From the NCBI RefSeq assembly GCF_000332095.2, contig NZ_KI913949.1:1760511-1824510 (forward strand): 64,000 nucleotides of DNA. The letters run 5' to 3'. The position numbers and the translations under genes were made by a program. Every line of letters begins with the position of its first letter. The first letter of the stretch is position 1. Under the pieces are notes generated by a model that was given only the letters and a program-made list of their open reading frames with translations, did not search any database and was not told where the DNA came from. Positions 1 to 64,000 of this stretch are shown piece by piece. The DNA comes from Leptolyngbya sp. PCC 6406 (lineage in GTDB: Bacteria > Cyanobacteriota > Cyanobacteriia > Phormidesmidales > Phormidesmidaceae).

Positions 1-2043
1 CATTTACTGCGGCTCTATGTCGGGGCCACCGTGCCGGGAGCCTTGGTCACCCCCCTGCGGACGCGGGGCCGGAAACGAGCCCCCCAGCCCACCGTGACCA
101 CGGAATTTCTGGACGGGGCGGGCAATGTCAAGGTGGCCAGCCGGGAGAGTTTCGTCGGGCGGCGGCGACCCTTGCAGCACTGCCTGCGGGTGCTGCGCGA
201 CCCCAGCGACCCCCGGTTGGGGGTGTTGATTTGGGGCCTGGGGGGCCACGGCAAAAGCAGTTTGGCGGCACGGCTGGGGGATCGCCTGCCGGAGTTCCAG
301 CGCCTGGTGTGGGTGGGCAGGGTGGATGAGCCCACCTTGGTCAGCCAGTTGGCCAATGCCCTGGATCAGCCCGCCCTGCGCCCTACCCTGCTGGCGGATG
401 ATGAAGACCTGAAATATCGCCTGCGGCGGGTCTTTCGACAATTGCTGGACTTGCCCCAGCCGCCCCCGCCCTTCTTGCTGGTGCTGGATGATTTTGAGCA
501 AAACCTGGAGGCGGATTGTCGCACCCTGAAGCCAGCAGCGGCGGCGGTGTTGACAGCCCTGGTCACCGCCATCACCGAGGCCCATGCCCCCCACCGCCTG
601 ATCCTCACCTGCCGCTATGAATTCGACTTTGCCCTCAGCTCCAAGCTGGCGTTGCAACCCCTGGGCCAAATGCAGGGGGCGGAACTGACCAAAAAATGTG
701 CCCAGCTACCGGGCTTTATGACCCAAACCCAAGAAGACCCCGCCGCCCCCCAGCGGCGACAACGGGCCTTGGCCCTGGCGGATGGCAACCCCCGCCTGTT
801 GGAATGGCTGGATAAGCTCTTGCAGGCCACCCTGGAACCGGGACTGGATCTGGATCAGATTTTGGCGCGGCTGGAGGCGCTGGAGCAGGATCAGGGGGAA
901 CTGCGGCAGCAGGTGCTAGCGGCGACCCTGCTGGATCAGATGGATGCCCCCCTGGGGCAGATGCTGCGCCGGGGGCTGCTGTTTCTGCTGCCCGTCCCCC
1001 TGGCGGTGCTGGGCCAGGTCTGCACCGACATGCCTGGGTTTGAGGGCTTGGTGGCGCGGGCCTTGCGCCTGGGCCTCCTGGAAACCACCCCCCCCCACCC
1101 CGACCCCACAGATCCGACCCTCTTAGTACGGGTACCCCGTGTGCTGCCCTTGACCGCCCCCCCGGAACCGGCACTGGCGGCGGCAGCGGCCCAGGCGCTC
1201 TATGGCATCTGGTGGCAGGGGCAGCGGGGCACAGAGGCCCAGCAGTTGGAGGTGCATCGCTTGGCCCTGGCGGGACAGGTGGGGGAGGTGGCGGCGGAGA
1301 TTGCGGATGTGGTGGCGCGAGGGTGGAATAGTCGCAGCCGCTTTCGGGAAGTGGTTCACCTCTGCAAGAACACTTTGCGGCTTGTCGAGGATTACCGGGT
1401 TTATCAGCGATTGGCCTGGGCCGAGGATGATCTAGGGGATCGGGAAAAGTGTTTGCAGCATTATCAACAAGCCCTGGATCTCTGTCCTGAAGAGGATGAG
1501 GAAATTAAAGCTTCGATTTTGCACAACACTGCGGTTGTCAAAGCGAATCAGGGGGATGTGGCAGGGGCGATCGCCCTCTACCAGCAGTCCTTAGAAATCA
1601 AAGAGCGCATCGGCGATGCCCAGGGCAAAGCCGCCACCCTGCACCAAATGGCCATCCTCAAAGCGAATCAGGGGGATGTAGAAGGTGCGATCGCACTCTA
1701 CCAGCAGTCCTTAGAAATCCAAGAGCGCATCGGCAATGCCCAGGGCAAAGCCGCCTCCCTGCACCAAATGGCCATCCTCAAAGCGAATCAGGGGGATGTA
1801 GAAGGGGCGATCGCCCTCTACCAGCAGTCCTTAGAAATTGAAGAGCGCATCGGCAATGCCCAGGGCAAAGCCATCTCCTTGGCGACATTAGGCAATTTAT
1901 TGGTCAAGCAAAAAGGAGACTTCACCACCGCCATCCCCTACCTAGAAGAATCCCTGGCCATCCTGCAACGCATCGGCTCCCCCAGTGCCGCCACTGTTCA
2001 AAGGATGATCGACAATGCCCGCGCCCTGATGCCGCCGCCATAA
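1..2043 (+). CDS. NB-ARC-like P-loop ATPase with TPR repeats (probable CHAT protein), 5' end outside window
   Basis: The frame is open from base 1, so the gene starts upstream; a GTG at 31 lies mid-protein and is not a convincing start. The visible part has a Walker A motif (GLGGHGKSS, near base 235), a Walker B-like stretch (LLVLDDFEQN, near base 475) and a helical middle. The C-terminus is TPR, with three nearly identical 40-residue repeats (AIALYQQSLEI core) at 1540-1899. The residues before the ATPase (LLRLYVGAT, then VTPLRT) resemble the segment that follows the CHAT protease domain in cyanobacterial CHAT-ATPase-TPR proteins. The missing N-terminus is therefore inferred, not seen, to be CHAT. 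Such STAND-like proteins act as sensors or switches. The ATPase-TPR assignment is firm; the CHAT part is a guess. Confidence 0.8.
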   Translation, partial: HLLRLYVGATVPGALVTPLRTRGRKRAPQPTVTTEFLDGAGNVKVASRESFVGRRRPLQHCLRVLRDPSDPRLGVLIWGLGGHGKSSLAARLGDRLPEFQRLVWVGRVDEPTLVSQLANALDQPALRPTLLADDEDLKYRLRRVFRQLLDLPQPPPPFLLVLDDFEQNLEADCRTLKPAAAAVLTALVTAITEAHAPHRLILTCRYEFDFALSSKLALQPLGQMQGAELTKKCAQLPGFMTQTQEDPAAPQRRQRALALADGNPRLLEWLDKLLQATLEPGLDLDQILARLEALEQDQGELRQQVLAATLLDQMDAPLGQMLRRGLLFLLPVPLAVLGQVCTDMPGFEGLVARALRLGLLETTPPHPDPTDPTLLVRVPRVLPLTAPPEPALAAAAAQALYGIWWQGQRGTEAQQLEVHRLALAGQVGEVAAEIADVVARGWNSRSRFREVVHLCKNTLRLVEDYRVYQRLAWAEDDLGDREKCLQHYQQALDLCPEEDEEIKASILHNTAVVKANQGDVAGAIALYQQSLEIKERIGDAQGKAATLHQMAILKANQGDVEGAIALYQQSLEIQERIGNAQGKAASLHQMAILKANQGDVEGAIALYQQSLEIEERIGNAQGKAISLATLGNLLVKQKGDFTTAIPYLEESLAILQRIGSPSAATVQRMIDNARALMPPP
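1540..1899 (+). repeat. Three 120-bp in-gene tandem repeats encoding TPR units
   Basis: Units begin at 1540, 1660 and 1780, each opening with AAAGCGAATCAGGGGGATGT. They differ at only a few bases. Each encodes one 40-residue TPR-like unit, so the number could change by slippage without breaking the frame. Confidence 0.9.
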
Positions 2044-2049
2044 CCCAGC

Positions 2050-2096
2050 GGTGCATTGCTTCGCGTGGGCGAAGCCGCGCCTTAGCGCTATGCACC
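2050..2096. repeat. Dispersed palindromic repeat, GGTGCAT...ATGCACC type
   Basis: Imperfect inverted repeat just after the TPR gene, with ends GGTGCAT and ATGCACC and a GC-rich centre. Related copies occur at 2345-2368 and 30461-30523. It may act as a transcript-end hairpin, but there is no T-run. Confidence 0.6.
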
Positions 2097-2285
2097 CTAC
2101 GTTCAATCAATATCGATGGCTGGTAGGGTGCATTCGCGGCACCAACATTCCTTGTGAATTCGGGACCAACCCGCTTAGCCGCAATGCACCACCCTGGGTC
2201 TCGTTCCTCGACCCAGCCTACGAAATTCCGGGAAAATCCCCCTGGATACAGCCATGGTCCGCTAGAGCCTCAGACACCAGAGGCA

Positions 2286-2406
2286 CTAGTGCTCTGTCAG
2301 CCCTAATTTTGTGGGTATGCCTGTTCTTGGCATGACATCCTTACGGTGCATTGCTTCGCGAATGCACCCTACGGCACCCACAAATATGCGTTTGACAGAC
2401 CACTAG
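2286..2406. mobile_element. MITE-like element with CTAG-ended terminal inverted repeats
   Basis: A 121-bp element whose left end CTAGTGCTCTGTCA (2286-2299) matches the inverse of the right end TGACAGACCACTAG (2393-2406) at 13 of 14 positions. A second inner pair (TTGTGGGT / ACCCACAA) extends the similarity. It has no coding capacity. The left end is identical to that of the B units in the tandem array at 44.7-45.5 kb. The rest of the 2044-2608 gap shows no gene. Confidence 0.65.
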
Positions 2407-2608
2407 CGCCTCCGGCAAATCAGGCGGCAAGACTGGTGGAACGGACTCGCCCCCCTATCTCCAGCCCAGCTCCTAGTCCATTTTTAATGGACTTAAGCCT
2501 GTTAGCCGGGAATTTTGAATTCCCGGCGGGGTGACAGCGCTGATACCGAATTGACGTTAGAACAAGGACACGTTTCCCTACTGTGATGTGGCCGAGGGAA
2601 TGATGGAG

Positions 2609-3832
2609 CTAGGAGATGGCTTCTGGAGAGCGGGCCTGGGCGAGGAGCAATTGGGCGGCGCGATCGCAAGCTCCGGGTTCCCCCAGAATTTGACGCAATC
2701 GCCCATAGTCCGCCTGCATTTGGGCGCGGGCGGTGGGATCCTTCAGGAGAGTGAGCACCGCATCGGCGAGGGCGGTGGGGGTCGCCTGCCACTGGATATA
2801 TTCCGGCACAATGCCTTCCTCTAGGACCAAATTAACAGGGGAGACAAAGGGCGCTTTGAGCTTGAGCAGGTAGTAGGCAATGCGGGCGGTGATGGGGTTG
2901 AGGCAATAGGTCACCACCTGGGGCACATTCATCAGGGCGATTTCCAGATTGACGGTGCCGGATTTGGTCAGGGCGACATCTGCTGCCGCGATCGCGGCTT
3001 GGGTATCCTGATCTACCAGCGTCGCAGTGAGGCCAGAATCTGCGATCGCGGCGGCAAGACCCGCCTTTAGGGCAGGGCGAGACAGGGGAACCAAAAACTT
3101 CACCTGGGGATCCGTCGCCTGAATGAGCTTAGCGGCAGCCAGAATCGGGGGCAGCACCCGGACCATTTCCTGACCACGGGAAGCAGGCACCAAGACAACC
3201 ACTTTATCTTCTGGCTTCAGACCCAACTGTTGCCGAGCCTGGAGCGGATCGGGCGGCGGCGAAAAGCGATCCAATAGGGGGTGACCGACCCAGGTGATCT
3301 GGGCACCAAACTCTCGGTAGTAGGTTGCCTCCTGGGGAAAAATAGCCAGCATTTGATCCGCGATCGCGACCAAGGCTTCCGTATCCTTCCGATTTATAGC
3401 CAAGACCCACTGATGGGGAGAGATGTAGTAGGCGGTGTCCACATGGGGCAGAGCACGGCGCACAAACTTACCCAGACTCAGGTTTGGTCCCATATAGTCG
3501 ATATAGACGACTAAATCCGGTGGGTTGAGACCCAGATACTGACGGGCCTGCCCCTGAAACCGGAGGGCGGGAATTAAATAGGGCAGGGCCTCAAAAATGC
3601 CCACAGAGCCAACGGCGGTGGTATCGCCCAATAGGGTCGCCCCCGCTGCGGCCATGCGATCACCCCCTAGGGCAGTGATTTCCAAGGGAATCCCCAGGAT
3701 CTGGGCCTGCCGGTAGAGCGCCTGAACCAATAGGGCACCCTGGAGATCGCCAGACACCTCCCCCGTGCTGATAAAAATTTTGAGAGGTTGGGACGGGGCC
3801 GCAGGCGTTAGGGTCAAAGCGCTATTCCCCAT
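2609..3832 (-). CDS. lpxB: Lipid-A-disaccharide synthase
   Basis: Glycosyltransferase that condenses UDP-2,3-diacylglucosamine with lipid X to form the lipid A disaccharide at the inner face of the plasma membrane. The hallmark N-terminus IFISTGEVSGDLQGA is present, followed by the family core (YYISPHQWVL, VGHPLLDR, TKSGTVNLE). The chosen ATG at 3832 gives about 407 residues. An ATG-containing extension to 3937 exists, but it is arginine- and glycine-rich and would overlap lpxA heavily. With the chosen start the overlap with the end of lpxA is 11 bp, as expected for coupled genes. It is the last gene of the minus-strand lpxC-fabZ-lpxA-lpxB run. Confidence 0.93.
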   Translation of the reverse strand: MGNSALTLTPAAPSQPLKIFISTGEVSGDLQGALLVQALYRQAQILGIPLEITALGGDRMAAAGATLLGDTTAVGSVGIFEALPYLIPALRFQGQARQYLGLNPPDLVVYIDYMGPNLSLGKFVRRALPHVDTAYYISPHQWVLAINRKDTEALVAIADQMLAIFPQEATYYREFGAQITWVGHPLLDRFSPPPDPLQARQQLGLKPEDKVVVLVPASRGQEMVRVLPPILAAAKLIQATDPQVKFLVPLSRPALKAGLAAAIADSGLTATLVDQDTQAAIAAADVALTKSGTVNLEIALMNVPQVVTYCLNPITARIAYYLLKLKAPFVSPVNLVLEEGIVPEYIQWQATPTALADAVLTLLKDPTARAQMQADYGRLRQILGEPGACDRAAQLLLAQARSPEAIS

Positions 3833-4667
3833 CCTCAGCAGAGCCTCCCCCCAGCCGCCGCCCCGGCGTGGGGCCGCGCCGCCCAGACTGCTGGGACGAC
3901 GCCTTGAGAAAGCGTTGGAGATGGCGCACATGGTCATTATCGGGCCAGCGATCTAGGGCGCTCAAAGCATCCTTTAGGGGCAGGTGGGAGCGATAGAGCA
4001 GACGGTAGGCTTCCTTTAGTTCTCGGTAGGCTTGGCCACCGTTGCTTCGGGTTAGCCCTGCCCGCTTCAGCCCCACCAAATTGAGCCCCCGCACTCGGCA
4101 GGGATTGCCCTCGACCACGGTGTAGGGGGGCACATCGCGATCAATGCGACTCATACCCCCCACCATGGCAAAGCGACCAATGTGGACAAATTGGTGAATT
4201 CCTAAGACACCGCCAATGACGGCATTGGACTCTACCTCAACATGGCCCGCCAGGGAAACGGCATTGGCAATGATGACCTGGTTGCCCAGGATACAGTTGT
4301 GGGCAACGTGAACGTAGGCCATCAGCAGGTTGTTGTCCCCAATGCGGGTGACTTCCCCCGCTTGGGTGGCGCGGTTGATGGTGACGTATTCTCGGATGCG
4401 GTTGTTGTCCCCAATTTTGACCAGGCTGACGGAGCCGTCGTACTTCAAATCTTGGGGTTCAATGCCAATAGCCGCTCCGGGGAAAATTTGGTTGCGGGCA
4501 CCGATTTCGGTGTAGCCATCTAGGACTACGTGGGCACCGATTTCGGTTTCCGGTCCCACAGTGACCTTTTCCCCAATCACCGAGTAGGGACCAACCCTGA
4601 CACTGGAATCCAGTGTTGCTCCAGGATGAATCACAGCCGTTGGATGGATCAGCGTAGTCAAGGACAT
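3822..4667 (-). CDS. lpxA: UDP-N-acetylglucosamine acyltransferase
   Basis: First enzyme of lipid A synthesis: it transfers a 3-hydroxyacyl chain from ACP to UDP-GlcNAc. The protein opens with IHPTAVIHPGATL and continues with left-handed beta-helix hexapeptide repeats. The segment MAYVHVAHNC carries the expected catalytic histidine. The start at 4667 (MSLTTLIHP) fits the family; an upstream in-frame ATG at 4700 would add 11 residues. The C-terminus has an extra arginine- and glycine-rich tail. The stop overlaps the lpxB start. Confidence 0.93.
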   Translation of the reverse strand: MSLTTLIHPTAVIHPGATLDSSVRVGPYSVIGEKVTVGPETEIGAHVVLDGYTEIGARNQIFPGAAIGIEPQDLKYDGSVSLVKIGDNNRIREYVTINRATQAGEVTRIGDNNLLMAYVHVAHNCILGNQVIIANAVSLAGHVEVESNAVIGGVLGIHQFVHIGRFAMVGGMSRIDRDVPPYTVVEGNPCRVRGLNLVGLKRAGLTRSNGGQAYRELKEAYRLLYRSHLPLKDALSALDRWPDNDHVRHLQRFLKASSQQSGRRGPTPGRRLGGGSAEDGE

Positions 4668-4737
4668 GCCTCCGGAGACCAGAGTAGGGGTAGAGTGCAA
4701 GATACGGGGGACGCGATCGCGGTTCTAATCAACAGGT

Positions 4738-5262
4738 CTAATCCACAACGGAGAACATCAAGTCTCCTTCACAGGCCAGTTGGCCCTCCACCTCAGCCCG
4801 AGCCTTCATTTTGCCAAAGCGTTTACGCTTGATGGTCAGCAACTCCACCGTGATCACCAATTGATCTCCTGGCACCACGGGGCGACGGAACCGGACCTTA
4901 TCTATGCCCGCAAACAGGCATAGGCCGCTGACGCCAGGAATTTGGGTCAGGACAATGCCCCCCACCTGAGCCATGGCCTCCACAATCAGCACCCCCGGCA
5001 TAATGGGCCGTCCGGGAAAATGGCCTTGAAAGTGGGGCTCATTAAAGGTGACATTCTTGAGGCCCACCGCCTTTTCTCCCGGTACATAGTCCAGAATGCG
5101 GTCCACCAGCGCAAAGGGATAGCGGTGGGGCAAGAGGGCTTGAATTTCCTCTAGGGTAAAGGTGGTTTTAACCGCCGGGGCGGGACCATTGGTGATGGAG
5201 TCGGGGGCCGCTATGGCTACCATATCCTGGGGTGAGTTCGGATTTACCACTGTGGTCATCAA
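4738..5262 (-). CDS. fabZ: (3R)-hydroxyacyl-ACP dehydratase
   Basis: Hot-dog fold dehydratase of fatty acid elongation. It competes with LpxA for 3-hydroxyacyl-ACP, which explains its place in the lpx cluster. It shows [13 protein letters not shown], the [13 protein letters not shown] active-site loop with the catalytic His, and the Glu in VEAMAQ. About 30 poorly conserved residues precede the domain, so the true start could be slightly downstream of the MM at 5262. It lies 37 bp upstream of lpxA's longest start and 74 bp downstream of lpxC. Confidence 0.94.
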
Positions 5263-5336
5263 TTACGTCAGCCATTGAGAGAACTGGGCGTTAGATTGGC
5301 CCAAAACCTCCCCAATTGTCCCACTAGAGGGGTTTC

Positions 5337-6224
5337 CTAGCCAGTCGCTATCCCTTGAGCAATGGCCTGAGCTAGCCGACCATGGAGGCCATGGCTGGCT
5401 TTGTAGGCAATCACATGGGCCTTGGGCAAACAACCCAGGAGGCTTAGATCCCCCACCAGATCCAGCAGTTTATGGCGAGCAGGTTCATTGTCAAAGCGCA
5501 GGGGTGGATTTACCCAGCCCTCGCGATCGCACACTAGAGCATTTTCCAAACTGCCCCCCTGGATTAATCCCTGGCGGCGAAGAGCTTCCACTTGGTAGGC
5601 CAGACCAAAGGTGCGGGCCGGAGCGACGGTGTCGGCAAAGGCCGCGTCCACCGGAGACCAGCTATGCCATTGATTCCCGATCGCCGCGACCTCAAAGTCA
5701 ATGCCGTAGGTAAACCTCGGGTGGGACGCAGGTATTGCCATCACAAAGGCGTCTCCCTCTTGCACCTGAATCGGGCTAGACACGACCAGAGTGGGGCGGG
5801 CTACCGTCTGGTGAGCCAACCCCGCCGCCGCGATCGCGGTCGCCCAGGGTTGAGCCGAACCATCCAGCAAGGGAATCTCCGGGCCATCCACCTCAATGTA
5901 GGCATTGTCCACCCCACTGGTGACTAGGGCTGCCAGCAGATGCTCCACCGTGCGGACAGTGGCCTCCCCTTGGGTGAGTTCCGTAGACAGGAGCGTCTTG
6001 CCCAGGTGATCAAGGGTGGCGGGAATTTGGGGGGCGGTGGGCAGATCGGTGCGGATAAAGACCCGCCCCGTTTGTTCCGGCGCAGGTAACACCCGCACCT
6101 GAACGGGGACTCCCGAATGAAGTCCTACCCCCCGTTGCTCAAACCCCGAGACCAGGGTCGCCTGGAGATCGGCGATGTCAGTCCCTGGCGACACTGGTGT
6201 GGTCTGTACCCCAGAAGTCATCAT
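5337..6224 (-). CDS. lpxC: UDP-3-O-acyl-N-acetylglucosamine deacetylase
   Basis: Zinc enzyme that performs the committed step of lipid A synthesis. Visible motifs are the metal-site histidine in TVEHLLAAL, and [14 protein letters not shown], which supplies the second metal His and Asp. At 295 residues it has normal family length, with a roughly 20-residue leader before the core (RGVGLHSG). It leads the fabZ-lpxA-lpxB run. lpxD is not in this window. Confidence 0.95.
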
Positions 6225-6267
6225 GAGAATGTTCCAGCTAAGTACTTGTCCAGCATGTCCAGCATTT

Positions 6268-6325
6268 TCATCAATGATCTAGGGGATGTGAGATCTAGGG
6301 GATGTGAGATCTATGAGGATGTCAC
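6268..6325. repeat. Short tandem repeat upstream of lpxC
   Basis: The phrase GATCTAGGGGATGTGA occurs twice in tandem, with a third decayed copy, in the bamA-lpxC spacer. No regulatory role can be read from it. Confidence 0.5.
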
Positions 6326-6380
6326 CCCTAGGGCAGCAGGCTTAATCGACCCACGGGATGATTTGTGAGATGCAATACGC

Positions 6381-8654
6381 TTAGAATCGCTCACCAATAC
6401 CAAAGTGTAGCCGCCCACTCCCCTGATCGCTAAGACCGTAGTCTAGGCGAATGGGACCCAGGGGAGTCTGTATCCGCAGACCCGCCCCATAGCCAAACCC
6501 GCTCCCTGGCTTGCCCCGCACGCTTCCTGGATTCCCCGGCACCGCACTGCCGCTACCCAAATCGCTGCCCACATCGACAAACAAAGCTCCCCCGAGGAAA
6601 GAGAACAGGGGAAAACGATATTCTGCCGTGGCCTGGAGATAGGAGCGACCCGATCCCACCGCCCCTTCTTCGTAGCCCCGAATCGAGTTGGTGCCCCCCA
6701 GGGGAAAGGCTTCGTAGGGGGGCAAGTCCCCGAGAACCGTCCCACCTTGGATATTGAAGGCAAGGGCTTGTGGCCCTTCCCCAAAACGAAGGAAGCTGAC
6801 GGGAACATAGTAGCTGTAGCTGCCCCGGAGGCGATTAAAGAAGATGCTGCCGGATCCCACGGGGACGGACTGCTCAGAGCCAAACCGGAGGACGCTGCCC
6901 TGGGTCGGGATCAGGGGATCGTCGCGCAAATCTCGAACCATCCCGATCTGCAAAGTCAAGAGATCATCGACCCCCGTGCCGCTGGCAGAGAGGGGATTGC
7001 CCTGGACATCTACGGCATTGGTGTTGCCATTGGCGTCCGTTACCCGCACCCGTTGATAGGACGCGCCAACAGATCCTTCCCAGCCCCCCGCTAAGGGACG
7101 GCGGAAATTGGCCCCTAACCCGAACCGCGTGAGTCGCACCCGATCGCCATTGGCCAAATTCACCGTGATCGGACCATTGTCAAATGATAGGGGAATGGAA
7201 CGGCGGGCAAACCCATTCAAGGTATAGGAGGTCCGGTTAGGATCGCCCCCAATCCAGGGGTCAGTAAAGCTGATGTCAAAGAGAATGTCACGAGTGCTGA
7301 GTTGGGTTTCAGCGGAGAACCGTTGGTTGTTGCCGCCAAAGTTGTCTTGGCGATAGCTGAGGGTGCCAAAAATATCCCCGGTGAAGTTAAAGCCCAGGCC
7401 CGCGCCTACGGAGCCGGTATTGCGCTCTACGACATTGACAATCAGATTGACCTTGCGGGGATCTGTCGTCCCTGGGTTCAGGGTGATGCCCACATCGTCA
7501 AATAGTCCTAGGCCAAAGACCCGCTGGAGGTCAGATTGGATGCTGGACTGTTGGAAAACATCTCCTGGCTGGGTCCGAAACTCGCGGGTAATGATGAACT
7601 CCCGCGTCCGCCCCCGGACGGGATTGCCCTCCTCATCCTCAAATGCCCCCTCATCATTGAGGTAGCGGACCTGGATATCCTCGATCACCCCTTCGGCCAC
7701 AATCAGTGTGACGACGCCATTGGGGGAAATTTGGGGAGAGGCTACAACCTGGGCCAAGACATAGCCATTCTCTTGGTACCACTCGTTGAGATCAACGATG
7801 CTGTCTTGAAAGGCGATGAGGTCCAGAATTTCGCCGTACTGAGGCGCGAAGATTTCCTGAATCACCTCGGCAGGAAGCACTTCGCTACCCGTGACATCCA
7901 CACGGGTTAGCACGGGGTTGGGCTGCACCACAAAGGTAATCCGCACCCCTAGGGGCGTATCCTCGGGTCTCGCCTGGACATTGGCAAAAACCCCGGTGGC
8001 AAAAATATTGTTAATGTCCTGCTGTAACTGCGATCGCGTCGTAGTGCGACCGGGCACGGTAGTAATGGCATCATAGACCCGGTTCGTGAGCTCCGGACTG
8101 ATCTCTTGACCATCAGGGGCGGTCACTGCCACCTCCGCCACCAACACCCGAGTTTCCTCTTCCGCCGCTGATGGTGTTGTTCCCTGAGGGGGAATCGGCT
8201 CTGTAACTTCAGGCGGGGGAGCCCCGGTATCATCAGGGGCTGGAGCATCCTGAGCGAGGACATTAGCGGGGGAGATCGAGGCCGCTGAGGGGACAGTAGC
8301 CTCTAGGGCGATTTCCGTTGCCGGACTAGACTCCCGATCTAATTCAGGCGTGGCACTCAGAAACCCATCGGTTTCCAGGGCGGGGACGGCGGTTTGGGTC
8401 GCAGTCTCTTCTGGTAACGTTTCCAGGGCGGGGAGAGGTGTTGGGAAGGGGACAGTCAGGGTAGTAGAGGTCGGCCCCGGTGCAAAGGATGCATCAGGCT
8501 TCGGTTCCGTCGGGGTAGATGCTGCAATATTCCCCACCCGCATCGTCGCCGCAGTGGCATCAGTGGTAGCCAAGGACTCGCTCCGAGCTTGGCCCGCCAG
8601 TCCTAAAGTGGCTGAGACCGTCAACAGGGCAATAAGGGTAGAGGACTGACGCAT
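6381..8654 (-). CDS. bamA: Omp85/BamA outer-membrane assembly protein
   Basis: Inserts beta-barrel proteins into the outer membrane. The chosen start (MRQSSTLIALL, ATG at 8654) gives a signal peptide ending near GLAGQARS and has AGG about 9 bases upstream. An ATG at 8669 is also possible. The far-upstream ATG at 8828 would overlap purC. After the signal come about 180 low-complexity Pro/Thr/Ala/Glu-rich residues, then POTRA repeats, then a C-terminal 16-strand barrel (SLGGTNSIRGYEEG; ending HFGIGERF with the terminal aromatic). This architecture is the cyanobacterial Omp85 type. Linkage to lpxC is conserved in other cyanobacteria. Confidence 0.92.
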   Translation of the reverse strand: MRQSSTLIALLTVSATLGLAGQARSESLATTDATAATMRVGNIAASTPTEPKPDASFAPGPTSTTLTVPFPTPLPALETLPEETATQTAVPALETDGFLSATPELDRESSPATEIALEATVPSAASISPANVLAQDAPAPDDTGAPPPEVTEPIPPQGTTPSAAEEETRVLVAEVAVTAPDGQEISPELTNRVYDAITTVPGRTTTRSQLQQDINNIFATGVFANVQARPEDTPLGVRITFVVQPNPVLTRVDVTGSEVLPAEVIQEIFAPQYGEILDLIAFQDSIVDLNEWYQENGYVLAQVVASPQISPNGVVTLIVAEGVIEDIQVRYLNDEGAFEDEEGNPVRGRTREFIITREFRTQPGDVFQQSSIQSDLQRVFGLGLFDDVGITLNPGTTDPRKVNLIVNVVERNTGSVGAGLGFNFTGDIFGTLSYRQDNFGGNNQRFSAETQLSTRDILFDISFTDPWIGGDPNRTSYTLNGFARRSIPLSFDNGPITVNLANGDRVRLTRFGLGANFRRPLAGGWEGSVGASYQRVRVTDANGNTNAVDVQGNPLSASGTGVDDLLTLQIGMVRDLRDDPLIPTQGSVLRFGSEQSVPVGSGSIFFNRLRGSYSYYVPVSFLRFGEGPQALAFNIQGGTVLGDLPPYEAFPLGGTNSIRGYEEGAVGSGRSYLQATAEYRFPLFSFLGGALFVDVGSDLGSGSAVPGNPGSVRGKPGSGFGYGAGLRIQTPLGPIRLDYGLSDQGSGRLHFGIGERF

Positions 8655-8775
8655 ACAAAATACCTGCATAGGGGCTAAACCGATGGGTTCCCGAGTGGTC
8701 CCGGCGGGGGCAACCTGGGGTTTACAAAACTCAGCGTTTCTCGGTAAACGGACAAATTTTACCGCATCCCCTGGG

Positions 8776-9528
8776 TCAGATTGGGGAAACCTGGCCCAGA
8801 ATGCGCTGGAGCACTTCGGCATAGGCATCGGCCACCTGGCCTAAATCCTGCCGAAACCGATCCTTATCTAGGATGCGGGCCTGGGGATCAGTTTGGCTTT
8901 GATCCCATAGACGGCAAGTATCTGGACTAATCTCATCCGCCAGTAACAGGCGTTGCTGGGAATCCAGCCCAAACTCCAGCTTGAAATCCACCAGCGTAAT
9001 CTGGCACCGTTGAAAAAACGCCGTGAGGCTCACATTCACAGCTTGGGCCACCTGGGTAATAGCGGCGATCTGTTCGTCACTGGCCAAGGCCAAAGCTCGA
9101 ATGCGATCGCGGGTTAGAAGGGGATCCCCCAGCTCATCCTTTTTGTAATAGAACTCCACCAGAGGTGGATCGAGGGGTGTCCCCAGGGGTAACCCAGTCT
9201 GTTGACAGAGACTACCCGCCGCAAAGTTCCTGACCACCACTTCCAGGGGAATGATCGTCACCGCCCGCACTCGCATTTCGCGATCGCCAGGGGTGTCTAA
9301 CCAGTGGGTCGGCACCCCGTCCGCCTCCAGAACCTGGAATAGATGGGTGGCAATGGTGCAATTGAAGCGCCCCTTGTCTAGGATTTGGCCTTTTTTCTGA
9401 GCGTTAAAGGCGGTGGCGTCATCTTTGAAATAGCTCAGCAACACCTCCGGATCCTCCGTGGTGTAGAGGATCTTTGCCTTGCCTTCGTATACCTTTTGTC
9501 CCTCGGTCATGGGCTTGGACTCCCCCAC
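8776..9528 (-). CDS. purC: Phosphoribosylaminoimidazole-succinocarboxamide synthase
   Basis: SAICAR synthetase of purine biosynthesis: it joins aspartate to CAIR using ATP. It has the N-terminal YEGKAKILY nucleotide loop, DDATAFN, and the signature DEISPDTCRLWD. At 250 residues it is the usual bacterial length; an ATG six codons downstream (9510) could be the start. It lies about 120 bp upstream of bamA on the same strand and may share its transcript. Confidence 0.95.
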   Translation of the reverse strand: MGESKPMTEGQKVYEGKAKILYTTEDPEVLLSYFKDDATAFNAQKKGQILDKGRFNCTIATHLFQVLEADGVPTHWLDTPGDREMRVRAVTIIPLEVVVRNFAAGSLCQQTGLPLGTPLDPPLVEFYYKKDELGDPLLTRDRIRALALASDEQIAAITQVAQAVNVSLTAFFQRCQITLVDFKLEFGLDSQQRLLLADEISPDTCRLWDQSQTDPQARILDKDRFRQDLGQVADAYAEVLQRILGQVSPI

Positions 9529-9662
9529 GGGGCGCGAACAATCCTCCCATCTTACCGATCAAAGACCATCTCGCCCCGAATGGGGAGACAGTATATTGAC
9601 TGTCTGGTCCCGGACCTTAGATTCTGCCTGCCTATTGCCGCCACTCAATTACTTACGCTGAA

Positions 9663-12233
9663 TTACTTAGTAGTCATGGTGTGGACCCCATCCCAATTGG
9701 CGGGGGGCGGATTGACCAAATAGGCATTAGTCCGCTTGATGTGGATATCCAGAGCCCGATCGCCGGGGCGCAACTCCTCCGCCTGATGGAAAATGCGTAG
9801 AGCCTCTTCAAAATTCATCGCCGTATAGGCCGCTCGACCCACCTGGTAGAGACCGAGAAAATCCTGAGTCTTACCATCCAGGGGCACATCGCGATAGCCA
9901 ATCAGCTCATAAATGCCCACAGGGCGGTTCTTGCCCTTCACCCGCGTCTTATCCAGCTCCCGCGCCCAGATCTGATCCTGGCATAGGGCATAGGTGAACT
10001 CGCTAATCACAATGTCACAGCCGTATTGCTTGGTGACCCCCTCCAATCGAGAACTGAGATTCACCCCATCCCCAATCACGGTGTACTCCATCTTACGTTG
10101 GGAGCCAATATTGCCAGAGACCACCTCTCCAGAGCTAATGCCGATACCAATGCGAATCATGGGCTGATTATTAGCGGCCCGCTCAGCATTGAAATGCACC
10201 AGACGTTCTCGCATATCCAGAGCCGACTGCACCCCGGCCCAGGCATGGTTTTTGAGGGGTAGAGGAGCTCCATATACTGCCATAATGGCGTCCCCGATGA
10301 ACTTATCCAGAGTGCCTTCAAAGTTGAAGACCGCCTCCACCATGGTTTCAAAGTAGGTATTGAGCATTTCCACCACTTTGTCCGCCTCTAGGTTCTCGGT
10401 TAGGGTGGTGTAGCCGCGAATATCGGAGAAGAGGACGGTGACATCCCGCCGTTCGCCCCGCATTAGCACATCGTCTCCCAGGGCCATCACTCGCTCCGCT
10501 ACACCGGGCGTCATGTAGCGATAGAGGGTGGTTTTCATCCGCTTTTCCTGGCTGATGTCCTCTAGAACCAGTAGCCCCCCCCGCACGCTTCCCTCGGGGT
10601 TAGTCAGGGGATTCACCGTGAGATTGAGGCTACGTTCTAAAAGTTGAACCTGATCCTTTGGGATAGCAGCAGTTTCTGTCTTTTCGCCCCAAAGCCAGAA
10701 GGTCTCAGGGTCTTGAGGATGGGCTAGGGCGGGCTGGTAGGCTAGGACTTCAGCGCCGTTCGGAGCGACGGCAATTCCATCTTGCTGGCACAGTCCTAGG
10801 GTGAGGGACTGCTCCGGGACGTAATGCTTGGCTCCGGTTTCGAGGCTATCTTCTAGACGGAACTGGAGCTTTTCAATGGGAATCACGTCCCACACAAAGC
10901 GGTGGACTAGACGTTGTTCCCAGGCGTCTTGGAGGGTGCGATCGCCCTCCCCGCCCTCGGGGCACCCCAAGAGCTCTAAAGCGGCGTCATTGATGGTGAC
11001 AATACGCCCCTCCATATCCGTGGAAATCACCGCATCGGAGAGGCTTTGCAGCATATCCTTTTGGTACTGCTTCTCCACCAGCACGTTTTCAAACAGCTTG
11101 GCATTCTCTAGGGCAATACCCGACTGAATGTTGAAGGCTCGCATAAACTCTTCATCGGAGCTGTTGAAGATACCCTGCTTTTTATTGATGAGCTGGGTAA
11201 CCGCAATCAACTTACCGGCGGAGTCAAACACCGGCATACAAAGGATGGTGCGGGTTTCGTACCCCGTGCGCTTGTCGGAGGCGGGATCAAAGCGGGGATC
11301 TTTATAGGCGTCGGGGATATTCAGGGTTTTCCCCGTCGAGGCCACATAGCCGACAATACCGCGATCAGCGGGAATGCGCAGATCGATAAAGGTCTTACCA
11401 TCGGCGGTCTTGACCTTGGACCACAGCTCATTGCTATCTTCGTCGATCAGCCACAGGGTGCTGCGATCGGCATTCATCAGGTTCCGCGCTTCGGTCATGA
11501 CGGACTGGAGCGTTTTTTCCAGGTCCAGACTCTGCTCTAGGGAAGAAATAGCTTTCAGTAGAGCTGAAACCCCCTTCTGGTTGCGGGCGGCAATGTAGAA
11601 GGAGTTGCAGCTCTCTAAAATAATGCCGATGGAGGAAGCAAATTCCCGGAAACTGCGCTCGTCTTGGGCATCAAAGGGAATCACTTGGTCATCATCCAGT
11701 CGCTTATTGAGCAACTGCACCACCGCCACAACCCCATCCTTGTTTTTGTTTAGCACCGGCATACAGAGGATGCTAGTGGTGCGATAGCCCGTCTGGAGGT
11801 CTGTCTTTTTATTGAATAGATCACTGGCGTAGGCATCGGGAATGTTTAGACATTCACCCGTGTCGGCCACATGTCCGGCAATGCCCTTGCCCACCGGCAC
11901 CCGAATTTCCAGACGCCCTTCTCCGTCGCCTTGGGCAATTTTGGACCAGAGTTCCCGTTTGTCCCAGTCCACCATAAAAATGGTGGTGCGATCAGCGCAG
12001 AGAATCTGACCAATCTTCAGGGTGAACGCCTCTAGGATCTGCTCCAGCATGGTCTCCAGGGCTTCGTTGTTGATCATGTCGATCGCCCGGAGGAAATGCT
12101 CAAATTCCCGTGTAATCTGATCCAGGAGATTAATGAATTGGGGAGCAGGTAGATCCTTGACGCGGTGGGACAAGCTACCCTGCTGATTCACCTGGGATAG
12201 GGTCGCCAACATGCTGGAGTTAGACGGTGCCAT
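9663..12233 (-). CDS. GAF-GAF-PAS class III adenylate cyclase, CyaB1-like
   Basis: Soluble cAMP-forming cyclase with the domain order and length of Anabaena CyaB1. Two GAF domains (about residues 50-210 and 230-385) each carry the NKxFDE signature of cyclic-nucleotide-binding GAFs (NK...FDAQDE and NK...FNSSDE). A PAS region and the catalytic domain (about 575-760) follow. The catalytic domain has both metal Asp motifs (LFSDIRGYT, GDAIMAVYG), the adenine-selective Lys in TLDKFIGD and the Asp in VIGDGVN. A short TPR-like tail ends in WDGVHTMTTK. Known CyaB1/CyaB2 proteins are stimulated by their own product through GAF-B; the same is inferred here. Confidence 0.93.
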   Translation of the reverse strand: MAPSNSSMLATLSQVNQQGSLSHRVKDLPAPQFINLLDQITREFEHFLRAIDMINNEALETMLEQILEAFTLKIGQILCADRTTIFMVDWDKRELWSKIAQGDGEGRLEIRVPVGKGIAGHVADTGECLNIPDAYASDLFNKKTDLQTGYRTTSILCMPVLNKNKDGVVAVVQLLNKRLDDDQVIPFDAQDERSFREFASSIGIILESCNSFYIAARNQKGVSALLKAISSLEQSLDLEKTLQSVMTEARNLMNADRSTLWLIDEDSNELWSKVKTADGKTFIDLRIPADRGIVGYVASTGKTLNIPDAYKDPRFDPASDKRTGYETRTILCMPVFDSAGKLIAVTQLINKKQGIFNSSDEEFMRAFNIQSGIALENAKLFENVLVEKQYQKDMLQSLSDAVISTDMEGRIVTINDAALELLGCPEGGEGDRTLQDAWEQRLVHRFVWDVIPIEKLQFRLEDSLETGAKHYVPEQSLTLGLCQQDGIAVAPNGAEVLAYQPALAHPQDPETFWLWGEKTETAAIPKDQVQLLERSLNLTVNPLTNPEGSVRGGLLVLEDISQEKRMKTTLYRYMTPGVAERVMALGDDVLMRGERRDVTVLFSDIRGYTTLTENLEADKVVEMLNTYFETMVEAVFNFEGTLDKFIGDAIMAVYGAPLPLKNHAWAGVQSALDMRERLVHFNAERAANNQPMIRIGIGISSGEVVSGNIGSQRKMEYTVIGDGVNLSSRLEGVTKQYGCDIVISEFTYALCQDQIWARELDKTRVKGKNRPVGIYELIGYRDVPLDGKTQDFLGLYQVGRAAYTAMNFEEALRIFHQAEELRPGDRALDIHIKRTNAYLVNPPPANWDGVHTMTTK

Positions 12234-12424
12234 AGGAATCGCGACTAAAGGGGGAACTAGAGCGATTGAAACGATTGGAGCCTAAAACTGCTACTACTCT
12301 AACCCCTAACTGATTAGAGGAACGGCTTACCGGGAACTGGGAAAAGCGATTGTCAAAAAAAAAGGGGGAGGGTCATGCCACCTCCGGCAGCAGAGGTTAG
12401 AGTTTGGGATAGTGAGCACGAAGG

Positions 12425-12919
12425 ATGGAACCTACAACTATGACAAGCGCCCAACCCGCCCTGGAAACCCTACCGATGTTTGGCATGAATGAGGCCAGCG
12501 AGTCCCAAGTAGAGAATCATATCGAAATCATCGAGACGGTCATCTCCAGCCTGGATCAGGACCAAAGTGCCATGGTTAGCCACCAAGAGGGGGGCTACCT
12601 CTGGAAATTCACCTATGGCAGTGTGGAGGTGTATGTCCAGCTCACGGGAACCAATGATGAAGATGTGCTAACGGTGTGGTCGCCAGTGCTGAGTCTGCCT
12701 GCCAAGGATGAGACCAAACTCATGCGCCACATCCTAGAAATGAACTGCGGCGAAACCTTTGAAGCCTGCTTCGGTATTTTGGGGGATCAGGTGGTGGTTT
12801 TGGCCAGCCGTCCCCTGGCGGATATGACGGCGGGGGAAACTTCGCGCATTATGACCATTGTGGCCACGATCGCGGATGACAATGACGAAGCTCTCCAGGC
12901 TGAGTACGGCGCTGCCTAG
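12425..12919 (+). CDS. YbjN domain-containing protein
   Basis: A 164-residue acidic soluble protein with the alpha/beta fold of the YbjN/secretion-chaperone-like family. Recognisable parts are the YLWKFTYGSVEVYVQL strand and the LMRHILEMNC helix. AAGG lies directly before ATG 12425; ATG 12440 is an alternative. YbjN proteins are linked to stress and motility, but the mechanism is unknown. The 3' end overlaps the next gene in another frame. Confidence 0.8.
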   Translation: MEPTTMTSAQPALETLPMFGMNEASESQVENHIEIIETVISSLDQDQSAMVSHQEGGYLWKFTYGSVEVYVQLTGTNDEDVLTVWSPVLSLPAKDETKLMRHILEMNCGETFEACFGILGDQVVVLASRPLADMTAGETSRIMTIVATIADDNDEALQAEYGAA

Positions 12920-13721
12920 CGGTGCTGAAGTCTGGCGATTGTTGCCTCCCCTCGCTCTGGGTGGGGAGGCTCAGATGGCCCTAGATAGGGAGTTGCTCAA
13001 TCAACAAGTGGCCCATTCTGGGGCACCAACGCTGCGATTTTATACCTGGGTGCCGCTGGCGATTTCCCTGGGCTATCACCAGCGGCACTGGCCGCCTCAC
13101 TGGGATAGCTTGCAGTGGCAGGGACAGTCTGTAGCATTAGTCCGTCGTCCCTCGGGGGGACGGGCAGTTCTGCACCAGGGGGATTTGACTTATGCGATCG
13201 CACTTCCCCTGGGCAGGCAACGGCGACAGGACAGTTATCGTCTTCTGTGTGATGGTCTCATTGCAGGATGGCGAACGTTGGGGGTGAGGCTGGACTATGG
13301 CACCGCTGGCCGGGGCTATATCCATCGGCCCGACTGTTTTGGGACTGCTACGGGGGCTGACTTGGTGACACCAGAGGGCTACAAGTTGATCGGCAGTGCC
13401 CAACTGCGGCGGGGCCATGCCCTGCTGCAACACGGGTCTATGCGTCTATGGCCCGACCCGGACCTGACTGGCCAGGTCTTTGGCCAAGGGCTGCCCCCGT
13501 GGTCTGCACCAGATTGGCTGCAAGCGGCGGTGGCTCCAGAACAACGACAGGCAGTGTTGGGCCAGATTGCGGCAACCCTCAGTGCCGCGATCGCCTCTGC
13601 TTTGCAGGTCACATTCCAACCTTCCCCCCTGACCAGTAGAGAAGAGAAAGTTCTGGCAAGGGTTGGGACACTACTCCAGTCGTGCCCCAGCAACCCAGCA
13701 ATGGAGTTTCTAGATCTGTAA
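12876..13721 (+). CDS. Lipoate/octanoate-protein ligase family protein
   Basis: LplA/LipB/BirA-fold protein with the family core VRRPSGGRAVLHQGDLTYA, which binds the acyl-adenylate. It would attach or transfer a lipoyl or octanoyl group to carrier proteins. Lipoyl carriers include GcvH, which is encoded at 34951 in this window; that link is an inference. The start overlaps the YbjN gene by about 44 bp. The first ATG in frame is at 12876, and no good downstream start exists before the conserved region. About 280 residues, one domain. Confidence 0.85.
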   Translation: MTMTKLSRLSTALPSGAEVWRLLPPLALGGEAQMALDRELLNQQVAHSGAPTLRFYTWVPLAISLGYHQRHWPPHWDSLQWQGQSVALVRRPSGGRAVLHQGDLTYAIALPLGRQRRQDSYRLLCDGLIAGWRTLGVRLDYGTAGRGYIHRPDCFGTATGADLVTPEGYKLIGSAQLRRGHALLQHGSMRLWPDPDLTGQVFGQGLPPWSAPDWLQAAVAPEQRQAVLGQIAATLSAAIASALQVTFQPSPLTSREEKVLARVGTLLQSCPSNPAMEFLDL

Positions 13722-13772
13722 CCGCAAAGGTGCCATCGCGGCTACCCTGTAACGTAGAGTTGTGGCCCGATA

Positions 13773-14357
13773 GTGGAGCCGTTTATCCCTTCCCAACCGA
13801 ACCTTTCATCCCAGAGCCCCGCCCTCACAGCTCAGCAACTCGGTAGTATCAAGGCCCATTTGGACTTGGTCCTGTTAGCCCTAGAGGCTCTGGCGGGGCT
13901 GGGGTCCGAAGCAGTGCTAGAGGCTGCCAAAGCCCTAGCCCTGGGAGACCTCATGGGCGATCGCGTCAGCCTGTGGCGGCTGCGGCAGGCCAGTCCCCTG
14001 CGCCAGGGCCAGGGCCGCAAAAAACTGGATGTAGACGAAGCCCGTGCCTTGGTCCTCGTCAGTGTTCACTTGGCCCAGCAGCAAAAAGTGCTGATCCGTC
14101 AGGCCGTAGAACGGCTGGAAGCGGTCACTGCCCAGCAACAACCGCCCTACCGGGTGGCTCTCCTGGGGGACTACCTAGACCGCTTTAGTAACCTGTACCA
14201 AGACCGTATGGCTGCCGATCCGGATTCGGCCATGGATACCCTCACTGACTTAGCGCTCAAACTTCTTGTAGACCTATTGTTCTATAGCCAACCTGGTGGC
14301 GACCGCCGTCTCTGGGGAGCCCTCCTCGATCGGGCGCGTACCACCCCGTTGTCCTAA
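13773..14357 (+). CDS. DUF3038 family cyanobacterial protein
   Basis: GTG start. A 194-residue, leucine- and alanine-rich helical protein of unknown function, recognised as DUF3038 from its sequence and from its usual position directly upstream of a DUF4335 gene. No signal peptide, membrane helix or catalytic motif is visible. The stop codon lies inside a 14-bp tandem repeat. Confidence 0.75.
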   Translation: MEPFIPSQPNLSSQSPALTAQQLGSIKAHLDLVLLALEALAGLGSEAVLEAAKALALGDLMGDRVSLWRLRQASPLRQGQGRKKLDVDEARALVLVSVHLAQQQKVLIRQAVERLEAVTAQQQPPYRVALLGDYLDRFSNLYQDRMAADPDSAMDTLTDLALKLLVDLLFYSQPGGDRRLWGALLDRARTTPLS

Positions 14358-14409
14358 GCCCCACGCACTAAGCCCCACGCACTAAGCCCCACGCACTAAG
14401 CCCCACGCC
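14354..14409 (+). repeat. 14-bp tandem repeat, four copies
   Basis: The unit CTAAGCCCCACGCA is repeated four times (last copy with one change). It starts at the DUF3038 stop codon and fills the spacer to the DUF4335 gene. Loss or gain of units would change the spacing between the two genes. Confidence 0.9.
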
Positions 14410-14423
14410 CTCAGCCCAGTGCC

Positions 14424-15704
14424 ATGACCTCAACGGCAGAGATCACATCCCTACGCTACGAAACCGCCACTGCCACCCTAGAGGTGACGGGACGACAAGC
14501 AGCCGTGTCCCGTTGGTCCGATCGCCCTGTAGTTCAGCCCCATCGCTTTCGGCTTCAGCTTCTCCCCAGTGCTGAGTTGGTGCCGCAGGGGGTGGAAATT
14601 CGTGGCGATCGCGCCCAGTTCCTTGCCCTTTGCACTGCGCTGGAGACCTATATCCAGGATCATCTGAGGGATCCCTTAAGGGGTGAGGAATCGCCCCCCG
14701 TTGCCCCTGGGGCGATCCGCACCCCCTCCCTCAGCCCCCAGGGATTGACCCGCCATCGTCTCCACCTCGGTTCTCTCCAGACCACGGATGGGGAATCTGT
14801 CCTGTTTCTTAGTAGTCTGCAACTGGCGGATCTGGCATCCCTCTCGGGTCAACTGGATCAACAGGTTCGGTTGCTACCTGTGACCCTGACGGCCAAAGCT
14901 CGATGGTCTCGAACCGGCCTTGGGCTAGCGCACCCTTGGCAACGGTGGGGATCCCTCGCTGCCGGATTAATCGCAGTAGTGGGGGTGGCTTCTCTGTGGC
15001 CGTCTCTGCAACAGTCTCCCAACCTTGCGCCCACTGCTAGCCAAGAGTCCCTCAGTACGACCGTGGATCCCGTAGACACCCTGCCTGAAGTTGCCCTAGG
15101 CACGGATTCAGAAGCAGACGCAACAGGGGAAAATCAGGGTGATCGGGTCGGGGCTGCGCCAGCGGCGGAGGCTAGCCCTGATACGGCAAGAGCAGGTGCT
15201 CCCCAATCCCCTGCCAGTGGTGACACCACGCCACCGCGTCCCCGTTCCCCGGTTCCTCGCCCAGCACCTGTCGCTCCGGATGCTTCGTCGCCTGTCCCGC
15301 CGCCCGCCGCTGAATCTCCATCTGCATCTCCAGGCGACTCAGCAGACTCAGCGCCCGAAGCTACAACTTTTGCGGCCCCAAGTCCCAGCCAGCGGATTGA
15401 TCCAGGGGCTGACTCCTCTCCCCAAGCCCTCACGGCATCCCCCCTCGATACCTTGGCCCAGACCATTGCTAGCAATTGGTCTCCCCCTACTGACCTCAAG
15501 GGAAATCTGGGGTATCGCCTTGCGATCGCAGCCGACGGCACCGTGGCGGAAATTACCCCGGTAGATGATCGATCAGCGGACTACCAAGATCAGATCCCGC
15601 TCCCCGAGGTCGGTACCCCAGTTCTCCCCAGGGGTAGGGCAACGACCCTGGGGGTCACCCTCTACCCCGACGGGAGTGTCACCGTGACCCCGGAAACGGA
15701 ATAG
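14424..15704 (+). CDS. DUF4335 family cyanobacterial protein
   Basis: A 426-residue protein of unknown function. The N-terminal half (about 1-165) is the conserved DUF4335 region. A hydrophobic segment follows (about 175-195, LAAGLIAVVGVASLWPSL). Next comes a long Pro/Ala/Ser/Thr-rich disordered linker (about 200-330), then a small C-terminal domain (GYRLAIAADGTVAEI...TLGVTLYPDGSVTV). This predicts a single-pass membrane protein with an extended tether. It is paired with DUF3038. Confidence 0.8.
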   Translation: MTSTAEITSLRYETATATLEVTGRQAAVSRWSDRPVVQPHRFRLQLLPSAELVPQGVEIRGDRAQFLALCTALETYIQDHLRDPLRGEESPPVAPGAIRTPSLSPQGLTRHRLHLGSLQTTDGESVLFLSSLQLADLASLSGQLDQQVRLLPVTLTAKARWSRTGLGLAHPWQRWGSLAAGLIAVVGVASLWPSLQQSPNLAPTASQESLSTTVDPVDTLPEVALGTDSEADATGENQGDRVGAAPAAEASPDTARAGAPQSPASGDTTPPRPRSPVPRPAPVAPDASSPVPPPAAESPSASPGDSADSAPEATTFAAPSPSQRIDPGADSSPQALTASPLDTLAQTIASNWSPPTDLKGNLGYRLAIAADGTVAEITPVDDRSADYQDQIPLPEVGTPVLPRGRATTLGVTLYPDGSVTVTPETE

Positions 15705-15707
15705 GAA

Positions 15708-16541
15708 TTAGGAGAGCAGAAATTTTTCAATGGCAGCAGCGGCCCCATCCACCTCCACGCTGGGGGCAACCCAATCGGCAACCGCCTGTACCGCTGCCGG
15801 GGCATCCCCCATGGCCACTGCTGTACCTGCATAGTGCAGCATTTCCACGTCATTAAAATTGTCCCCCACCGTCATCACCTGATCGGGGGAGAGGCCCATC
15901 AGATCCTCCGCCAAAAATTTCACGGCGGCTCCCTTGTGGGCCAAGGGATGGGTGGCTTCAAAGAAGGTTGCTACCGATTGGGTCAGGTACAGCTCCTCCG
16001 GGGGATATTGGCGGCGCAGTTGGGCTCGCATCGCCACCGTTTTCTCTGGATCAGGGCTGAGGGCCAGAAGTTTGGTGGTGTCTCGCGTTGGTCCCTGGGT
16101 GAGAAAGGCCAGCAAGTCTCCTACGGCCTGGGGCGTCACCTCCGATCGGGCGGCGTAGCCCTGGGTTTCCGGTAAGATTGCCCGCACATGGAGCTGGTCG
16201 TCAATGTAGAGGTGAATGGACAGATCCTGACGGATTTCTGAATCTTTGAGGGCCTGTAATAGGGCCAGGGCTAAGGCTCTGGGCAGGGGGGTATGGCGGT
16301 GGAGGGTCTGGGTGGTGGGATCCTTAATCAATGCCCCCTGGTAGGAAATCAGGGGCAGGGTCGAGCCCACGGCTTGGTGGAAGCGTAGGGCTGATCGATA
16401 CATCCGTCCTGTCGCGATCGCAACCGCAACCCCCTGCTTCTGGGCTGCCGCGATCGCGGTCAACACCGTCGGCGTCACCTGGTTCGCCTCTCCAGAAATG
16501 GTGCCGTCGATATCTAGCACCAGCAGTCGAATCTTACCCAT
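15708..16541 (-). CDS. Cof-type HAD-IIB family phosphatase
   Basis: HAD-superfamily hydrolase that probably acts on a small phosphorylated metabolite. Motif I is LDIDGTISG (catalytic Asp), motif II is the T in ATGRM, motif III is the Lys in HKGAAVKF, and motif IV is TVGDNFNDVEM. The inserted cap is of the Cof type. At 277 residues it is the standard length. The substrate cannot be deduced. It converges with the DUF4335 gene, with only three bases between the stops. Confidence 0.9.
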   Translation of the reverse strand: MGKIRLLVLDIDGTISGEANQVTPTVLTAIAAAQKQGVAVAIATGRMYRSALRFHQAVGSTLPLISYQGALIKDPTTQTLHRHTPLPRALALALLQALKDSEIRQDLSIHLYIDDQLHVRAILPETQGYAARSEVTPQAVGDLLAFLTQGPTRDTTKLLALSPDPEKTVAMRAQLRRQYPPEELYLTQSVATFFEATHPLAHKGAAVKFLAEDLMGLSPDQVMTVGDNFNDVEMLHYAGTAVAMGDAPAAVQAVADWVAPSVEVDGAAAAIEKFLLS

Positions 16542-16880
16542 TGCGTCTCCCTGGAAACCCCATTACACCACCACCCATGCAGGCTCCATGGCTAAAACCG
16601 CCCGTACCTGTAACAAATTAGCGCCTATAGCCGTCAACACCCACAACAAAATCCTAGGGAAAGCCCCCCAAGGAGGAGATTAGGGCTGTTTTCATCCCTA
16701 GGAGTTTCGCTATGATAATCACGACTGGTAGGACGGGAAGGACATCAGCACAGGAGACCAAGGGTCTTTCAAGGTTACGGCAGCGGCTCAGGTCTCAGCT
16801 TCCAGGGGGATTTCGTCTTCTTTCTCCAGGGGCATCGGTTGCAACAGACTGAATGTATTCAAGTTGGCTTAAAGTTGGCA

Positions 16881-17738
16881 ATGACCATGGCCTATGAGCC
16901 CTCCCTCCAGGAGTGGACAGCGGTATTGCAGATTGAATTGGAGCGATTGCGCCAAGAGAATATAGCGCTTCGTCACCAGGTTCATGATTTGGAACTGGCC
17001 CTACTGACTACCGCCGAACACGGTGACATCATTGAGGGGCAGCTTTACGAAACCAATACCAAACTCAAGACGGAGATTGTGGAGCGAGTCAAGGCCCAAG
17101 CTACTTTACAGGCCCTCCTACAAATCATTACCCACCAAAAGCAAGATCTAGAAATCATTGTGCAAACCATCATGGAGCACGGTGATATTTTGGACAATCA
17201 GTGGCATGAAAAATTCAACCTAGCCCTTCGTTTAGCAGATCTGGATGGACTGACTCAAATTCCCAATCGACGGCGGTTTGATCAGTGCTATGCGCAAGCT
17301 TGGCAAGAGGGGATAGAAAACCGGACTTCCCTAGCCCTAATTTTGTGTGACATTGACGATTTCAAAGGCTATAACGATACCTATGGTCATCTGGCTGGGG
17401 ATGACTGTCTGCGCCAGATTGCTAAGGTTCTAAGCCATTGCGTCCAACGGTCTACGGATCTGGTGGCCCGCTATGGCGGTGAAGAATTTGTCATCCTATT
17501 GCCCCATACGGGTCTAAAGGGGGCCTTGTGCGTGGCGCGACGGATGCAAAGTGCGATCGCGGATCTCAATCTATCCCACGACGCCTCCATCGTAGCCCCC
17601 CATGTTACCTTAAGCATCGGTGCCGCCAGTATCACTCCCAGTCCCTCCAACCCTACCCATGAACTGCTAGCCGTGGCCGACCAGTATCTATACCTAGCAA
17701 AGAAACGGGGTAAAAATCAGATTGCCTATGCAGCATAA
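16881..17738 (+). CDS. GGDEF diguanylate cyclase with coiled-coil N-terminus
   Basis: Makes cyclic di-GMP. Residues 1-125 form long helices predicted to be coiled coil, containing the twice-used phrase EHGDI(I/L). The GGDEF domain follows (DLDGLTQIPNRRRFD to the end) with active site YGGEEF. The inhibitory site RSTD lies five residues before it, so product feedback should work. There is no membrane or receiver domain. ATG 16881 is chosen over an upstream TTG at 16839. It is followed by GHKL and STAS genes and may be the output of that pair. Confidence 0.9.
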   Translation: MTMAYEPSLQEWTAVLQIELERLRQENIALRHQVHDLELALLTTAEHGDIIEGQLYETNTKLKTEIVERVKAQATLQALLQIITHQKQDLEIIVQTIMEHGDILDNQWHEKFNLALRLADLDGLTQIPNRRRFDQCYAQAWQEGIENRTSLALILCDIDDFKGYNDTYGHLAGDDCLRQIAKVLSHCVQRSTDLVARYGGEEFVILLPHTGLKGALCVARRMQSAIADLNLSHDASIVAPHVTLSIGAASITPSPSNPTHELLAVADQYLYLAKKRGKNQIAYAA

Positions 17739-17843
17739 AGGCAGCGGTATAGTGACCAAAATTCGCCACAAAATAAGGAATTCCTTCTTTCCATCCTAGA
17801 ACCCTGTCTCCAAAGAAACTTTGTTATAGATAGAAACTTCTAA

Positions 17844-18443
17844 ATGAAAATGATCCAGTCTACTGAGATTGAAACCTATGGCGAGTTTGTAGCTCCCACT
17901 ACGGATAGTGCGGAATATCTCACCATCCAGTTTTCACCCAACTTTAGCCCCCGCCAACGGCGCTGGCGTAATTATGGCCTTTCCGCTGATTTCCTGGGGG
18001 ATTATTTCGCCAACTTTTTCCCTGGAACAGAACTCACCGATAGCTCGATTAACCAGCGCGACACGGTCAAGGCCGCGATCAGCTACATCGCCAATGAGTT
18101 ATTGGAAAATGCCATTAAGTATGCCGATGCATCTATCCCTGAACCCATCATTGTCACCCTCTATTTAGAGGAGGAAAAAATTGTCTTCAACGTAAAAAAT
18201 CACGCCAGAACAAATATTGCTGAAAACTACAAAACTTTTATAGAGACGCTATTAGCGGCGGAGGATATCGAGACATTGTACACCGCACATCTGGAGAAGG
18301 CTGCTTTGGGAGGTGGAGAATCCCACATGGGTATATTGACTATGATCAGTGACTACGGTGCCCGTTTTGCATGGCGATTCCATCCCAAAGCTGAAGATCC
18401 TAATACGGTAATGGTAGAGGTTTTGGTATATCTAGGTATGTGA
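17844..18443 (+). CDS. GHKL ATPase-like protein (DUF6272/SiaB-like)
   Basis: A 199-residue protein with an N-box-like motif (ANELLENAIKYA) and a later glycine-rich segment (LGGGESHMGILTM), as in anti-sigma-factor kinases and the SiaB family. There is no phosphoacceptor-histidine domain, so it would phosphorylate or bind a partner, most likely the STAS protein encoded next. The family assignment comes from motifs and context. A strong hairpin sits between this gene and the STAS gene. Confidence 0.75.
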   Translation: MKMIQSTEIETYGEFVAPTTDSAEYLTIQFSPNFSPRQRRWRNYGLSADFLGDYFANFFPGTELTDSSINQRDTVKAAISYIANELLENAIKYADASIPEPIIVTLYLEEEKIVFNVKNHARTNIAENYKTFIETLLAAEDIETLYTAHLEKAALGGGESHMGILTMISDYGARFAWRFHPKAEDPNTVMVEVLVYLGM

Positions 18444-18446
18444 GCA

Positions 18447-18477
18447 ATTTTGTCAGGGGTGGTGCCCCTGACAAAAT
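18447..18477. terminator. Perfect 13-bp hairpin between GHKL and STAS genes
   Basis: Stem ATTTTGTCAGGGG / CCCCTGACAAAAT with a 5-base loop. The arms are A/T-rich at their outer ends, so on either strand the 3' arm is followed by few T's. It may be a terminator, or it may set the ratio of the two gene products. Confidence 0.6.
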
Positions 18478-18521
18478 GCATGGACAATGGATGGATATTA
18501 GTAATGGGCAGGATTTAGGCC

Positions 18522-18869
18522 GTGGAAAAAATTCAAACAGAAGACTTTATAGCCCATCATGATGCTGATGCCCAGACCGTTTTTCTCCAAGGCTTTTTGC
18601 GGCTAAACGGGATTGAGGAGTATCAGCCCATCATGAGCCTGTTGCTCGGGGCGATTGATCAGACTACATCCTGCATTGTGGATCTGTCGAAACTGGAGTT
18701 TCTGAACAGTTCAGGCATTAGTATGCTATCCATGTTTGTCGTGCGGGTGCGCGATCGCGGCAATGTCAACCTAGTATTCCGGGGCTCCAACAAGGTGCTG
18801 TGGCAGACCCGCTCCCTGAAGAATCTCAAGCGCCTCATGCCCGCCCTCACCATTGATCTGTTGGATTAG
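18522..18869 (+). CDS. STAS-domain protein, anti-sigma antagonist-like
   Basis: GTG start. A 115-residue single-domain protein with the STAS core CIVDLSKLEFLNSSGISML; the Ser pair is at the position phosphorylated in SpoIIAA-type proteins. It is the probable substrate or partner of the GHKL protein upstream. Similar pairs occur in the Synechocystis icfG region. The actual target (sigma factor or diguanylate cyclase) is not known. Confidence 0.82.
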   Translation: MEKIQTEDFIAHHDADAQTVFLQGFLRLNGIEEYQPIMSLLLGAIDQTTSCIVDLSKLEFLNSSGISMLSMFVVRVRDRGNVNLVFRGSNKVLWQTRSLKNLKRLMPALTIDLLD

Positions 18870-18991
18870 GAGTCTCTGGAATTACGACTGTGTGGGATTA
18901 GAGTCAGTGTTGGAAGGTAGGGCATATTTAACAACCTTCCGTTTAGACAAAACATGGACTAGTATATGCTTTCCAATAGAGGAACAAGAAG

Positions 18992-19276
18992 ATGTATGGA
19001 TCGTTACAAAATTCCATGCTGTCTACAATGCAGAGCACGCCAGCACCAGTCATTGGGATGAGTGCTACAGAGTTGTGGTATACAGATCGACGTACTTACA
19101 CCATTACCCGCATTAGCAAATCAGGGAAAACCTTTTGGATGGAGCATTCAGATGCATGTGATGGAAATTTTGAAATCCGTGTGTACTTCTCGAAGCCCAA
19201 AGAAAACTGGATTTCACAAGGCGGGCGCACTGTTTTGATAGGTGTCCATGATCCCTACACTGATCCGACGTTCTAG
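18992..19276 (+). CDS. Small hypothetical protein
   Basis: A 94-residue reading frame with GAGG about 10 bases upstream. The middle (YTITRISKSGKTFWM) resembles small phage or accessory proteins of the SH3-like type, where a beta pattern surrounds SKSGK. No function can be given. It directly precedes the HNH nuclease gene. Both differ from their neighbours in being AT-richer and nearly free of HIP1 sites, which suggests transfer. Confidence 0.5.
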   Translation: MYGSLQNSMLSTMQSTPAPVIGMSATELWYTDRRTYTITRISKSGKTFWMEHSDACDGNFEIRVYFSKPKENWISQGGRTVLIGVHDPYTDPTF

Positions 19277-19296
19277 GATGACAAGGTTGAGAGTTC

Positions 19297-20115
19297 ATGA
19301 ATTTCAGAAAACTCTGGACACGAAATGAACTCATCATTGCAATGAATTTGTATTGCAAGTTGCCATTTGGTCAGCTTGATCATAGAAGACCCATCATCAT
19401 GGAAGTTGCTGCAAAGCTGGGTAGAACGCCTAGTAGTCTAGCGATGAAGCTTGTTAACTTTGCCTCACTTGATCCAGTACAGCAAGCGCGTGGTATTCGA
19501 GGCTTGAGTGGGGCAAGTAAAGCCGATCGAAGGATCTGGGAAGAATTCACGGCAAATTGGGAGCAATTGGGAACGGAAAGTGAAGAGCGCTTCCAAGAAT
19601 TGGTTGGCTTTGAATTCCATGATCTCAATCAATTGCTTGTCAGGCAAAAGTCTAAAACTTCCAAGCCAACTCCAACAAAACATCCTCCAAATCGAATTAT
19701 AGAAGCAACAGAATCCCAGATTACAGCCAAAACTAGAATTGGACAGAGTTTCTTTCGGCAAATGGTTTTGTCATCATATGGAAATCGTTGTTGTATCACT
19801 GGAAATCCCATCCCAGAACTGTTAATTGCAAGCCATATTATTCCTTGGCATAAACAATCAGAACATCGTCTCAATCCTCAAAATGGGTTATGCCTTGCGC
19901 GTACTCATGATGCTGCATTTGATCAAGGGCTAATTACATTTGATGAAAATTATAATTTGCTTTTAAGTCGCTATCTTCAAGAGTTTTTGCCTGAAGAAAC
20001 ATTGGAGCGCAACTTTGTTGAATATGCAGGTAATCAACTACGTTTGCCAGAAAAGTTTCAGCCTGAACCGGACTTCCTTCGTTTTCATCGAGAAGAAGTC
20101 TTTCTTGGTGCTTGA
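19297..20115 (+). CDS. HNH endonuclease family protein
   Basis: A 272-residue protein. The C-terminal HNH fold is clear: CCITGNPIPELLIASHIIPW, then NPQNGLCLARTHDAAFDQG, which supply the metal-binding His/Asn/His set. The N-terminal 60 residues look like a small DNA-binding domain (LGRTPSSLAMKL). Proteins of this layout are often annotated as putative restriction endonucleases; no methyltransferase is adjacent. The AT-rich composition suggests horizontal gain. Confidence 0.85.
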   Translation: MNFRKLWTRNELIIAMNLYCKLPFGQLDHRRPIIMEVAAKLGRTPSSLAMKLVNFASLDPVQQARGIRGLSGASKADRRIWEEFTANWEQLGTESEERFQELVGFEFHDLNQLLVRQKSKTSKPTPTKHPPNRIIEATESQITAKTRIGQSFFRQMVLSSYGNRCCITGNPIPELLIASHIIPWHKQSEHRLNPQNGLCLARTHDAAFDQGLITFDENYNLLLSRYLQEFLPEETLERNFVEYAGNQLRLPEKFQPEPDFLRFHREEVFLGA

Positions 20116-20176
20116 TTTACCAGTGACAAGTTAGACGGCACTGGAAATAGCAATGAAAATAGTGATTCCCACTTGG

Positions 20177-20351
20177 CTCGACTTTATCCATTCGGATTTG
20201 GGTGCAGCTCCGAAGACAAAGTCCTTTCCCTGCAAGGCTTCTGAATTTTCAGATGTCAGCCATAGGCATTAATCCTGGAAAAAGATCGGGCTACATCCTG
20301 TAAAACCCTTGGTGCTTCGTTCAGCGAATGCGGACCTTGGATAAAGTCGAG
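20177..20351. repeat. Perfect 14-bp inverted repeats 175 bp apart
   Basis: CTCGACTTTATCCA at 20177-20190 and its exact complement at 20338-20351 bracket a non-coding stretch that ends at the speB-like stop codon. The arrangement resembles a small non-autonomous element. There is no clear target duplication. Confidence 0.45.
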
Positions 20352-20352
20352 T

Positions 20353-21396
20353 TTAGGCCCGTAGCCCCATGAGATTGCAGAGCTTGTAAACGGCACGGGC
20401 AGCCACATTGCCATCCCAGTCCCCCGCCCCCACCTCCGACACATCGAAACCGATGAGGGTGCGGCCACTAGCAATCAGCGATCGCACTAAGCAAAAAACC
20501 TCCTCCAACTCCAGCCCACCGGGCACCGGCGTCCCCGTCCCAGGACAGAGCTTAGGATCCAGCCCATCTACATCAAAGCTGAGATATACCAGAGCCGGTA
20601 GGGGGGCAATAATCTCCTCACAGAGGGCTTGCCAAGGGGTGCCCTGATAGCGCCGCTGCTTCAGCACCGGGTCGTAGTGGGTAACAATGCGCCCCTGGGA
20701 AGCGTTAATTTTCGCCACCTCCCCATGGGCAATATCGCGGATGCCCACCTGCACCAATCGCGACACCTGGGGCAACGCCAGCACATTGCTCATGATGGAA
20801 GCGTGGGAATAGGGAAACCCCTGGTAGGCATCCCGCAAGTCGGCGTGGGCGTCAATGTGGAGAATGCCGAAGTCCGGGTATTGCTGGGCCAGGGCTTGAA
20901 TTGCCCCCAGGGGAACGCTGTGGTCACCGCCGATCACCCCCACCCGTTTTCCCAGCCCCAGGGCACGCTGGGTTTCCCCCCGCAACCAGGTATTGACCTG
21001 TTCTCCAGCGCGATTGACCTGGGCCAGGGCCGCTTCCAAGTCTGGATTGCCCGCGATCGCAACTCCCTGCTCCATCGCCTGAATCACCCGACTGGCCTCC
21101 CGGCGTCCGGCATCACTCCTCTGGCGAATCCAGTCCGGCATCGGTGGCATGTAAATACCCTGCTGCCAACCATCGGGATTATCCAGATCGTAGAGATCGA
21201 GCTGGGGCGATGCCTTCAGCACCGCCCCCGGCCCGTCAGCGGTACCCTCGTGGTAAGACACCGTCACCTCCCAGGGCACCCCAAAGATGATGATGCCCGC
21301 ACTGTCGTAGTCAAAGGGCAACCCATAGAGGTTGCCATTATCAAGGCCGACTCCACTGGGGTCAAAGGTTTGGAGAATCGTTTCACGGGGGGGCAT
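20353..21396 (-). CDS. speB: Agmatinase-like ureohydrolase
   Basis: Binuclear-metal ureohydrolase with all ligand motifs: GGDHSVPLG, DAHADLRD and SFDVDGLDP. The chosen ATG at 21396 starts 8 bases after the stop of the upstream fusion gene; a longer in-frame start would overlap it. About 347 residues, with an extended N-terminus (GVGLDNGNLYGLPFD) typical of one agmatinase subfamily. Beside a spermidine synthase the likely reaction is agmatine to putrescine plus urea. Related cyanobacterial proteins have turned out to hydrolyse guanidine or arginine, so the substrate is inferred. Confidence 0.85.
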   Translation of the reverse strand: MPPRETILQTFDPSGVGLDNGNLYGLPFDYDSAGIIIFGVPWEVTVSYHEGTADGPGAVLKASPQLDLYDLDNPDGWQQGIYMPPMPDWIRQRSDAGRREASRVIQAMEQGVAIAGNPDLEAALAQVNRAGEQVNTWLRGETQRALGLGKRVGVIGGDHSVPLGAIQALAQQYPDFGILHIDAHADLRDAYQGFPYSHASIMSNVLALPQVSRLVQVGIRDIAHGEVAKINASQGRIVTHYDPVLKQRRYQGTPWQALCEEIIAPLPALVYLSFDVDGLDPKLCPGTGTPVPGGLELEEVFCLVRSLIASGRTLIGFDVSEVGAGDWDGNVAARAVYKLCNLMGLRA

Positions 21397-21404
21397 GGGC
21401 AAGC

Positions 21405-22688
21405 CTACCGAGTCAGCAGGGTGCGGATGAAGGTGGGCAGGCAAAAGGCTGCTTGGTGAATGTCAGCGTTGTAGTATTGCAGATTGTGGGTCTGGGCAAA
21501 CTGGGCAGCGCGATCGCGATCCAGATTCTCTACCGGATGGATACCCGCCTTGGCGCAAAAGGCAAAACTCCACATCCCCGTAGGGTAGGTGGGGATAAAG
21601 GCCAAGTAGCAATGGACCTGGGGCGAACCAAAGATGTCTTGGAGACAGTGGTTAAGGTCCACAAAGGCAGGCTGGTTAAAGCGGGGGGATTCACTCTGGG
21701 CCGTCATCAACCCCCCCGGTCGCAGACAGCGATGGACATCAGCGTAGAAACTATGGCTAAATAACCCCTCCGATGGCCCCACCGGGTCGGAGGAATCCAC
21801 CACAATTAGGTCATAGGCATCAGCGGGGGACTGTTTTACAAAATCAATGCCGTCCCCAATGATCAGATTCAATTTAGGATCATCCAGCCCCGAAGAGAGG
21901 GAAGGGAGATATTGCCGAGAGGCCCGCACCACCACTTCATCGATTTCCACCATGGTGATGGATTCCACCGTAGAATGCTTGAGGATTTCCCGGACACTAC
22001 CCCCATCGCCACCGCCGATCACCAGCACGTCTTTGATATCGGGACGGCTGATCATGGGGACATGAATAATCATTTCGTGGTACGCCTTCTCGTCCTTCTC
22101 TGAGCACATCACCATGTTGTCAACGGTGAGCATTTTACCGTACTCAAAGGTGTCGAAAATTTCCACGGTTTGAAAGGGAGATTTTTCGCGGAAAACCCGA
22201 TCCCCTTTGTGGCGAATGGAGAGGGCAATATTTTCGTTGCGATCGGTGAACCACACACTGCGGCTATGGCGCGGGGCGACCAGTTTTTGGGTGGCGTCAT
22301 CCCGCAATTCCCCTAGGTCCACTTCAGAGCGCTCTAGCAGTTCCAGTTGACCGCGATTCAGCTCAATGGCCGACCCGTGCTCTGCTTCAAAGGCGGCTTT
22401 CAAAATCTCGTAGGAGGTCCAGGGATTGACGGAATAGCCACAGGTGAAAAGATCGACCGCCGCATAGCGATATTCTGGCCATGTGTGGATGGCAAGGTGA
22501 CTTTCTTGAATTACCACCACCCCCGATACGCCAAAGGGGGAAAAATGGTGGAACACGGAGCTGATGATGGTGGCTCCTGATTCCTTCGCAGCGGATAACA
22601 TACTGGATTCGATGCGAGGGACATCATTCAAGACTTCGGAGGAGCAGCCATAGAATTCCACCAAGATGTGACGGCCAAGTGAGTTCAT
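21405..22688 (-). CDS. Fused S-adenosylmethionine decarboxylase-spermidine synthase
   Basis: Two enzymes in one chain. Residues about 1-125 are a prokaryotic AdoMetDC (SpeH type): in [13 protein letters not shown] the Glu-Ser bond is the self-cleavage site that creates the pyruvoyl group. Residues about 135-427 are an aminopropyltransferase with [14 protein letters not shown] (AdoMet site) and [14 protein letters not shown] (catalytic Asp region). ATG 22688 is chosen: GGAGG lies 13 bases upstream, and an upstream TTG would sit inside it. The chain decarboxylates AdoMet and uses the product to turn putrescine into spermidine; the adjacent SpeB-like enzyme could supply putrescine. The processing of the fusion is not visible from sequence. 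Confidence 0.93.
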
Positions 22689-23132
22689 TGTGATTTTATA
22701 CACCTCCAAATAATGTAAGCGAATCAGTTAGGCATTCAGTCAATTCTTAGCTGTATCTCTACAGGGAACCTTGAACATAATAGATGGGTTTAAGGATTGT
22801 GTCGCACAAAAGTCTCATAATCTCCTTGTCCATTCTCAAGTGGAGTCAGGATATTCTCAATAAGGCCGATTTGTCGAGAGACTCTAAATGATATAGCGAT
22901 CCTGAATAAACTTTAAGCAAGTGTCTTCGTGGTTTTTCTCCTAGTGGAGACGCTGCACGTCTGACCGCTGTGCGGATAGTTCTTGGCTTTGCCACCCCAG
23001 TAGGTCTAGGTGACATCTGTAGTCTTATTTCGGGGAGTTGGGATAAAACCCGCTAGGGCGGCCACCCAGCCCCAACCCGAGATGGCTTTCTCAGCTTAGG
23101 CTCAAGCGCCTCTCAGCATTGGTCGGCATCTT
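22689..23132. other. Gap upstream of polyamine operon; possible structured RNA
   Basis: No open reading frame is convincing. A promoter-like TTGTCG...TATAGC lies at 22871-22897. The segment after 22920 contains a small dispersed repeat (TCTCCTAGTGGAGACGCTGC) and a GC-rich self-complementary stretch around 23035-23090 (CGGG..GTTGGG / CCCAACCCG), and it leads into a terminator. A non-coding RNA is possible but unidentified. Confidence 0.35.
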
Positions 23133-23172
23133 AGAAACAGAGAGCAGTCTGACCCAGCTCTCTGTTTCTTTT
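23133..23172 (+). terminator. Rho-independent terminator without an upstream gene
   Basis: A perfect 13-bp stem, AGAAACAGAGAGC / GCTCTCTGTTTCT, with an 11-base loop followed by TTTT. It points along the plus strand, yet the nearest upstream gene is on the minus strand and reads away. It either ends an unannotated RNA or attenuates the VTT-AraC transcript. Confidence 0.75.
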
Positions 23173-23191
23173 GCCCAGGGCACCCCCATTT

Positions 23192-23938
23192 ATGGCTCAC
23201 CCCCATTCTGCCGATGGTCTTCACCCATCCACCCATCTACCCACCCATCTACCCATCCACTCGCTCATCCTTGCCGTCATCCTTGCCGCCCTGGCCCTGC
23301 TGGTTTGGCTACTGCTCAAGGATCAAACCGCCCTGTTTACCCCCGCTGGGCTGAGGCAGGCAGTAGAACACCTGGGCCACTGGGGGCCAATGCTCTACAT
23401 TGGGACTCTCGCCCTGTCGGTGGTCATCAGCCCCATTCCGGGTGCGCCCTTGGTGGTAATGGGCGGGGTGATGTGGGGGCCAGTGGCCGGGGTTTACGCT
23501 GTGGTCGGTGGCTTTGCCGGTGGTCTGATCGCCTATGCGATCGCGCGCACCCTGGGTCAGGCGGCGGTGCAGAAGCTCACCGGGCGATCGCTCACCCTTG
23601 CCGCCGAGGGCGAAGATATTGGAACTGGGCTGGTGCTAGTCAGCCGCCTGCTGCCGGTTCTGCCCTTTGGCTTTTTGAGCTACGGCTGGGGCATGGCCAA
23701 CGTTCCGGCTCGGTCTTATGCGATCGCCACCCTAGTAGGTATGACGCCACCCACACTGCTGTTGAGCTATTTGGGTGAGAACTTTACCGCTCAAGCGTCT
23801 GGGACACTGGTCTTGACCGCAGTGGTGCTGCTGTTGCTGGTCGGCCTTCCCCTACTACGGCGCGGTGCTCCCCTCAATCTGCAAGATCTGATCCAGATGA
23901 GGAACACCCTCCCAATTCTAGTTAGATTTCATGATTAA
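23192..23938 (+). CDS. TVP38/TMEM64 (VTT domain) membrane protein
   Basis: Integral plasma-membrane protein of about 248 residues with 5-6 hydrophobic helices. The VTT/SNARE-associated core is visible as SPIPGAPLVVMGGVMWGP followed by FAGGLIAYAIARTLG and VSRLLPVLPFG. Eukaryotic and bacterial relatives are lipid scramblases. The N-terminal stretch rich in His/Pro/Thr comes from a short ACCCATCYA repeat in the DNA. ATG 23192 is chosen. Its end overlaps the AraC gene by 8 bp. Confidence 0.88.
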   Translation: MAHPHSADGLHPSTHLPTHLPIHSLILAVILAALALLVWLLLKDQTALFTPAGLRQAVEHLGHWGPMLYIGTLALSVVISPIPGAPLVVMGGVMWGPVAGVYAVVGGFAGGLIAYAIARTLGQAAVQKLTGRSLTLAAEGEDIGTGLVLVSRLLPVLPFGFLSYGWGMANVPARSYAIATLVGMTPPTLLLSYLGENFTAQASGTLVLTAVVLLLLVGLPLLRRGAPLNLQDLIQMRNTLPILVRFHD

Positions 23939-24854
23939 AGTTCCCGAGTATCTGATTTCTCAGCAGCGGCTATATGCCGTAGAGGCGGATGAGGCCACCT
24001 ATGTAGAGTATGTTCAGCTCCATCGGCAAACTCGCAAAGTTGTTGAGGTGACGAAGCATACCCTGATGGTGACTCTCCAGGGTGAAAAAATCGTCCATAC
24101 CGCCCATAGTGATTATCATCTAGCGCCCGGTGCAGCGATCTTTCTGGGTAAAGGGGCCTATGTCACCTCAGAATTGCTGGCGGCGGACAATAAAGCTTAC
24201 CAAGCCCTACTCTTTTTCTTGGATGACGGGTTTCTAAACACCTTTATTACTGAAAGCAATCTCCTCCCTTTAACAGAGCTTACGTCCGAAAAATTAGGTA
24301 ATTTTCAAAATGATCCTATTGTTTTTTCCATCGTAGTTTCGCCCTTTCTCAAAGCTGGAGTAGACTCTCTTTTGCCTCACTTTACCCATCAGTCGATATA
24401 TAGCAAACACCTGGTCAAGCTAAAACTCTATGAAGTCTTGCTCAGCCTGTTGGAGACCAGTGCGAAACCAGCGGTTTTCAGCTTGTTAGCCGCGATCTCA
24501 GCCCAGCAACCTCTCGACCTAAAATCCTTCATGGAAAGGCATTTTACCGAGCCCTATACTTTGCCTCAGTTTGCCACCGCCACCGGGCGTAGCCTCACGA
24601 GCTTTAAGCGAGACTTCGCTGATTTATTTCACGACACTCCCAAGCGATGGATTACCCAAAAACGGCTGGAGCGTGCCCATTTATTACTCAGCAGAACCGG
24701 CAAACCCGTGACTGAGGTTTGCTATGAGGCGGGATTTGCCAACCTGTCTCATTTCATCGTTCTATTTAAAGAGAAATATCAAATTACGCCCAAGCAGTTG
24801 CAACAGAAGGTGGGCTCGAACCATCGATTCCAAACGGTAGCCCTAGGGAACTAA
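23931..24854 (+). CDS. AraC family transcriptional regulator
   Basis: Residues 1-190 are a cupin-like sensor domain of the ExsA-type. The C-terminal 100 residues hold two helix-turn-helix motifs (LPQFATATGRSLTSFKRDF; VTEVCYEAGFANLSHFIVLFK), the AraC signature. It overlaps the VTT gene and lies just before a DUF1330 lipoprotein gene, which are its likely local targets. The inducer is unknown. Confidence 0.9.
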   Translation: MIKVPEYLISQQRLYAVEADEATYVEYVQLHRQTRKVVEVTKHTLMVTLQGEKIVHTAHSDYHLAPGAAIFLGKGAYVTSELLAADNKAYQALLFFLDDGFLNTFITESNLLPLTELTSEKLGNFQNDPIVFSIVVSPFLKAGVDSLLPHFTHQSIYSKHLVKLKLYEVLLSLLETSAKPAVFSLLAAISAQQPLDLKSFMERHFTEPYTLPQFATATGRSLTSFKRDFADLFHDTPKRWITQKRLERAHLLLSRTGKPVTEVCYEAGFANLSHFIVLFKEKYQITPKQLQQKVGSNHRFQTVALGN

Positions 24855-24951
24855 ATTCAACAAAAAAAAGCCTGAATCTGGGAGTTTTAAGTGAGGATGT
24901 TGGCTAGGCTTGATTTACGTCAACACCACCAGTAATAGAAGGAACAATACC

Positions 24952-25401
24952 ATGATGCTCTGGCGATCCAAACGACTCCATCCAAGGTTGAAATCTGTCG
25001 TCAGTAGCGCCGGATTGTTGCTGCTGTTGTCAGCTTGTGGTGGGGCTCAACTCTCTACCTCACTGGTTCCTGTCCCTACTTCGACCTCTCAAGGAGACCC
25101 TCCCATGTCTGAAACATCGATTCTCATTGTCAATGCTGTGGTGAACCCTGCCGAAGCTGCGGCGCTAGAGCAGTATTCAACCCAGGTGACGGCTCTCTTT
25201 AAAGCTGCTGGGGCAACACCCTTGGGCCGCTACCGCCTAATCGAACCAGTGTTGGGCGATCGCCATCCTACTCTGGTGGTAATGATGGAGTTCCCGTCCG
25301 ATCAGGCTATTCGTGAGGTTTTTGCCAGCGAGACCTATCAACAGTTGACCCCTGAACGGGAGAAGGCGTTTGAAACCTTAGAAGTGTTTATTGCTCGCTA
25401 A
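24952..25401 (+). CDS. DUF1330-like lipoprotein
   Basis: Signal peptide with lipobox LLLLSAC (acylated Cys near residue 29), then a Ser/Thr/Pro linker and a roughly 95-residue ferredoxin-like DUF1330 domain (SILIVNAVVNP...PTLVVMMEFPS). Many DUF1330 proteins are cytoplasmic; a lipoprotein form is less usual. An AGAAGGAA stretch lies about 10 bases before the ATG at 24952. The 3' end overlaps the convergent histidine kinase gene by 14 bp. Confidence 0.8.
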   Translation: MMLWRSKRLHPRLKSVVSSAGLLLLLSACGGAQLSTSLVPVPTSTSQGDPPMSETSILIVNAVVNPAEAAALEQYSTQVTALFKAAGATPLGRYRLIEPVLGDRHPTLVVMMEFPSDQAIREVFASETYQQLTPEREKAFETLEVFIAR

Positions 25402-26512
25402 CGCGCAAGGGCAGCATGATGCGTACCGTTGTACCAGCCTCGGCGGTGGACTCAATAGCAACCTTCCCGCTGTGGGCAGCCACAATCCGCTTGACGATCG
25501 CTACCCCCAGACCATTGCCTCCCAGCTTGGTGGTAAAAAAGGGCTGCCCCAGCTTGGCCAATACCTCTGGGGGAATGGGGTCACCACCGTTATGGACGCT
25601 AATGCACACGGCCTGGGGGAGTGAGGTAATGCACCAAGTCACAGTATCACCAGGGGCAACAGCTTCGCAGGCGTTGCGTACCAGGTTGATAAACACCTGC
25701 TTAAGCTTGTCGGCATCGCCGTCTATCCATGCTTCGGGCAGGTCAGATTCCAACACCAGCGATCGCCCCTCCACCGCCAGCAGTTCTGTCAGCCGAGGTT
25801 GGATATCCTGGCAGAACGCTGTTAGGTCAAGGGGTTTGGCCTCTAGAACCGGCTCGCGGGCATACTGCAAAATCTCACTCAACAACTGCTTCAGGCGATC
25901 GGCCTCCTCTAAGGCTAGGTCAAGCCGCCGTTGAGCACGGTCGCTCAAATCCATATCTCGAAAGGACTCTAGCCCCATCAGGATAGTGGTCAACGGGCTG
26001 CGCACCTCGTGCACAATCATGGCCGCTAGTTCACCAATTTCCGCCAAGCGCTCCATGGCGGCCTGGGCCTGCTTGCGCTCGGTAATGTCGCGCACCATAG
26101 AAATAATGCAATCCTGACCATCTAGTGAGACGACTGCCGCCGAAATTTCTGAGGGGACTGTAACGCCTGATTTCGTCATACAGGAGAGTTCGTTAGTCCA
26201 GCCGTGGCCCTGTTGCAAAACGGTAAGGCCGAAGGTCTGGAACTTAGATAGCTCGTGGGGATGAATTGAAGACACTGCCACAGAATTCAACAACTCCTCA
26301 CGGCTGTAGCCCAAGAGTTTACTGGCTTTGGGGTTGGCTTCAAGAATACGATCGCCCTTTGGATCAATTACAAAAATAGCATCGTTAGAATACTCAAAAA
26401 TCTTGCGCAATCGCTGCTCACTAGAACTCAGGGCCTCTACCGTCTGCTGCTCTAGCCGGTCTAGCTGCTGCTCCTGTGCAGAGGACGATTCTGCCATCGG
26501 GTTAGCCATCAT
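25388..26512 (-). CDS. PAS sensor histidine kinase
   Basis: Soluble two-component kinase of 374 residues: short coiled N-terminus, one PAS domain (about 35-150), HisKA with phosphoacceptor MIVHEVRSPLTT, and HATPase with N-box NLVRNACEA and G-box GGNGLGVAIVKRI. No receiver or response regulator is encoded nearby, so its partner is elsewhere. It has no membrane segment; the PAS domain would sense an internal signal. Confidence 0.93.
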   Translation of the reverse strand: MMANPMAESSSAQEQQLDRLEQQTVEALSSSEQRLRKIFEYSNDAIFVIDPKGDRILEANPKASKLLGYSREELLNSVAVSSIHPHELSKFQTFGLTVLQQGHGWTNELSCMTKSGVTVPSEISAAVVSLDGQDCIISMVRDITERKQAQAAMERLAEIGELAAMIVHEVRSPLTTILMGLESFRDMDLSDRAQRRLDLALEEADRLKQLLSEILQYAREPVLEAKPLDLTAFCQDIQPRLTELLAVEGRSLVLESDLPEAWIDGDADKLKQVFINLVRNACEAVAPGDTVTWCITSLPQAVCISVHNGGDPIPPEVLAKLGQPFFTTKLGGNGLGVAIVKRIVAAHSGKVAIESTAEAGTTVRIMLPLRVSEQ

Positions 26513-26541
26513 TGAAGGTGGGCTTCCCTACCGTAGCAGAT

Positions 26542-26585
26542 CACCAAAAGTGGCCCAAAGTCTGGAGCTTGGACCACTTTTGGTG
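26542..26585. promoter_or_regulatory. 12-bp inverted repeat in histidine kinase leader
   Basis: CACCAAAAGTGG and its exact complement are separated by 20 bases that pair further at their ends. It lies 30 bases before the kinase start codon on the minus strand. It could be a leader hairpin, an operator, or the terminator hairpin of the 57-aa gene upstream. Confidence 0.5.
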
Positions 26586-26702
26586 CTTATGTTTTAAGGG
26601 GAGGTGAGGGGTGATCAAAGGCCGTACACTAGAGCGTTATCCTAGCCTCGGCAATGCTCCATCACCATTGTCCCCAGTGCACTGGTCAATACTGAACTGA
26701 TA

Positions 26703-26876
26703 TTAAGCTTGGCGCTGAGCACGGTTGTACTCTTGAAGCTCCATTAGGGTAACTTCGCCATCGCCGTTGAGGTCGGCGGCGGGGTCATTGAAGTGGGTCT
26801 GACTGGCATTGGCGGTAGAGGCCATAGCCAGCGTAGACATGACCAGTACCAAACCAGAAAGTAGATAGCGTTTCAT
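26703..26876 (-). CDS. Secreted 57-residue EF-hand protein
   Basis: Too short for most gene callers but well supported. AGGAGA lies 6 bases before the ATG. A classic signal peptide (MKRYLLSGLVLVMSTLAMA, cleavage near ANA) is followed by one canonical EF-hand loop, DLNGDGEVTLME, with ligands at positions 1, 3, 5 and 12. It probably binds calcium in the periplasm or outside the cell. It lies upstream of the histidine kinase on the same strand. Confidence 0.8.
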   Translation of the reverse strand: MKRYLLSGLVLVMSTLAMASTANASQTHFNDPAADLNGDGEVTLMELQEYNRAQRQA

Positions 26877-27040
26877 CGGGTTCTCCTTTGCAAAGGGATG
26901 AGCTTTGCTTGCTTTGTGGTCTATGGTTTCTATAATGCGGTGCCCCCCTGAGAGGCAGATAAATGTAGCGTAAGATACGCTTAGAGTTGTCTGAGAAAGA
27001 AATTAGGGTATCAACTCAAAGCGGGACAAATCTTCTGGGG

Positions 27041-27086
27041 AGGAGTTAGGAGCTAGAATTTAGTACCCTCCTGGCTCCTAACTCCT
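27041..27086. repeat. Dispersed hairpin AGGAGTTAGGAGC / GCTCCTAACTCCT
   Basis: Perfect 13-bp arms around 20 bases, of the AGGAGTTAGGAG type common between cyanobacterial genes. The surrounding 26877-27196 gap contains no gene. Confidence 0.6.
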
Positions 27087-27196
27087 GAATTCCTCGAAGC
27101 CCATATTGTCTCGGCTTACGTTGATGCCGGGAATTCTTTGAGGGTGTTGTTGCCAGGGTCAGGGAAAATTCAGGCCGTTAACCTGTGCTAGGAGTC

Positions 27197-27227
27197 AAAA
27201 AAGCCCTGGAGTTATGATCTCCAGGGC
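27197..27227 (-). terminator. Rho-independent terminator of peroxiredoxin-like gene
   Basis: On the minus strand, GCCCTGGAG / CTCCAGGGC forms a 9-bp stem with a 7-base loop followed by six T's, about 60 bases after the stop at 27286. A related repeat of the arm sequence (CTGGAGATCACTCTCCAGG) lies at 27242-27260. Confidence 0.85.
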
Positions 27228-27285
27228 AGTTTGGTGTGGACCTGGAGATCACTCTCCAGGGTGTTCGTGAGCGAACGATGAAAAC

Positions 27286-27942
27286 CTAGGCCGCTACCGC
27301 CAACTGTTTGAGGGCTGCGACGATGCCCTCTGGGTCTTGCCGCTGCTGATAGTCAGTGTTGACAAAGGCGTGGACGATGGTGCCATCGGTGGCGACCACA
27401 TAGGTGGCGGGCAGCGGTAGCTCAAAGCTGTCGTCGCCGTTGTAGGTTGGAATGTCGATGCCAAAAGAGTCATAGATAGGTCGCAGCGCTTCGGGTATCG
27501 TAAACACCAGACCAAATGCCTTGGCTACCCGATTTTTCTCATCGCTCAGCACCGGAAAAGCCAACTCGTACTTTTCCGCTGTCGATAGTGAGTTGTCAGG
27601 CATCTCCGGCGAAATTGCCACCAGGGTTGCTCCCTGGGCCTGAATCTCAGGCAGTGCCTGCTGCAAAGCCCGCAGTTCTAAATTGCAGTAAGGGCACCAG
27701 CTGCCTCGGTAAAAGCTAATCACCAGTGGTCCAGTTTTTAGCAAGGTGGGCAAGCTGACCCACTGTTTTGTGGCATTGGGCAGCGTCACGTCAGGAATTT
27801 TGTCACCGACATTTAGGCTCTGCGCCAGAATACTAGAATTGACTAAGGTTTCAGCCGCTGCGGTCATTTGAGCCTTAACGTCATCGGGCATTTGAGCTGC
27901 TATGTCAACAGCGAGGTTGGCTAGGTCTTGGGTTAACCCCAT
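27286..27942 (-). CDS. Peroxiredoxin-like (AhpC/TSA) protein
   Basis: Thioredoxin-fold protein with the active-site segment SWCPYCNLELRAL, which carries two cysteines spaced CxxC, and a long N-terminal helix region (about 60 residues). It belongs to the PRX-like-2 type often annotated peroxiredoxin-like, expected to reduce peroxides or act as a thiol oxidoreductase in the cytoplasm. ATG 27942 (MGLTQDLANL) is preferred; an in-frame ATG ten codons upstream exists. It is followed by a clear terminator. Confidence 0.88.
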   Translation of the reverse strand: MGLTQDLANLAVDIAAQMPDDVKAQMTAAAETLVNSSILAQSLNVGDKIPDVTLPNATKQWVSLPTLLKTGPLVISFYRGSWCPYCNLELRALQQALPEIQAQGATLVAISPEMPDNSLSTAEKYELAFPVLSDEKNRVAKAFGLVFTIPEALRPIYDSFGIDIPTYNGDDSFELPLPATYVVATDGTIVHAFVNTDYQQRQDPEGIVAALKQLAVAA

Positions 27943-28018
27943 AGAAAAACTCCAAATTCGACGGTGTTCCATAAATCACTATATCGAGGTGAGATGAGAG
28001 TACCCTGAGCTGCGGCAT

Positions 28019-28351
28019 CTAGTCATGGCTAATCGTGAGTTGCCGAGGTCTGACTCGCCGAATCTCCACACTAATTCCCTCGGCCCCCTCGTGCATCAAA
28101 TCATCGACAAAGCTTGGCCAGTGACACTGAGCGGCTGGTTGGGTCACAAAGGGGCCAAAGAAATAGGTGCAGTTGGGCGCAGTTGTAGTGATTTCGACCC
28201 AGTAGGCTAACCCTAGGCGGTTGAGCCCATCGAGGAACCAGTCGCCCATAGGTCGCTTTACCAAGGCAGATCCAGGTTTCTCACCGGGGATATTCACGGG
28301 CGGCAATACCCACCACTGGGGTGTTTGGGGCTGAGGTGCATGGGGAGCCAT
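28019..28351 (-). CDS. DUF1816 cyanobacterial protein
   Basis: A 110-residue protein. The C-terminal part, AYWVEITTTAPNCTYFFGPF followed by EGAEGI, is the DUF1816 signature. This small family, found in cyanobacteria, is distantly related to the CpcD-like domain of phycobilisome linkers. The role is unknown. The N-terminal 30 residues are proline-rich and variable. Confidence 0.8.
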   Translation of the reverse strand: MAPHAPQPQTPQWWVLPPVNIPGEKPGSALVKRPMGDWFLDGLNRLGLAYWVEITTTAPNCTYFFGPFVTQPAAQCHWPSFVDDLMHEGAEGISVEIRRVRPRQLTISHD

Positions 28352-28511
28352 AGCGTTGTATTAAACCTTAAATAAAAGTCTGCCAGGGTGTAGTCACACT
28401 ACACCTGTTCCAGCCAGTCAAAGATGTCTTCTAGTTGGGCCAAAGAAACCAAGCCATACTGCCAAAGCACCATAGGCAACTGGTCAAAGATGCCATGGCA
28501 ATGCCTAATCC

Positions 28512-29912
28512 GGCTCTTCCGGTCTGGCTATGGTGTTTCAAAAGGAAATACCCACGGCAACAAAGCTCTTAACTTGAAATTGTCAAAATTGCCAAAGCCA
28601 TAACCTAATCTCTTGATCAACTTAAGCTTGTTATTTATTCCCTCCACAACCCCATTAGTTATTCTCAGTTCAAAGTATGATGTCACCTCATCAAACCATC
28701 GTTTAATCGTGCCACAACTCTGATTGAAAAATGTCGATGAATCCGCCATCCAGTCCAGTAACTTTAACGTCCCTTCTGCCCAATTCTCGAAGGATTCAAA
28801 GATTTCTCTGAACTCTTCTTTCAATCGATGCATCGTTGCTAATTTAGGGGATACTTCGCTCACTTCTATGAGCTTCTTCTTCTGTTTCTCATTCAAATTC
28901 CCTTCGTTCTTTAGTAACGCATACTTACTGCCATTAAGACCCTCTATGACGCGCTCCCTCTCAGCCTTTTTTGCGATCTTCTTGGCCGCTCTCTTCTCCG
29001 CTTTCCGTTCGTTATCTAACTCCTCATTGACGAGTTTGGTGACATGGAATCTATCCGCGACAATGGTCGCATTCGGCATCATCTCTTTTACCAAACTTTG
29101 GTAGGGCTTCCACAGGTCTATGCTCACCCCTTCAATCCCCTCAAGCACCTCTGGTCCCCATTGGCTAAGGACTTGGCGCAATCCCTCTTGTGTTCGTGAG
29201 GGTAGAAGGGTGATCGGCTGGTGCGTCTCTAGGTTCACTAGCACCCCATAATAGTTACCCTGACCTTTGACGACCGCTATCTCGTCTATCCCGAGATATC
29301 TAATCGGTTCTGGGCTCTCGGGTAAATACGCCTTTCCGGCATCCTTTATCATCGTCTCAATCTGCTCGTCACTCAGCCCTGTCCGAGCCGCCACACTGTG
29401 AATGCTACTCCCTAACACTTGGCCGACAATCTGCTTCGCTAGCCGCTGCGTATACAACCGCCTTTTCTTAACAAAGGCCAGTTCTTCGCTAAACACTTGT
29501 CCACATTCCTGGCACCAAAACTGGCGGCGATTGACTCGCAACACTACGGGCTGTTGATTCCACGGCAAATCCTCAATGTTATACCGATGATTCTCATGCA
29601 AATGACGACTTCGCTTCCCACACCGGGGACACTCTGCATCTCGGCGGGTGGGGCTAATTACAAAAAATAGCCCCACCCCATCTATCATTGTCATATCCTC
29701 TACTTTTGTCTCAGGAAGACCCAGTAGCTCTGTCAATTGCCTCGCGTCAGATTCTGTGATCATGGCGCTCACCCATATATGGCGACTTTCTCTCACCCTT
29801 TAATTCTAGCCAATCCCTTGTATATCAAACACTTCACGCCTTTCTAGCGTTTATTTCTCTCTCCATTTCCCCTGCTCAGTAGCCCTTTGTCCATAGCCAG
29901 ACCGGAAGAGCC
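28512..29912 (-). mobile_element. Complete ISL3-family insertion sequence
   Basis: A 1401-bp element with perfect 22-bp terminal inverted repeats (outer ends GGCTCTTCCGG) at 28512-28533 and 29891-29912. The flanking 8-bp direct repeat CCTAATCC is at 28504-28511 and 29913-29920. TIR length, duplication size and transposase all agree with ISL3. It should be mobile if the transposase is expressed. Confidence 0.95.
28528..29796 (-). CDS. ISL3 family transposase
   Basis: A 422-residue DDE transposase. The N-terminus has the ISL3 zinc ribbon (CPRCGKRSRHLH and CQECGQVF). A helix-turn-helix follows, then the catalytic core (YLGIDEIAVVKG, SIDLWKPY, ADRFHVTK) and the C-terminal GVVEGINNKLKLIKRLGYGF. 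It is full length and undamaged. Its stop is 16 bases from the element's left end. Confidence 0.95.
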   Translation of the reverse strand: MRESRHIWVSAMITESDARQLTELLGLPETKVEDMTMIDGVGLFFVISPTRRDAECPRCGKRSRHLHENHRYNIEDLPWNQQPVVLRVNRRQFWCQECGQVFSEELAFVKKRRLYTQRLAKQIVGQVLGSSIHSVAARTGLSDEQIETMIKDAGKAYLPESPEPIRYLGIDEIAVVKGQGNYYGVLVNLETHQPITLLPSRTQEGLRQVLSQWGPEVLEGIEGVSIDLWKPYQSLVKEMMPNATIVADRFHVTKLVNEELDNERKAEKRAAKKIAKKAERERVIEGLNGSKYALLKNEGNLNEKQKKKLIEVSEVSPKLATMHRLKEEFREIFESFENWAEGTLKLLDWMADSSTFFNQSCGTIKRWFDEVTSYFELRITNGVVEGINNKLKLIKRLGYGFGNFDNFKLRALLPWVFPFETP

Positions 29913-30634
29913 CCTAATCCCCACCTGCAAAGACTCGTAGGGAATACCTAAATCATCAGATAAATAATCGATCAAGTCCTGATGTTGAAGGGGCGATCGC
30001 ATCGATGAAATCCCGATCTGGTAGTAGCTTACGGAAGATATATTATTATTTTTTGGAGATCACAACTCCAAGAGGCATTGTAAACAATATTTTCTTACCC
30101 TATCCAGAACATCAACAGTCATAGAGAAGAATGATGCCTCAGCCTCTAAAACTGTATTACTAACCATAAACCACTATCTATGGGCCTAACTTAATCTTCC
30201 CTGAGAACTTTATGAGAAACACTAAAATAAATATTTATAGCAATTCCCTAATGTATGAGGGATACCTCAACTTAATGACACTTCGGCGAACAAGGGGTTT
30301 AAGCCCCTTGTCTATCCTTAACCCGAGGGAGAACCGCTATAGTTATATGAAACGCTTTTTCAATCGATCGCTATAGCGTTTCTCAATCAGGAAAACTTTG
30401 ATGGGTTGGAGATCCTCAAAATTTTCCTGTGCCCATTTCCCCTAGGTGTGGCCTTTCTGCGGTGCATTGCCTCGCGTTTCGCAAGCGACATAAAAGGCAA
30501 AGCCACGCCTTAGCATTATGCACTCCACGAAACTTCTTTTCCTAGTTCCCAGGCTCTGCCTGGGAATCTTCACCGAGGCTCTGCCTCGTCATTAGAAGAC
30601 AAGAATATTTCTGCCGTCGAGTACTAAACCTTGC

Positions 30635-30687
30635 CCAAGTCCAGAAGTGGAGTTTCCTCGTTGGGGAAACTCCACTTCTGGACTTGG
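30635..30687. repeat. Perfect 23-bp hairpin
   Basis: The left arm (30635-30657, beginning CCAAGTCCAGAAGTGG) is exactly complementary to the right arm (30665-30687), with a 7-base loop TCGTTGG. There is no T-run on either side. It is too perfect to be old. Confidence 0.85.
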
Positions 30688-30820
30688 TATAGTGCTGGAC
30701 GGCTTAAATACTCTAATCGTTCTATCGTGGCACACCTCGGCCCCTCATCCTAGCCCTCTCCCCCTGGGAGAGGGGACCAGAAAATGTTGGGCTGGTGCGA
30801 CGATGATAGCTAAACTTATG

Positions 30821-30856
30821 CCGTCGAGTACTAGGCTAACTAGTACTCGACGGCAG
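30821..30856. repeat. Palindrome TGCCGTCGAGTACTAG / CTAGTACTCGACGGCA
   Basis: Two perfect 16-bp arms separated by 5 bases. A single copy of the same arm, GCCGTCGAGTACTA, occurs at 30613. This looks like two element ends meeting head to head. Confidence 0.75.
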
Positions 30857-31027
30857 ACTTTTGCTATGAGTCAGGGAGTTCACCCCCTGGTGGTTGTGGC
30901 CGGAGTCTTCTAAGCCAATTGGTCAAAAATCAAGGGATTGAGGTGGCTTCCGGATAGGGTCTAGGGGACTGGTTAAACTAGGAACGCCAGCAGGGTGTGC
31001 TTGGGCAAGCTTAATTGATTGTAGGCT

Positions 31028-33301
31028 ATGGCTTTTTCTCCCTCTCCGGTGCGGGGGTGGCGCTACCTGGCTTTGGTGGCGCTGGTTTCCATCACCTATT
31101 TTTTAATGGCTCGGTTGTCCATCATTGCCCTGGGTATTGAGGCTAGGGCGTCTCCCCTGTGGCCTCCGGCGGGCATTGCCTTGGCCGCTGTGTTGCTGGG
31201 GGGACGGCAGCTTTGGGTCGGGGTGGCTTTGGGAGCCCTGGGGGTGGCACTGTCCTTTGGGGTGCCTTGGTGGAGTGCGGTGCTGGCGGTCCCCGGTAAT
31301 GCCTTGCAGGTGATTGCTGGGGACTGGTTGCTGCGGCGCTACGGTTTTGATCCTTCCCTGCGACGGGTGCAGGAGGTGCTGAAGTTTTTGCTCTTGGCGA
31401 TTCTATTGACGCCGATGGTGAATGCTACCTATGGCACGTTCCATGGCTACTGGGTGGGTACGGTGGTGGCGGGGGAGGTGGTGAATAACTGGGTGTTGCT
31501 CTGGTTGGGGGACGGCATGGGGATTTTGGTGGTGACCCCAGTGCTATTGGTGTGGCTGGGGAGCAATGGTGGGCGCAGTTATCCCCTAGGAACTAGAACG
31601 ACCCTCAAGGGCCACCATGGGTTTCTGCCTCAGCGCCGAGAAACCCGTGGTGGGTTGTCCCTGCCCCCACAGCCCCCGGCGTGGAAACTGGAGGTTTCCC
31701 TGTGGCTGGGGATGCTGCTGAGCATTAGCTGGATCGTGTTTGGCTCTACTACCGGCAGCGCGATCGCAAATTATCCCCTAGAGTATCTCCCCTTTCCCTT
31801 TGTGGTGTGGGCGGCGTTGCGTCTGGGGATTCGGGGCACGGTGCTGTGTAGCCTGCTGGTGTCCATTGTGGCGGTGATTGGGGCGGTGCTGAGCGGTGGC
31901 CCCTTTATCACCAAGGCCGATGGCAATCTAGAGCAGGCTATTCTGCTGATGCAAGCCTATATTTCCGTAGTGGGGGTGACGGCTCTGGTGCTGGCGGCCA
32001 CCGTGGCGGAACGGCAGGAGAGCGAACGCTTGCTGATGCAGAGTGAGGCCAGTCTGGCCAATGCCCAGCGGATTGCCCGCATTGGCAACTGGGATTTGGC
32101 GCTGGCTCCGGGTACCCCCGCTGATGTCGGGATGCAGTGGTCGGAGGTGCTGTACCGCATTTTGGGTTACGACAAAGACACCACGGCGGCGAATCGGGAG
32201 TTGTTTCTCCAGCGGGTGCATCCTCAGGATCGGACCCTGGCGGAGAATGCCTTTCGCACAGCCCTGGACAATCTCACCCCCTACAGCTTGGACTATCGCC
32301 TACTGCTGCCGGATGGCACCGAACGCACCGTGAATGAGCAGGTGGAAATTCACCCCGCTGGGATGACGGGCACCGTGCAGGATATTAGCGATCGCAAACA
32401 GGCCGAGGCTGTTCAGCGGGAAAGCGAAAAACTCAGAACCACCCTGTATCGCTACATGACCCAGGATCTGGCGGAGCAGTTGCTCCAGAGTGGCCATACC
32501 AATCTGGGGGGCGAGCGCCAGTTTGTCTCCATCCTATTTTCCGACATTCGCGACTACACCACCCTGACGGAGACCTTGGAACCCGAGGCGGTGGTGGCCT
32601 TTCTCAATACCTATTTTGAGAGCATGGTGGATGGGATTTTTGCCCACAAGGGCACCCTGGACAAGTTTATTGGCGATGCCATTATGGCGGTGTTTGGGTC
32701 TCCCATTGCCCAAACCGACCATCCTCAACGGGCAGTCGAGACAGCTTTGGAAATGCGGCAACGGCTGCGGCATCTCAATCACCAGCGTCAAGTGGCGCAA
32801 GAATCCCTCATCAAAATCGGTATCGGCATCAACTCCGATTATGTGATCACGGGCAATATTGGCTCTAGTAAACGCATGGAGTTCACCGCCATCGGCGATG
32901 GGGTCAACCTCAGTGCCCGCCTAGAAAGTGCCACCAAGCAGTATGGTTGTGACATCATCATTAGTGAAAATACGTACCAACGGTGTAGCAACCTCGTGGT
33001 CCGAGAGCTGGATTACATCTGTGTTAAGGGCAAGCACCTGCCGGTCCACATCTACGAACTCGTGGGCTTGGCATCGGATTTCCTCTCGGATCAGCAGTAT
33101 CAGGTGATGGATCTGTACAGGCAAGGGCGAAAATACTATCTGGATCGGGATTTTGAAACTGCGATCGCATCTTTTAACGCCGTCCTCGCTATTTCCCCCC
33201 AGGATCAAGCCGCCTCCCTCCAGATCCAACGGTGCCATGATCTGCTGCAACATCCTCCCCGAGAGGATTGGGATGGCTCTTGGCAGCTCACAATGAAATA
33301 A
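31028..33301 (+). CDS. MASE1-PAS class III nucleotide cyclase
   Basis: A 757-residue membrane-bound cyclase. Residues about 1-320 form the MASE1 sensor with 8 or so helices (SPLWPPAGIALAAVLLGG). A PAS domain follows (about 340-455). The catalytic domain (about 490-680) has metal Asp motifs LFSDIRDYT and GDAIMAVFG, the Lys in TLDKFIGD and the Asp in AIGDGVN, predicting ATP as substrate. The C-terminal TPR-like tail ends REDWDGSWQLTMK and closely matches the tail of the GAF-GAF cyclase at 9663. The signal sensed by MASE1 is unknown. Confidence 0.92.
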   Translation: MAFSPSPVRGWRYLALVALVSITYFLMARLSIIALGIEARASPLWPPAGIALAAVLLGGRQLWVGVALGALGVALSFGVPWWSAVLAVPGNALQVIAGDWLLRRYGFDPSLRRVQEVLKFLLLAILLTPMVNATYGTFHGYWVGTVVAGEVVNNWVLLWLGDGMGILVVTPVLLVWLGSNGGRSYPLGTRTTLKGHHGFLPQRRETRGGLSLPPQPPAWKLEVSLWLGMLLSISWIVFGSTTGSAIANYPLEYLPFPFVVWAALRLGIRGTVLCSLLVSIVAVIGAVLSGGPFITKADGNLEQAILLMQAYISVVGVTALVLAATVAERQESERLLMQSEASLANAQRIARIGNWDLALAPGTPADVGMQWSEVLYRILGYDKDTTAANRELFLQRVHPQDRTLAENAFRTALDNLTPYSLDYRLLLPDGTERTVNEQVEIHPAGMTGTVQDISDRKQAEAVQRESEKLRTTLYRYMTQDLAEQLLQSGHTNLGGERQFVSILFSDIRDYTTLTETLEPEAVVAFLNTYFESMVDGIFAHKGTLDKFIGDAIMAVFGSPIAQTDHPQRAVETALEMRQRLRHLNHQRQVAQESLIKIGIGINSDYVITGNIGSSKRMEFTAIGDGVNLSARLESATKQYGCDIIISENTYQRCSNLVVRELDYICVKGKHLPVHIYELVGLASDFLSDQQYQVMDLYRQGRKYYLDRDFETAIASFNAVLAISPQDQAASLQIQRCHDLLQHPPREDWDGSWQLTMK

Positions 33302-33338
33302 GGCTATTTCCATCCCCCGTATTCCATCGCCCTTCCCC

Positions 33339-34802
33339 ATGACCCTTCCCCCCCAGTCGGTTTCTGCCCCTGCGCTCCCATCCTCATCGGCGGCAGAGAG
33401 TCTACTGTCGGAGGCCCCCATCGCCACCCTGGTGGTGGGGGCGGGGTTGGCGGGGTTGGTGGTGGCCTATCGACTGCGGCAGGCGGGGCAAGCGGTGACG
33501 GTGGTGGAGGCCCGCGATCGCGCTGGAGGGCGGGTACTAACGGTGCCCCAAGCCCTGGGCACTGCGATCGCAGCGGAGCTAGGGGGAGAAGCCTTTGACT
33601 CTGGCCACATTGCCAGCCTTACCCTAGCCCAGGAACTCGGCTTGCCCATGACCGATCTCTGGGCCACGGCTCCCCCCAGTGACGGCGGCCTTTGCTGGTT
33701 TGATGGCCAATCTTGGGATCGCACGGCTCTGATGGCGGAATTCACCGCCGGGATGCAGGCCCACGCGGCTGACTGGGAGGCGGTGCAGCAGTTTATGGCC
33801 GACGGGGTGAGGACGGCGGTGATAGCAGCTCTAGATGCCCTGTCCATTCCCGCCTATCTGGACCACATGGGGCTATCGGCACCCCTCCAGCGCTGGGTCT
33901 CCGTAGCCTATACGATCAAATACGGCATGGAAGCGGCTGAGCAGTCCAGCCTGAATCTGCTCTCCTTTTTCCGCAGTTCAGCGGACTGTGAGGAATTATT
34001 TGGCGGCAGTGATGAACGCTTCTATCTGCGGGGGGGCAATGGCCAATTGCCCAGCGCCCTAGCGGCGCAGGTGGCCGACGCCCTGGTGTTGAACACTGCC
34101 CTGACAGCTTTGGAAACAGCTCCCGAGGGGGGCTATTGGGCCACATTGCAAGCCCCGCTGGAGCCCCCGCTGGAACAGGGGACAACCATCCACCGGGTCA
34201 AGTGCGATCGCGTCGTGCTGACCATCCCCTTCTCCGTCCTCCGCTCCATTCCCCTAGACCTAGACCTGCCGCCCCAACAGCGCCGCGCGATCGCGGAATT
34301 GGGCTACAACACCCCCACCAAAGTCATTACCGCCTACGATGCCAAACCCTGGCAACATCGGGCCAGCCAGGGCGTAGCCTATACCGATCTGCCCCTACGC
34401 CACTGTTGGGAGGCCAGCGACAGCCTCCTGACCCCAGGCGGCGGTTTACTCGTCGCCTATCTAGGGGGTAAAACTGGACAGGCGGCGTCAGACAACAGCC
34501 TAGAGGGGGCAACTGCTGCGGTGCTCCAAGACCTAGGGGAAATTTTTCCAGAACTCATGGGTCACCATCTCCCCGTCGGTAGCCTCCGCAGCCCCTGGCT
34601 CACCGATCCCTACAGTCAAGGGGCCTATTCCTGCTATCGGGTGGGTCAGTGGACCGCCTTCTACGGCTGGGAGGGACAACGGGCGGGCAATGTTTGGTTT
34701 GCGGGGGAACATTGCTCCCGTCGCTACCAGGGCTATATGGAGGGAGCCTGTGAAACTGGGGAACAGGTCGCCCTAGAGATTTTGATGGACCTATCGCGTT
34801 AG
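33339..34802 (+). CDS. Flavin monoamine oxidase family protein
   Basis: FAD-dependent amine oxidase of 487 residues. The N-terminal dinucleotide motif VVGAGLAGLVVAYRL continues into VEARDRAGGRV. The C-terminal NVWFAGEHCSRRYQGYMEGA is the conserved FAD-binding end of the MAO family. There is no signal peptide, but about 28 variable residues precede the Rossmann fold. The substrate may be an amino acid, an aromatic amine or a polyamine; the presence of a polyamine operon 11 kb away is only suggestive. Confidence 0.88.
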   Translation: MTLPPQSVSAPALPSSSAAESLLSEAPIATLVVGAGLAGLVVAYRLRQAGQAVTVVEARDRAGGRVLTVPQALGTAIAAELGGEAFDSGHIASLTLAQELGLPMTDLWATAPPSDGGLCWFDGQSWDRTALMAEFTAGMQAHAADWEAVQQFMADGVRTAVIAALDALSIPAYLDHMGLSAPLQRWVSVAYTIKYGMEAAEQSSLNLLSFFRSSADCEELFGGSDERFYLRGGNGQLPSALAAQVADALVLNTALTALETAPEGGYWATLQAPLEPPLEQGTTIHRVKCDRVVLTIPFSVLRSIPLDLDLPPQQRRAIAELGYNTPTKVITAYDAKPWQHRASQGVAYTDLPLRHCWEASDSLLTPGGGLLVAYLGGKTGQAASDNSLEGATAAVLQDLGEIFPELMGHHLPVGSLRSPWLTDPYSQGAYSCYRVGQWTAFYGWEGQRAGNVWFAGEHCSRRYQGYMEGACETGEQVALEILMDLSR

Positions 34803-34950
34803 ACCTCCGAGGTTTAGTCTAGGACGACCTGTATCCTTCCTGTACTATCTGGGGCAATATTGATTCCGGAGGCGGAAAATCCCGATGAAACCGGGGGTTT
34901 CCCGTGCGAAACTTGCAAATAACACCCTGTGGTCCATCGAGGAGACGGTA

Positions 34951-35343
34951 ATGGCGCTTGAGTATCCCGACAATCTGAAATACCTGGACACCCACGAGTA
35001 CGTGCGTTTAGACGAAGACGAAGACATTGTCACCATCGGGATTTCCGCCTTTGCCATTGACCAACTCGGGGACATCGTGTTTCTAGAACTCCCTGATGTG
35101 GGGGACAGCGTGGAAAAGGGCGAAACCTTTGGCACGGTGGAGTCTGTGAAGGCGGTGGAAGATCTCAAGTCTCCGGTTACAGGGGAAGTGCTAGAGCGCA
35201 ACGATCCCTTGTTGACTGTGCCTGAACAGATCGCAGACGACCCCTATGGGGATGCTTGGCTGATCAAGGTGAAGGTTGAGAACCTAGATGACCTTGACGA
35301 TGCCATGTCCGCTGAAGAGTATAAGGACCAGGTTGAGGGGTGA
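34951..35343 (+). CDS. gcvH: Glycine cleavage system H protein
   Basis: Lipoyl carrier of the glycine cleavage complex. It shuttles the aminomethyl group between GcvP, GcvT and the L protein. The lipoyl-lysine is K67 in [10 protein letters not shown]. The start ATG 34951 ([12 protein letters not shown]) is preceded by GGAG at proper distance; an ATG 22 codons upstream is rejected. 130 residues, the standard size. gcvP follows after a 550-bp repeat-filled spacer; gcvT is not in the window. Confidence 0.96.
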
Positions 35344-35895
35344 GGGAGTGGGGGAGTGGGGGAGTGATGGGGTGATGGGGTGATGGGGTGTTGGCGAAGC
35401 CTGCCCGAAGGGCTTAGGGGTGATGGTGATAGGAATTTTGAGTTTTGAGTTTTGAATTTTGAATTCAATTGCTTGCCCTGTTCGCGTAGCGGCTCCGCAG
35501 GAGCAACCTAGTCGTAGGGTGGTTGCCCTTGTTGCCGGGTGCCCCGGTGTTGGCGAAGCCTGCCCGTTGGCGAGGAGCCTGCCTTTGGCATAGGGCTTAG
35601 GAGTAGGGGCGCGGTTTCCGCGCCCAATGCAGGATGTCGCTGTAGGGGCGCGGTTTCCGCGCCCAATGTAGGATTGCCTGGTGATGGGGTGGGTGATATT
35701 GGGCGGGTGGTGGGGTGTTATTGGATTGCCGGTCCCAAAGGTCAATCTAGGGCCAGAATGATTCTCCGCAGGGTGAGCCTCCCCAGAGCAAATAACAGTG
35801 GCCTCGGTTGTGTTACACAATATGTAGACCTGACTGACTGACCTAGATTCAATTCACCCATCTAGATTCAATTCAACTCATCAATAGAGAGGCCC
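35344..35895. repeat. Cluster of dispersed repeats between gcvH and gcvP
   Basis: No gene. From the left: GTGATGGG-type simple repeats (35344-35395), a TTTTGAG run (35432-35465), and TTCGCGTAGCGGCTCCGCAGG (35481-35501). Next comes a 23-bp sequence at 35519-35541 that recurs inverted inside gcvP (37359-37381). Two copies of a hairpin repeat (GGGCGCGG TTT CCGCGCCC) follow at 35604-35629 and 35643-35668, 39 bp apart. The gcvP promoter must lie within or after these. Confidence 0.8.
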
Positions 35896-38800
35896 ATGGC
35901 GGATCTGCTGCGCGATCACACGTCGGATATCCCAAGAGGAGAGCCCCCCGCAATGGCCTCCCATACCCCTAAAAATGAACAGCCGACACCCCCAGCAGAT
36001 CCGGTAACCTCCCCATTCCCCCAGACGACATTCCCCGAGGATGCCTTCGCGGACCGCCACATTGGCCCTAGTCCAGAGGACATTCAAGCCATGGTGGCGA
36101 CCCTGGGCTACGACTCCCTGGGGGCGCTGATGGATGCCATCATCCCGGCAGGGATTCGCCTGGGTCGGTCTTTGGCATTAGCTGAGGGACTGGGGGAGCA
36201 GGCGGCGCTGAAATCCCTAGGTGCGATCGCAGATCAAAACCAGGTCTGGCGGTCCTATTTGGGGCTGGGCTACCACAACACCATCACCCCCCCGGTGATC
36301 CAGCGCAATGTCCTGGAAAATCCCGGTTGGTACACCCAATACACCCCCTACCAGCCAGAGATTGCCCAGGGTCGCCTAGAAGCCCTGCTGAATTTCCAAA
36401 CCCTGGTAACGGACCTGACGGGCTTGGAGATTGCCAACGCCTCCCTCTTGGATGAAGGCACCGCCGCCGCTGAGGCCATGACCCTCAGCTTCAACGCCCG
36501 CAAGCAAAAGGGGGTGAAAACCTTCTGGGTCTCCGCCGCCTGCCATCCCCAAACCCTAGAGGTGGTGAAAACCCGAGCCCTGCCCCTGGGCATTGAGGTA
36601 ATCGTGGGGGACCACCGGGAATTTGACTTCCAAACCCCCATCTTCGGAACCCTGCTCCAATACCCCGCCACCGACGGCGCAGTATACGACTACAGCGAGT
36701 TCGTCACCCAGGCCCACGCCGCTAAAGCCCTCGTCACCGTCGCCGCTGACCTCCTCAGCCTGACCCTGCTGAAGCCGCCCGGAGAATTCGGTGCAGATAT
36801 CGCCGTGGGCAGCACCCAGCGCTTCGGCGTCCCCCTAGGCTACGGGGGTCCCCACGCCGCCTACTTTGCCACCCAGAACACCTTTGCCCGCAAGCTGCCC
36901 GGTCGCTTGGTGGGAATTTCCAAAGACACCTACGGCAAGCCCGCCCTGCGCCTTGCCCTGCAAACCCGCGAGCAGCATATCCGCCGCGACGCCGCCACCA
37001 GTAATATCTGTACCGCCCAGGTACTCCTGGCGGTGATCGCCAGCATGTACGCGGTCTACCACGGCCCCGAGGGTCTGCGGCACATCGCCACCCGCATTCA
37101 CCACCACGCCCTCACCCTGGCTGCCGCCCTCACCGAAGCGGGCTTTTCCCTAGGGCCAGATCCGATCTTTGACACCCTGCGGGTCACCGTCGGCGATCGC
37201 CAAGCTGCCATCCTTGACCGCGCCGCCGCCCACCGCATCAACCTACGGGTTCTAGATCCCGAAACCCTGGTGGTAGCCCTCGACGAAACCGTCACCGAAG
37301 TCGATGTCCAAGACCTGATCACCGTTTTCACCGGCCACCCATCCACCCCCCCACCGGTCACCCGGCAACAAGGGCAACCACAAGGGATTGCCCCTACGAA
37401 ATCTCTCCAATACCCCAATACCCCAATACCCCAATACCCCACCTCCCTCCTCCGTCCTCCCTCCTCCCCCTACCTCACCCATCCCGTATTCCACCGCTAC
37501 CACTCCGAAACGGAGATGCTACGGTATCTGCATCGACTCCAGGCCAAGGATCTCTCCCTGACGGCGGCGATGATTCCCCTGGGATCCTGCACCATGAAGC
37601 TCAATGCCACGGCGGAGATGGTGCCCATCACCTGGCCGGAGTTTGGCCAAATTCATCCCTTCGCTCCCCTAGCCCAAACCCAGGGCTACCAGCGGCTGTT
37701 TCAGGATTTGGAAACCTGGCTGGCGGAGATTACCGGGTTTGCGGGCATTTCCCTCCAGCCTAATGCCGGAGCTCAGGGGGAATATGCGGGTCTGCTGGTG
37801 ATTCGGGAATACCATCGTCAGCGCGGCGATCACCACCGCACTATCTGTCTCATTCCTGAGTCGGCCCACGGAACCAACCCCGCTAGCGCTGTCATGGCGG
37901 GGATGACGGTGGTGGCGGTGAAGTGCGATCGCGATGGCAACATTGACGTAGCGGACCTGCGAACCAAGGCGGAAAAACACGCCGATACTCTGGCCGCCCT
38001 GATGGTCACCTACCCCTCCACCCACGGCGTCTTTGAAGAGGGCATTCGGGACATCTGCGACCTGATCCACACCCACGGCGGCCAAGTCTATATGGATGGG
38101 GCCAATATGAATGCCCAGGTGGGTCTCTGTCGCCCCGCTGACTTTGGGGCCGATGTGTGCCACCTAAATCTGCACAAGACCTTCTGCATTCCCCACGGCG
38201 GCGGTGGTCCCGGTGTTGGCCCCATCGGCGTTCAGAGCCACTTGCAACCCTTTCTCCCCGGCCATAGCCTGGTGGCACAGGTGGGGGGCGCGCAGGCGAT
38301 CGGCTCGGTGACCTCTGCCCCCTGGGGTAGCGCCAGTATCCTACCCATTTCTTGGATGTACGTGGCCATGATGGGGGCGGCGGGACTGAAGCAGGCGACG
38401 GCGGTGGCGATCCTGAATGCCAATTACATTGCTAAACGCCTAGAGGGCCATTACGACATTCTCTATACGGGGAAAAATGGCCTGGTGGCCCACGAGTGCA
38501 TTCTGGATCTGCGCCCCTTTAAGCAATCGGCTCAAGTCGGGGTGGAGGACGTGGCCAAACGGCTAATCGACTACGGTTTCCATCCCCCCACCATGTCCTG
38601 GCCTGTGGCAGGGACAATCATGGTAGAGCCAACGGAGAGCGAGGCGAAAGCAGAGCTGGATCGCTTCTGTGAGGCCATGATCGCCATTCGTGAGGAGATC
38701 CGCGCCATTGAAGCGGGTCGGGCCGATCGGGACAATAATCTGCTGAAGCGGGCTCCCCACACGGCGGAGGATCTGGTATCCGCCTGGGATCGTCCCTATG

Positions 38801-38946
38801 AACGGCGACAGGCGGTATTTCCCACCGCCTGGACCCAAAATGCCAAGTTCTGGCCAGCAGTGAATCGCATTGACCAAGCCTACGGCGATCGCAATCTCCA
38901 ATGCGCCTGCCTCCCCATGGATGCCTACGGACCAGTGGACTCCTAG
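35896..38946 (+). CDS. gcvP: Glycine dehydrogenase (P protein), glycine cleavage system
   Basis: PLP-dependent decarboxylase that releases CO2 from glycine and loads the rest on GcvH; central in photorespiration. The single-chain form has N-half ([23 protein letters not shown]) and C-half. The PLP lysine is in [17 protein letters not shown]. The first 45 or so residues are variable; ATG 35953 (MASHTPKN) is an alternative start. Residues about 487-525, between the halves, are replaced by a Pro/Gln/Tyr-rich segment encoded by dispersed-repeat DNA (37359-37460), but the frame stays open. Confidence 0.95.
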
Positions 38947-38950
38947 AGTC

Positions 38951-39346
38951 ATGACAACCCTCATCCCTGTCAGCAAACCCATTAGTCAACTTCGCCTTAC
39001 CCCCGGTAGCTATGAACGCATGATTGGGCGACGCAAACTTCAGCCAGATGATCCGCCGCCTGATTTGGCCATTGAAACCGATGTCACTTCGCTGACGACC
39101 ATTACGGCTTATCGCGCGATCGCAGTCCCCGAGGTTTGGATCTATGCCGATGGAAATTTGATTATCCATACCCTGCAAGCCGGAGACTATGTCCAGTCAG
39201 AAGCCAGTCCCCTCTTCCCAGGGTTGCCCATTGTTCCATGGATAAAGCAAGCGGTTAGCCGAAGCTGGACGGTGGGCAGTTTACAGGCACTAGAGGAGCT
39301 AGAAGCGTGCTTCCAGCAGTTTCAGGAAAATGCCCCCCTTCAGTGA
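38951..39346 (+). pseudogene. Uma2-family protein with internal deletion
   Basis: Begins 4 bases after the gcvP stop. The end (PPPDLAIETDVTS, then YRAIAVPEVWIY) is the C-terminal half of a Uma2 (DUF820) PD-(D/E)XK protein. The N-terminal LTPGSYERMI is also Uma2-like, but about 50-60 residues between them, which should carry part of the nuclease fold, are absent. About 131 residues against a normal 185-200. The frame is intact, so it could still be translated. Confidence 0.65.
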
Positions 39347-39427
39347 TGGGTTAAGCTCCGTGCTGAGCGTTGGCCAGTATGGCGGCAGACCTGGCTACAC
39401 TAAACCTATCCCCACCCTCGTATTGCC

Positions 39428-40168
39428 ATGACCCTGGCCAAGGAACCCGGTACCGCTGCGATGGCCAAAGGCCGGTCGAAGACTATCGCCCCTGAGGAGT
39501 GGTCTCAGGGGCTTGCGTCCCAGACCGGGGAGACGGTGGTGTTTCCCCCCGGTGACCTCTACAGCGACGAACCGCCCTTGGAAAGCGACCTGCACCGTGA
39601 CCAAATCGATCTGCTGATTCACCTGCTGCGGTTCCTCTGGCAAGATCGTCAGGACTTCTATGTGTCCGGCAACCTGACGATTTACTACAGCCCCAAGCAA
39701 CTGAAGTCTGAGTATTTCCGAGGACCAGACTTCTTTGTGGTGCTGGGCACCGAGCGCCGCCCCCGCAAGAGTTGGGTGGTGTGGCAGGAGGAGGGCAAGT
39801 ATCCCAACGTGATTATTGAGTTCCTATCGGACTCCACCGCCAAGACCGATCGCGGCTTGAAGAAGCAAATCTACCAAGACACCTTCCGCACCCCGGATTA
39901 TTTCTGGTTCGACCCCTACACCCTGGAGTTCGAGGGCTTTCACCTAGTGGATGGCACCTATCAACCCCTCGAACCGACGGAGTCAGGTTGGCTGTGGAGC
40001 GAACAACTGGGCCTATTTCTGGGGGTGCATCAGAACCAACTGCGCTTTTTCACCGCTGACGGCGATTTGGTGTCCAGCCCGGAGGAAACCGTAGAAGCAG
40101 AGCGCCAGCACAATCAGCGCCTGCGGGCCAAGTTGCAAGAATTGGGCATTGACCCGGACCAAGTGTAG
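39428..40168 (+). CDS. Uma2 family (DUF820) putative endonuclease
   Basis: A 246-residue protein of the large cyanobacterial Uma2 family, with a PD-(D/E)XK-like fold: GPDFFVVLGTERRPRKSWVVWQE, then NVIIEFLSDSTAKTDRGLKKQIY and YFWFDPYTLEFEGF. A C-terminal coiled coil (EETVEAERQHNQRLRAKLQELG) ends the chain. Family members occur in many copies per genome; their biological role is unsettled. Confidence 0.88.
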   Translation: MTLAKEPGTAAMAKGRSKTIAPEEWSQGLASQTGETVVFPPGDLYSDEPPLESDLHRDQIDLLIHLLRFLWQDRQDFYVSGNLTIYYSPKQLKSEYFRGPDFFVVLGTERRPRKSWVVWQEEGKYPNVIIEFLSDSTAKTDRGLKKQIYQDTFRTPDYFWFDPYTLEFEGFHLVDGTYQPLEPTESGWLWSEQLGLFLGVHQNQLRFFTADGDLVSSPEETVEAERQHNQRLRAKLQELGIDPDQV

Positions 40169-40205
40169 GGAGGGAGCCAAGTCGCCTCCCTGGACAAACA
40201 GATAG

Positions 40206-40337
40206 AGGATTATTTATCGAATTGATGCAGATGCAATCTTGATTATTGAGGTCTTTAATAAGACAACAAAAACAACGCCAAAAAGTGTGATTGAAATTTG
40301 CAAGAAACGTTTGAATAAATACGATGCTGATCAGTAG
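40206..40337 (+). pseudogene. C-terminal remnant of a phage Gp49/HigB-like toxin
   Basis: An open stretch of 43 codons begins right after an in-frame stop and has no start codon. It reads YRIDADAILIIEVFNK...VIEICKKRL, the C-terminus of Gp49-like HigB toxins, which are normally about 110 residues. It ends 11 bases before the antitoxin gene, the usual toxin-antitoxin spacing. The 5' two-thirds are missing. Confidence 0.7.
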
Positions 40338-40348
40338 GAATAGAACGT

Positions 40349-40663
40349 ATGGAACAGACTAAAAAAGAGATTTTGGAATCAAAAGGCTGGAAAATTGGAA
40401 CTGTTTCAGAATTCTTAGAATTAACATTTGAGGAGATAATTCTTGTTGAGATCAAGCTGGCTCTTAGCAAGAATTTGAAAGATCAGCGACAGAAGATAAT
40501 GACCCAAAGTGAACTTGCCACTAAAATTGGCTCTAGCCAACCTCGGATTGCCAAAGCTGAAAATGGCGATCCGTCAGTTTCTCTTGAATTGCTAATCCGA
40601 GCAATTTTGGCAACAGGTGCAACTCCTCAAGACATCGGAAAAATCATTGCTGGTGTAGGTTAG
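40349..40663 (+). CDS. XRE/HigA-type antitoxin
   Basis: A 104-residue protein with a helix-turn-helix in the C-terminal half (MTQSELATKIGSSQPRIAKAENG), typical of HigA antitoxins that pair with Gp49-like toxins. It is complete, while its toxin is truncated. The region is AT-rich. It may still repress its own promoter. Confidence 0.82.
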   Translation: MEQTKKEILESKGWKIGTVSEFLELTFEEIILVEIKLALSKNLKDQRQKIMTQSELATKIGSSQPRIAKAENGDPSVSLELLIRAILATGATPQDIGKIIAGVG

Positions 40664-40687
40664 TAATGATTTTTCTGTCGCTCCAAG

Positions 40688-40875
40688 GTCTCGGTGTTTA
40701 CGCTGGCGAGTTTGCTCAACACCACCCTTGCCACCCTGATGGATTGACTGGAGGATGAAGCCCTCGCTGATCTGATCGAGGCAGTCGCGGATGATGAGTG
40801 CTACGAGGGCGAAACCGCAAAATGGGCCTATGAGGTGCTACTGGCTGTTGAGAGGATGTTTGAGAAGTATCCAAT
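40688..40875 (+). pseudogene. Decayed small coding remnant
   Basis: An open frame with an in-frame TGA at 40745 encodes an acidic helical peptide (LEDEALADLIEAVADDE, then WAYEVLLAVERMF). It runs into the dispersed repeat that starts at 40876. The codon pattern looks genuine, but there is no start and no recognised family. Confidence 0.35.
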
Positions 40876-40969
40876 GTCATGCTGAATGGAGCGATAGCGT
40901 AGTGAAGCATCTCGGTGTAGCGGCCCAAAGCCTAGATTCCTCGTTCCGCTTCGCTACTCTCGGAATGAC
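40876..40969. repeat. GTCATGC...GGAATGAC dispersed element
   Basis: A 94-bp non-coding repeat with short inverted ends and inner palindromic segments (GAAGCATCTCGG, TCGCTACTCTCGG). A relative with GTCATGC/GCATGAC ends lies at 52730-52829. It sits exactly between two gene remnants and probably caused or marks the deletion. Confidence 0.6.
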
Positions 40970-40984
40970 AAATGTGACTTTTAA

Positions 40985-41077
40985 AACATCCTCTACATTG
41001 AGCGTGAAAACGACATCATCCGGATTATTTCGGCTCGTAAAGCGACACGTAAGGAACGAGAACATTATGAAAGTTGA
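40985..41077 (+). pseudogene. C-terminal remnant of BrnT-like toxin
   Basis: About 30 codons after an in-frame stop: LYIERENDIIRIISARKATR, then KEREHYES and TGA. RIISARKATRKER is the conserved end of BrnT toxins (about 90 residues). Its stop overlaps the antitoxin start, as in intact brnTA pairs. Confidence 0.72.
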
Positions 41078-41351
41078 GGCGTTAAAGAAGCGGCTAGACA
41101 AGAATCGTCCGATGACATCGATCACGATTCGTATTCCCGAAGATGTGATTGAAGATTTGAAGCGAGTTGCACCGTTGCTCGGTTTTTCTGGATATCAACC
41201 CCTAGTGCGTGCTTACCTTGGGCAAGGGCTGAGAGCTGACTTGGAGCGTTTAGAAGGAGATACGGTATCTGCGTTGGTTGCCAGCTTAAAGCGTCATGGT
41301 GTAAATGATGAAGTGATTCAGACAGCACTGAGTGAAGTTGCTCACCATTAG
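41067..41351 (+). CDS. BrnA-like/CopG-type antitoxin
   Basis: A 94-residue protein starting inside the end of the BrnT remnant (TATGAAAG). MTSITIRIPEDVIEDLKRVA is a ribbon-helix-helix-like segment, and GFSGYQPLVRAYLGQGL is common in this antitoxin group. It is intact, so the antitoxin outlived its toxin. The stop is next to the following DUF433 start. Confidence 0.75.
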   Translation: MKVEALKKRLDKNRPMTSITIRIPEDVIEDLKRVAPLLGFSGYQPLVRAYLGQGLRADLERLEGDTVSALVASLKRHGVNDEVIQTALSEVAHH

Positions 41352-41352
41352 T

Positions 41353-41691
41353 ATGACACTCGCGATTGTGGCTGAGCCAACTCCTCTAAAACTGAATGCG
41401 GATGGTGTGGTTCTTGTCGGGAACACTCGCGTCACCTTGGATACTGTGGTTTCTGCCTTCTTGGAGGGTGCTGCCGCAGAAGAGATTGTCGAGCAATATC
41501 CATCACTTCAACTTGCAGATGTGTACTCGGTGATTGCTTACTACCTTCAGCAAAAAACTGAAGTCGATGCTTATCTAAAAAATCGACAAGAGCGTGCCGC
41601 GCAAGTTCGCCAAGAAAATGAGCATCGTTTCAATCCAAATGGAATCCGCGATCGGCTGATGGCAAGACTTGACCATCAAAGACAGGGTTGA
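41353..41691 (+). CDS. DUF433 antitoxin-like protein
   Basis: A 112-residue protein with the DUF433 helix-turn-helix core (VTLDTVVSAFLEGAAAEEIVEQYPSL). These proteins precede DUF5615 genes in a proposed toxin-antitoxin pair of the VapBC-like type. The start overlaps the end of the BrnA-like gene. Confidence 0.85.
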   Translation: MTLAIVAEPTPLKLNADGVVLVGNTRVTLDTVVSAFLEGAAAEEIVEQYPSLQLADVYSVIAYYLQQKTEVDAYLKNRQERAAQVRQENEHRFNPNGIRDRLMARLDHQRQG

Positions 41692-41692
41692 A

Positions 41693-42046
41693 ATGCTACG
41701 CCTTTTAGCGGACGAGAACTTTAACAATCAACTTGTTCGGGGTATTCTTCGACGAAGATCCGAGATTGATATTGTCAGAGTCCAAGATGTAGGTCTGTCC
41801 GAAACTGATGATCGAGTCATTCTGGAATGGGCGGCACAACAGGGTCGAATTCTATTAACCCATGATGTAGAAACCATGACTCGATACGCTTACGAGCGCG
41901 CGCAGGCAGGATTAGAAATGCCAGGAGTCTTTGAGATTAGTCGCAGCGTCCCAGTTAGGCTAGCGATCGAAGAGATCATCTTGATCACGGAAGGAAGTTT
42001 TGAGGGCGAATGGGAAGGACAAGTGCAATATCTATCTCTCCGTTGA
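41693..42046 (+). CDS. DUF5615 PIN-like toxin
   Basis: A 117-residue protein with a Mut7-C/PIN-like fold: LLADENFNNQLVRGI (first acidic site) and RILLTHDVETM (second). It is the predicted ribonuclease partner of the DUF433 protein encoded one base upstream. This is the only pair in the strip with both halves intact. Confidence 0.85.
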   Translation: MLRLLADENFNNQLVRGILRRRSEIDIVRVQDVGLSETDDRVILEWAAQQGRILLTHDVETMTRYAYERAQAGLEMPGVFEISRSVPVRLAIEEIILITEGSFEGEWEGQVQYLSLR

Positions 42047-42211
42047 AGTCCTAGCTCTGTCTAACGTTCAACAAGTCATGGGAGGCATGAAATGCGCCCG
42101 TGGCTTTCCCAAAAACAATGCCACCTGAGCGAACGGTAATCTGGTGTAGGCGCATAGCTATGCGCCTACACCAGCAACTTTTTTGGGGCGGGAAACAGTC
42201 TACGTTGAAGA

Positions 42212-42745
42212 TTACTGGGTGCTAGTGCTCAGATCCTGGGCACAGAGAGAGAGCAGAAAGCCCAGCCCCGCCAGCTTCACCAGCTCTAGTCCCCAGTAGG
42301 CTCCGTGCATCCAGGCCATGGCAGCGGGGGGTTCGACCTGGGTGGCGAAGGCATCTAGGGATAGGCCCAGGGCTCCCATTTCTGGAGTCAGGCCGTAGGT
42401 GTAGACCAGGGCCAGGGTCAGCAACAGGGTGGCAATGCCCACGGCCCAGCGGCAGCGGCTACCACTGACCACGGCTCCAAAGGCTTGGGCGGTGGAGCGG
42501 CGTAGGGTCAGGAGCCCAGTCAAAATTAGGGCTGCACAGAGCAGTTCCACATGGTTGAAGGCTTCAAACAAGCTGTAGCCAGCGGTGGCGAAATTGCTCC
42601 CCGCCATCATGCCGGAGGTGTACATCACGGGCATGACCAACAGATCTAGAAGCAGACTGCCGCTGAGCCAAAAGAGGGCTACTGCGAGCACCCAAGGCAG
42701 CCAACGGGTCGGAGCGGGGGAAGTCCCCAGGGTAGGAGAGAGCAT
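42212..42745 (-). CDS. Four-helix membrane protein, DUF4149-like
   Basis: A 177-residue integral membrane protein with four hydrophobic helices (WVLAVALFWLSGSLLLDLLV; VELLCAALILTGLL; WAVGIATLLLTLALVYTYG; the C-terminal helix). The pattern resembles DUF4149/TMEM205 proteins, but this is not certain. ATG 42745 (MLSPTLGTS) is chosen over 42796. The role is unknown. Confidence 0.65.
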   Translation of the reverse strand: MLSPTLGTSPAPTRWLPWVLAVALFWLSGSLLLDLLVMPVMYTSGMMAGSNFATAGYSLFEAFNHVELLCAALILTGLLTLRRSTAQAFGAVVSGSRCRWAVGIATLLLTLALVYTYGLTPEMGALGLSLDAFATQVEPPAAMAWMHGAYWGLELVKLAGLGFLLSLCAQDLSTSTQ

Positions 42746-43094
42746 GATTCCGTCCAAATTATTTAGGGAGATAAGGGCGTGGTAGGCGCAAGACAAGAAC
42801 CTGTCTCTAGGGCTACCGTTGTTCCCAACTTAGCGAAGGTGCGATCGCATGGGCTGAAATTGTTGCGCTCTTTAATTCTTGGGAAAGCAAAAGTACATTT
42901 GGATAACAAGACGTGTCGTCCCATTGCGGAGTTTTAATCAAGCATTGCGGTTTGTAATGGAAATGGGCGATGGCCAGAGGCCAGTCAAAACCCATCGCCC
43001 CTTGATCATCGCCCCTTACCCCTGTAAGTCTGCCTGGGACATTTCGCCACCGCTGCATCTGACGCCACTTGGCCAGAGTGATAATCGCCGTAAG
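42746..43094. other. Gap with two hairpins
   Basis: No gene. A 9-bp hairpin GGGCGATGG/CCATCGCCC lies at 42965-43000. A second, TGACGCCAC/GTGGCGTCA (43060-43103), starts at the hydrolase stop codon. The second may end that minus-strand transcript, though without a T-run. Confidence 0.5.
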
Positions 43095-43100
43095 GTGGCG

Positions 43101-44684
43101 TCAGTCAATCAGTCGTTGCCCCAGCCAGCGGTTTTCCAGCTTGTGAAACGCCGGGGAACGGACAATGGCCCAGCCCACTAGGCTGGGCCAGAGGACAAAA
43201 ATCCCCACTAGCCGTCCGATAAATCTCAGCACCGCCCAGCTCAACCCCACCATTTGCCCTTGCCAAATGACCAAGACGCCGAAAATTCCCCCTAGGGTCA
43301 CCACCAAGAGGCCACTGCGCCAAGTGGGGCGACCGACTTTGAAGTGGAAGGGCTGGCGGTAGCGGGCTAAGCCCCAGGCTAGCCCGTGGCCAGCGGTACG
43401 CCGCAACCCTCCCGGCTGGACCAGTTCCCCCACGACGATCGCCGCGATCGCACCTAACCCTCCAGGAGAGTTGAGGACATAGAGCAGACCATGGACGCGA
43501 TCGTAGAGCAAAGGAAAGGTGAGGTTCTGGGCCAGGGACGGCAGACTCCAGAGGGCGTTGGGGTAGGCGATTAGGGAACCCGTCACCAAAGCATGGGTGG
43601 CGATCGCCCCCAAGCTCAACCCCAAGATCAGACAGCCATAGAGGATCGCGCCCCGACTGACGGCACGGCGGTCAGTCGGGGCGCGATTGTCCGTTCCCCC
43701 TGCCACCAACACCCAAACCCCCGCCACCCCCAGGGCAAACCCCAGCCCACCGCGCCCCAGGAACACGGCGGTGAGCACCGCTAGCCCCCAGCCCAGACGC
43801 ATCCCAGGCCAGCGGCGGCTCAAGGTTCCATACATCAGATCTCCAAACCCCAAGAGCCCTAACCCCACCAGCACCGATCCCAACTGAAATTGTTGACTGC
43901 CTAGGGGGAGGGTCGTAAGGGGCAGGTCAAAGGATTGCTCTACCCACTGCACCACCGCCCGCTGCACCGCTGGGTCAAAGGGAGCCGTGATGTGATCCGC
44001 CGAGGGGGAAAACACCAGTTGGCGAGCCGTCCCCTGGGTAAAGTCCCCCACGGTCGTAAAGGGGGGCGTTGGTGTTGCGATCGCATCCGCAAAAAAGGCT
44101 TTCATTTCCCCGACGGGGTTGAGCTGTTCATAGATGCCACTGACAAACAGCAGATTGTTAGGAGCCGTAGGGGTGGCATAGCCAGAAATCCCCAGAATCA
44201 CCGTAGTTCGCACATTGGCGTGATCCAAAGCCACCTCTAGGGCGGTGGTGCCCCCCATGGAATGGCCGCCGATGCCCAGCCGTTGGGAATCAAATTGGGG
44301 CTGCTGCGCCATCCATTCCCAAACGGCAGTGGCATCCCGACGGTTACCGACAAAATCACTGCGCTGACCAGAGGATTGGCCATAGCCCCGAAAATCAAAG
44401 ACCACAGCGGCGATACCCCGGCGGGCCAACTCTCGCGCTAAGGGGGTCAAGGTGCGTTTGCTGGAACTGATGCCATGGCAGAGCAACAGCGCTGGCCAAG
44501 GAGCCGATTGGGTCGTGGCGTGATACACCTCCCCCACCAAGGTTTGACCGGGTTCCAGGGTCAGGGTGAAGGACTCACGCGCGATCGCACCGCGATCTCC
44601 CATTTGGGCCGGTCTCTGACCATCGCTCAGCAGCAACCCCAATCCCAACACCAGCACTAATCCCCACCCCAGCCACTTTTTCAC
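43101..44684 (-). CDS. Alpha/beta hydrolase fused to a membrane domain
   Basis: A 527-residue protein. An N-terminal membrane anchor is followed by an extracytoplasmic-type alpha/beta hydrolase (LLCHGISSSKRTLTPLA oxyanion region, DFRGYGQSSG, nucleophile in GGHSMGGT, possible acid/His in PSADHITAPF). From about residue 265 onward there are several hydrophobic helices (VLVGLGLLGFGDLMYG and later). The hydrolase part resembles dienelactone- or S9-type esterases. The substrate is unknown. Confidence 0.8.
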   Translation of the reverse strand: MKKWLGWGLVLVLGLGLLLSDGQRPAQMGDRGAIARESFTLTLEPGQTLVGEVYHATTQSAPWPALLLCHGISSSKRTLTPLARELARRGIAAVVFDFRGYGQSSGQRSDFVGNRRDATAVWEWMAQQPQFDSQRLGIGGHSMGGTTALEVALDHANVRTTVILGISGYATPTAPNNLLFVSGIYEQLNPVGEMKAFFADAIATPTPPFTTVGDFTQGTARQLVFSPSADHITAPFDPAVQRAVVQWVEQSFDLPLTTLPLGSQQFQLGSVLVGLGLLGFGDLMYGTLSRRWPGMRLGWGLAVLTAVFLGRGGLGFALGVAGVWVLVAGGTDNRAPTDRRAVSRGAILYGCLILGLSLGAIATHALVTGSLIAYPNALWSLPSLAQNLTFPLLYDRVHGLLYVLNSPGGLGAIAAIVVGELVQPGGLRRTAGHGLAWGLARYRQPFHFKVGRPTWRSGLLVVTLGGIFGVLVIWQGQMVGLSWAVLRFIGRLVGIFVLWPSLVGWAIVRSPAFHKLENRWLGQRLID

Positions 44685-44718
44685 CCCAATGCCCCCCTAA
44701 TCACACAAGGTTTCTAGC

Positions 44719-45556
44719 CTAGTACCGCAGGGCGTAAATCAGTCCACTATCGTCGCACCAGCCCAACCTTTTCCGGTCCCCTCTCCCCCTGGGAGAGGGC
44801 TAGGGTGAGGGGCCGAGTGTGCCACGATAGAACAGCCAAGGTATTTCCGCCGCCCAGTACTAGTGCTCTGTCAATTCTAAATTTGTAGGTTGGGTACAGC
44901 GCTAGCGGAACCCAACATGGCCCGCTACTGTTGGGTTTCACTTCGTTCCACCCAACCTACACGGACTAGTACCGCAGGGCGTAAATCAGTCCCCTATCGT
45001 CGCACCAGCCCAACCTTTTCCGGTCCCCTCTCCCCCTGGGAGAGGGCTAGGGTGAGGGGCCGAGTGTGCCACGATAGAACAGCCAGGGTATTTCCGCCGC
45101 CCAGTACTAGTGCTCTGTCAATTCTAAATTTGTAGGTTGGGTGCAGCGCTAGCGGAACCCAACATGGTCCGCTACTGTTGGGTTTCACTTCGTTCCACCC
45201 AACCTACACGGACTAGTACCGCAAGACGTAAATCAGCCTACTATCGTCGCACCAGCCCAACCTTTTCCGGTCCCCTCTCCCCCTGGGAGAGGGCTAGGGT
45301 GAGGGGCCGAGTGTGCCACGATAGAACAGCCAGGGTATTTCCGCCGCCCAGTACTAGTGCTCTGTCAATTCTAAATTTGTAGGTTGGGTGCAGCGCCAGC
45401 GGAACCCAACATGGCCCGCTACTGTTGGGTTTCACTTCGTTCCACCCAACCTACACGGACTAGTACCGCAAGGCGTAAATCAGTCCCCTATCGTCGCACC
45501 AGCCCAACCTTTTCCGGTCCCCTCTCCCCCTGCGAGAGGGCTAGGGTGAGGGGCCG
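44719..45556. repeat. 247-bp tandem array, about 3.4 units
   Basis: Units start at 44719, 44966, 45213 and 45460 (last cut at 45556) and are almost identical. Each unit is two parts joined at CTAG: A (about 145 bp, CTAGTACCGC...CCCAGTACTAG) and B (about 110 bp, CTAGTGCTCTGTCA...CACGGACTAG). Both parts have imperfect inverted ends and are non-coding. Small open frames within them repeat with the unit and are not genes. Confidence 0.93.
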
Positions 45557-45612
45557 TAGTTCTGTCCTGTCGAGCACCCCTGCCTCCCAGCCGGAGACTG
45601 GGAGGCGGATCG

Positions 45613-45693
45613 GGAGGCTCTGCCTCCTAGTTCTGGGAATGGCGGCGGAGCCACCGGAGGACGCGCCCAGCCGGAGGCTAGGTGCGAGGAAAG
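45613..45693 (+). repeat. Direct repeat, left flank of restriction locus
   Basis: About 80 bp (GAGGCTCTGCCTC, then GGGAATGGCGGCGGAGCCACC and GGTGCGAGGAAAG). It recurs in the same orientation at 52624-52703, on the other side of the restriction-modification genes. Confidence 0.75.
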
Positions 45694-45748
45694 CTGTCCT
45701 AAGGACTCGCAAAGTGGGCAGCGGTAGGATGGGCATGGCCTGGGCTGT

Positions 45749-47446
45749 TCACACCCCGGCCATGAGGGCGTGGAGGAGTTTGGTTTGCTGGTGGGTGGCG
45801 GTGTCGATGGTGGCCTCAAGGCGATCGCAGAGAGCCATGAGTTGATCGATTTTGGCGACGATGCGGTGCTGTTCGGGGAGGGGGGGGAGAGGAAAAACCA
45901 ATTCGTTTATAATCCCTAGATTGATGTTCTTCTGAGCTGTCGAAGGTGCATAATTCTCTAAATCTTCTTTTGCGATGTCGATAAAGAACTTGACAAATCT
46001 AGGAAGAGCCTCATCTAAAGCCAGAAAAACAACTATGCTATCTGGTATGCAGGCTTCCATGCCTAAAAATCCAGTCTCCGCAATGTTAGCTGCAATAGTT
46101 ATACATAGCGTTTGCTTGGGCCATAACCTACTTTGTTTTAAGCCAAACTCGTTGTAGTAGCTATTGCAAGTTTTTATTATATTATCTGTGGTTTTTGCTT
46201 TTGAAACATCTCCCGTTTGCACGAAGGGATAGATCCCATTAAAAAATAGCTGCTTATCATTTCGTGGACGATGCTTTGAACGCCCCCGCTCAAAAGCACC
46301 AACCTCACCTAGTCTTACCCACTTCCAACCTTTGGGGATGTCATAAGGTACTTCTTCAAGATTAATCTCCGGCATGGACTTTTGCTTTTTAATCTTCCCT
46401 TCTTTCACTAATCGCTGCTTTTCGGCTTTGATCGCATTCAGCAATTCACTAGCGGGTGGGTCATTGGGGTCTTGGGGCACCAGCTTGCCCATCACCGCCA
46501 GTTGCAAAATCGCCTTACGTAACTCGGCGACGTTTTCTTTGGTGGTGTAGAGATCGCCAAAGTGGTGGGTGATGAACTGCCATGCTTCGCCAAAGTCAGC
46601 GGTAGCGGTGTCTAGTAGACGATTTATGGCCGCCCTATGAACCATAATTCGCTGCTGGTCGCGCTGGTCACGCAGTTTTTCTAACTCATCACAACGCGCC
46701 ATCAGCTCGTCAATTTTAGCCACAATCCGCCGCTGCTCCGGGAGCGGGGGAAGAGGAACAACTGTATGGATAATCTTTTGCCTTGAGATATTTGGCTGGG
46801 CAGCTCCTGCGCCTTGCGAAATAAAATTCTGCTTGAGTGAAAGTAGCAGATAACTCAGGAAAATATTATCTATTCCTGAATAAGGCTGACATGCACAAAC
46901 GGCTTGGTTTGTTGTCGCTTCAATTTCTAAAATACCAGTATCGCCAATATTGGCACCATACATTGCAATCAAGATAGAGCCTAGCGGGTTTAAATCTAAA
47001 GAACAGTTTTCAAGAGCCTCTTTTGTAATCGTTTCATCTGCCTTAAAGATTCTTCCTTGTTTTACCTCTCCTGATTTTACCCAGGGAATTTCACCGCCGT
47101 AATAAGAGCTGTTTGTACGGCTAGGAGTTGATCCAGATTTCCAAGTTCCAAAGTCATTTAGTCGCACCCATGCCCACGATTGAGGCAATTTATGAGGGAC
47201 TTCTTCATGCTGAACTTTTGGCAATGACTTAGATGAGTTAATCTTCTTTTCCTTCACCAACCGCTGCTTTTCCGCCTCTATCTCCTTCAGCAGTTCGCTA
47301 GCGGGTGGGTCGGTGGGGTCTTGGGGCACCAGCTTGCCCTGCATCGCCAGAGTCAAAATTAGTTCGCGTAGTTTTTTCACCCCCTCTGGGGCAGCAAAAG
47401 CGGTTTCAAAGTGGCGTTCTAGCAGCAGAGCAGTGTCGTCGGGCAT
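45749..47446 (-). CDS. hsdS: Type I restriction-modification specificity subunit
   Basis: A 565-residue DNA-recognition subunit. Two target recognition domains (about 90-240 and 375-530) are each framed by repeated conserved segments: GKLVPQDP(T/N)DPPASEL before each, and PLPPLPEQ(R/H)RIVAKID after each. The two TRDs have different sequences, so a bipartite asymmetric target is expected. It is intact. The ATG is close behind hicA. Confidence 0.94.
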   Translation of the reverse strand: MPDDTALLLERHFETAFAAPEGVKKLRELILTLAMQGKLVPQDPTDPPASELLKEIEAEKQRLVKEKKINSSKSLPKVQHEEVPHKLPQSWAWVRLNDFGTWKSGSTPSRTNSSYYGGEIPWVKSGEVKQGRIFKADETITKEALENCSLDLNPLGSILIAMYGANIGDTGILEIEATTNQAVCACQPYSGIDNIFLSYLLLSLKQNFISQGAGAAQPNISRQKIIHTVVPLPPLPEQRRIVAKIDELMARCDELEKLRDQRDQQRIMVHRAAINRLLDTATADFGEAWQFITHHFGDLYTTKENVAELRKAILQLAVMGKLVPQDPNDPPASELLNAIKAEKQRLVKEGKIKKQKSMPEINLEEVPYDIPKGWKWVRLGEVGAFERGRSKHRPRNDKQLFFNGIYPFVQTGDVSKAKTTDNIIKTCNSYYNEFGLKQSRLWPKQTLCITIAANIAETGFLGMEACIPDSIVVFLALDEALPRFVKFFIDIAKEDLENYAPSTAQKNINLGIINELVFPLPPLPEQHRIVAKIDQLMALCDRLEATIDTATHQQTKLLHALMAGV

Positions 47447-47456
47447 GGGGTCTTAA

Positions 47457-47636
47457 TTATTCTGCATTCAAACTTTTTAGGATCTTCTTGGCAAGCATCT
47501 CCTTAACTTCTGCATGCCTTGGTACAGCTTCAACAACACCGGTTTGAGGGTTGATCCAAAGCGAATGAGAAGCACCTTCTCGTTTTAAATAGCATCCGGC
47601 CTTACGCAACTTCTTTTCTAAGTCCTTTCGTTTCAT
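47457..47636 (-). CDS. hicA: HicA-type toxin (mRNA interferase)
   Basis: A 59-residue protein, short enough to be missed by gene callers: MKRKDLEKKLRKAGC with SHSLWINP and AVPRHAEVKEML. This is the HicA double-stranded-RNA-binding-like fold, with the catalytic His in the GASHSLW segment. Its ATG overlaps the HicB stop by four bases, so the pair is translationally coupled. Confidence 0.88.
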   Translation of the reverse strand: MKRKDLEKKLRKAGCYLKREGASHSLWINPQTGVVEAVPRHAEVKEMLAKKILKSLNAE

Positions 47637-47851
47637 GGAATCGAGATGATTTCCTCAATAGCGTCTTGAGGTAGCCCTCTGCGAATATCGTCTAATCGAT
47701 CTTCCAAAATGAATTGAATCGCGCCTTTGAGGCTTTCCTTGGCTTCTTCAATGGTTTCCCCTTGGCCATTGGCCCCAGGCACTTCAGGACAGATCGCCCA
47801 ATATCCGCCTTCCTCAGCCGCTTCAATAATGGCTGTCAGCTCTGCCTTCAT
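47633..47851 (-). CDS. hicB: HicB-type antitoxin
   Basis: A 72-residue partial-RNase-H-fold protein: EEGGYWAICPEVPGANGQGETIEEA, the HicB core. It lacks the C-terminal DNA-binding domain found in longer HicBs. ATG 47851 is chosen over a start five codons upstream. Encoded between hsdM and hsdS, antitoxin first. Confidence 0.9.
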   Translation of the reverse strand: MKAELTAIIEAAEEGGYWAICPEVPGANGQGETIEEAKESLKGAIQFILEDRLDDIRRGLPQDAIEEIISIP

Positions 47852-47894
47852 ACTTAGTCTCCCCAAAGGTTTAGTACCGCTCGATCATAACTAA

Positions 47895-49367
47895 TCATGG
47901 TTTTAATTCACCCCCCAACGCCTCCATCAGCGCCTGTTTCAGGGCTATTTGGGCCGCTGCCATCTGGCGCACCGTGGCCTCGTACTCGGCCATCAGATCG
48001 GCGGGGTCGCCGTGGTTTACCTCATCTTGGTGGGGGTTTTTGCAGTCGAGGTTGTAGTTGCGGGCCGCAATCTCCTGGGCCGATACCGCCCAGGCATAGT
48101 CATTGACCTGGCGACCCTGGCGAGTGGGGCCACCCCACCAGGCTTTTTCGCAGTCAAACTCACCGATGGTCAACGGCTTCGATCGCGAGTACGACTTATA
48201 ACCCGCTGGGTAGGGGTGCTCAAAAAACCAAATGGCTTCCGTGGGGCCACCTTTTTCAAAAAACAGCAGGTTGGTGTTGATGCTGGTGTAGGGGCTAAAC
48301 ACCCCCTTGGGCAACCGCACAATCGTATGCAGGTTAAAGGCTTCCAGCAGTTCACGCTTCAGGTTCGTTTTCACCCCCTCCCCAAACAAAAAGCCATCGG
48401 GCAGCACCACGGCGGCGCGTCCGGTGTCGTACTTGAGCAGGTGCATAATCAGCGCCATAAACAAGTCGGCGGTTTCGCGGGTCTGGTACTTTTTGGGGAA
48501 GTTGTTCTCAATGCCGTCTTCTTCCATGCCACCAAAAGGCGGGTTAGTGACAATGATATCGACCCGTTCCCTGGGGCCGTAGTCCTTCAAGGGGCGGCTG
48601 AGGGTGTTGTCGTGGCGAATGTTGCTGGGCACATCGATGCCGTGCAGCATCATGTTGGTCATGGCCAGCATGTGGGGCAGGGGCTTTTTTTCCACTCCGT
48701 GCAGGGTGACGTGCAGCGTGTTGTTGTCGTCGGGGGTTTTCACCTGGGGTTTCAAATGTTCGATCGCACAGGTCAAAAAGCCCCCCGTACCGCAGGCCGG
48801 GTCGAGCAGGGCTTCCCCCAGTTGGGGGTCAAGCATATCCACCATGAACTGGGTCACGGCGCGGGGGGTATAGTACTCGCCCGCATTGCCCGCCGCCTGG
48901 AGGTCGGCCAAAATCTTTTCGTAGATGTCGTTAAACAGGTGGCGATCGGACGACGAGTTGAAATCGACATCGGCCTCAATGGTGTTGATCACCTGGCGCA
49001 GCAGGGTGCCCGACTTCATGTAGTTGTAGGCATCCTCAAACACCGAGCCCATCACCTTGCCCCGTGGGGTCACCCCCGCCTTGGTGGCCAACCCCTTCAG
49101 CGTGGGAAACAGGTCGTTGTTGACAAACTCAATCAGTGCTTCCCCGGTCATCCCCTCTGGGTCTTTGGCCCAGCTTGACCACCGCAAGCGGCTGGGCAGC
49201 GGCGAGGCGTAGTTAGGAATGGTCAGCTCCCACTCCTGCTCTTTGTCGTCAAAAATTTTGAGAAAGATCAGCCACACCAACTGGCTAATGCGCTGGGCAT
49301 CACCATCGACACCGACATCCTTGCGCATGATGTCTTGAATGCTTTTGATCAGGGTTCCGATCGCCAT
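47895..49367 (-). CDS. hsdM: Type I restriction-modification methyltransferase subunit
   Basis: A 490-residue N6-adenine methyltransferase. It has the N-terminal HsdM helical domain, AdoMet motif I DPACGTGGFL and catalytic motif IV NPPFGG. With HsdS it methylates the target; with HsdR it forms the nuclease complex. It is full length. Confidence 0.96.
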   Translation of the reverse strand: MAIGTLIKSIQDIMRKDVGVDGDAQRISQLVWLIFLKIFDDKEQEWELTIPNYASPLPSRLRWSSWAKDPEGMTGEALIEFVNNDLFPTLKGLATKAGVTPRGKVMGSVFEDAYNYMKSGTLLRQVINTIEADVDFNSSSDRHLFNDIYEKILADLQAAGNAGEYYTPRAVTQFMVDMLDPQLGEALLDPACGTGGFLTCAIEHLKPQVKTPDDNNTLHVTLHGVEKKPLPHMLAMTNMMLHGIDVPSNIRHDNTLSRPLKDYGPRERVDIIVTNPPFGGMEEDGIENNFPKKYQTRETADLFMALIMHLLKYDTGRAAVVLPDGFLFGEGVKTNLKRELLEAFNLHTIVRLPKGVFSPYTSINTNLLFFEKGGPTEAIWFFEHPYPAGYKSYSRSKPLTIGEFDCEKAWWGGPTRQGRQVNDYAWAVSAQEIAARNYNLDCKNPHQDEVNHGDPADLMAEYEATVRQMAAAQIALKQALMEALGGELKP

Positions 49368-49425
49368 GGGGTTGTCGTTCTCAATCTCAACTGACTACTG
49401 CTGTCATTCCCGCTGAATACTACCG

Positions 49426-49625
49426 TCATTCCCGCGTAGGCGGGAATCCAGGCTAGGCAACCTAACCTCGACCCTGGATTCCCGTTTTCACGGGAATGAC
49501 CGTCTTCCGTCTTTCCCGCTGACTACTACCGTCATTCCCGCGAAGGCGGGAACCCAGTCTAGGCAACCGAACCTCGACCCTGGATTCCCGTTTTCACGGG
49601 AATGACCATCTTCCGTCTTTCCCGC
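49426..49625. repeat. Two copies of a GTCATTCCCGCG...GCGGGAAT repeat
   Basis: Hairpin-rich copies of roughly 90 bp (GTCATTCCCGCG(A/T)AGGCGGGAA, then CCTGGATTCCCGTTTTCACGGGAATGAC) start near 49431 and 49530. A third partial copy lies at 49984-50016, between the GIY-YIG and hsdR genes. They resemble the ATTCCC-N-GGGAAT repeats known from Neisseria and other bacteria. Confidence 0.75.
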
Positions 49626-49661
49626 GCAGAGCCTGCCCCCGCGAAGGCGTGGGGCGGGAAT

Positions 49662-49946
49662 CTACAAGCCCTCATACAAATCCTTCCAGGTTGGATTCTT
49701 TTCCTCAATCAACCGTAGCTTCCATGCCCGGTTCCATTTCTTAATCTGTTTTTCTCGCGTAATGGCCGAAACCATATCCTCATGAACTTCAAAGTAGACC
49801 AAGCGATGGACACTATATTTTTTCGTGAAGCCTTCCACAACGTTATTCTTATGCTCCCAGACTCGCTTCACCAAGTCGCTGGTCACGCCAGTGTACAAAG
49901 TGCCATTTTGTCTGCTGGCCAGGATGTAGACACAGGGCTGTTTCAT
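49662..49946 (-). CDS. GIY-YIG nuclease family protein
   Basis: A 94-residue single-domain protein: CVYILASRQNGTLYTGVTSDLVKRVWEHKN, where VYIL...LYTG is the GIY-YIG pair and the Arg follows, then the TREKQIKKW end. It is of the UPF0213/YhbQ-like stand-alone type. It lies between hsdR and hsdM with repeat DNA on both sides, which suggests it came in separately. Confidence 0.88.
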   Translation of the reverse strand: MKQPCVYILASRQNGTLYTGVTSDLVKRVWEHKNNVVEGFTKKYSVHRLVYFEVHEDMVSAITREKQIKKWNRAWKLRLIEEKNPTWKDLYEGL

Positions 49947-50011
49947 AGTGAATCTGGAAAGTAGATGCTTCCGTCAATCCTCCGTCATTCCCGCGAAGGC
50001 GGGAATCCAGT

Positions 50012-52393
50012 CTAGGCGCTATACAAAGCCTGCTGTAACTCGCGTAGGGCTTGCTGATACTGGCTCAGTCCGCCAAAGGCGCGAATCAGCTCCATCGGGG
50101 TGCCCAACTGGCTAAAGGGCGCGATGCTGAGAATCTGGGGTTCTTCAATCGGTTCCACCCCCTCATCGGCGTATTTCTCCAGCAGGGCATTCAGCACGCG
50201 GCGAGCCTGGTCGCCATATTGGGCAAAGTAGTTACGCTGCTTCACCACCTCGGCCCGCTCGCGCCGGGTCAGGGGGGGCCGATCCCAAGCCACATGGCAA
50301 ATCAGGTCAAAGGGGTCGAGATCGCGGCCAATCTCTTCCGCCAGGGCCTCAAAAAATACGCCCTGGTTAGCCAACTCGTCAATAATCGCCTGCTTCTTGT
50401 CGGCATCGCTCCAGCGGCGCAAAAAGTCGTTGAGCGAGGCAAACTCCTTGGCCAAGGTCTTGCGGGTGTAGTCCTTCAGAGATTCGGTAATCAGCTTGCC
50501 ATCGGCATCAAAATATTGCACCCGTTCCGCCGCCACCTTGACCTCGACATTGGCCACCACATAGCGCCGTACCGGACTCCCATCCTCAGTCTCATTTTCC
50601 CTGGTGGTAAAACTACCGAAGTCATCATCTATGGGGTAAATAAAGTCCCCGTCGGTGAGGTCATCAGTAGAATCCTCCACCGGCTCATCGGGCGGTACCG
50701 GCGAGTCGTCTAAATCTTTGGGCTCATAGATCTGCACCGGGTCGCCGTCAAAGTCGGGGTCGGCAAATAGCTCGGTGGCCTTCTTAAAGTCGATGATGGT
50801 GAAGTAAAACTTGCCGTAGTCTTCGTTGATGCGGGTGCCGCGCCCGATGATCTGCTTAAACTCCGTCATCGACAGAATCCGCTGGTCAATCACGATCAGC
50901 TTGCAGGTTTGGGCATCAACCCCGGTGCTCATCAGTTTGGAGGTGGTAGCAATCACCGGGTAGACACTCTCTGGAAAAATGAAGTTATCTAACTCGGCTT
51001 TGCCTTCGGCATTGTCGCCGGTAATGCGCATGACGTACTTTGAGTTCTGGGCCACTAGGTCGCTGTTTTCGTTGTTGAGCGCTTGGCGCATACGTTCGGC
51101 GTGGTCAATGTTTTCGCAGAAGATGATCGCCTTGTCGAAGCGGTTGGTCTGCTTGAGAAACTCTGTAATCTTTTGGGCCACAAGCTGGGTGCGCCTTTCT
51201 AGCACCAGGTTTTTGTCAAAATCACGTTGGTTGTAGATGCGATCTGCGATCGCATTGCCGTACTTATCCACCATGCCCTTGCTGGGTCGCCAGCCCGACA
51301 AATCCTTATCTAGGTCGATGCGTACCACTTTATAGGGGGCCAAAAAGCCATCCTCTATACCCTGCCTGAGGGAGTAGGTGTAGATCGGCTCACCAAAGTA
51401 GTCGATGTTAGAGACCTCTTTGGTTTCTTTAGGGGTAGCGGTAAGGCCAATCTGGGTGGCCGCTGAAAAGTACTCCAAAATCTCCCGCCAGGCAGAATCT
51501 GCCGCCGCACTGCCCCGGTGGCATTCGTCAATCACGATCAGGTCAAAGAAGCCGGGGCTGAATTGCTTGTAGATATTGCTGGCTTCTTCGGCACCGGTCA
51601 CCGCCTGGTACAGAGAAAGGTAAATTTCGTAGGATTTGTTGGCCTGTCGCTTTTGGATCTTGGTCATGGCCGAGCCAAAAGGCTTGAAGTCGTTGGTCAT
51701 GGTCTGATCGACCAGAATGTTGCGATCAGCCAAAAACAGAATGCGCTGCTTGACCTTAGACCGCCAGAGCCGCCAGATAATTTGAAAAGCGGTGTAGGTT
51801 TTGCCGGTGCCCGTCGCCATTACCAGCAGAATGCGGTTTTGCCCCTGGGCGATCGCTTCAATGGTCTTGTTAATAGCCAGAAGCTGGTAGTAGCGAGGGG
51901 TTTTGTTGCTGCCGTCGCTGTAGTAGTCCTGGGTGACTAAGGTTTGCTGGGCGTCGTTGAGCCCCTGGTGGGTCACCCACCACTGCCATAGGGTCGCTGG
52001 CGAAGGAAATTCATCTAGCCCCAGCTCTCGCTCAATGGTGCCGTCGGTGGTGATTTTGTTATGGAACAAGAAGCCGTCGCCGTTAGAGCTAAACACAAAG
52101 GGCACTTGCAACATCTCGGCGTAGCCCAAGCCCTGCTGCATACCATCCCCCAGAGAATGGCTGTTGTCTTTGGCCTCAATCACCGCAATGGGAATATTGG
52201 GCTTGTAGAACAACACGTAGTCGGCCCGCTTGTGCTGAGCGCGGGTATGCAGCTTGCCGCGCACGATGATGCGCCCCTTGGTGAGGGAAAACTCTTCTCG
52301 AATTTGGGTAGCAATATCCCACCCGGCCCGCTCTAGGGCGGGGGTGATGTACTTGGTGCAGATATCGCGTTCGGAGAGTTGCTTTTTGTCCAT
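50012..52393 (-). CDS. hsdR: Type I restriction enzyme endonuclease/translocase subunit
   Basis: A 793-residue motor and nuclease subunit. The N-terminal nuclease domain contains [17 protein letters not shown] (catalytic acidic/Lys motif). The SF2 helicase has Walker [19 protein letters not shown] and QIIGRGTR, followed by the C-terminal helical region. The start at 52393 ([11 protein letters not shown]) is chosen; the in-frame extension to 52462 is unlikely. It is intact, so the system should cut. Confidence 0.94.
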
Positions 52394-52463
52394 GCCTCGC
52401 TGCCTATCCGAACCCTGTCTCTCAGATTGCCGCCAACCCCTTTTCCAGGTGTTGAAAAGCAAA

Positions 52464-52860
52464 CTGACCTTGGAAACAGCTTTACTTTAAAATGTGCCCA
52501 AAACACTCGATCAGGGAGATTACTGACCCCTGGGTTCAATATTTCTTCACGACCCCAGGCAGGAGGGCGCGGGTGCATCCCACGTTTTCCCTCATGTCGA
52601 GGCAGAGCCTCGACACGCAATCTTGAGGCTCTGCCTCTAGGGGCGGGGAATGGCGGCGGAGCCACCAGAGGACGCGCCCAGCCTCCGGCTGGGTGCGAGG
52701 AAAGGGTCTGGCCCAGTTTGCATAAGTAGGTCATGCTGTGGAGCGACTCCAACGGAGGAATGGAGCGAAGCGAAATCGAGGAATTTCGGTCGTTGGCGGA
52801 GTCCGAGATTCTTCCTTTGGTAGGCATGACAGCCTTTAATTATGCCCACCGACTTAAGTT
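52464..52860. repeat. Repeat-filled gap, right flank of restriction locus
   Basis: No gene. It contains GAGGCAGAGCCTCGACA-type palindromes near 52600-52640, the direct-repeat partner of 45613-45693 at 52624-52703, and a GTCATGC...GCATGAC element at 52730-52829. Confidence 0.7.
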
Positions 52861-53994
52861 CTAGGGGGAAGGATGGTAGAACCGTTCCATGGGAGTCACG
52901 GTGAGATCCAGATCCACAGCTTCCCCCAACGTGGACTCAATGGCCTGATGCAGATCGACCACCTCCTCCGGGGTAATTAGGGACGGGGGGGCCGCCAGTT
53001 CCAGTTCCACCGTCAGCCCTTGACGGCGACGATTCACCCCCAAAGTATTGATTTCGACCTGCCCCAAAGTATCCGTTCGTTCTCTAATCAATTCCAGGAG
53101 TCGGCTATGGGTGGCTTCGCGGATGAGCAAATCCCGAAAGGATATCCCCAGGGGCACCACTAAGAGCAATAACACCCCCGCCGAGAGGGTGATACCCTGT
53201 TGCGCCCGCCGTAGGGAACCGTAGCCCTGGCTCAAAAACACTAGGGCTCCACAGAGAATCATGCTGGCCAGATTGGTGACCAGCAGCAGGGTTGCCCCCA
53301 AGGACACCTCCGCTGAGGGCATGGCGAGGCCAATGCTCACCACACTTAAGGGGGGTACTAGAGCCACCGCGATCGCGACCCCTGGTAACGCATCCCCAAT
53401 TCGTCGCCGAGACTTGGCAAAGGCTCCTGCCGCCCCCGCTGCGAGGGCAATACCCAGATCCAAAAGAGTGGGTTCCACCCGTGCACTGATTTCAGGGGTG
53501 AGACGATTGAGTCCCACCGCCAAGGTGATGCCATAGCTGAGCGCCACCGCCATGAGCAGCCCCGTTAACAGGGTGATCAAGGCCCGTTTGAACAGGCGAC
53601 GATTACCCATAGCAATGGCAAAGGCAACCGCAGTGATCGGCCCAATCAGGGGGGCAATAATCATGGCCCCAATAATGGTGGCGCTGCTATTAGCCAACAA
53701 CCCCAGGGTAGAGATCACCGCCGACAATCCCAGCATGATGTAATAGTCAGCCGCCGGTTCTGCCCAGCGCCACAACTCCCGGTTCAAACTGGCCACAGGA
53801 GCCGATTTACTCCGTAGCCACAACCAGTCCCCTTGGTTGCGGTTTTGTAAGTGCCGCAAGCTCACCAGCAGACGTTTCCAGCGGTAACCGAGTCTCATCC
53901 CGTACCCTCCTTGATCAGGGTCTGCTGCCATGGTAGAAGCCTCTGCTGTCGCTGCGGCTAGTGACGGGCGGGCCGTATCGATACCCATCTGCAT
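52861..53994 (-). CDS. DUF389 (TIGR00341) membrane protein
   Basis: A 377-residue plasma-membrane protein. The hydrophobic core (LGLSAVISTLGLL, IIGAMIIAPLIGPITA, and three or four more helices) is characteristic of DUF389. The C-terminal 90 residues are a soluble alpha/beta domain (DTLGQVEINTLGVNRRRQGLTVELEL). Function is unknown; relatives are annotated as hydrophobic domain proteins. Confidence 0.85.
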   Translation of the reverse strand: MQMGIDTARPSLAAATAEASTMAADPDQGGYGMRLGYRWKRLLVSLRHLQNRNQGDWLWLRSKSAPVASLNRELWRWAEPAADYYIMLGLSAVISTLGLLANSSATIIGAMIIAPLIGPITAVAFAIAMGNRRLFKRALITLLTGLLMAVALSYGITLAVGLNRLTPEISARVEPTLLDLGIALAAGAAGAFAKSRRRIGDALPGVAIAVALVPPLSVVSIGLAMPSAEVSLGATLLLVTNLASMILCGALVFLSQGYGSLRRAQQGITLSAGVLLLLVVPLGISFRDLLIREATHSRLLELIRERTDTLGQVEINTLGVNRRRQGLTVELELAAPPSLITPEEVVDLHQAIESTLGEAVDLDLTVTPMERFYHPSP

Positions 53995-54405
53995 GGAGCA
54001 TACATCTGTGTCTCTACAGTCGGCGCATCTCCCGCAAATGGAGCGTACATTTGCATGGATTCGGTTGCATGGATTCAGCGGAAATCGCCATTAGGTGGGG
54101 CCGGAGGTCGAATATCTGAGGCTATCTGAGGCGATTGTGAATAAGTCTTGGCTTGTCAGGAATATGGGGGGATGAGGCGTTAGAGGATTTCATCTCAAAA
54201 ATCATTCCATAGAAAAATCCAATCGGTCGGTTGAGGGGCGGCAAAAGCGAGATACCCCTTTTTTGACTGTCTTCAGTATTTTCCCCCTTGCAGATCATAA
54301 AATCACTACCAATGAGGAAGCAAGGATAATTGCTCTTAGCGGTTTTTGACTGATTGTTTGACTGATTGTGTGTTGTCGTAATTTCTACTTTTCTGGGTGT
54401 GCCCT
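53995..54405. promoter_or_regulatory. Divergent intergenic region before caspase operon
   Basis: No gene. It separates the minus-strand DUF389 gene from the plus-strand caspase operon and should hold both promoters. Near the caspase start the phrase TTTGACTGATTG is repeated in tandem (54346-54368), which could be a regulator binding site. No clear -10/-35 pair was identified. Confidence 0.45.
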
Positions 54406-56709
54406 ATGAAACGTCGTCATTTTCTTCAATTTGCGGGTTCGGCCTTGGCTGCAACAGGATTAAGTCAGACTCGTTTTTTGAGTCAGGCCCATCGCTATGG
54501 CAAGGCCCTAGCCCAGGGGACGCCGCGCAAGTTGGCGCTGTTGATTGGTGTTAACCAATACACCGATCCATTGGTGTCTAACCTGAATGGCTGTCTGACC
54601 GATGTGGAAATGCATTATCAGCTTTTGGTCAATCGCTTTGGCTTTAACCCCAGCGATGTGTTGCAGTTAACGGACGCAACACCGGACATGTTGCCCACCC
54701 GAGCCAACATTTTGCAAGCCTTTGAAGAGCATCTGATTCAGCAGGCACAAGACGGGGACGTGGTGGTGGTGCATTACTCGGGCCACGGGTCGCGGGTGAC
54801 TGACCCGACCCCGACGGCGGGAACCCAGTGTCCAGAGGAAAGCGCCTTGACAGGGCTGAACGGCACCTTGGTGCCTAGGGATGCCAGGGTGGTGGCGGAG
54901 AAGGGTTCAGAACTGGCGGTGACGGACATTATGGGGCGTAGCCTATTCCTCTTGACGGAGCGGCTTCAGACCGAAAACATCACGCTGGTACTGGATAGTT
55001 GTTTTGCGGGGGCCAGTACTCGGGGCAATGCTAAGGTGCGCGCGGCTACGGGAGATCGCCTCTCTCGCCAGACGGGCTTTAGCCTGGTGCCCAGCGAAGA
55101 AGAATTGGAACAGCAGAGACGTTGGTTGGCGGAGCTGGAATGGGATGAAGCGGAGTTTAGTCGGCGGCGCTCCCGAGGGATTGCTAAGGGGGTAGCGATG
55201 GGATCAGCGAGCTGCAATCAAGAAGCCTACGAACTGCCCTATGACGAAGGGAGTCAGGTGGCCGGAGCCTTTACCTATCTGCTCACCAGCTATTTGTGGC
55301 AAATGCCAACGGTGGAAACTGCTCGTGCGATTCAGACCAACTTGGTGCGGAGTACCCGCATTGCTGTCCAGGGTCGAGGTAGCCAGGTACCGACCTTTGA
55401 AGAAAAGCCTAGCAGCAACAACCTCAGCCGCCCGTTGTATTTCAACCAGGCCCCCCCTGCCATAGCGCCTTTTGCCGAGGCGGTGGTCAAAAGTGTGACG
55501 GGTAGCCAAATTGAGTTTTGGCTGGGGGGGTTGTCTTACCAAACCCTGAAGCTGGCACGAGAGGGCACGGTATATACCGTGCTAGATCCAGCGACGACCC
55601 AGGCTTTGGGGGAGGTGGTGTTAAGGTCTCGCAATGGGCTGCTGGCCTACGGCGAACTGGGGGATGGTTCATCGGTGGTGGTGACTCCGGGGATGCTGCT
55701 GCGGGAAAAAGTGGCTGCGATCGCAGATCCAATATTGCGCATTGGCGTAGACTCCTCCCTGGAGTCAGAGCGACAGGCCACAGAAACTGCCCTGGGCACG
55801 GTGCTCAGTCAGGGCGGCAGCAATCGCGTTCAGGTCTTGCCCGTGGATCAACGGTCTGATGTGGAGTATGTGCTGGCCCGCGTTAGCGAAGATCTGCGGA
55901 CCAATCTGTCACCGGGCGGCATGGTGCCCCCCTTGGGGACTGTGGGTCTATTTACCGCCGACCTGAGTCGCTTGGTGCCGAATTCCATCGGGGCCGTCAA
56001 CGAGACCGCCCCGGCAGCGGTGATCCGCCTGCGGCCCCGGTTGGTAAACCTGCTGGTGAATCGGGTGTTGCAAGATTTGGCCAGCACGAACTCCGACTTG
56101 CAGGTGCAGGGGCAAATCGCCAGCAGTCGAGCCGATGGCCCGGTGATTCCGATTTCAGGCCGCAGTAGCAGTCGGGCGAACGAACGCCAATTCTCTACCG
56201 AGGTGTCGCTACTTCCCTACCGGGTTAACGATCGCCTCACGATCAACGTCACCAACCAAGAGTCAGAGGCGGTGTACCTCAGCTTTTTAGTCATTGACGG
56301 CAACGGCAATATCGTTGTGCTGCACCCGGCCAACTGGGACTCCCCCGACGAAGCCGCCCGCATTGACGCGGGGGAATCTGTGACCATCCCTCGGGTCGAA
56401 GATGGGGTAGAGTTTCGGGTCACCGGCGCGGGGTTTGTGGAGTTGTTGACCATTATGAGCCGAGTGCCGCTGCGGGGCCTGTTGCGCAGTCTGCAAACCC
56501 TAGCCCGCAATCGGGGCGACCGCAGTGGTGCGGTGGGCTTTGGAGAAGGTGATCCCCTGAACCTATTGACCAATTTGTTGGGGGATGTAGATCAGGTCTC
56601 GCGATCGGGGAGAAACATTGGAGTTTATCAAATCGGTACTCAAGATACGGCGGTGGACTCTAGTGCGATCGCAGCCTTCTCCACCGTCATTGAAATTGTG
56701 GAAGAGTAG
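54406..56709 (+). CDS. Orthocaspase/metacaspase-like C14 peptidase with Tat-like signal
   Basis: A 767-residue protein. It starts MKRRHFLQFAGSAL, a twin-arginine-type signal with possible cleavage after ALAQG. The p20-like caspase domain (about 42-290) has the catalytic His in VVHYSGHGSR (H127) and Cys in LVLDSCFAGAST (C199). A C-terminal DUF4384-like domain follows (DRLTINVTNQESEAVYLSFLVIDGNGNI). Orthocaspases cleave after Arg or Lys. An exported one would act in the periplasm. It is the first gene of a five-gene run. ATG 54406 is chosen. Confidence 0.9.
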   Translation: MKRRHFLQFAGSALAATGLSQTRFLSQAHRYGKALAQGTPRKLALLIGVNQYTDPLVSNLNGCLTDVEMHYQLLVNRFGFNPSDVLQLTDATPDMLPTRANILQAFEEHLIQQAQDGDVVVVHYSGHGSRVTDPTPTAGTQCPEESALTGLNGTLVPRDARVVAEKGSELAVTDIMGRSLFLLTERLQTENITLVLDSCFAGASTRGNAKVRAATGDRLSRQTGFSLVPSEEELEQQRRWLAELEWDEAEFSRRRSRGIAKGVAMGSASCNQEAYELPYDEGSQVAGAFTYLLTSYLWQMPTVETARAIQTNLVRSTRIAVQGRGSQVPTFEEKPSSNNLSRPLYFNQAPPAIAPFAEAVVKSVTGSQIEFWLGGLSYQTLKLAREGTVYTVLDPATTQALGEVVLRSRNGLLAYGELGDGSSVVVTPGMLLREKVAAIADPILRIGVDSSLESERQATETALGTVLSQGGSNRVQVLPVDQRSDVEYVLARVSEDLRTNLSPGGMVPPLGTVGLFTADLSRLVPNSIGAVNETAPAAVIRLRPRLVNLLVNRVLQDLASTNSDLQVQGQIASSRADGPVIPISGRSSSRANERQFSTEVSLLPYRVNDRLTINVTNQESEAVYLSFLVIDGNGNIVVLHPANWDSPDEAARIDAGESVTIPRVEDGVEFRVTGAGFVELLTIMSRVPLRGLLRSLQTLARNRGDRSGAVGFGEGDPLNLLTNLLGDVDQVSRSGRNIGVYQIGTQDTAVDSSAIAAFSTVIEIVEE

Positions 56710-56781
56710 GGCCGTCCCTGTCCCACTTAGCCCCGTAACTGTTGCTCCCTATCCGCTGGCGATAACCCAGCACCCCTACCC

Positions 56782-58143
56782 ATGGACAACCTGTTTCGAT
56801 ATTGGCAATTAGTGCGGCTGACGGGGGCTGGCAAATGTCAGCGGCAGGTCATTGCCCCCGTCGAGACCTGGCTAAAAACCACCCTGATACCAGAGCTGAC
56901 TGCGGATGCCCTCGAAGAAAAACTGCAACAGGTGCTGCTGCACCGCTGGCGCACGGGTCAGTCCGATGGCGACTTAGCCCAGCTCAGCCTACGGTGTTTT
57001 GTCACCCATCAGATTCGCGGAGTGTGCCTGCGCTTAGCCCAGAAATTTGGGGAAGGCTATGGCTTTAGGGCCACTGACCTGTTTTACCTGGTACTAGATG
57101 ACGATGGCCAGCCGATGCCCCAACACCGGCCCTTGACCCTCGATATTCTAGACACCTACGACCCTAGTCAGTCCGCCCTCACCACCTGGAGCAGTCGGCT
57201 CACTAATAACCACCGGGGGCTGAATCAAGCCCTGTTAGAAAAAGGACTGTATCGGGTTAGTGACTGGGCTATTCTCAATGACACGCGCCCCGAGCAGATC
57301 CAGCGCATTTTGGGGCAATATCACCTGTGCAGCCAGCCAGAAGTCGATCAGGCGACAGATTTGCTGAATCGCTATCAACAGGTCTATCGACGCGATCGCA
57401 TCGTCCAGCGCCAGAGCGGCAAAACCGGGCGCTGCCTCCCGCCCACGCCGACCCAACTCGCAGCCATCAACCCGGATCTATCCGCCAAAGTGGTACTGCA
57501 ACACCTGCAACAACTAGCGACATACCTGCGGCAGTACCGCATCCATGTGCGGGGGGGCAGTCCCCAGATCTACCAGCCGGAAGACCCCGACTGGGAACAG
57601 CAAGAACAAGCCCCCAACGACACCTCTACCAACCCAGAAGAGGATGATCAAGATCAGTTCTTGCAGGTCTATCGTCAGGCTCTAGACCAGTGTTTAGCCG
57701 ATGCGATCGCCCAAGTGCTGCAAGCCAACATCACCCGCTTGCGCAGCCGCACCCCGCCCCAAGATAGAGCCTACATCCAGGGGCTATACCTGCGGCAATG
57801 TCTGGGCCTACCCATGGGTAAACTGGCCCCCCAGATTGGTCTGAGTAGCCAGGTACAGGTGACCCGCCTGCTCAACCTCAAGCGACTGCGATCGGATGTG
57901 CGCCACCGCCTGATTCCCCCACTGTACGAAACCGTGCGGCATCAAGCATTACCCTACGTCTCGGCAGACCGGCTGAAGGCCATTGACCACCGACTAGAAG
58001 ATCTCCTTACCCAGGAAGTCGATCGGATGATTGCGGATGCCGCTGCCGAAGCCCAAGCCCCCAAAGGTCGCCTTGACCAGAGCCTGTTTAGCCATCAGCT
58101 TTGCCAAACCATCCACCCATTCATGCCCGATATTTCATCATGA
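56782..58143 (+). CDS. Sigma-factor-like HTH protein (hypothetical)
   Basis: A 453-residue cytoplasmic protein with no firm family. Near the C-terminus, LGLPMGKLAPQIGLSSQVQVTRLLNLKRLRSDVR looks like sigma region 4 or a similar helix-turn-helix. The N-terminal half (LTNNHRGLNQALLEKGLYRVSDWAIL) is helical, as in large cyanobacterial sigma-70-related proteins. An acidic loop lies at about 275-295. Its location, 72 bases after the caspase gene and directly before DUF1822, suggests a regulator of this locus. Confidence 0.6.
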   Translation: MDNLFRYWQLVRLTGAGKCQRQVIAPVETWLKTTLIPELTADALEEKLQQVLLHRWRTGQSDGDLAQLSLRCFVTHQIRGVCLRLAQKFGEGYGFRATDLFYLVLDDDGQPMPQHRPLTLDILDTYDPSQSALTTWSSRLTNNHRGLNQALLEKGLYRVSDWAILNDTRPEQIQRILGQYHLCSQPEVDQATDLLNRYQQVYRRDRIVQRQSGKTGRCLPPTPTQLAAINPDLSAKVVLQHLQQLATYLRQYRIHVRGGSPQIYQPEDPDWEQQEQAPNDTSTNPEEDDQDQFLQVYRQALDQCLADAIAQVLQANITRLRSRTPPQDRAYIQGLYLRQCLGLPMGKLAPQIGLSSQVQVTRLLNLKRLRSDVRHRLIPPLYETVRHQALPYVSADRLKAIDHRLEDLLTQEVDRMIADAAAEAQAPKGRLDQSLFSHQLCQTIHPFMPDISS

Positions 58144-58184
58144 CTCTCCTTTTCTCCTCCCACTCCCTCAGGAGTCAACCGTCC

Positions 58185-59318
58185 ATGTCCTACCTCAACC
58201 AATTTCCGGATTTTGAGTTTGATGCCCTGTCATCAACGACCGTTTCCCTCACCCCGGCTGCCGTTGCTTGGGCTGTAGACACCTGTCAAACCGTGGCCGC
58301 TACTCAGCAGTGGCAAACTTTTATCAGCGCTATGGCCCTTCAGGGGTTGCGCCAGTGGCTCGCGGCAGGAGCCCAGAACTTTGTCCTGGATATGGCGACG
58401 GTCCAGCTTGCCCCCCATGGGGTGACTTGCCAAGTGAACGGCTTTCGCCTGAGCCTACTCACCCAGGGCAGTCTCAGTGATGAGGTGGCGTTTCTGCCCC
58501 CTAGCGCCCTGACCCAGGATGAGACCAGTCCCCATCTCTACCTCCTCGCCGAGGTTCAGGAGGAAATGGATCAGGTGATAATTCTGGGCGGGTTGAGGTG
58601 CGATCGCATCTTGGCCTACCAGCAGCAAGGCGCTTTAACACCCCAGGCCAATGGCAGTTACCGCCTTCCCGTGACCTGCTTTGACACACCGCCGGAGGAT
58701 GTGCTGCTGTATTTGGGCTGCCTCAACCCAGCCCAACTGCTACCTGTCGCCGCCACTCCAGCCCCAACCCCCAGCCCCGGCTTATCCCCCGTGCAACAGG
58801 GCAGCCACATCAACGTTGGGCGCTGGCTGCGGGATCAGCTCGACGCCGTTGCCGATACCCTCGCCTGGACTCTGTTGCCCCCCCTGGCCACGGCCCATGC
58901 CCTCATGTCCACCAGCACCCCCGCCGAACAGCTCGAAGAAATGCTGAAGGAGATAGAGCTGCGGGGGGTGACGATTCCCCCCACCGCCAAGGGAGCCTAC
59001 ACCGACTTGCAGCCCTTGGGCTCCCCCCTGCGGCTGTATGCCCTGACCTGGCCCCTGTGGACAGTCTCAGTATCGGAGTGGTCGCTGCTGCTCTTTTTAG
59101 GGCCAATTCCGGGGGCAGAAATTCCCCTAGGCACCCATCTGGTGATACAGGATGAAACCATGGTCTTAGCGGAACAAACCGTAGGCCACGGAGATGATTC
59201 CAACTATCTCTATACCCAGGTGATTGGCAGTTGGGAGGAGCAATTTACCGTCACGGTGACGCTACCGGATGGGGTGACTTTTTCTTGGCCGCCCTTTGTG
59301 TTTCGTCCCAGTGTTTAG
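58185..59318 (+). CDS. DUF1822 family cyanobacterial protein
   Basis: A 377-residue protein starting MSYLNQFPDFEFDAL, with AGGAG about 10 bases before ATG 58185; an ATG at 58140 overlapping the previous stop is possible. It fits DUF1822, a family of unknown function confined largely to cyanobacteria and often beside CHAT or caspase genes. There is no signal peptide. The second half has beta-rich segments (LRLYALTWPLWTVSVSEW; GDDSNYLYTQVIGSWEEQF). Confidence 0.8.
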   Translation: MSYLNQFPDFEFDALSSTTVSLTPAAVAWAVDTCQTVAATQQWQTFISAMALQGLRQWLAAGAQNFVLDMATVQLAPHGVTCQVNGFRLSLLTQGSLSDEVAFLPPSALTQDETSPHLYLLAEVQEEMDQVIILGGLRCDRILAYQQQGALTPQANGSYRLPVTCFDTPPEDVLLYLGCLNPAQLLPVAATPAPTPSPGLSPVQQGSHINVGRWLRDQLDAVADTLAWTLLPPLATAHALMSTSTPAEQLEEMLKEIELRGVTIPPTAKGAYTDLQPLGSPLRLYALTWPLWTVSVSEWSLLLFLGPIPGAEIPLGTHLVIQDETMVLAEQTVGHGDDSNYLYTQVIGSWEEQFTVTVTLPDGVTFSWPPFVFRPSV

Positions 59319-59389
59319 AACCGGGATCGGGAGACTGGCATCTGGAGATTGGCATCTGGCGACTGGAACCTGGAAATTGGGGACTGAGA

Positions 59390-61792
59390 ATGAGTCAGAT
59401 AATGTATCGCCTCAACATTCATAAAATTGACCAGAGCTGTCTATTTGAGTTGACCTGGGGGCAGGGGCAGCGAATAACGGCGAGTCTGGCCTTTCCGGCT
59501 CAGCTTTTGGGGCTGTATGAGGCTTGGCGACGGGCCTATCTGGGCTATTACAAACAGGGGCTGCGGGGCCGGGTGGCGGCGGCGGGTCAGGTGGCGGCGG
59601 TGGCCGTAGATTGGCATAGTCAGGTAGTGCAGGCCGAAGCCCGGTTGCTGTCGGAGTTCCACAAGTGGCTCAAGCATGGAGACCTGTTTGACCTGCGGGG
59701 GGAGTTGATGACGGCTTCCCATAGTGGATCAGCCAAGATGGAGCTGTTTCTGACCTGTACACCGCTGGAAATTGCCCGATTGCCCTGGGAGACTTGGGAA
59801 TTTGGTCAACAGGTGCAGATTGTGCGAGCGCCCGCGACAATTCGGGCAGCAACGGTCAGTCGTCAGCCCTTTCGCCGGGGTAAGGCTCGGGTGCTGGCAA
59901 TTTTAGGGGATGAGACAGGGCTGAATTTTGCCGGAGAACGTACAGCTCTCAATGCCCAGAAGAGACTGCTGGATCTGCACTATGTGGGCTGGCAACCGGG
60001 AGAAGAGGCAGCAGCCCTAAAACAGCGAATTTGTCAGACCATTGCCGACCCCTTGGGCTGGGATGTCTTGTTTTTTGCTGGCCACAGTAATGAGGCGGCC
60101 TGGGTGGATGGTCAAGTTGCGATCGCACCTCAAACCGCCATTTCCATCAAAGAACTCAGCCCCTATCTGCAACAGGCCCAGCGCCAGGGGTTGCAGTTTG
60201 CCCTATTCAACTCGTGCAGTGGCCTTGATATTGCCAATGGGCTGATCAACCTGGGTCTGAGCCAAGTGGCGATCATGCGAGAGCCGATCCACAACGAAGT
60301 GGCCCAAACCTTTTTGACCCAGCTTTTGCAGCGGCTGGGTCAAAAAGAGGATGTGCAAGCAGCCCTGCTGGGCACCTGTCAGTTTTTGAAGCTAGAGCAG
60401 CACCTCACCTATCCCTCCGCCTATCTGGTGCCGTCCCTGTTTCGCCATCCCGATTCCGTGCCCTACCAGGTACAGCCCGTGGGCTGGCGATCGCGCCTAG
60501 GGCGCTGGCGACCCCAAAAACGAGAAGTCCTCACCGTCGCCACCCTGGCATTGTTAAGCCTGGTCCCCCCCCTGCACAACCTATTGATGGATCAGCGGAT
60601 TGAAGTCCAAGCCCGCTATCGCGGCTTAACCGCTCAAGTGCCGCCCCCCGTAGCCCCCCCCGTCGTGCTGCTACAAATTGACCAAGAAACCTTTGCGCGC
60701 CAGGGCCTCCGCGACTACAAACCCATCAATCGAGGGTTGCTGGCGGATATTCTCGCGGGTCTCAACCAACAGGGAGCGCAGGTCATTGGGATTGACTACA
60801 TCCTTGATCTGGCCCAGGAAGAGCATGATCAGACCCTCAACCAAGTCATCCGCCAGGGAATTGAGCAAAACCAAATATGGACCGTGTTCATCACTGCCCG
60901 TAATCCCGACGGTCGATGGATTCAACCCTATGGAGCCGTCACCCCCCCGGAATGGATTTTGCAGGGAGATGCCCGCGTTCCCCACTGGTACCTACGACCC
61001 CGATCCTCAAGGGCAGGGCAACCTATACCCTTTAGCTATCAATTGGCCCTAGCCCATCACCTCCAGCAACAGGCCCGTAGCGGCGATCTGGATTTGCCCC
61101 GACCCCGTGTGACCGGGCAACCCCTAGACAGTCAAGTACAGGGCTATTTACGGGAAAACGAGCCCCTATTGCCTCCCCGTGCCGATCTCCATTGGGTGAC
61201 ACGACTGTCTTACAAGCTCCACCAGCGCTGGCTTCAACCCCTACTAGACTTCTCCATTCCGCCAGATCAGGTTTACACGCCGGTGCTGGCGTGGGAATTT
61301 TTGGCCGATCCAGCAGCGGCCCTAGGTCAGGGGACGATCTCCTTGGCGGATAAGGTGGTGGTAATAGCGGCTGGGGGCTACTATGAAGCGGGCCTTTCTC
61401 GGGATGGGGAAGATAATTTACCCCTGCCACCAGGGATGGGCTATTGGCGTAACCGCTTAAACATTGATCGCGTGGGCTTTACCGGCGGTGAGGCCCATGC
61501 CTACATGATTCACCATCTCCTCACTCAGCGTTTGGTATTGCCCATCCCTGACCTAGTCCTTGTGCTGGTGGCAGCCCTAGTGGGGAAGGGCTGGGTTATT
61601 TATTGCACCCCGCGCTCAGGCCAGCGATGGCACATCATTGCGGGGCTGGCGGCAGGAACGGCCCTCTATGGTGTTTTGAGTTTGCAGCTTTATATTTCTG
61701 GGGCGGTGTTATTGCCTTGGCTATTACCGTCATTGACGGTTTGGCTCGTCTGCTGGCCTATTTTCAAGGAGAACAATCGTGAACAGCATTAA
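59390..61792 (+). CDS. CHAT-CHASE2 membrane protein
   Basis: An 800-residue protein with a caspase-like CHAT domain (about 1-365) and a membrane sensor. The catalytic pair is H232 in FFAGHSNEAAW and C276 in FNSCSGLDIANG. One helix (about 380-400), an extracytoplasmic CHASE2 domain (VVLLQIDQETFARQG, IGIDYIL) and three C-terminal helices follow. This layout lets an outside signal control an inside protease. ATG 59390 (MSQIMYRLN) is chosen; the upstream in-frame sequence overlaps DUF1822 and is repeat-like. The stop overlaps the DUF928 start. Confidence 0.88.
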   Translation: MSQIMYRLNIHKIDQSCLFELTWGQGQRITASLAFPAQLLGLYEAWRRAYLGYYKQGLRGRVAAAGQVAAVAVDWHSQVVQAEARLLSEFHKWLKHGDLFDLRGELMTASHSGSAKMELFLTCTPLEIARLPWETWEFGQQVQIVRAPATIRAATVSRQPFRRGKARVLAILGDETGLNFAGERTALNAQKRLLDLHYVGWQPGEEAAALKQRICQTIADPLGWDVLFFAGHSNEAAWVDGQVAIAPQTAISIKELSPYLQQAQRQGLQFALFNSCSGLDIANGLINLGLSQVAIMREPIHNEVAQTFLTQLLQRLGQKEDVQAALLGTCQFLKLEQHLTYPSAYLVPSLFRHPDSVPYQVQPVGWRSRLGRWRPQKREVLTVATLALLSLVPPLHNLLMDQRIEVQARYRGLTAQVPPPVAPPVVLLQIDQETFARQGLRDYKPINRGLLADILAGLNQQGAQVIGIDYILDLAQEEHDQTLNQVIRQGIEQNQIWTVFITARNPDGRWIQPYGAVTPPEWILQGDARVPHWYLRPRSSRAGQPIPFSYQLALAHHLQQQARSGDLDLPRPRVTGQPLDSQVQGYLRENEPLLPPRADLHWVTRLSYKLHQRWLQPLLDFSIPPDQVYTPVLAWEFLADPAAALGQGTISLADKVVVIAAGGYYEAGLSRDGEDNLPLPPGMGYWRNRLNIDRVGFTGGEAHAYMIHHLLTQRLVLPIPDLVLVLVAALVGKGWVIYCTPRSGQRWHIIAGLAAGTALYGVLSLQLYISGAVLLPWLLPSLTVWLVCWPIFKENNREQH

Positions 61793-62507
61793 GGGAATCA
61801 GGGTGGGAATCAGGACATTGGGGAGTGGGATAGCCCTGTTGCTCCTCCTTGGGGTTGCGCCGATAGCCGTAGCCCAGTCTCCAAACCTGCCCAAATTAGG
61901 GCGATGGTCAAGGCTGGTGGATTTTCTGTTTAATAAAGACGATCCTGGCCGTGGCAACAATGGCGGTTCGCGTGGCCCTAATGGACCGGTGTGTGTGGTG
62001 AATCCCGGTGCGGGCGAAACCTTCTGGAGTCAGCAGCCTATGTTTGTCCTGCGGGGAAGCGTGGCCGAAATTGCCCTTCGCCCTGCCGGAGAACCAACTG
62101 CCCTATGGACAGCCCGGTTTCCCTTGGCCCCAATTCAAACAGTGGCGGTGCAGTATGACGGTGTGCCCCTCACGCCCGGCGCAGACTATGAGTGGGTGTT
62201 ATATCAGCGACAGCGCGATCGCAGTTTGAAAGATGTCTTGACCGTGCCCTTTCGGATTATGGAAACCGGGGAAGAGCGCGATCGCATCGCCACCGACCTC
62301 GCCACCTTCCAGACCCAGGGCACTGCCGAGGGAGCCGATGCCGATGCCGGCTACTTCGGATTCGGAGCCCAAGTCACCTACCTCTTTTACAGTGGCTTAC
62401 CCGCCGACGCCTTTCAAGCGCTATTTAGCGTCTCTGAACCCACCGCTGAATTTGTCGCCAGTCGCGAAGCCCTGGTAACGGCGATTTGCCCACCGTTAGA
62501 TAACTAG
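61779..62507 (+). CDS. DUF928 secreted cyanobacterial protein
   Basis: GTG start overlapping the CHAT-CHASE2 gene by 14 bases. A signal peptide ending near VAQS is followed by a Gly/Asn-rich linker and the DUF928 domain (VCVVNPGAGETFWSQQPMFVLRG; YEWVLYQRQRDRSLKDVLTVPFRI). It is a periplasmic or extracellular protein of unknown function. DUF928 genes commonly accompany CHAT-CHASE2 genes in cyanobacteria. It could present a ligand to CHASE2, but that is speculation. Confidence 0.85.
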   Translation: MNSIKGIRVGIRTLGSGIALLLLLGVAPIAVAQSPNLPKLGRWSRLVDFLFNKDDPGRGNNGGSRGPNGPVCVVNPGAGETFWSQQPMFVLRGSVAEIALRPAGEPTALWTARFPLAPIQTVAVQYDGVPLTPGADYEWVLYQRQRDRSLKDVLTVPFRIMETGEERDRIATDLATFQTQGTAEGADADAGYFGFGAQVTYLFYSGLPADAFQALFSVSEPTAEFVASREALVTAICPPLDN

Positions 62508-62563
62508 TACAGATTAGTCGTGCTGCCACGACTAGCCGTTTCCATCACCGAAATTGACATACG

Positions 62564-63496
62564 CTAAGGAGCCGGAAGAACTGATTCGGAAGGATCTGGT
62601 TTGGTAATGAAAGTGGTGCGATCGCGGCCTTCTTGCTTGCTGCGATAGAGGGCCATATCGGCGGAATTATAAGCCTCGTCGAACTTGGGGTTGGCGCTTA
62701 GGGACAGAAGCCCAATACTGGCAGTGACCAGAGAAGCTTTTGGCGTTGGTGGTTGCGGACAGGATTCAGGGGCCGAGGATGAATTCGCGGGAAGGGTAAT
62801 AGCCGCGATCGCAGTGCGGATATCCTCTGCAATCTGGTAGCTACGCACCAAGCTGCACCCCACCAAAATCACCGCAAATTCATCCCCTCCGAACCGTCCT
62901 ACGGTATCCACGGCGCGGGTGCGGCAACAGAGAATATGGGCAACGGTCTTGAGTACCAGATCGCCAGTGGCATGGCCGTAGGTATCATTGACCCCCTTAA
63001 ACCCATCCAGGTCCACCAGCATCAATACGTGGCCCAGGCTACTGTTGTCAGCAAAGGTAGCCTGAATCTGCTCAAAGGCCCACTCGATGCCACGACGGTT
63101 CTTAAGCCCGGTTAGGGTATCGGTGAGGGCAAGAAGTTCCGTTTCTTGGAGGTGCTTATGTAACCCCATAAATTTGGGCAAGGTCTTGACCAAAACCCAA
63201 GCGGTCCAAAGACTAATACTGGCGATGATTAGTTTCCAAAACCCCTCTAACCAGTAGTTCCCATACCAAATGTTCCAGGCGGAGAAAACATGCCCGATAC
63301 CACAGCTCAAAATGAATAGGGTAAAAAGAATGATGATGGGGCGGATGGCCTCAGTAGCGCGATCGCGGTTGAGGTACATCATGGTGGGAATAGAGAAATA
63401 GGCAATCGCGATCGCGCTATCCCCCAGCACATGGATCAACGTCAAGGGTCGATTCCATAGAAAGCAATAGCCATGGGGCATGAGGGCAAAAGGCAT
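62564..63496 (-). CDS. Diguanylate cyclase with ethylene-receptor-like membrane domain
   Basis: A 310-residue protein. Three transmembrane helices (about 18-110) contain the ethylene-binding residues of plant ETR1 in the same order and spacing: D26, Y33 and P37 in GDSAIAIAYFSIP, and I62, C65 and H69 in FILSCGIGH. A GGDEF domain follows directly, with DTLTGLKNRRG, active site GGDEF, and the RAVD inhibitory site five residues before it. The Cys and His hold the copper ion in known receptors. The domain match is strong; ligand binding is inferred. Minus strand, facing the caspase operon. Confidence 0.88.
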   Translation of the reverse strand: MPFALMPHGYCFLWNRPLTLIHVLGDSAIAIAYFSIPTMMYLNRDRATEAIRPIIILFTLFILSCGIGHVFSAWNIWYGNYWLEGFWKLIIASISLWTAWVLVKTLPKFMGLHKHLQETELLALTDTLTGLKNRRGIEWAFEQIQATFADNSSLGHVLMLVDLDGFKGVNDTYGHATGDLVLKTVAHILCCRTRAVDTVGRFGGDEFAVILVGCSLVRSYQIAEDIRTAIAAITLPANSSSAPESCPQPPTPKASLVTASIGLLSLSANPKFDEAYNSADMALYRSKQEGRDRTTFITKPDPSESVLPAP

Positions 63497-63530
63497 TGGA
63501 TTTTGAAGCGAAATGGACTCACCAGTTATC

Positions 63531-63631
63531 AGCTAAAGTCCTGTCCCAGATCTGAGCAAAGACCAAAACATGAATCTGCCTGAGAGTATTCCAGCTAAAT
63601 CCCTTGTCCAGACCTGAGCAGAGCCCAAAAC
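63531..63631. repeat. Two 39-bp direct repeats upstream of the ethylene-type cyclase
   Basis: 63531-63569 and 63593-63631 both read AGCTAAA..CC..GTCC(C)AGA.CTGAGCA.AG.CCAAAAC, 62 bases apart. They lie about 35-135 bases before the start codon and may be binding sites for a regulator. The rest of the 63497-63757 gap shows no gene. Confidence 0.6.
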
Positions 63632-63757
63632 GTCAGGGGATGATTCTTTAGCTGGAAGCCTTTCACAGCGATCACAGTATTGCTACTACGCTAATACTTC
63701 CCTCAGATTTTGGCCGCCCCTGCATCAGCAGAAGCAGATCACAAAGAGGTAATCAGC

Positions 63758-64000
63758 TCACAGGTGGGGAATCAGGGGTAACGTGGCAGTAACAGGAAGA
63801 TTCAGAGTCAACCAGCCGCCTCCTGTCTCCGGGTGGTTACGGGCGGTGACATAGCCCGAGTGAGCATCGACAATTTGCTGCACGATGGCCAGCCCCAAGC
63901 CCGTACCACTGTTGTTGCCGCCTCTACCAGTTCCATCCCCAGAGGAACTCGATCCACCCGTGGAGGTACCAGCCAGTCCCGCCCCCAAAACCGTCGCCGG
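63758..64000 (-). CDS. Sensor histidine kinase, C-terminal end only
   Basis: The frame is open to the right edge of the window, so most of the gene lies outside. The visible 80 residues contain a Ser/Gly-rich loop and the ATP-binding G-box GTGLGLAIVQQIVDAHSG, then the end of the HATPase domain. Sensor domains and partners cannot be seen. Confidence 0.85.
   Translation of the reverse strand, partial: PATVLGAGLAGTSTGGSSSSGDGTGRGGNNSGTGLGLAIVQQIVDAHSGYVTARNHPETGGGWLTLNLPVTATLPLIPHL

Follow-up and report, generated by a model that had tools for sequence, protein, structure and literature searches.

Kaur et al. (2021, eLife; PMC8195603) described loci in which an ECF sigma factor and a DUF1822 protein lie beside an EACC2-caspase carrying CHASE2 or another sensor, and suggested activation of the autopeptidase with the sigma factor as output; neighbourhoods of the sigma, DUF1822 and CHAT-CHASE2 type are already known from that work (PMC8195603). 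In type III-E CRISPR CASP systems, Csx29 (TPR-CHAT; H615/C658) cuts Csx30, a two-domain protein that binds CASP-sigma and thereby inhibits it (Strecker et al. 2022; PMC10028731). A CHASE2-WD40-DUF928 cluster is found in Nostoc punctiforme, one of seven surveyed species (Sci Rep 2017; PMC5587647). The literature searched held no tested function for either DUF1822 or DUF928. Cyanobacteria commonly carry both families, as they do CHASE2 and CHAT. In the RseA/DegS and RsiW pathways an envelope signal leads through proteolysis to release of a sigma factor.

The locus analysed here lies in a window of 64,000 nucleotides from Leptolyngbya sp. PCC 6406, where four consecutive plus-strand genes (56782-62507) encode a divergent sigma factor, a DUF1822 protein, a CHAT-CHASE2 membrane protein and a secreted DUF928-family protein; their recurrence in relatives gives good support for regarding them as a conserved operon-like module. 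Like the systems of Kaur et al., the locus combines what may be an N-terminal constant region and a caspase-fold protease, here with the CHAT dyad, with a variable C-terminal sensor (CHASE2) and adjacent sigma and DUF1822 genes. It differs from them in that the sigma factor is long, divergent and missed by Pfam, in that DUF928 is a fixed fourth gene, and in that DUF1822 is modelled as a nuclease-like fold plus a beta-sandwich, with no TPRs, for which an anti-sigma role is proposed. With CASP it shares a CHAT protease, a two-domain linker protein and a sigma factor in one locus, as well as the cut of a sigma inhibitor, which in the present case is a proposal only; unlike CASP, the sensor is a transmembrane CHASE2 domain and not crRNA-guided Cas7-11, no similarity to Csx30 was detected, and neither Cas7-11/gRAMP nor a CRISPR array occurs among the four genes and the caspase gene that precedes them. 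The route from the envelope to sigma resembles that of RseA/DegS and RsiW, but sensor and protease would here be one protein and the anti-sigma factor would be soluble; because the protease would act in the cytoplasm as part of the sensor protein, no site-2 step would be needed. As in N. punctiforme, a CHASE2 gene adjoins DUF928, whereas WD40 proteins stand there in place of CHAT, sigma and DUF1822.

To these precedents the present analysis adds the divergent long sigma factor, the fixed DUF928 partner, the DUF1822 fold, the co-diversification of DUF1822 with sigma and a ZAS fusion in distant relatives. If our reading is right, DUF1822 gains a function as an anti-sigma factor, the presence of CHAT proteases next to sigma genes is explained, and the caspase-like-protease-to-sigma logic of a CRISPR system becomes a wider signalling device.

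Layout and conservation of the locus

Five plus-strand ORFs occupy 54406-62507 in the ORF listing of the window and, as the earlier note had stated, they are tightly packed, with gaps of 72, -4, 71 and -14 bases in order. The most likely start of DUF1822 is 58140, where an ATGA overlap (-4 bases) joins it to the sigma stop, and the same overlap is found in the close relatives L146-L149 and L151. Alignment of homologues places the likely CHAT-CHASE2 start at 59390, not 59231, and the DUF928 gene begins with GTG and overlaps the CHAT-CHASE2 stop by 14 bases. A promoter and terminator scan of the locus was uninformative, with matches at chance level only, and a side-by-side comparison, by eye, of the sequences that precede sigma in close relatives showed no common motif. 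On the minus strand, 62564-63496 encodes an ETR1_N (ethylene-receptor N-terminal) domain fused to GGDEF and converges on the module; at 50012-52462 (minus strand) lies a large ORF that resembles a helicase or restriction subunit and, judged by eye, is type I R-like.

When relatives were surveyed for the five-gene order, as the earlier note had suggested, the last four genes were recovered in this order in dozens of loci and the caspase was not. The 80 loci were found via the sigma family, with mechanical ORFs as gene calls: sigma, DUF1822, CHAT-CHASE2 and DUF928 stand complete on one strand in 38; 11 are complete except for DUF928 (3 of them at a contig end), 26 have sigma and DUF1822 only (7 at a contig end), 4 have sigma alone and 1 was unscored. 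Contig ends thus truncate 10 of the loci outside the 38. The genes overlap or nearly do so, with median gaps of 2, 60 and -8 bases. Neighbourhoods were also collected across the phylum, and of 160 placed DUF1822 genes 51 belong to a complete module of four genes that includes the long sigma factor; the two collections share loci (e.g. L111 and L167), so the counts are not all independent.

A paralogous module lies elsewhere in the window genome (L066, at C1:2.32 Mb) and is made up of a small sigma-like gene, DUF1822, CHAT-CHASE2 (CHASE2 3e-40, CHAT 5e-12) and DUF928 (7e-30). The small sigma-like genes of such paralogous modules give an unconvincing 21% in hhalign against the long sigma factor and match Sigma70_r2 only at 0.07; the label 'ECF' is applied to them on the basis of size, position and the literature.

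A divergent protein of the sigma-70 family

The first gene of the module (56782-58143, plus strand) encodes a 453-aa protein of what we call the SIG family, which had been described from the sequence as HTH/sigma-like; by profile and model it has a sigma-70 fold with regions 2 and 4. Taken alone, the window protein matches no sigma model in Pfam or NCBIfam, and a profile search of PDB sequences with the long family alone gave no match. Profile comparison of the SIG family with its short sigma homologues gives P 97.8% and E 8e-13 over 315 columns; these 390-aa homologues match Sigma70_r4 and Sigma70_r2, and TIGR02937 is matched by 17 of the 42 members of the wider sigma family (best 7e-33).

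The AlphaFold model (pLDDT 90, pTM 0.63) agrees with the profiles on a region 4-like helix-turn-helix at residues 327-389 (57760-57948), and a structural match defines a region 2-like domain at residues 14-156 (56821-57249). In the VIA structural search with the model, the best 50 matches were all sigma factors (top Z 8.2, sigma-S); had the list been mixed, a Z of this size would count for little with a helical model, but sigma factors alone make it up. Region 2 alone fits sigma domain 2 with an rmsd of 3.5-3.9 over 102-107 residues, the comparators being primary sigma factors that include 9a58, 6eyd, 3ugo and 4ki2. Foldseek E-values of the model are weak (0.12). We consider the sigma identity settled because the short homologues and the fold agree; membership in the sigma-70 family, with regions 2 and 4, is well supported by profile and model, and as such a factor it would be expected to bind core RNA polymerase and to direct initiation. 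A VRR_NUC match on the same protein (E 0.15) was set aside as noise.

DUF1822, a putative anti-sigma factor

The second gene (58140-59318, plus strand) encodes a DUF1822 protein (PF08852, 2e-20), which we propose to be an anti-sigma factor. Its model (pLDDT 85.7) has two domains and a disordered linker: an N-domain folded like a PD-(D/E)XK nuclease (58236-58739), an inter-domain linker with pLDDT below 50 (58755-58790) that is a candidate cleavage region, and a C-terminal Ig-like beta-sandwich (58989-59315). The structural matches of the N-domain are to D212 (Z 8.9), DpnI (7.9) and a Holliday junction resolvase (7.2), and RecU, PvuII and HincII match the same residues; no ExK motif is visible in the family consensus. 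Neither Csx30 nor a known anti-sigma domain was matched in the fold search, an absence that excludes nothing, and DUF1822 found no match in the PDB by sequence. The TPR nature expressed in the name used in PMC8195603 is not visible in the model.

The link to sigma is evident from gene neighbourhoods. Among 46 DUF1822 genes collected by DUF1822 alone, regardless of sigma, 40 are directly preceded by a gene of the sigma family or an ECF-like gene. Across a tree of 151 DUF1822 proteins, built with FastTree and hence approximate, the sigma partner class changes 3 times and the CHAT-CHASE2 neighbour 25 times, which argues that DUF1822 evolves with sigma; CHAT-CHASE2 appears to be a swappable input, with DUF1822 staying tied to sigma. 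A CHAT gene is absent beside the sigma-DUF1822 pair in 31 of 109 cases with the long sigma and in 16 of 22 with the short sigma, and since many pairs thus occur without CHAT, other inputs would exist or act in trans.

Further evidence comes from genomes of about 2 Mb, without Photo_RC, in another class of Cyanobacteriota (family f31). Here a DUF1822 N-domain (E 9e-16) is fused to zf-HC2 (28.1 bits against a cut-off of 22.2), the zinc finger found in ZAS (zinc-binding) anti-sigma factors, and hhalign relates this DUF1822 domain to the window family (95.9%, E 5e-9). The HxxxCxxC motif is intact in 9 of 30 fusions and degenerate in the rest, and of 18 loci 13 have a sigma gene directly after the fusion; by these matches, a DUF1822 anti-sigma system probably occurs also outside the photosynthetic cyanobacteria. 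The fusion is the best evidence for placing DUF1822 among anti-sigma proteins, and it is no proof for the ZAS-less cyanobacterial copies: HxxxCxxC is missing in the window protein, and a scan of 160 cyanobacterial copies found it in none, so the window DUF1822 is not classed as a ZAS protein. We infer that it functions as an anti-sigma factor that binds and inhibits sigma. In f31 the gene after sigma is often one for a zinc-ribbon AAA/TPR (STAND-like) protein (L232, L233, L234, L271-L285).

The predicted CHAT-CHASE2 receptor-protease and its DUF928 partner

Profiles and hydropathy identify the product of the third gene (59390-61792, plus strand; 800 aa) as a putative CHAT-CHASE2 receptor-protease. 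The window member matches CHAT weakly (0.007), and all 48 of 48 family members match PF12770 at E 0.01 or better. The intact CHAT dyad reported earlier was borne out: His232 (GHS; codon 60083-60085) and Cys276 (NSCSG; codon 60215-60217) are invariant in 65/65 proteins and likewise in 48/48, and predicted cysteine protease activity of this CHAT domain is well supported. The CHASE2 sensor domain (PF05226, 3e-17) spans residues 384-731 (60539-61582), and hydropathy places one transmembrane segment at 380-398 before it and three at 715-787 after it. A basic stretch before the first segment places CHAT and the N-terminus in the cytoplasm and CHASE2 outside, an orientation that the earlier note had also drawn. 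The alignment shows a conserved region of ~60-100 residues N-terminal to CHAT; searching the PDB by sequence with the CHAT-CHASE2 profile gave no CHAT match.

The C-terminal sensor varies, being CHASE2 here and nSTAND1 in L130. In L130, L132 and L140, CHAT-nSTAND1 replaces CHAT-CHASE2, and the gene after it is a different one, with a product of 405-456 aa; the L130 protein has a GUN4-like end at E 0.02. A second CHAT-profile protein of ~900-1160 aa lies inside or beside the module in L117, L120, L151, L156, L158 and L207, and the one scanned, in L117, is a TPR-CHAT protein; a protease cascade is possible in such loci. The 5.8-Mb window genome holds 26 CHAT matches above the family cut-off, so cross-talk is possible; one of them lies directly before the window start (C1:1759683-1760504).

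The fourth gene (61779-62507, plus strand) encodes a secreted DUF928-family protein. Secretion, as claimed from the sequence earlier, fits the signal peptide that was found, and placement in the family comes through orthologues: the window member itself has no Pfam match, and 21 of 40 orthologues match DUF928 (PF06051; best 1.6e-7). Its overlap with CHAT-CHASE2 is conserved, with a median of -8 bases across 38 loci.

Proposed mechanism and alternatives

With modest confidence, we lean towards the four genes forming a one-step transmembrane unit in which a dedicated sigma factor is controlled through cleavage of a putative anti-sigma protein, DUF1822. An envelope signal, presented or modulated by secreted DUF928, would be sensed by CHASE2, and sensing would switch on the cytoplasmic CHAT protease; CHAT would cut soluble DUF1822, with the disordered linker as the probable site, and the divergent sigma factor would be freed to start its regulon. 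The domain content of the module is consistent with signal-triggered local cleavage; that DUF1822 is cut, what DUF928 does and what the signal is are inferred. DUF1822 as anti-sigma factor, rather than sigma itself, is the most likely target, and its linker layout resembles that of Csx30, which is cut by Csx29, an analogy that favours the cleavage model. We offer more tentatively, as possible yet somewhat short of probable, the fuller reading that DUF1822 is a new anti-sigma class dating back to the divergence of photosynthetic from non-photosynthetic Cyanobacteriota, and that a single-protein CHAT-CHASE2 receptor-protease cuts it from the cytoplasmic side to free sigma, which would give envelope signals a second route to sigma besides intramembrane proteolysis.

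It is unlikely that CHAT instead cuts sigma itself, as a pro-sigma inhibited by its long N-terminal and middle parts, with DUF1822, a dead nuclease fold, serving as scaffold or DNA-binding cofactor. The sigma factor is roughly double an ECF sigma factor in size, regions 2 and 4 are separated by a long stretch of low conservation (residues 260-290; pLDDT in the 50s), and the nuclease-like N-domain of DUF1822 may bind DNA, as such a reading would expect; the DUF1822-sigma pair nevertheless persists without CHAT, and also with small sigma-like genes that have no extra parts, and the ZAS fusion in relatives points to an anti-sigma role.

We are equally doubtful of an immune or cell-death module in which sensing of an invader or of damage would lead through CHAT autoproteolysis to death, with sigma as a secondary output. 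The same domain set appears in Kaur et al. 2021 (PMC8195603), and the variation in C-terminal sensors, with nSTAND1 in L130 as one case, would suit such a role; but no effector domain occurs among the module genes, PADLOC returned nothing beyond a generic caspase match on the non-conserved caspase gene, and the broad, stably paired distribution and the envelope-type sensor fit signalling better.

The caspase upstream of the module

The remaining gene of the five (54406-56709, plus strand) encodes an orthocaspase that is probably exported, with Peptidase_C14 (6e-19) and DUF4384 (1e-9) as its Pfam matches. The dyad ascribed to it earlier was found again in the motifs GHG (residue 126) and DSC (197), a weak Tat-like signal fits the export, and in keeping with the orthocaspase assignment the p20 domain carries the His/Cys dyad. 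The claim that it belongs to the operon did not survive: the caspase is the upstream same-strand neighbour in 0 of 38 complete four-gene loci, and gene order in relatives rules it out as a module member. Only 5 of 80 loci (L146, L154, L155, L197 and L201) have a DUF4384 caspase elsewhere within 8 kb of the module, on either strand and at varied positions. The window genome has three DUF4384-caspase genes or fragments, a number at which about 1% would be expected near the module by chance. The caspase may be loosely associated with the module, and it stands outside the conserved operon. That all five genes form one functional operon is quite improbable, for although the caspase-sigma gap is just 72 bases and the 5 loci exceed the chance expectation, the position and strand of the caspase vary, three of the five loci come from one genus, Nodosilinea, and a Tat-exported protease would be in the wrong compartment for cytoplasmic partners.

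Caspase-family genes also lie near or directly upstream of pairs of short sigma and DUF1822 without CHAT in L070-L073, L076 and L077, where caspases may replace CHAT.
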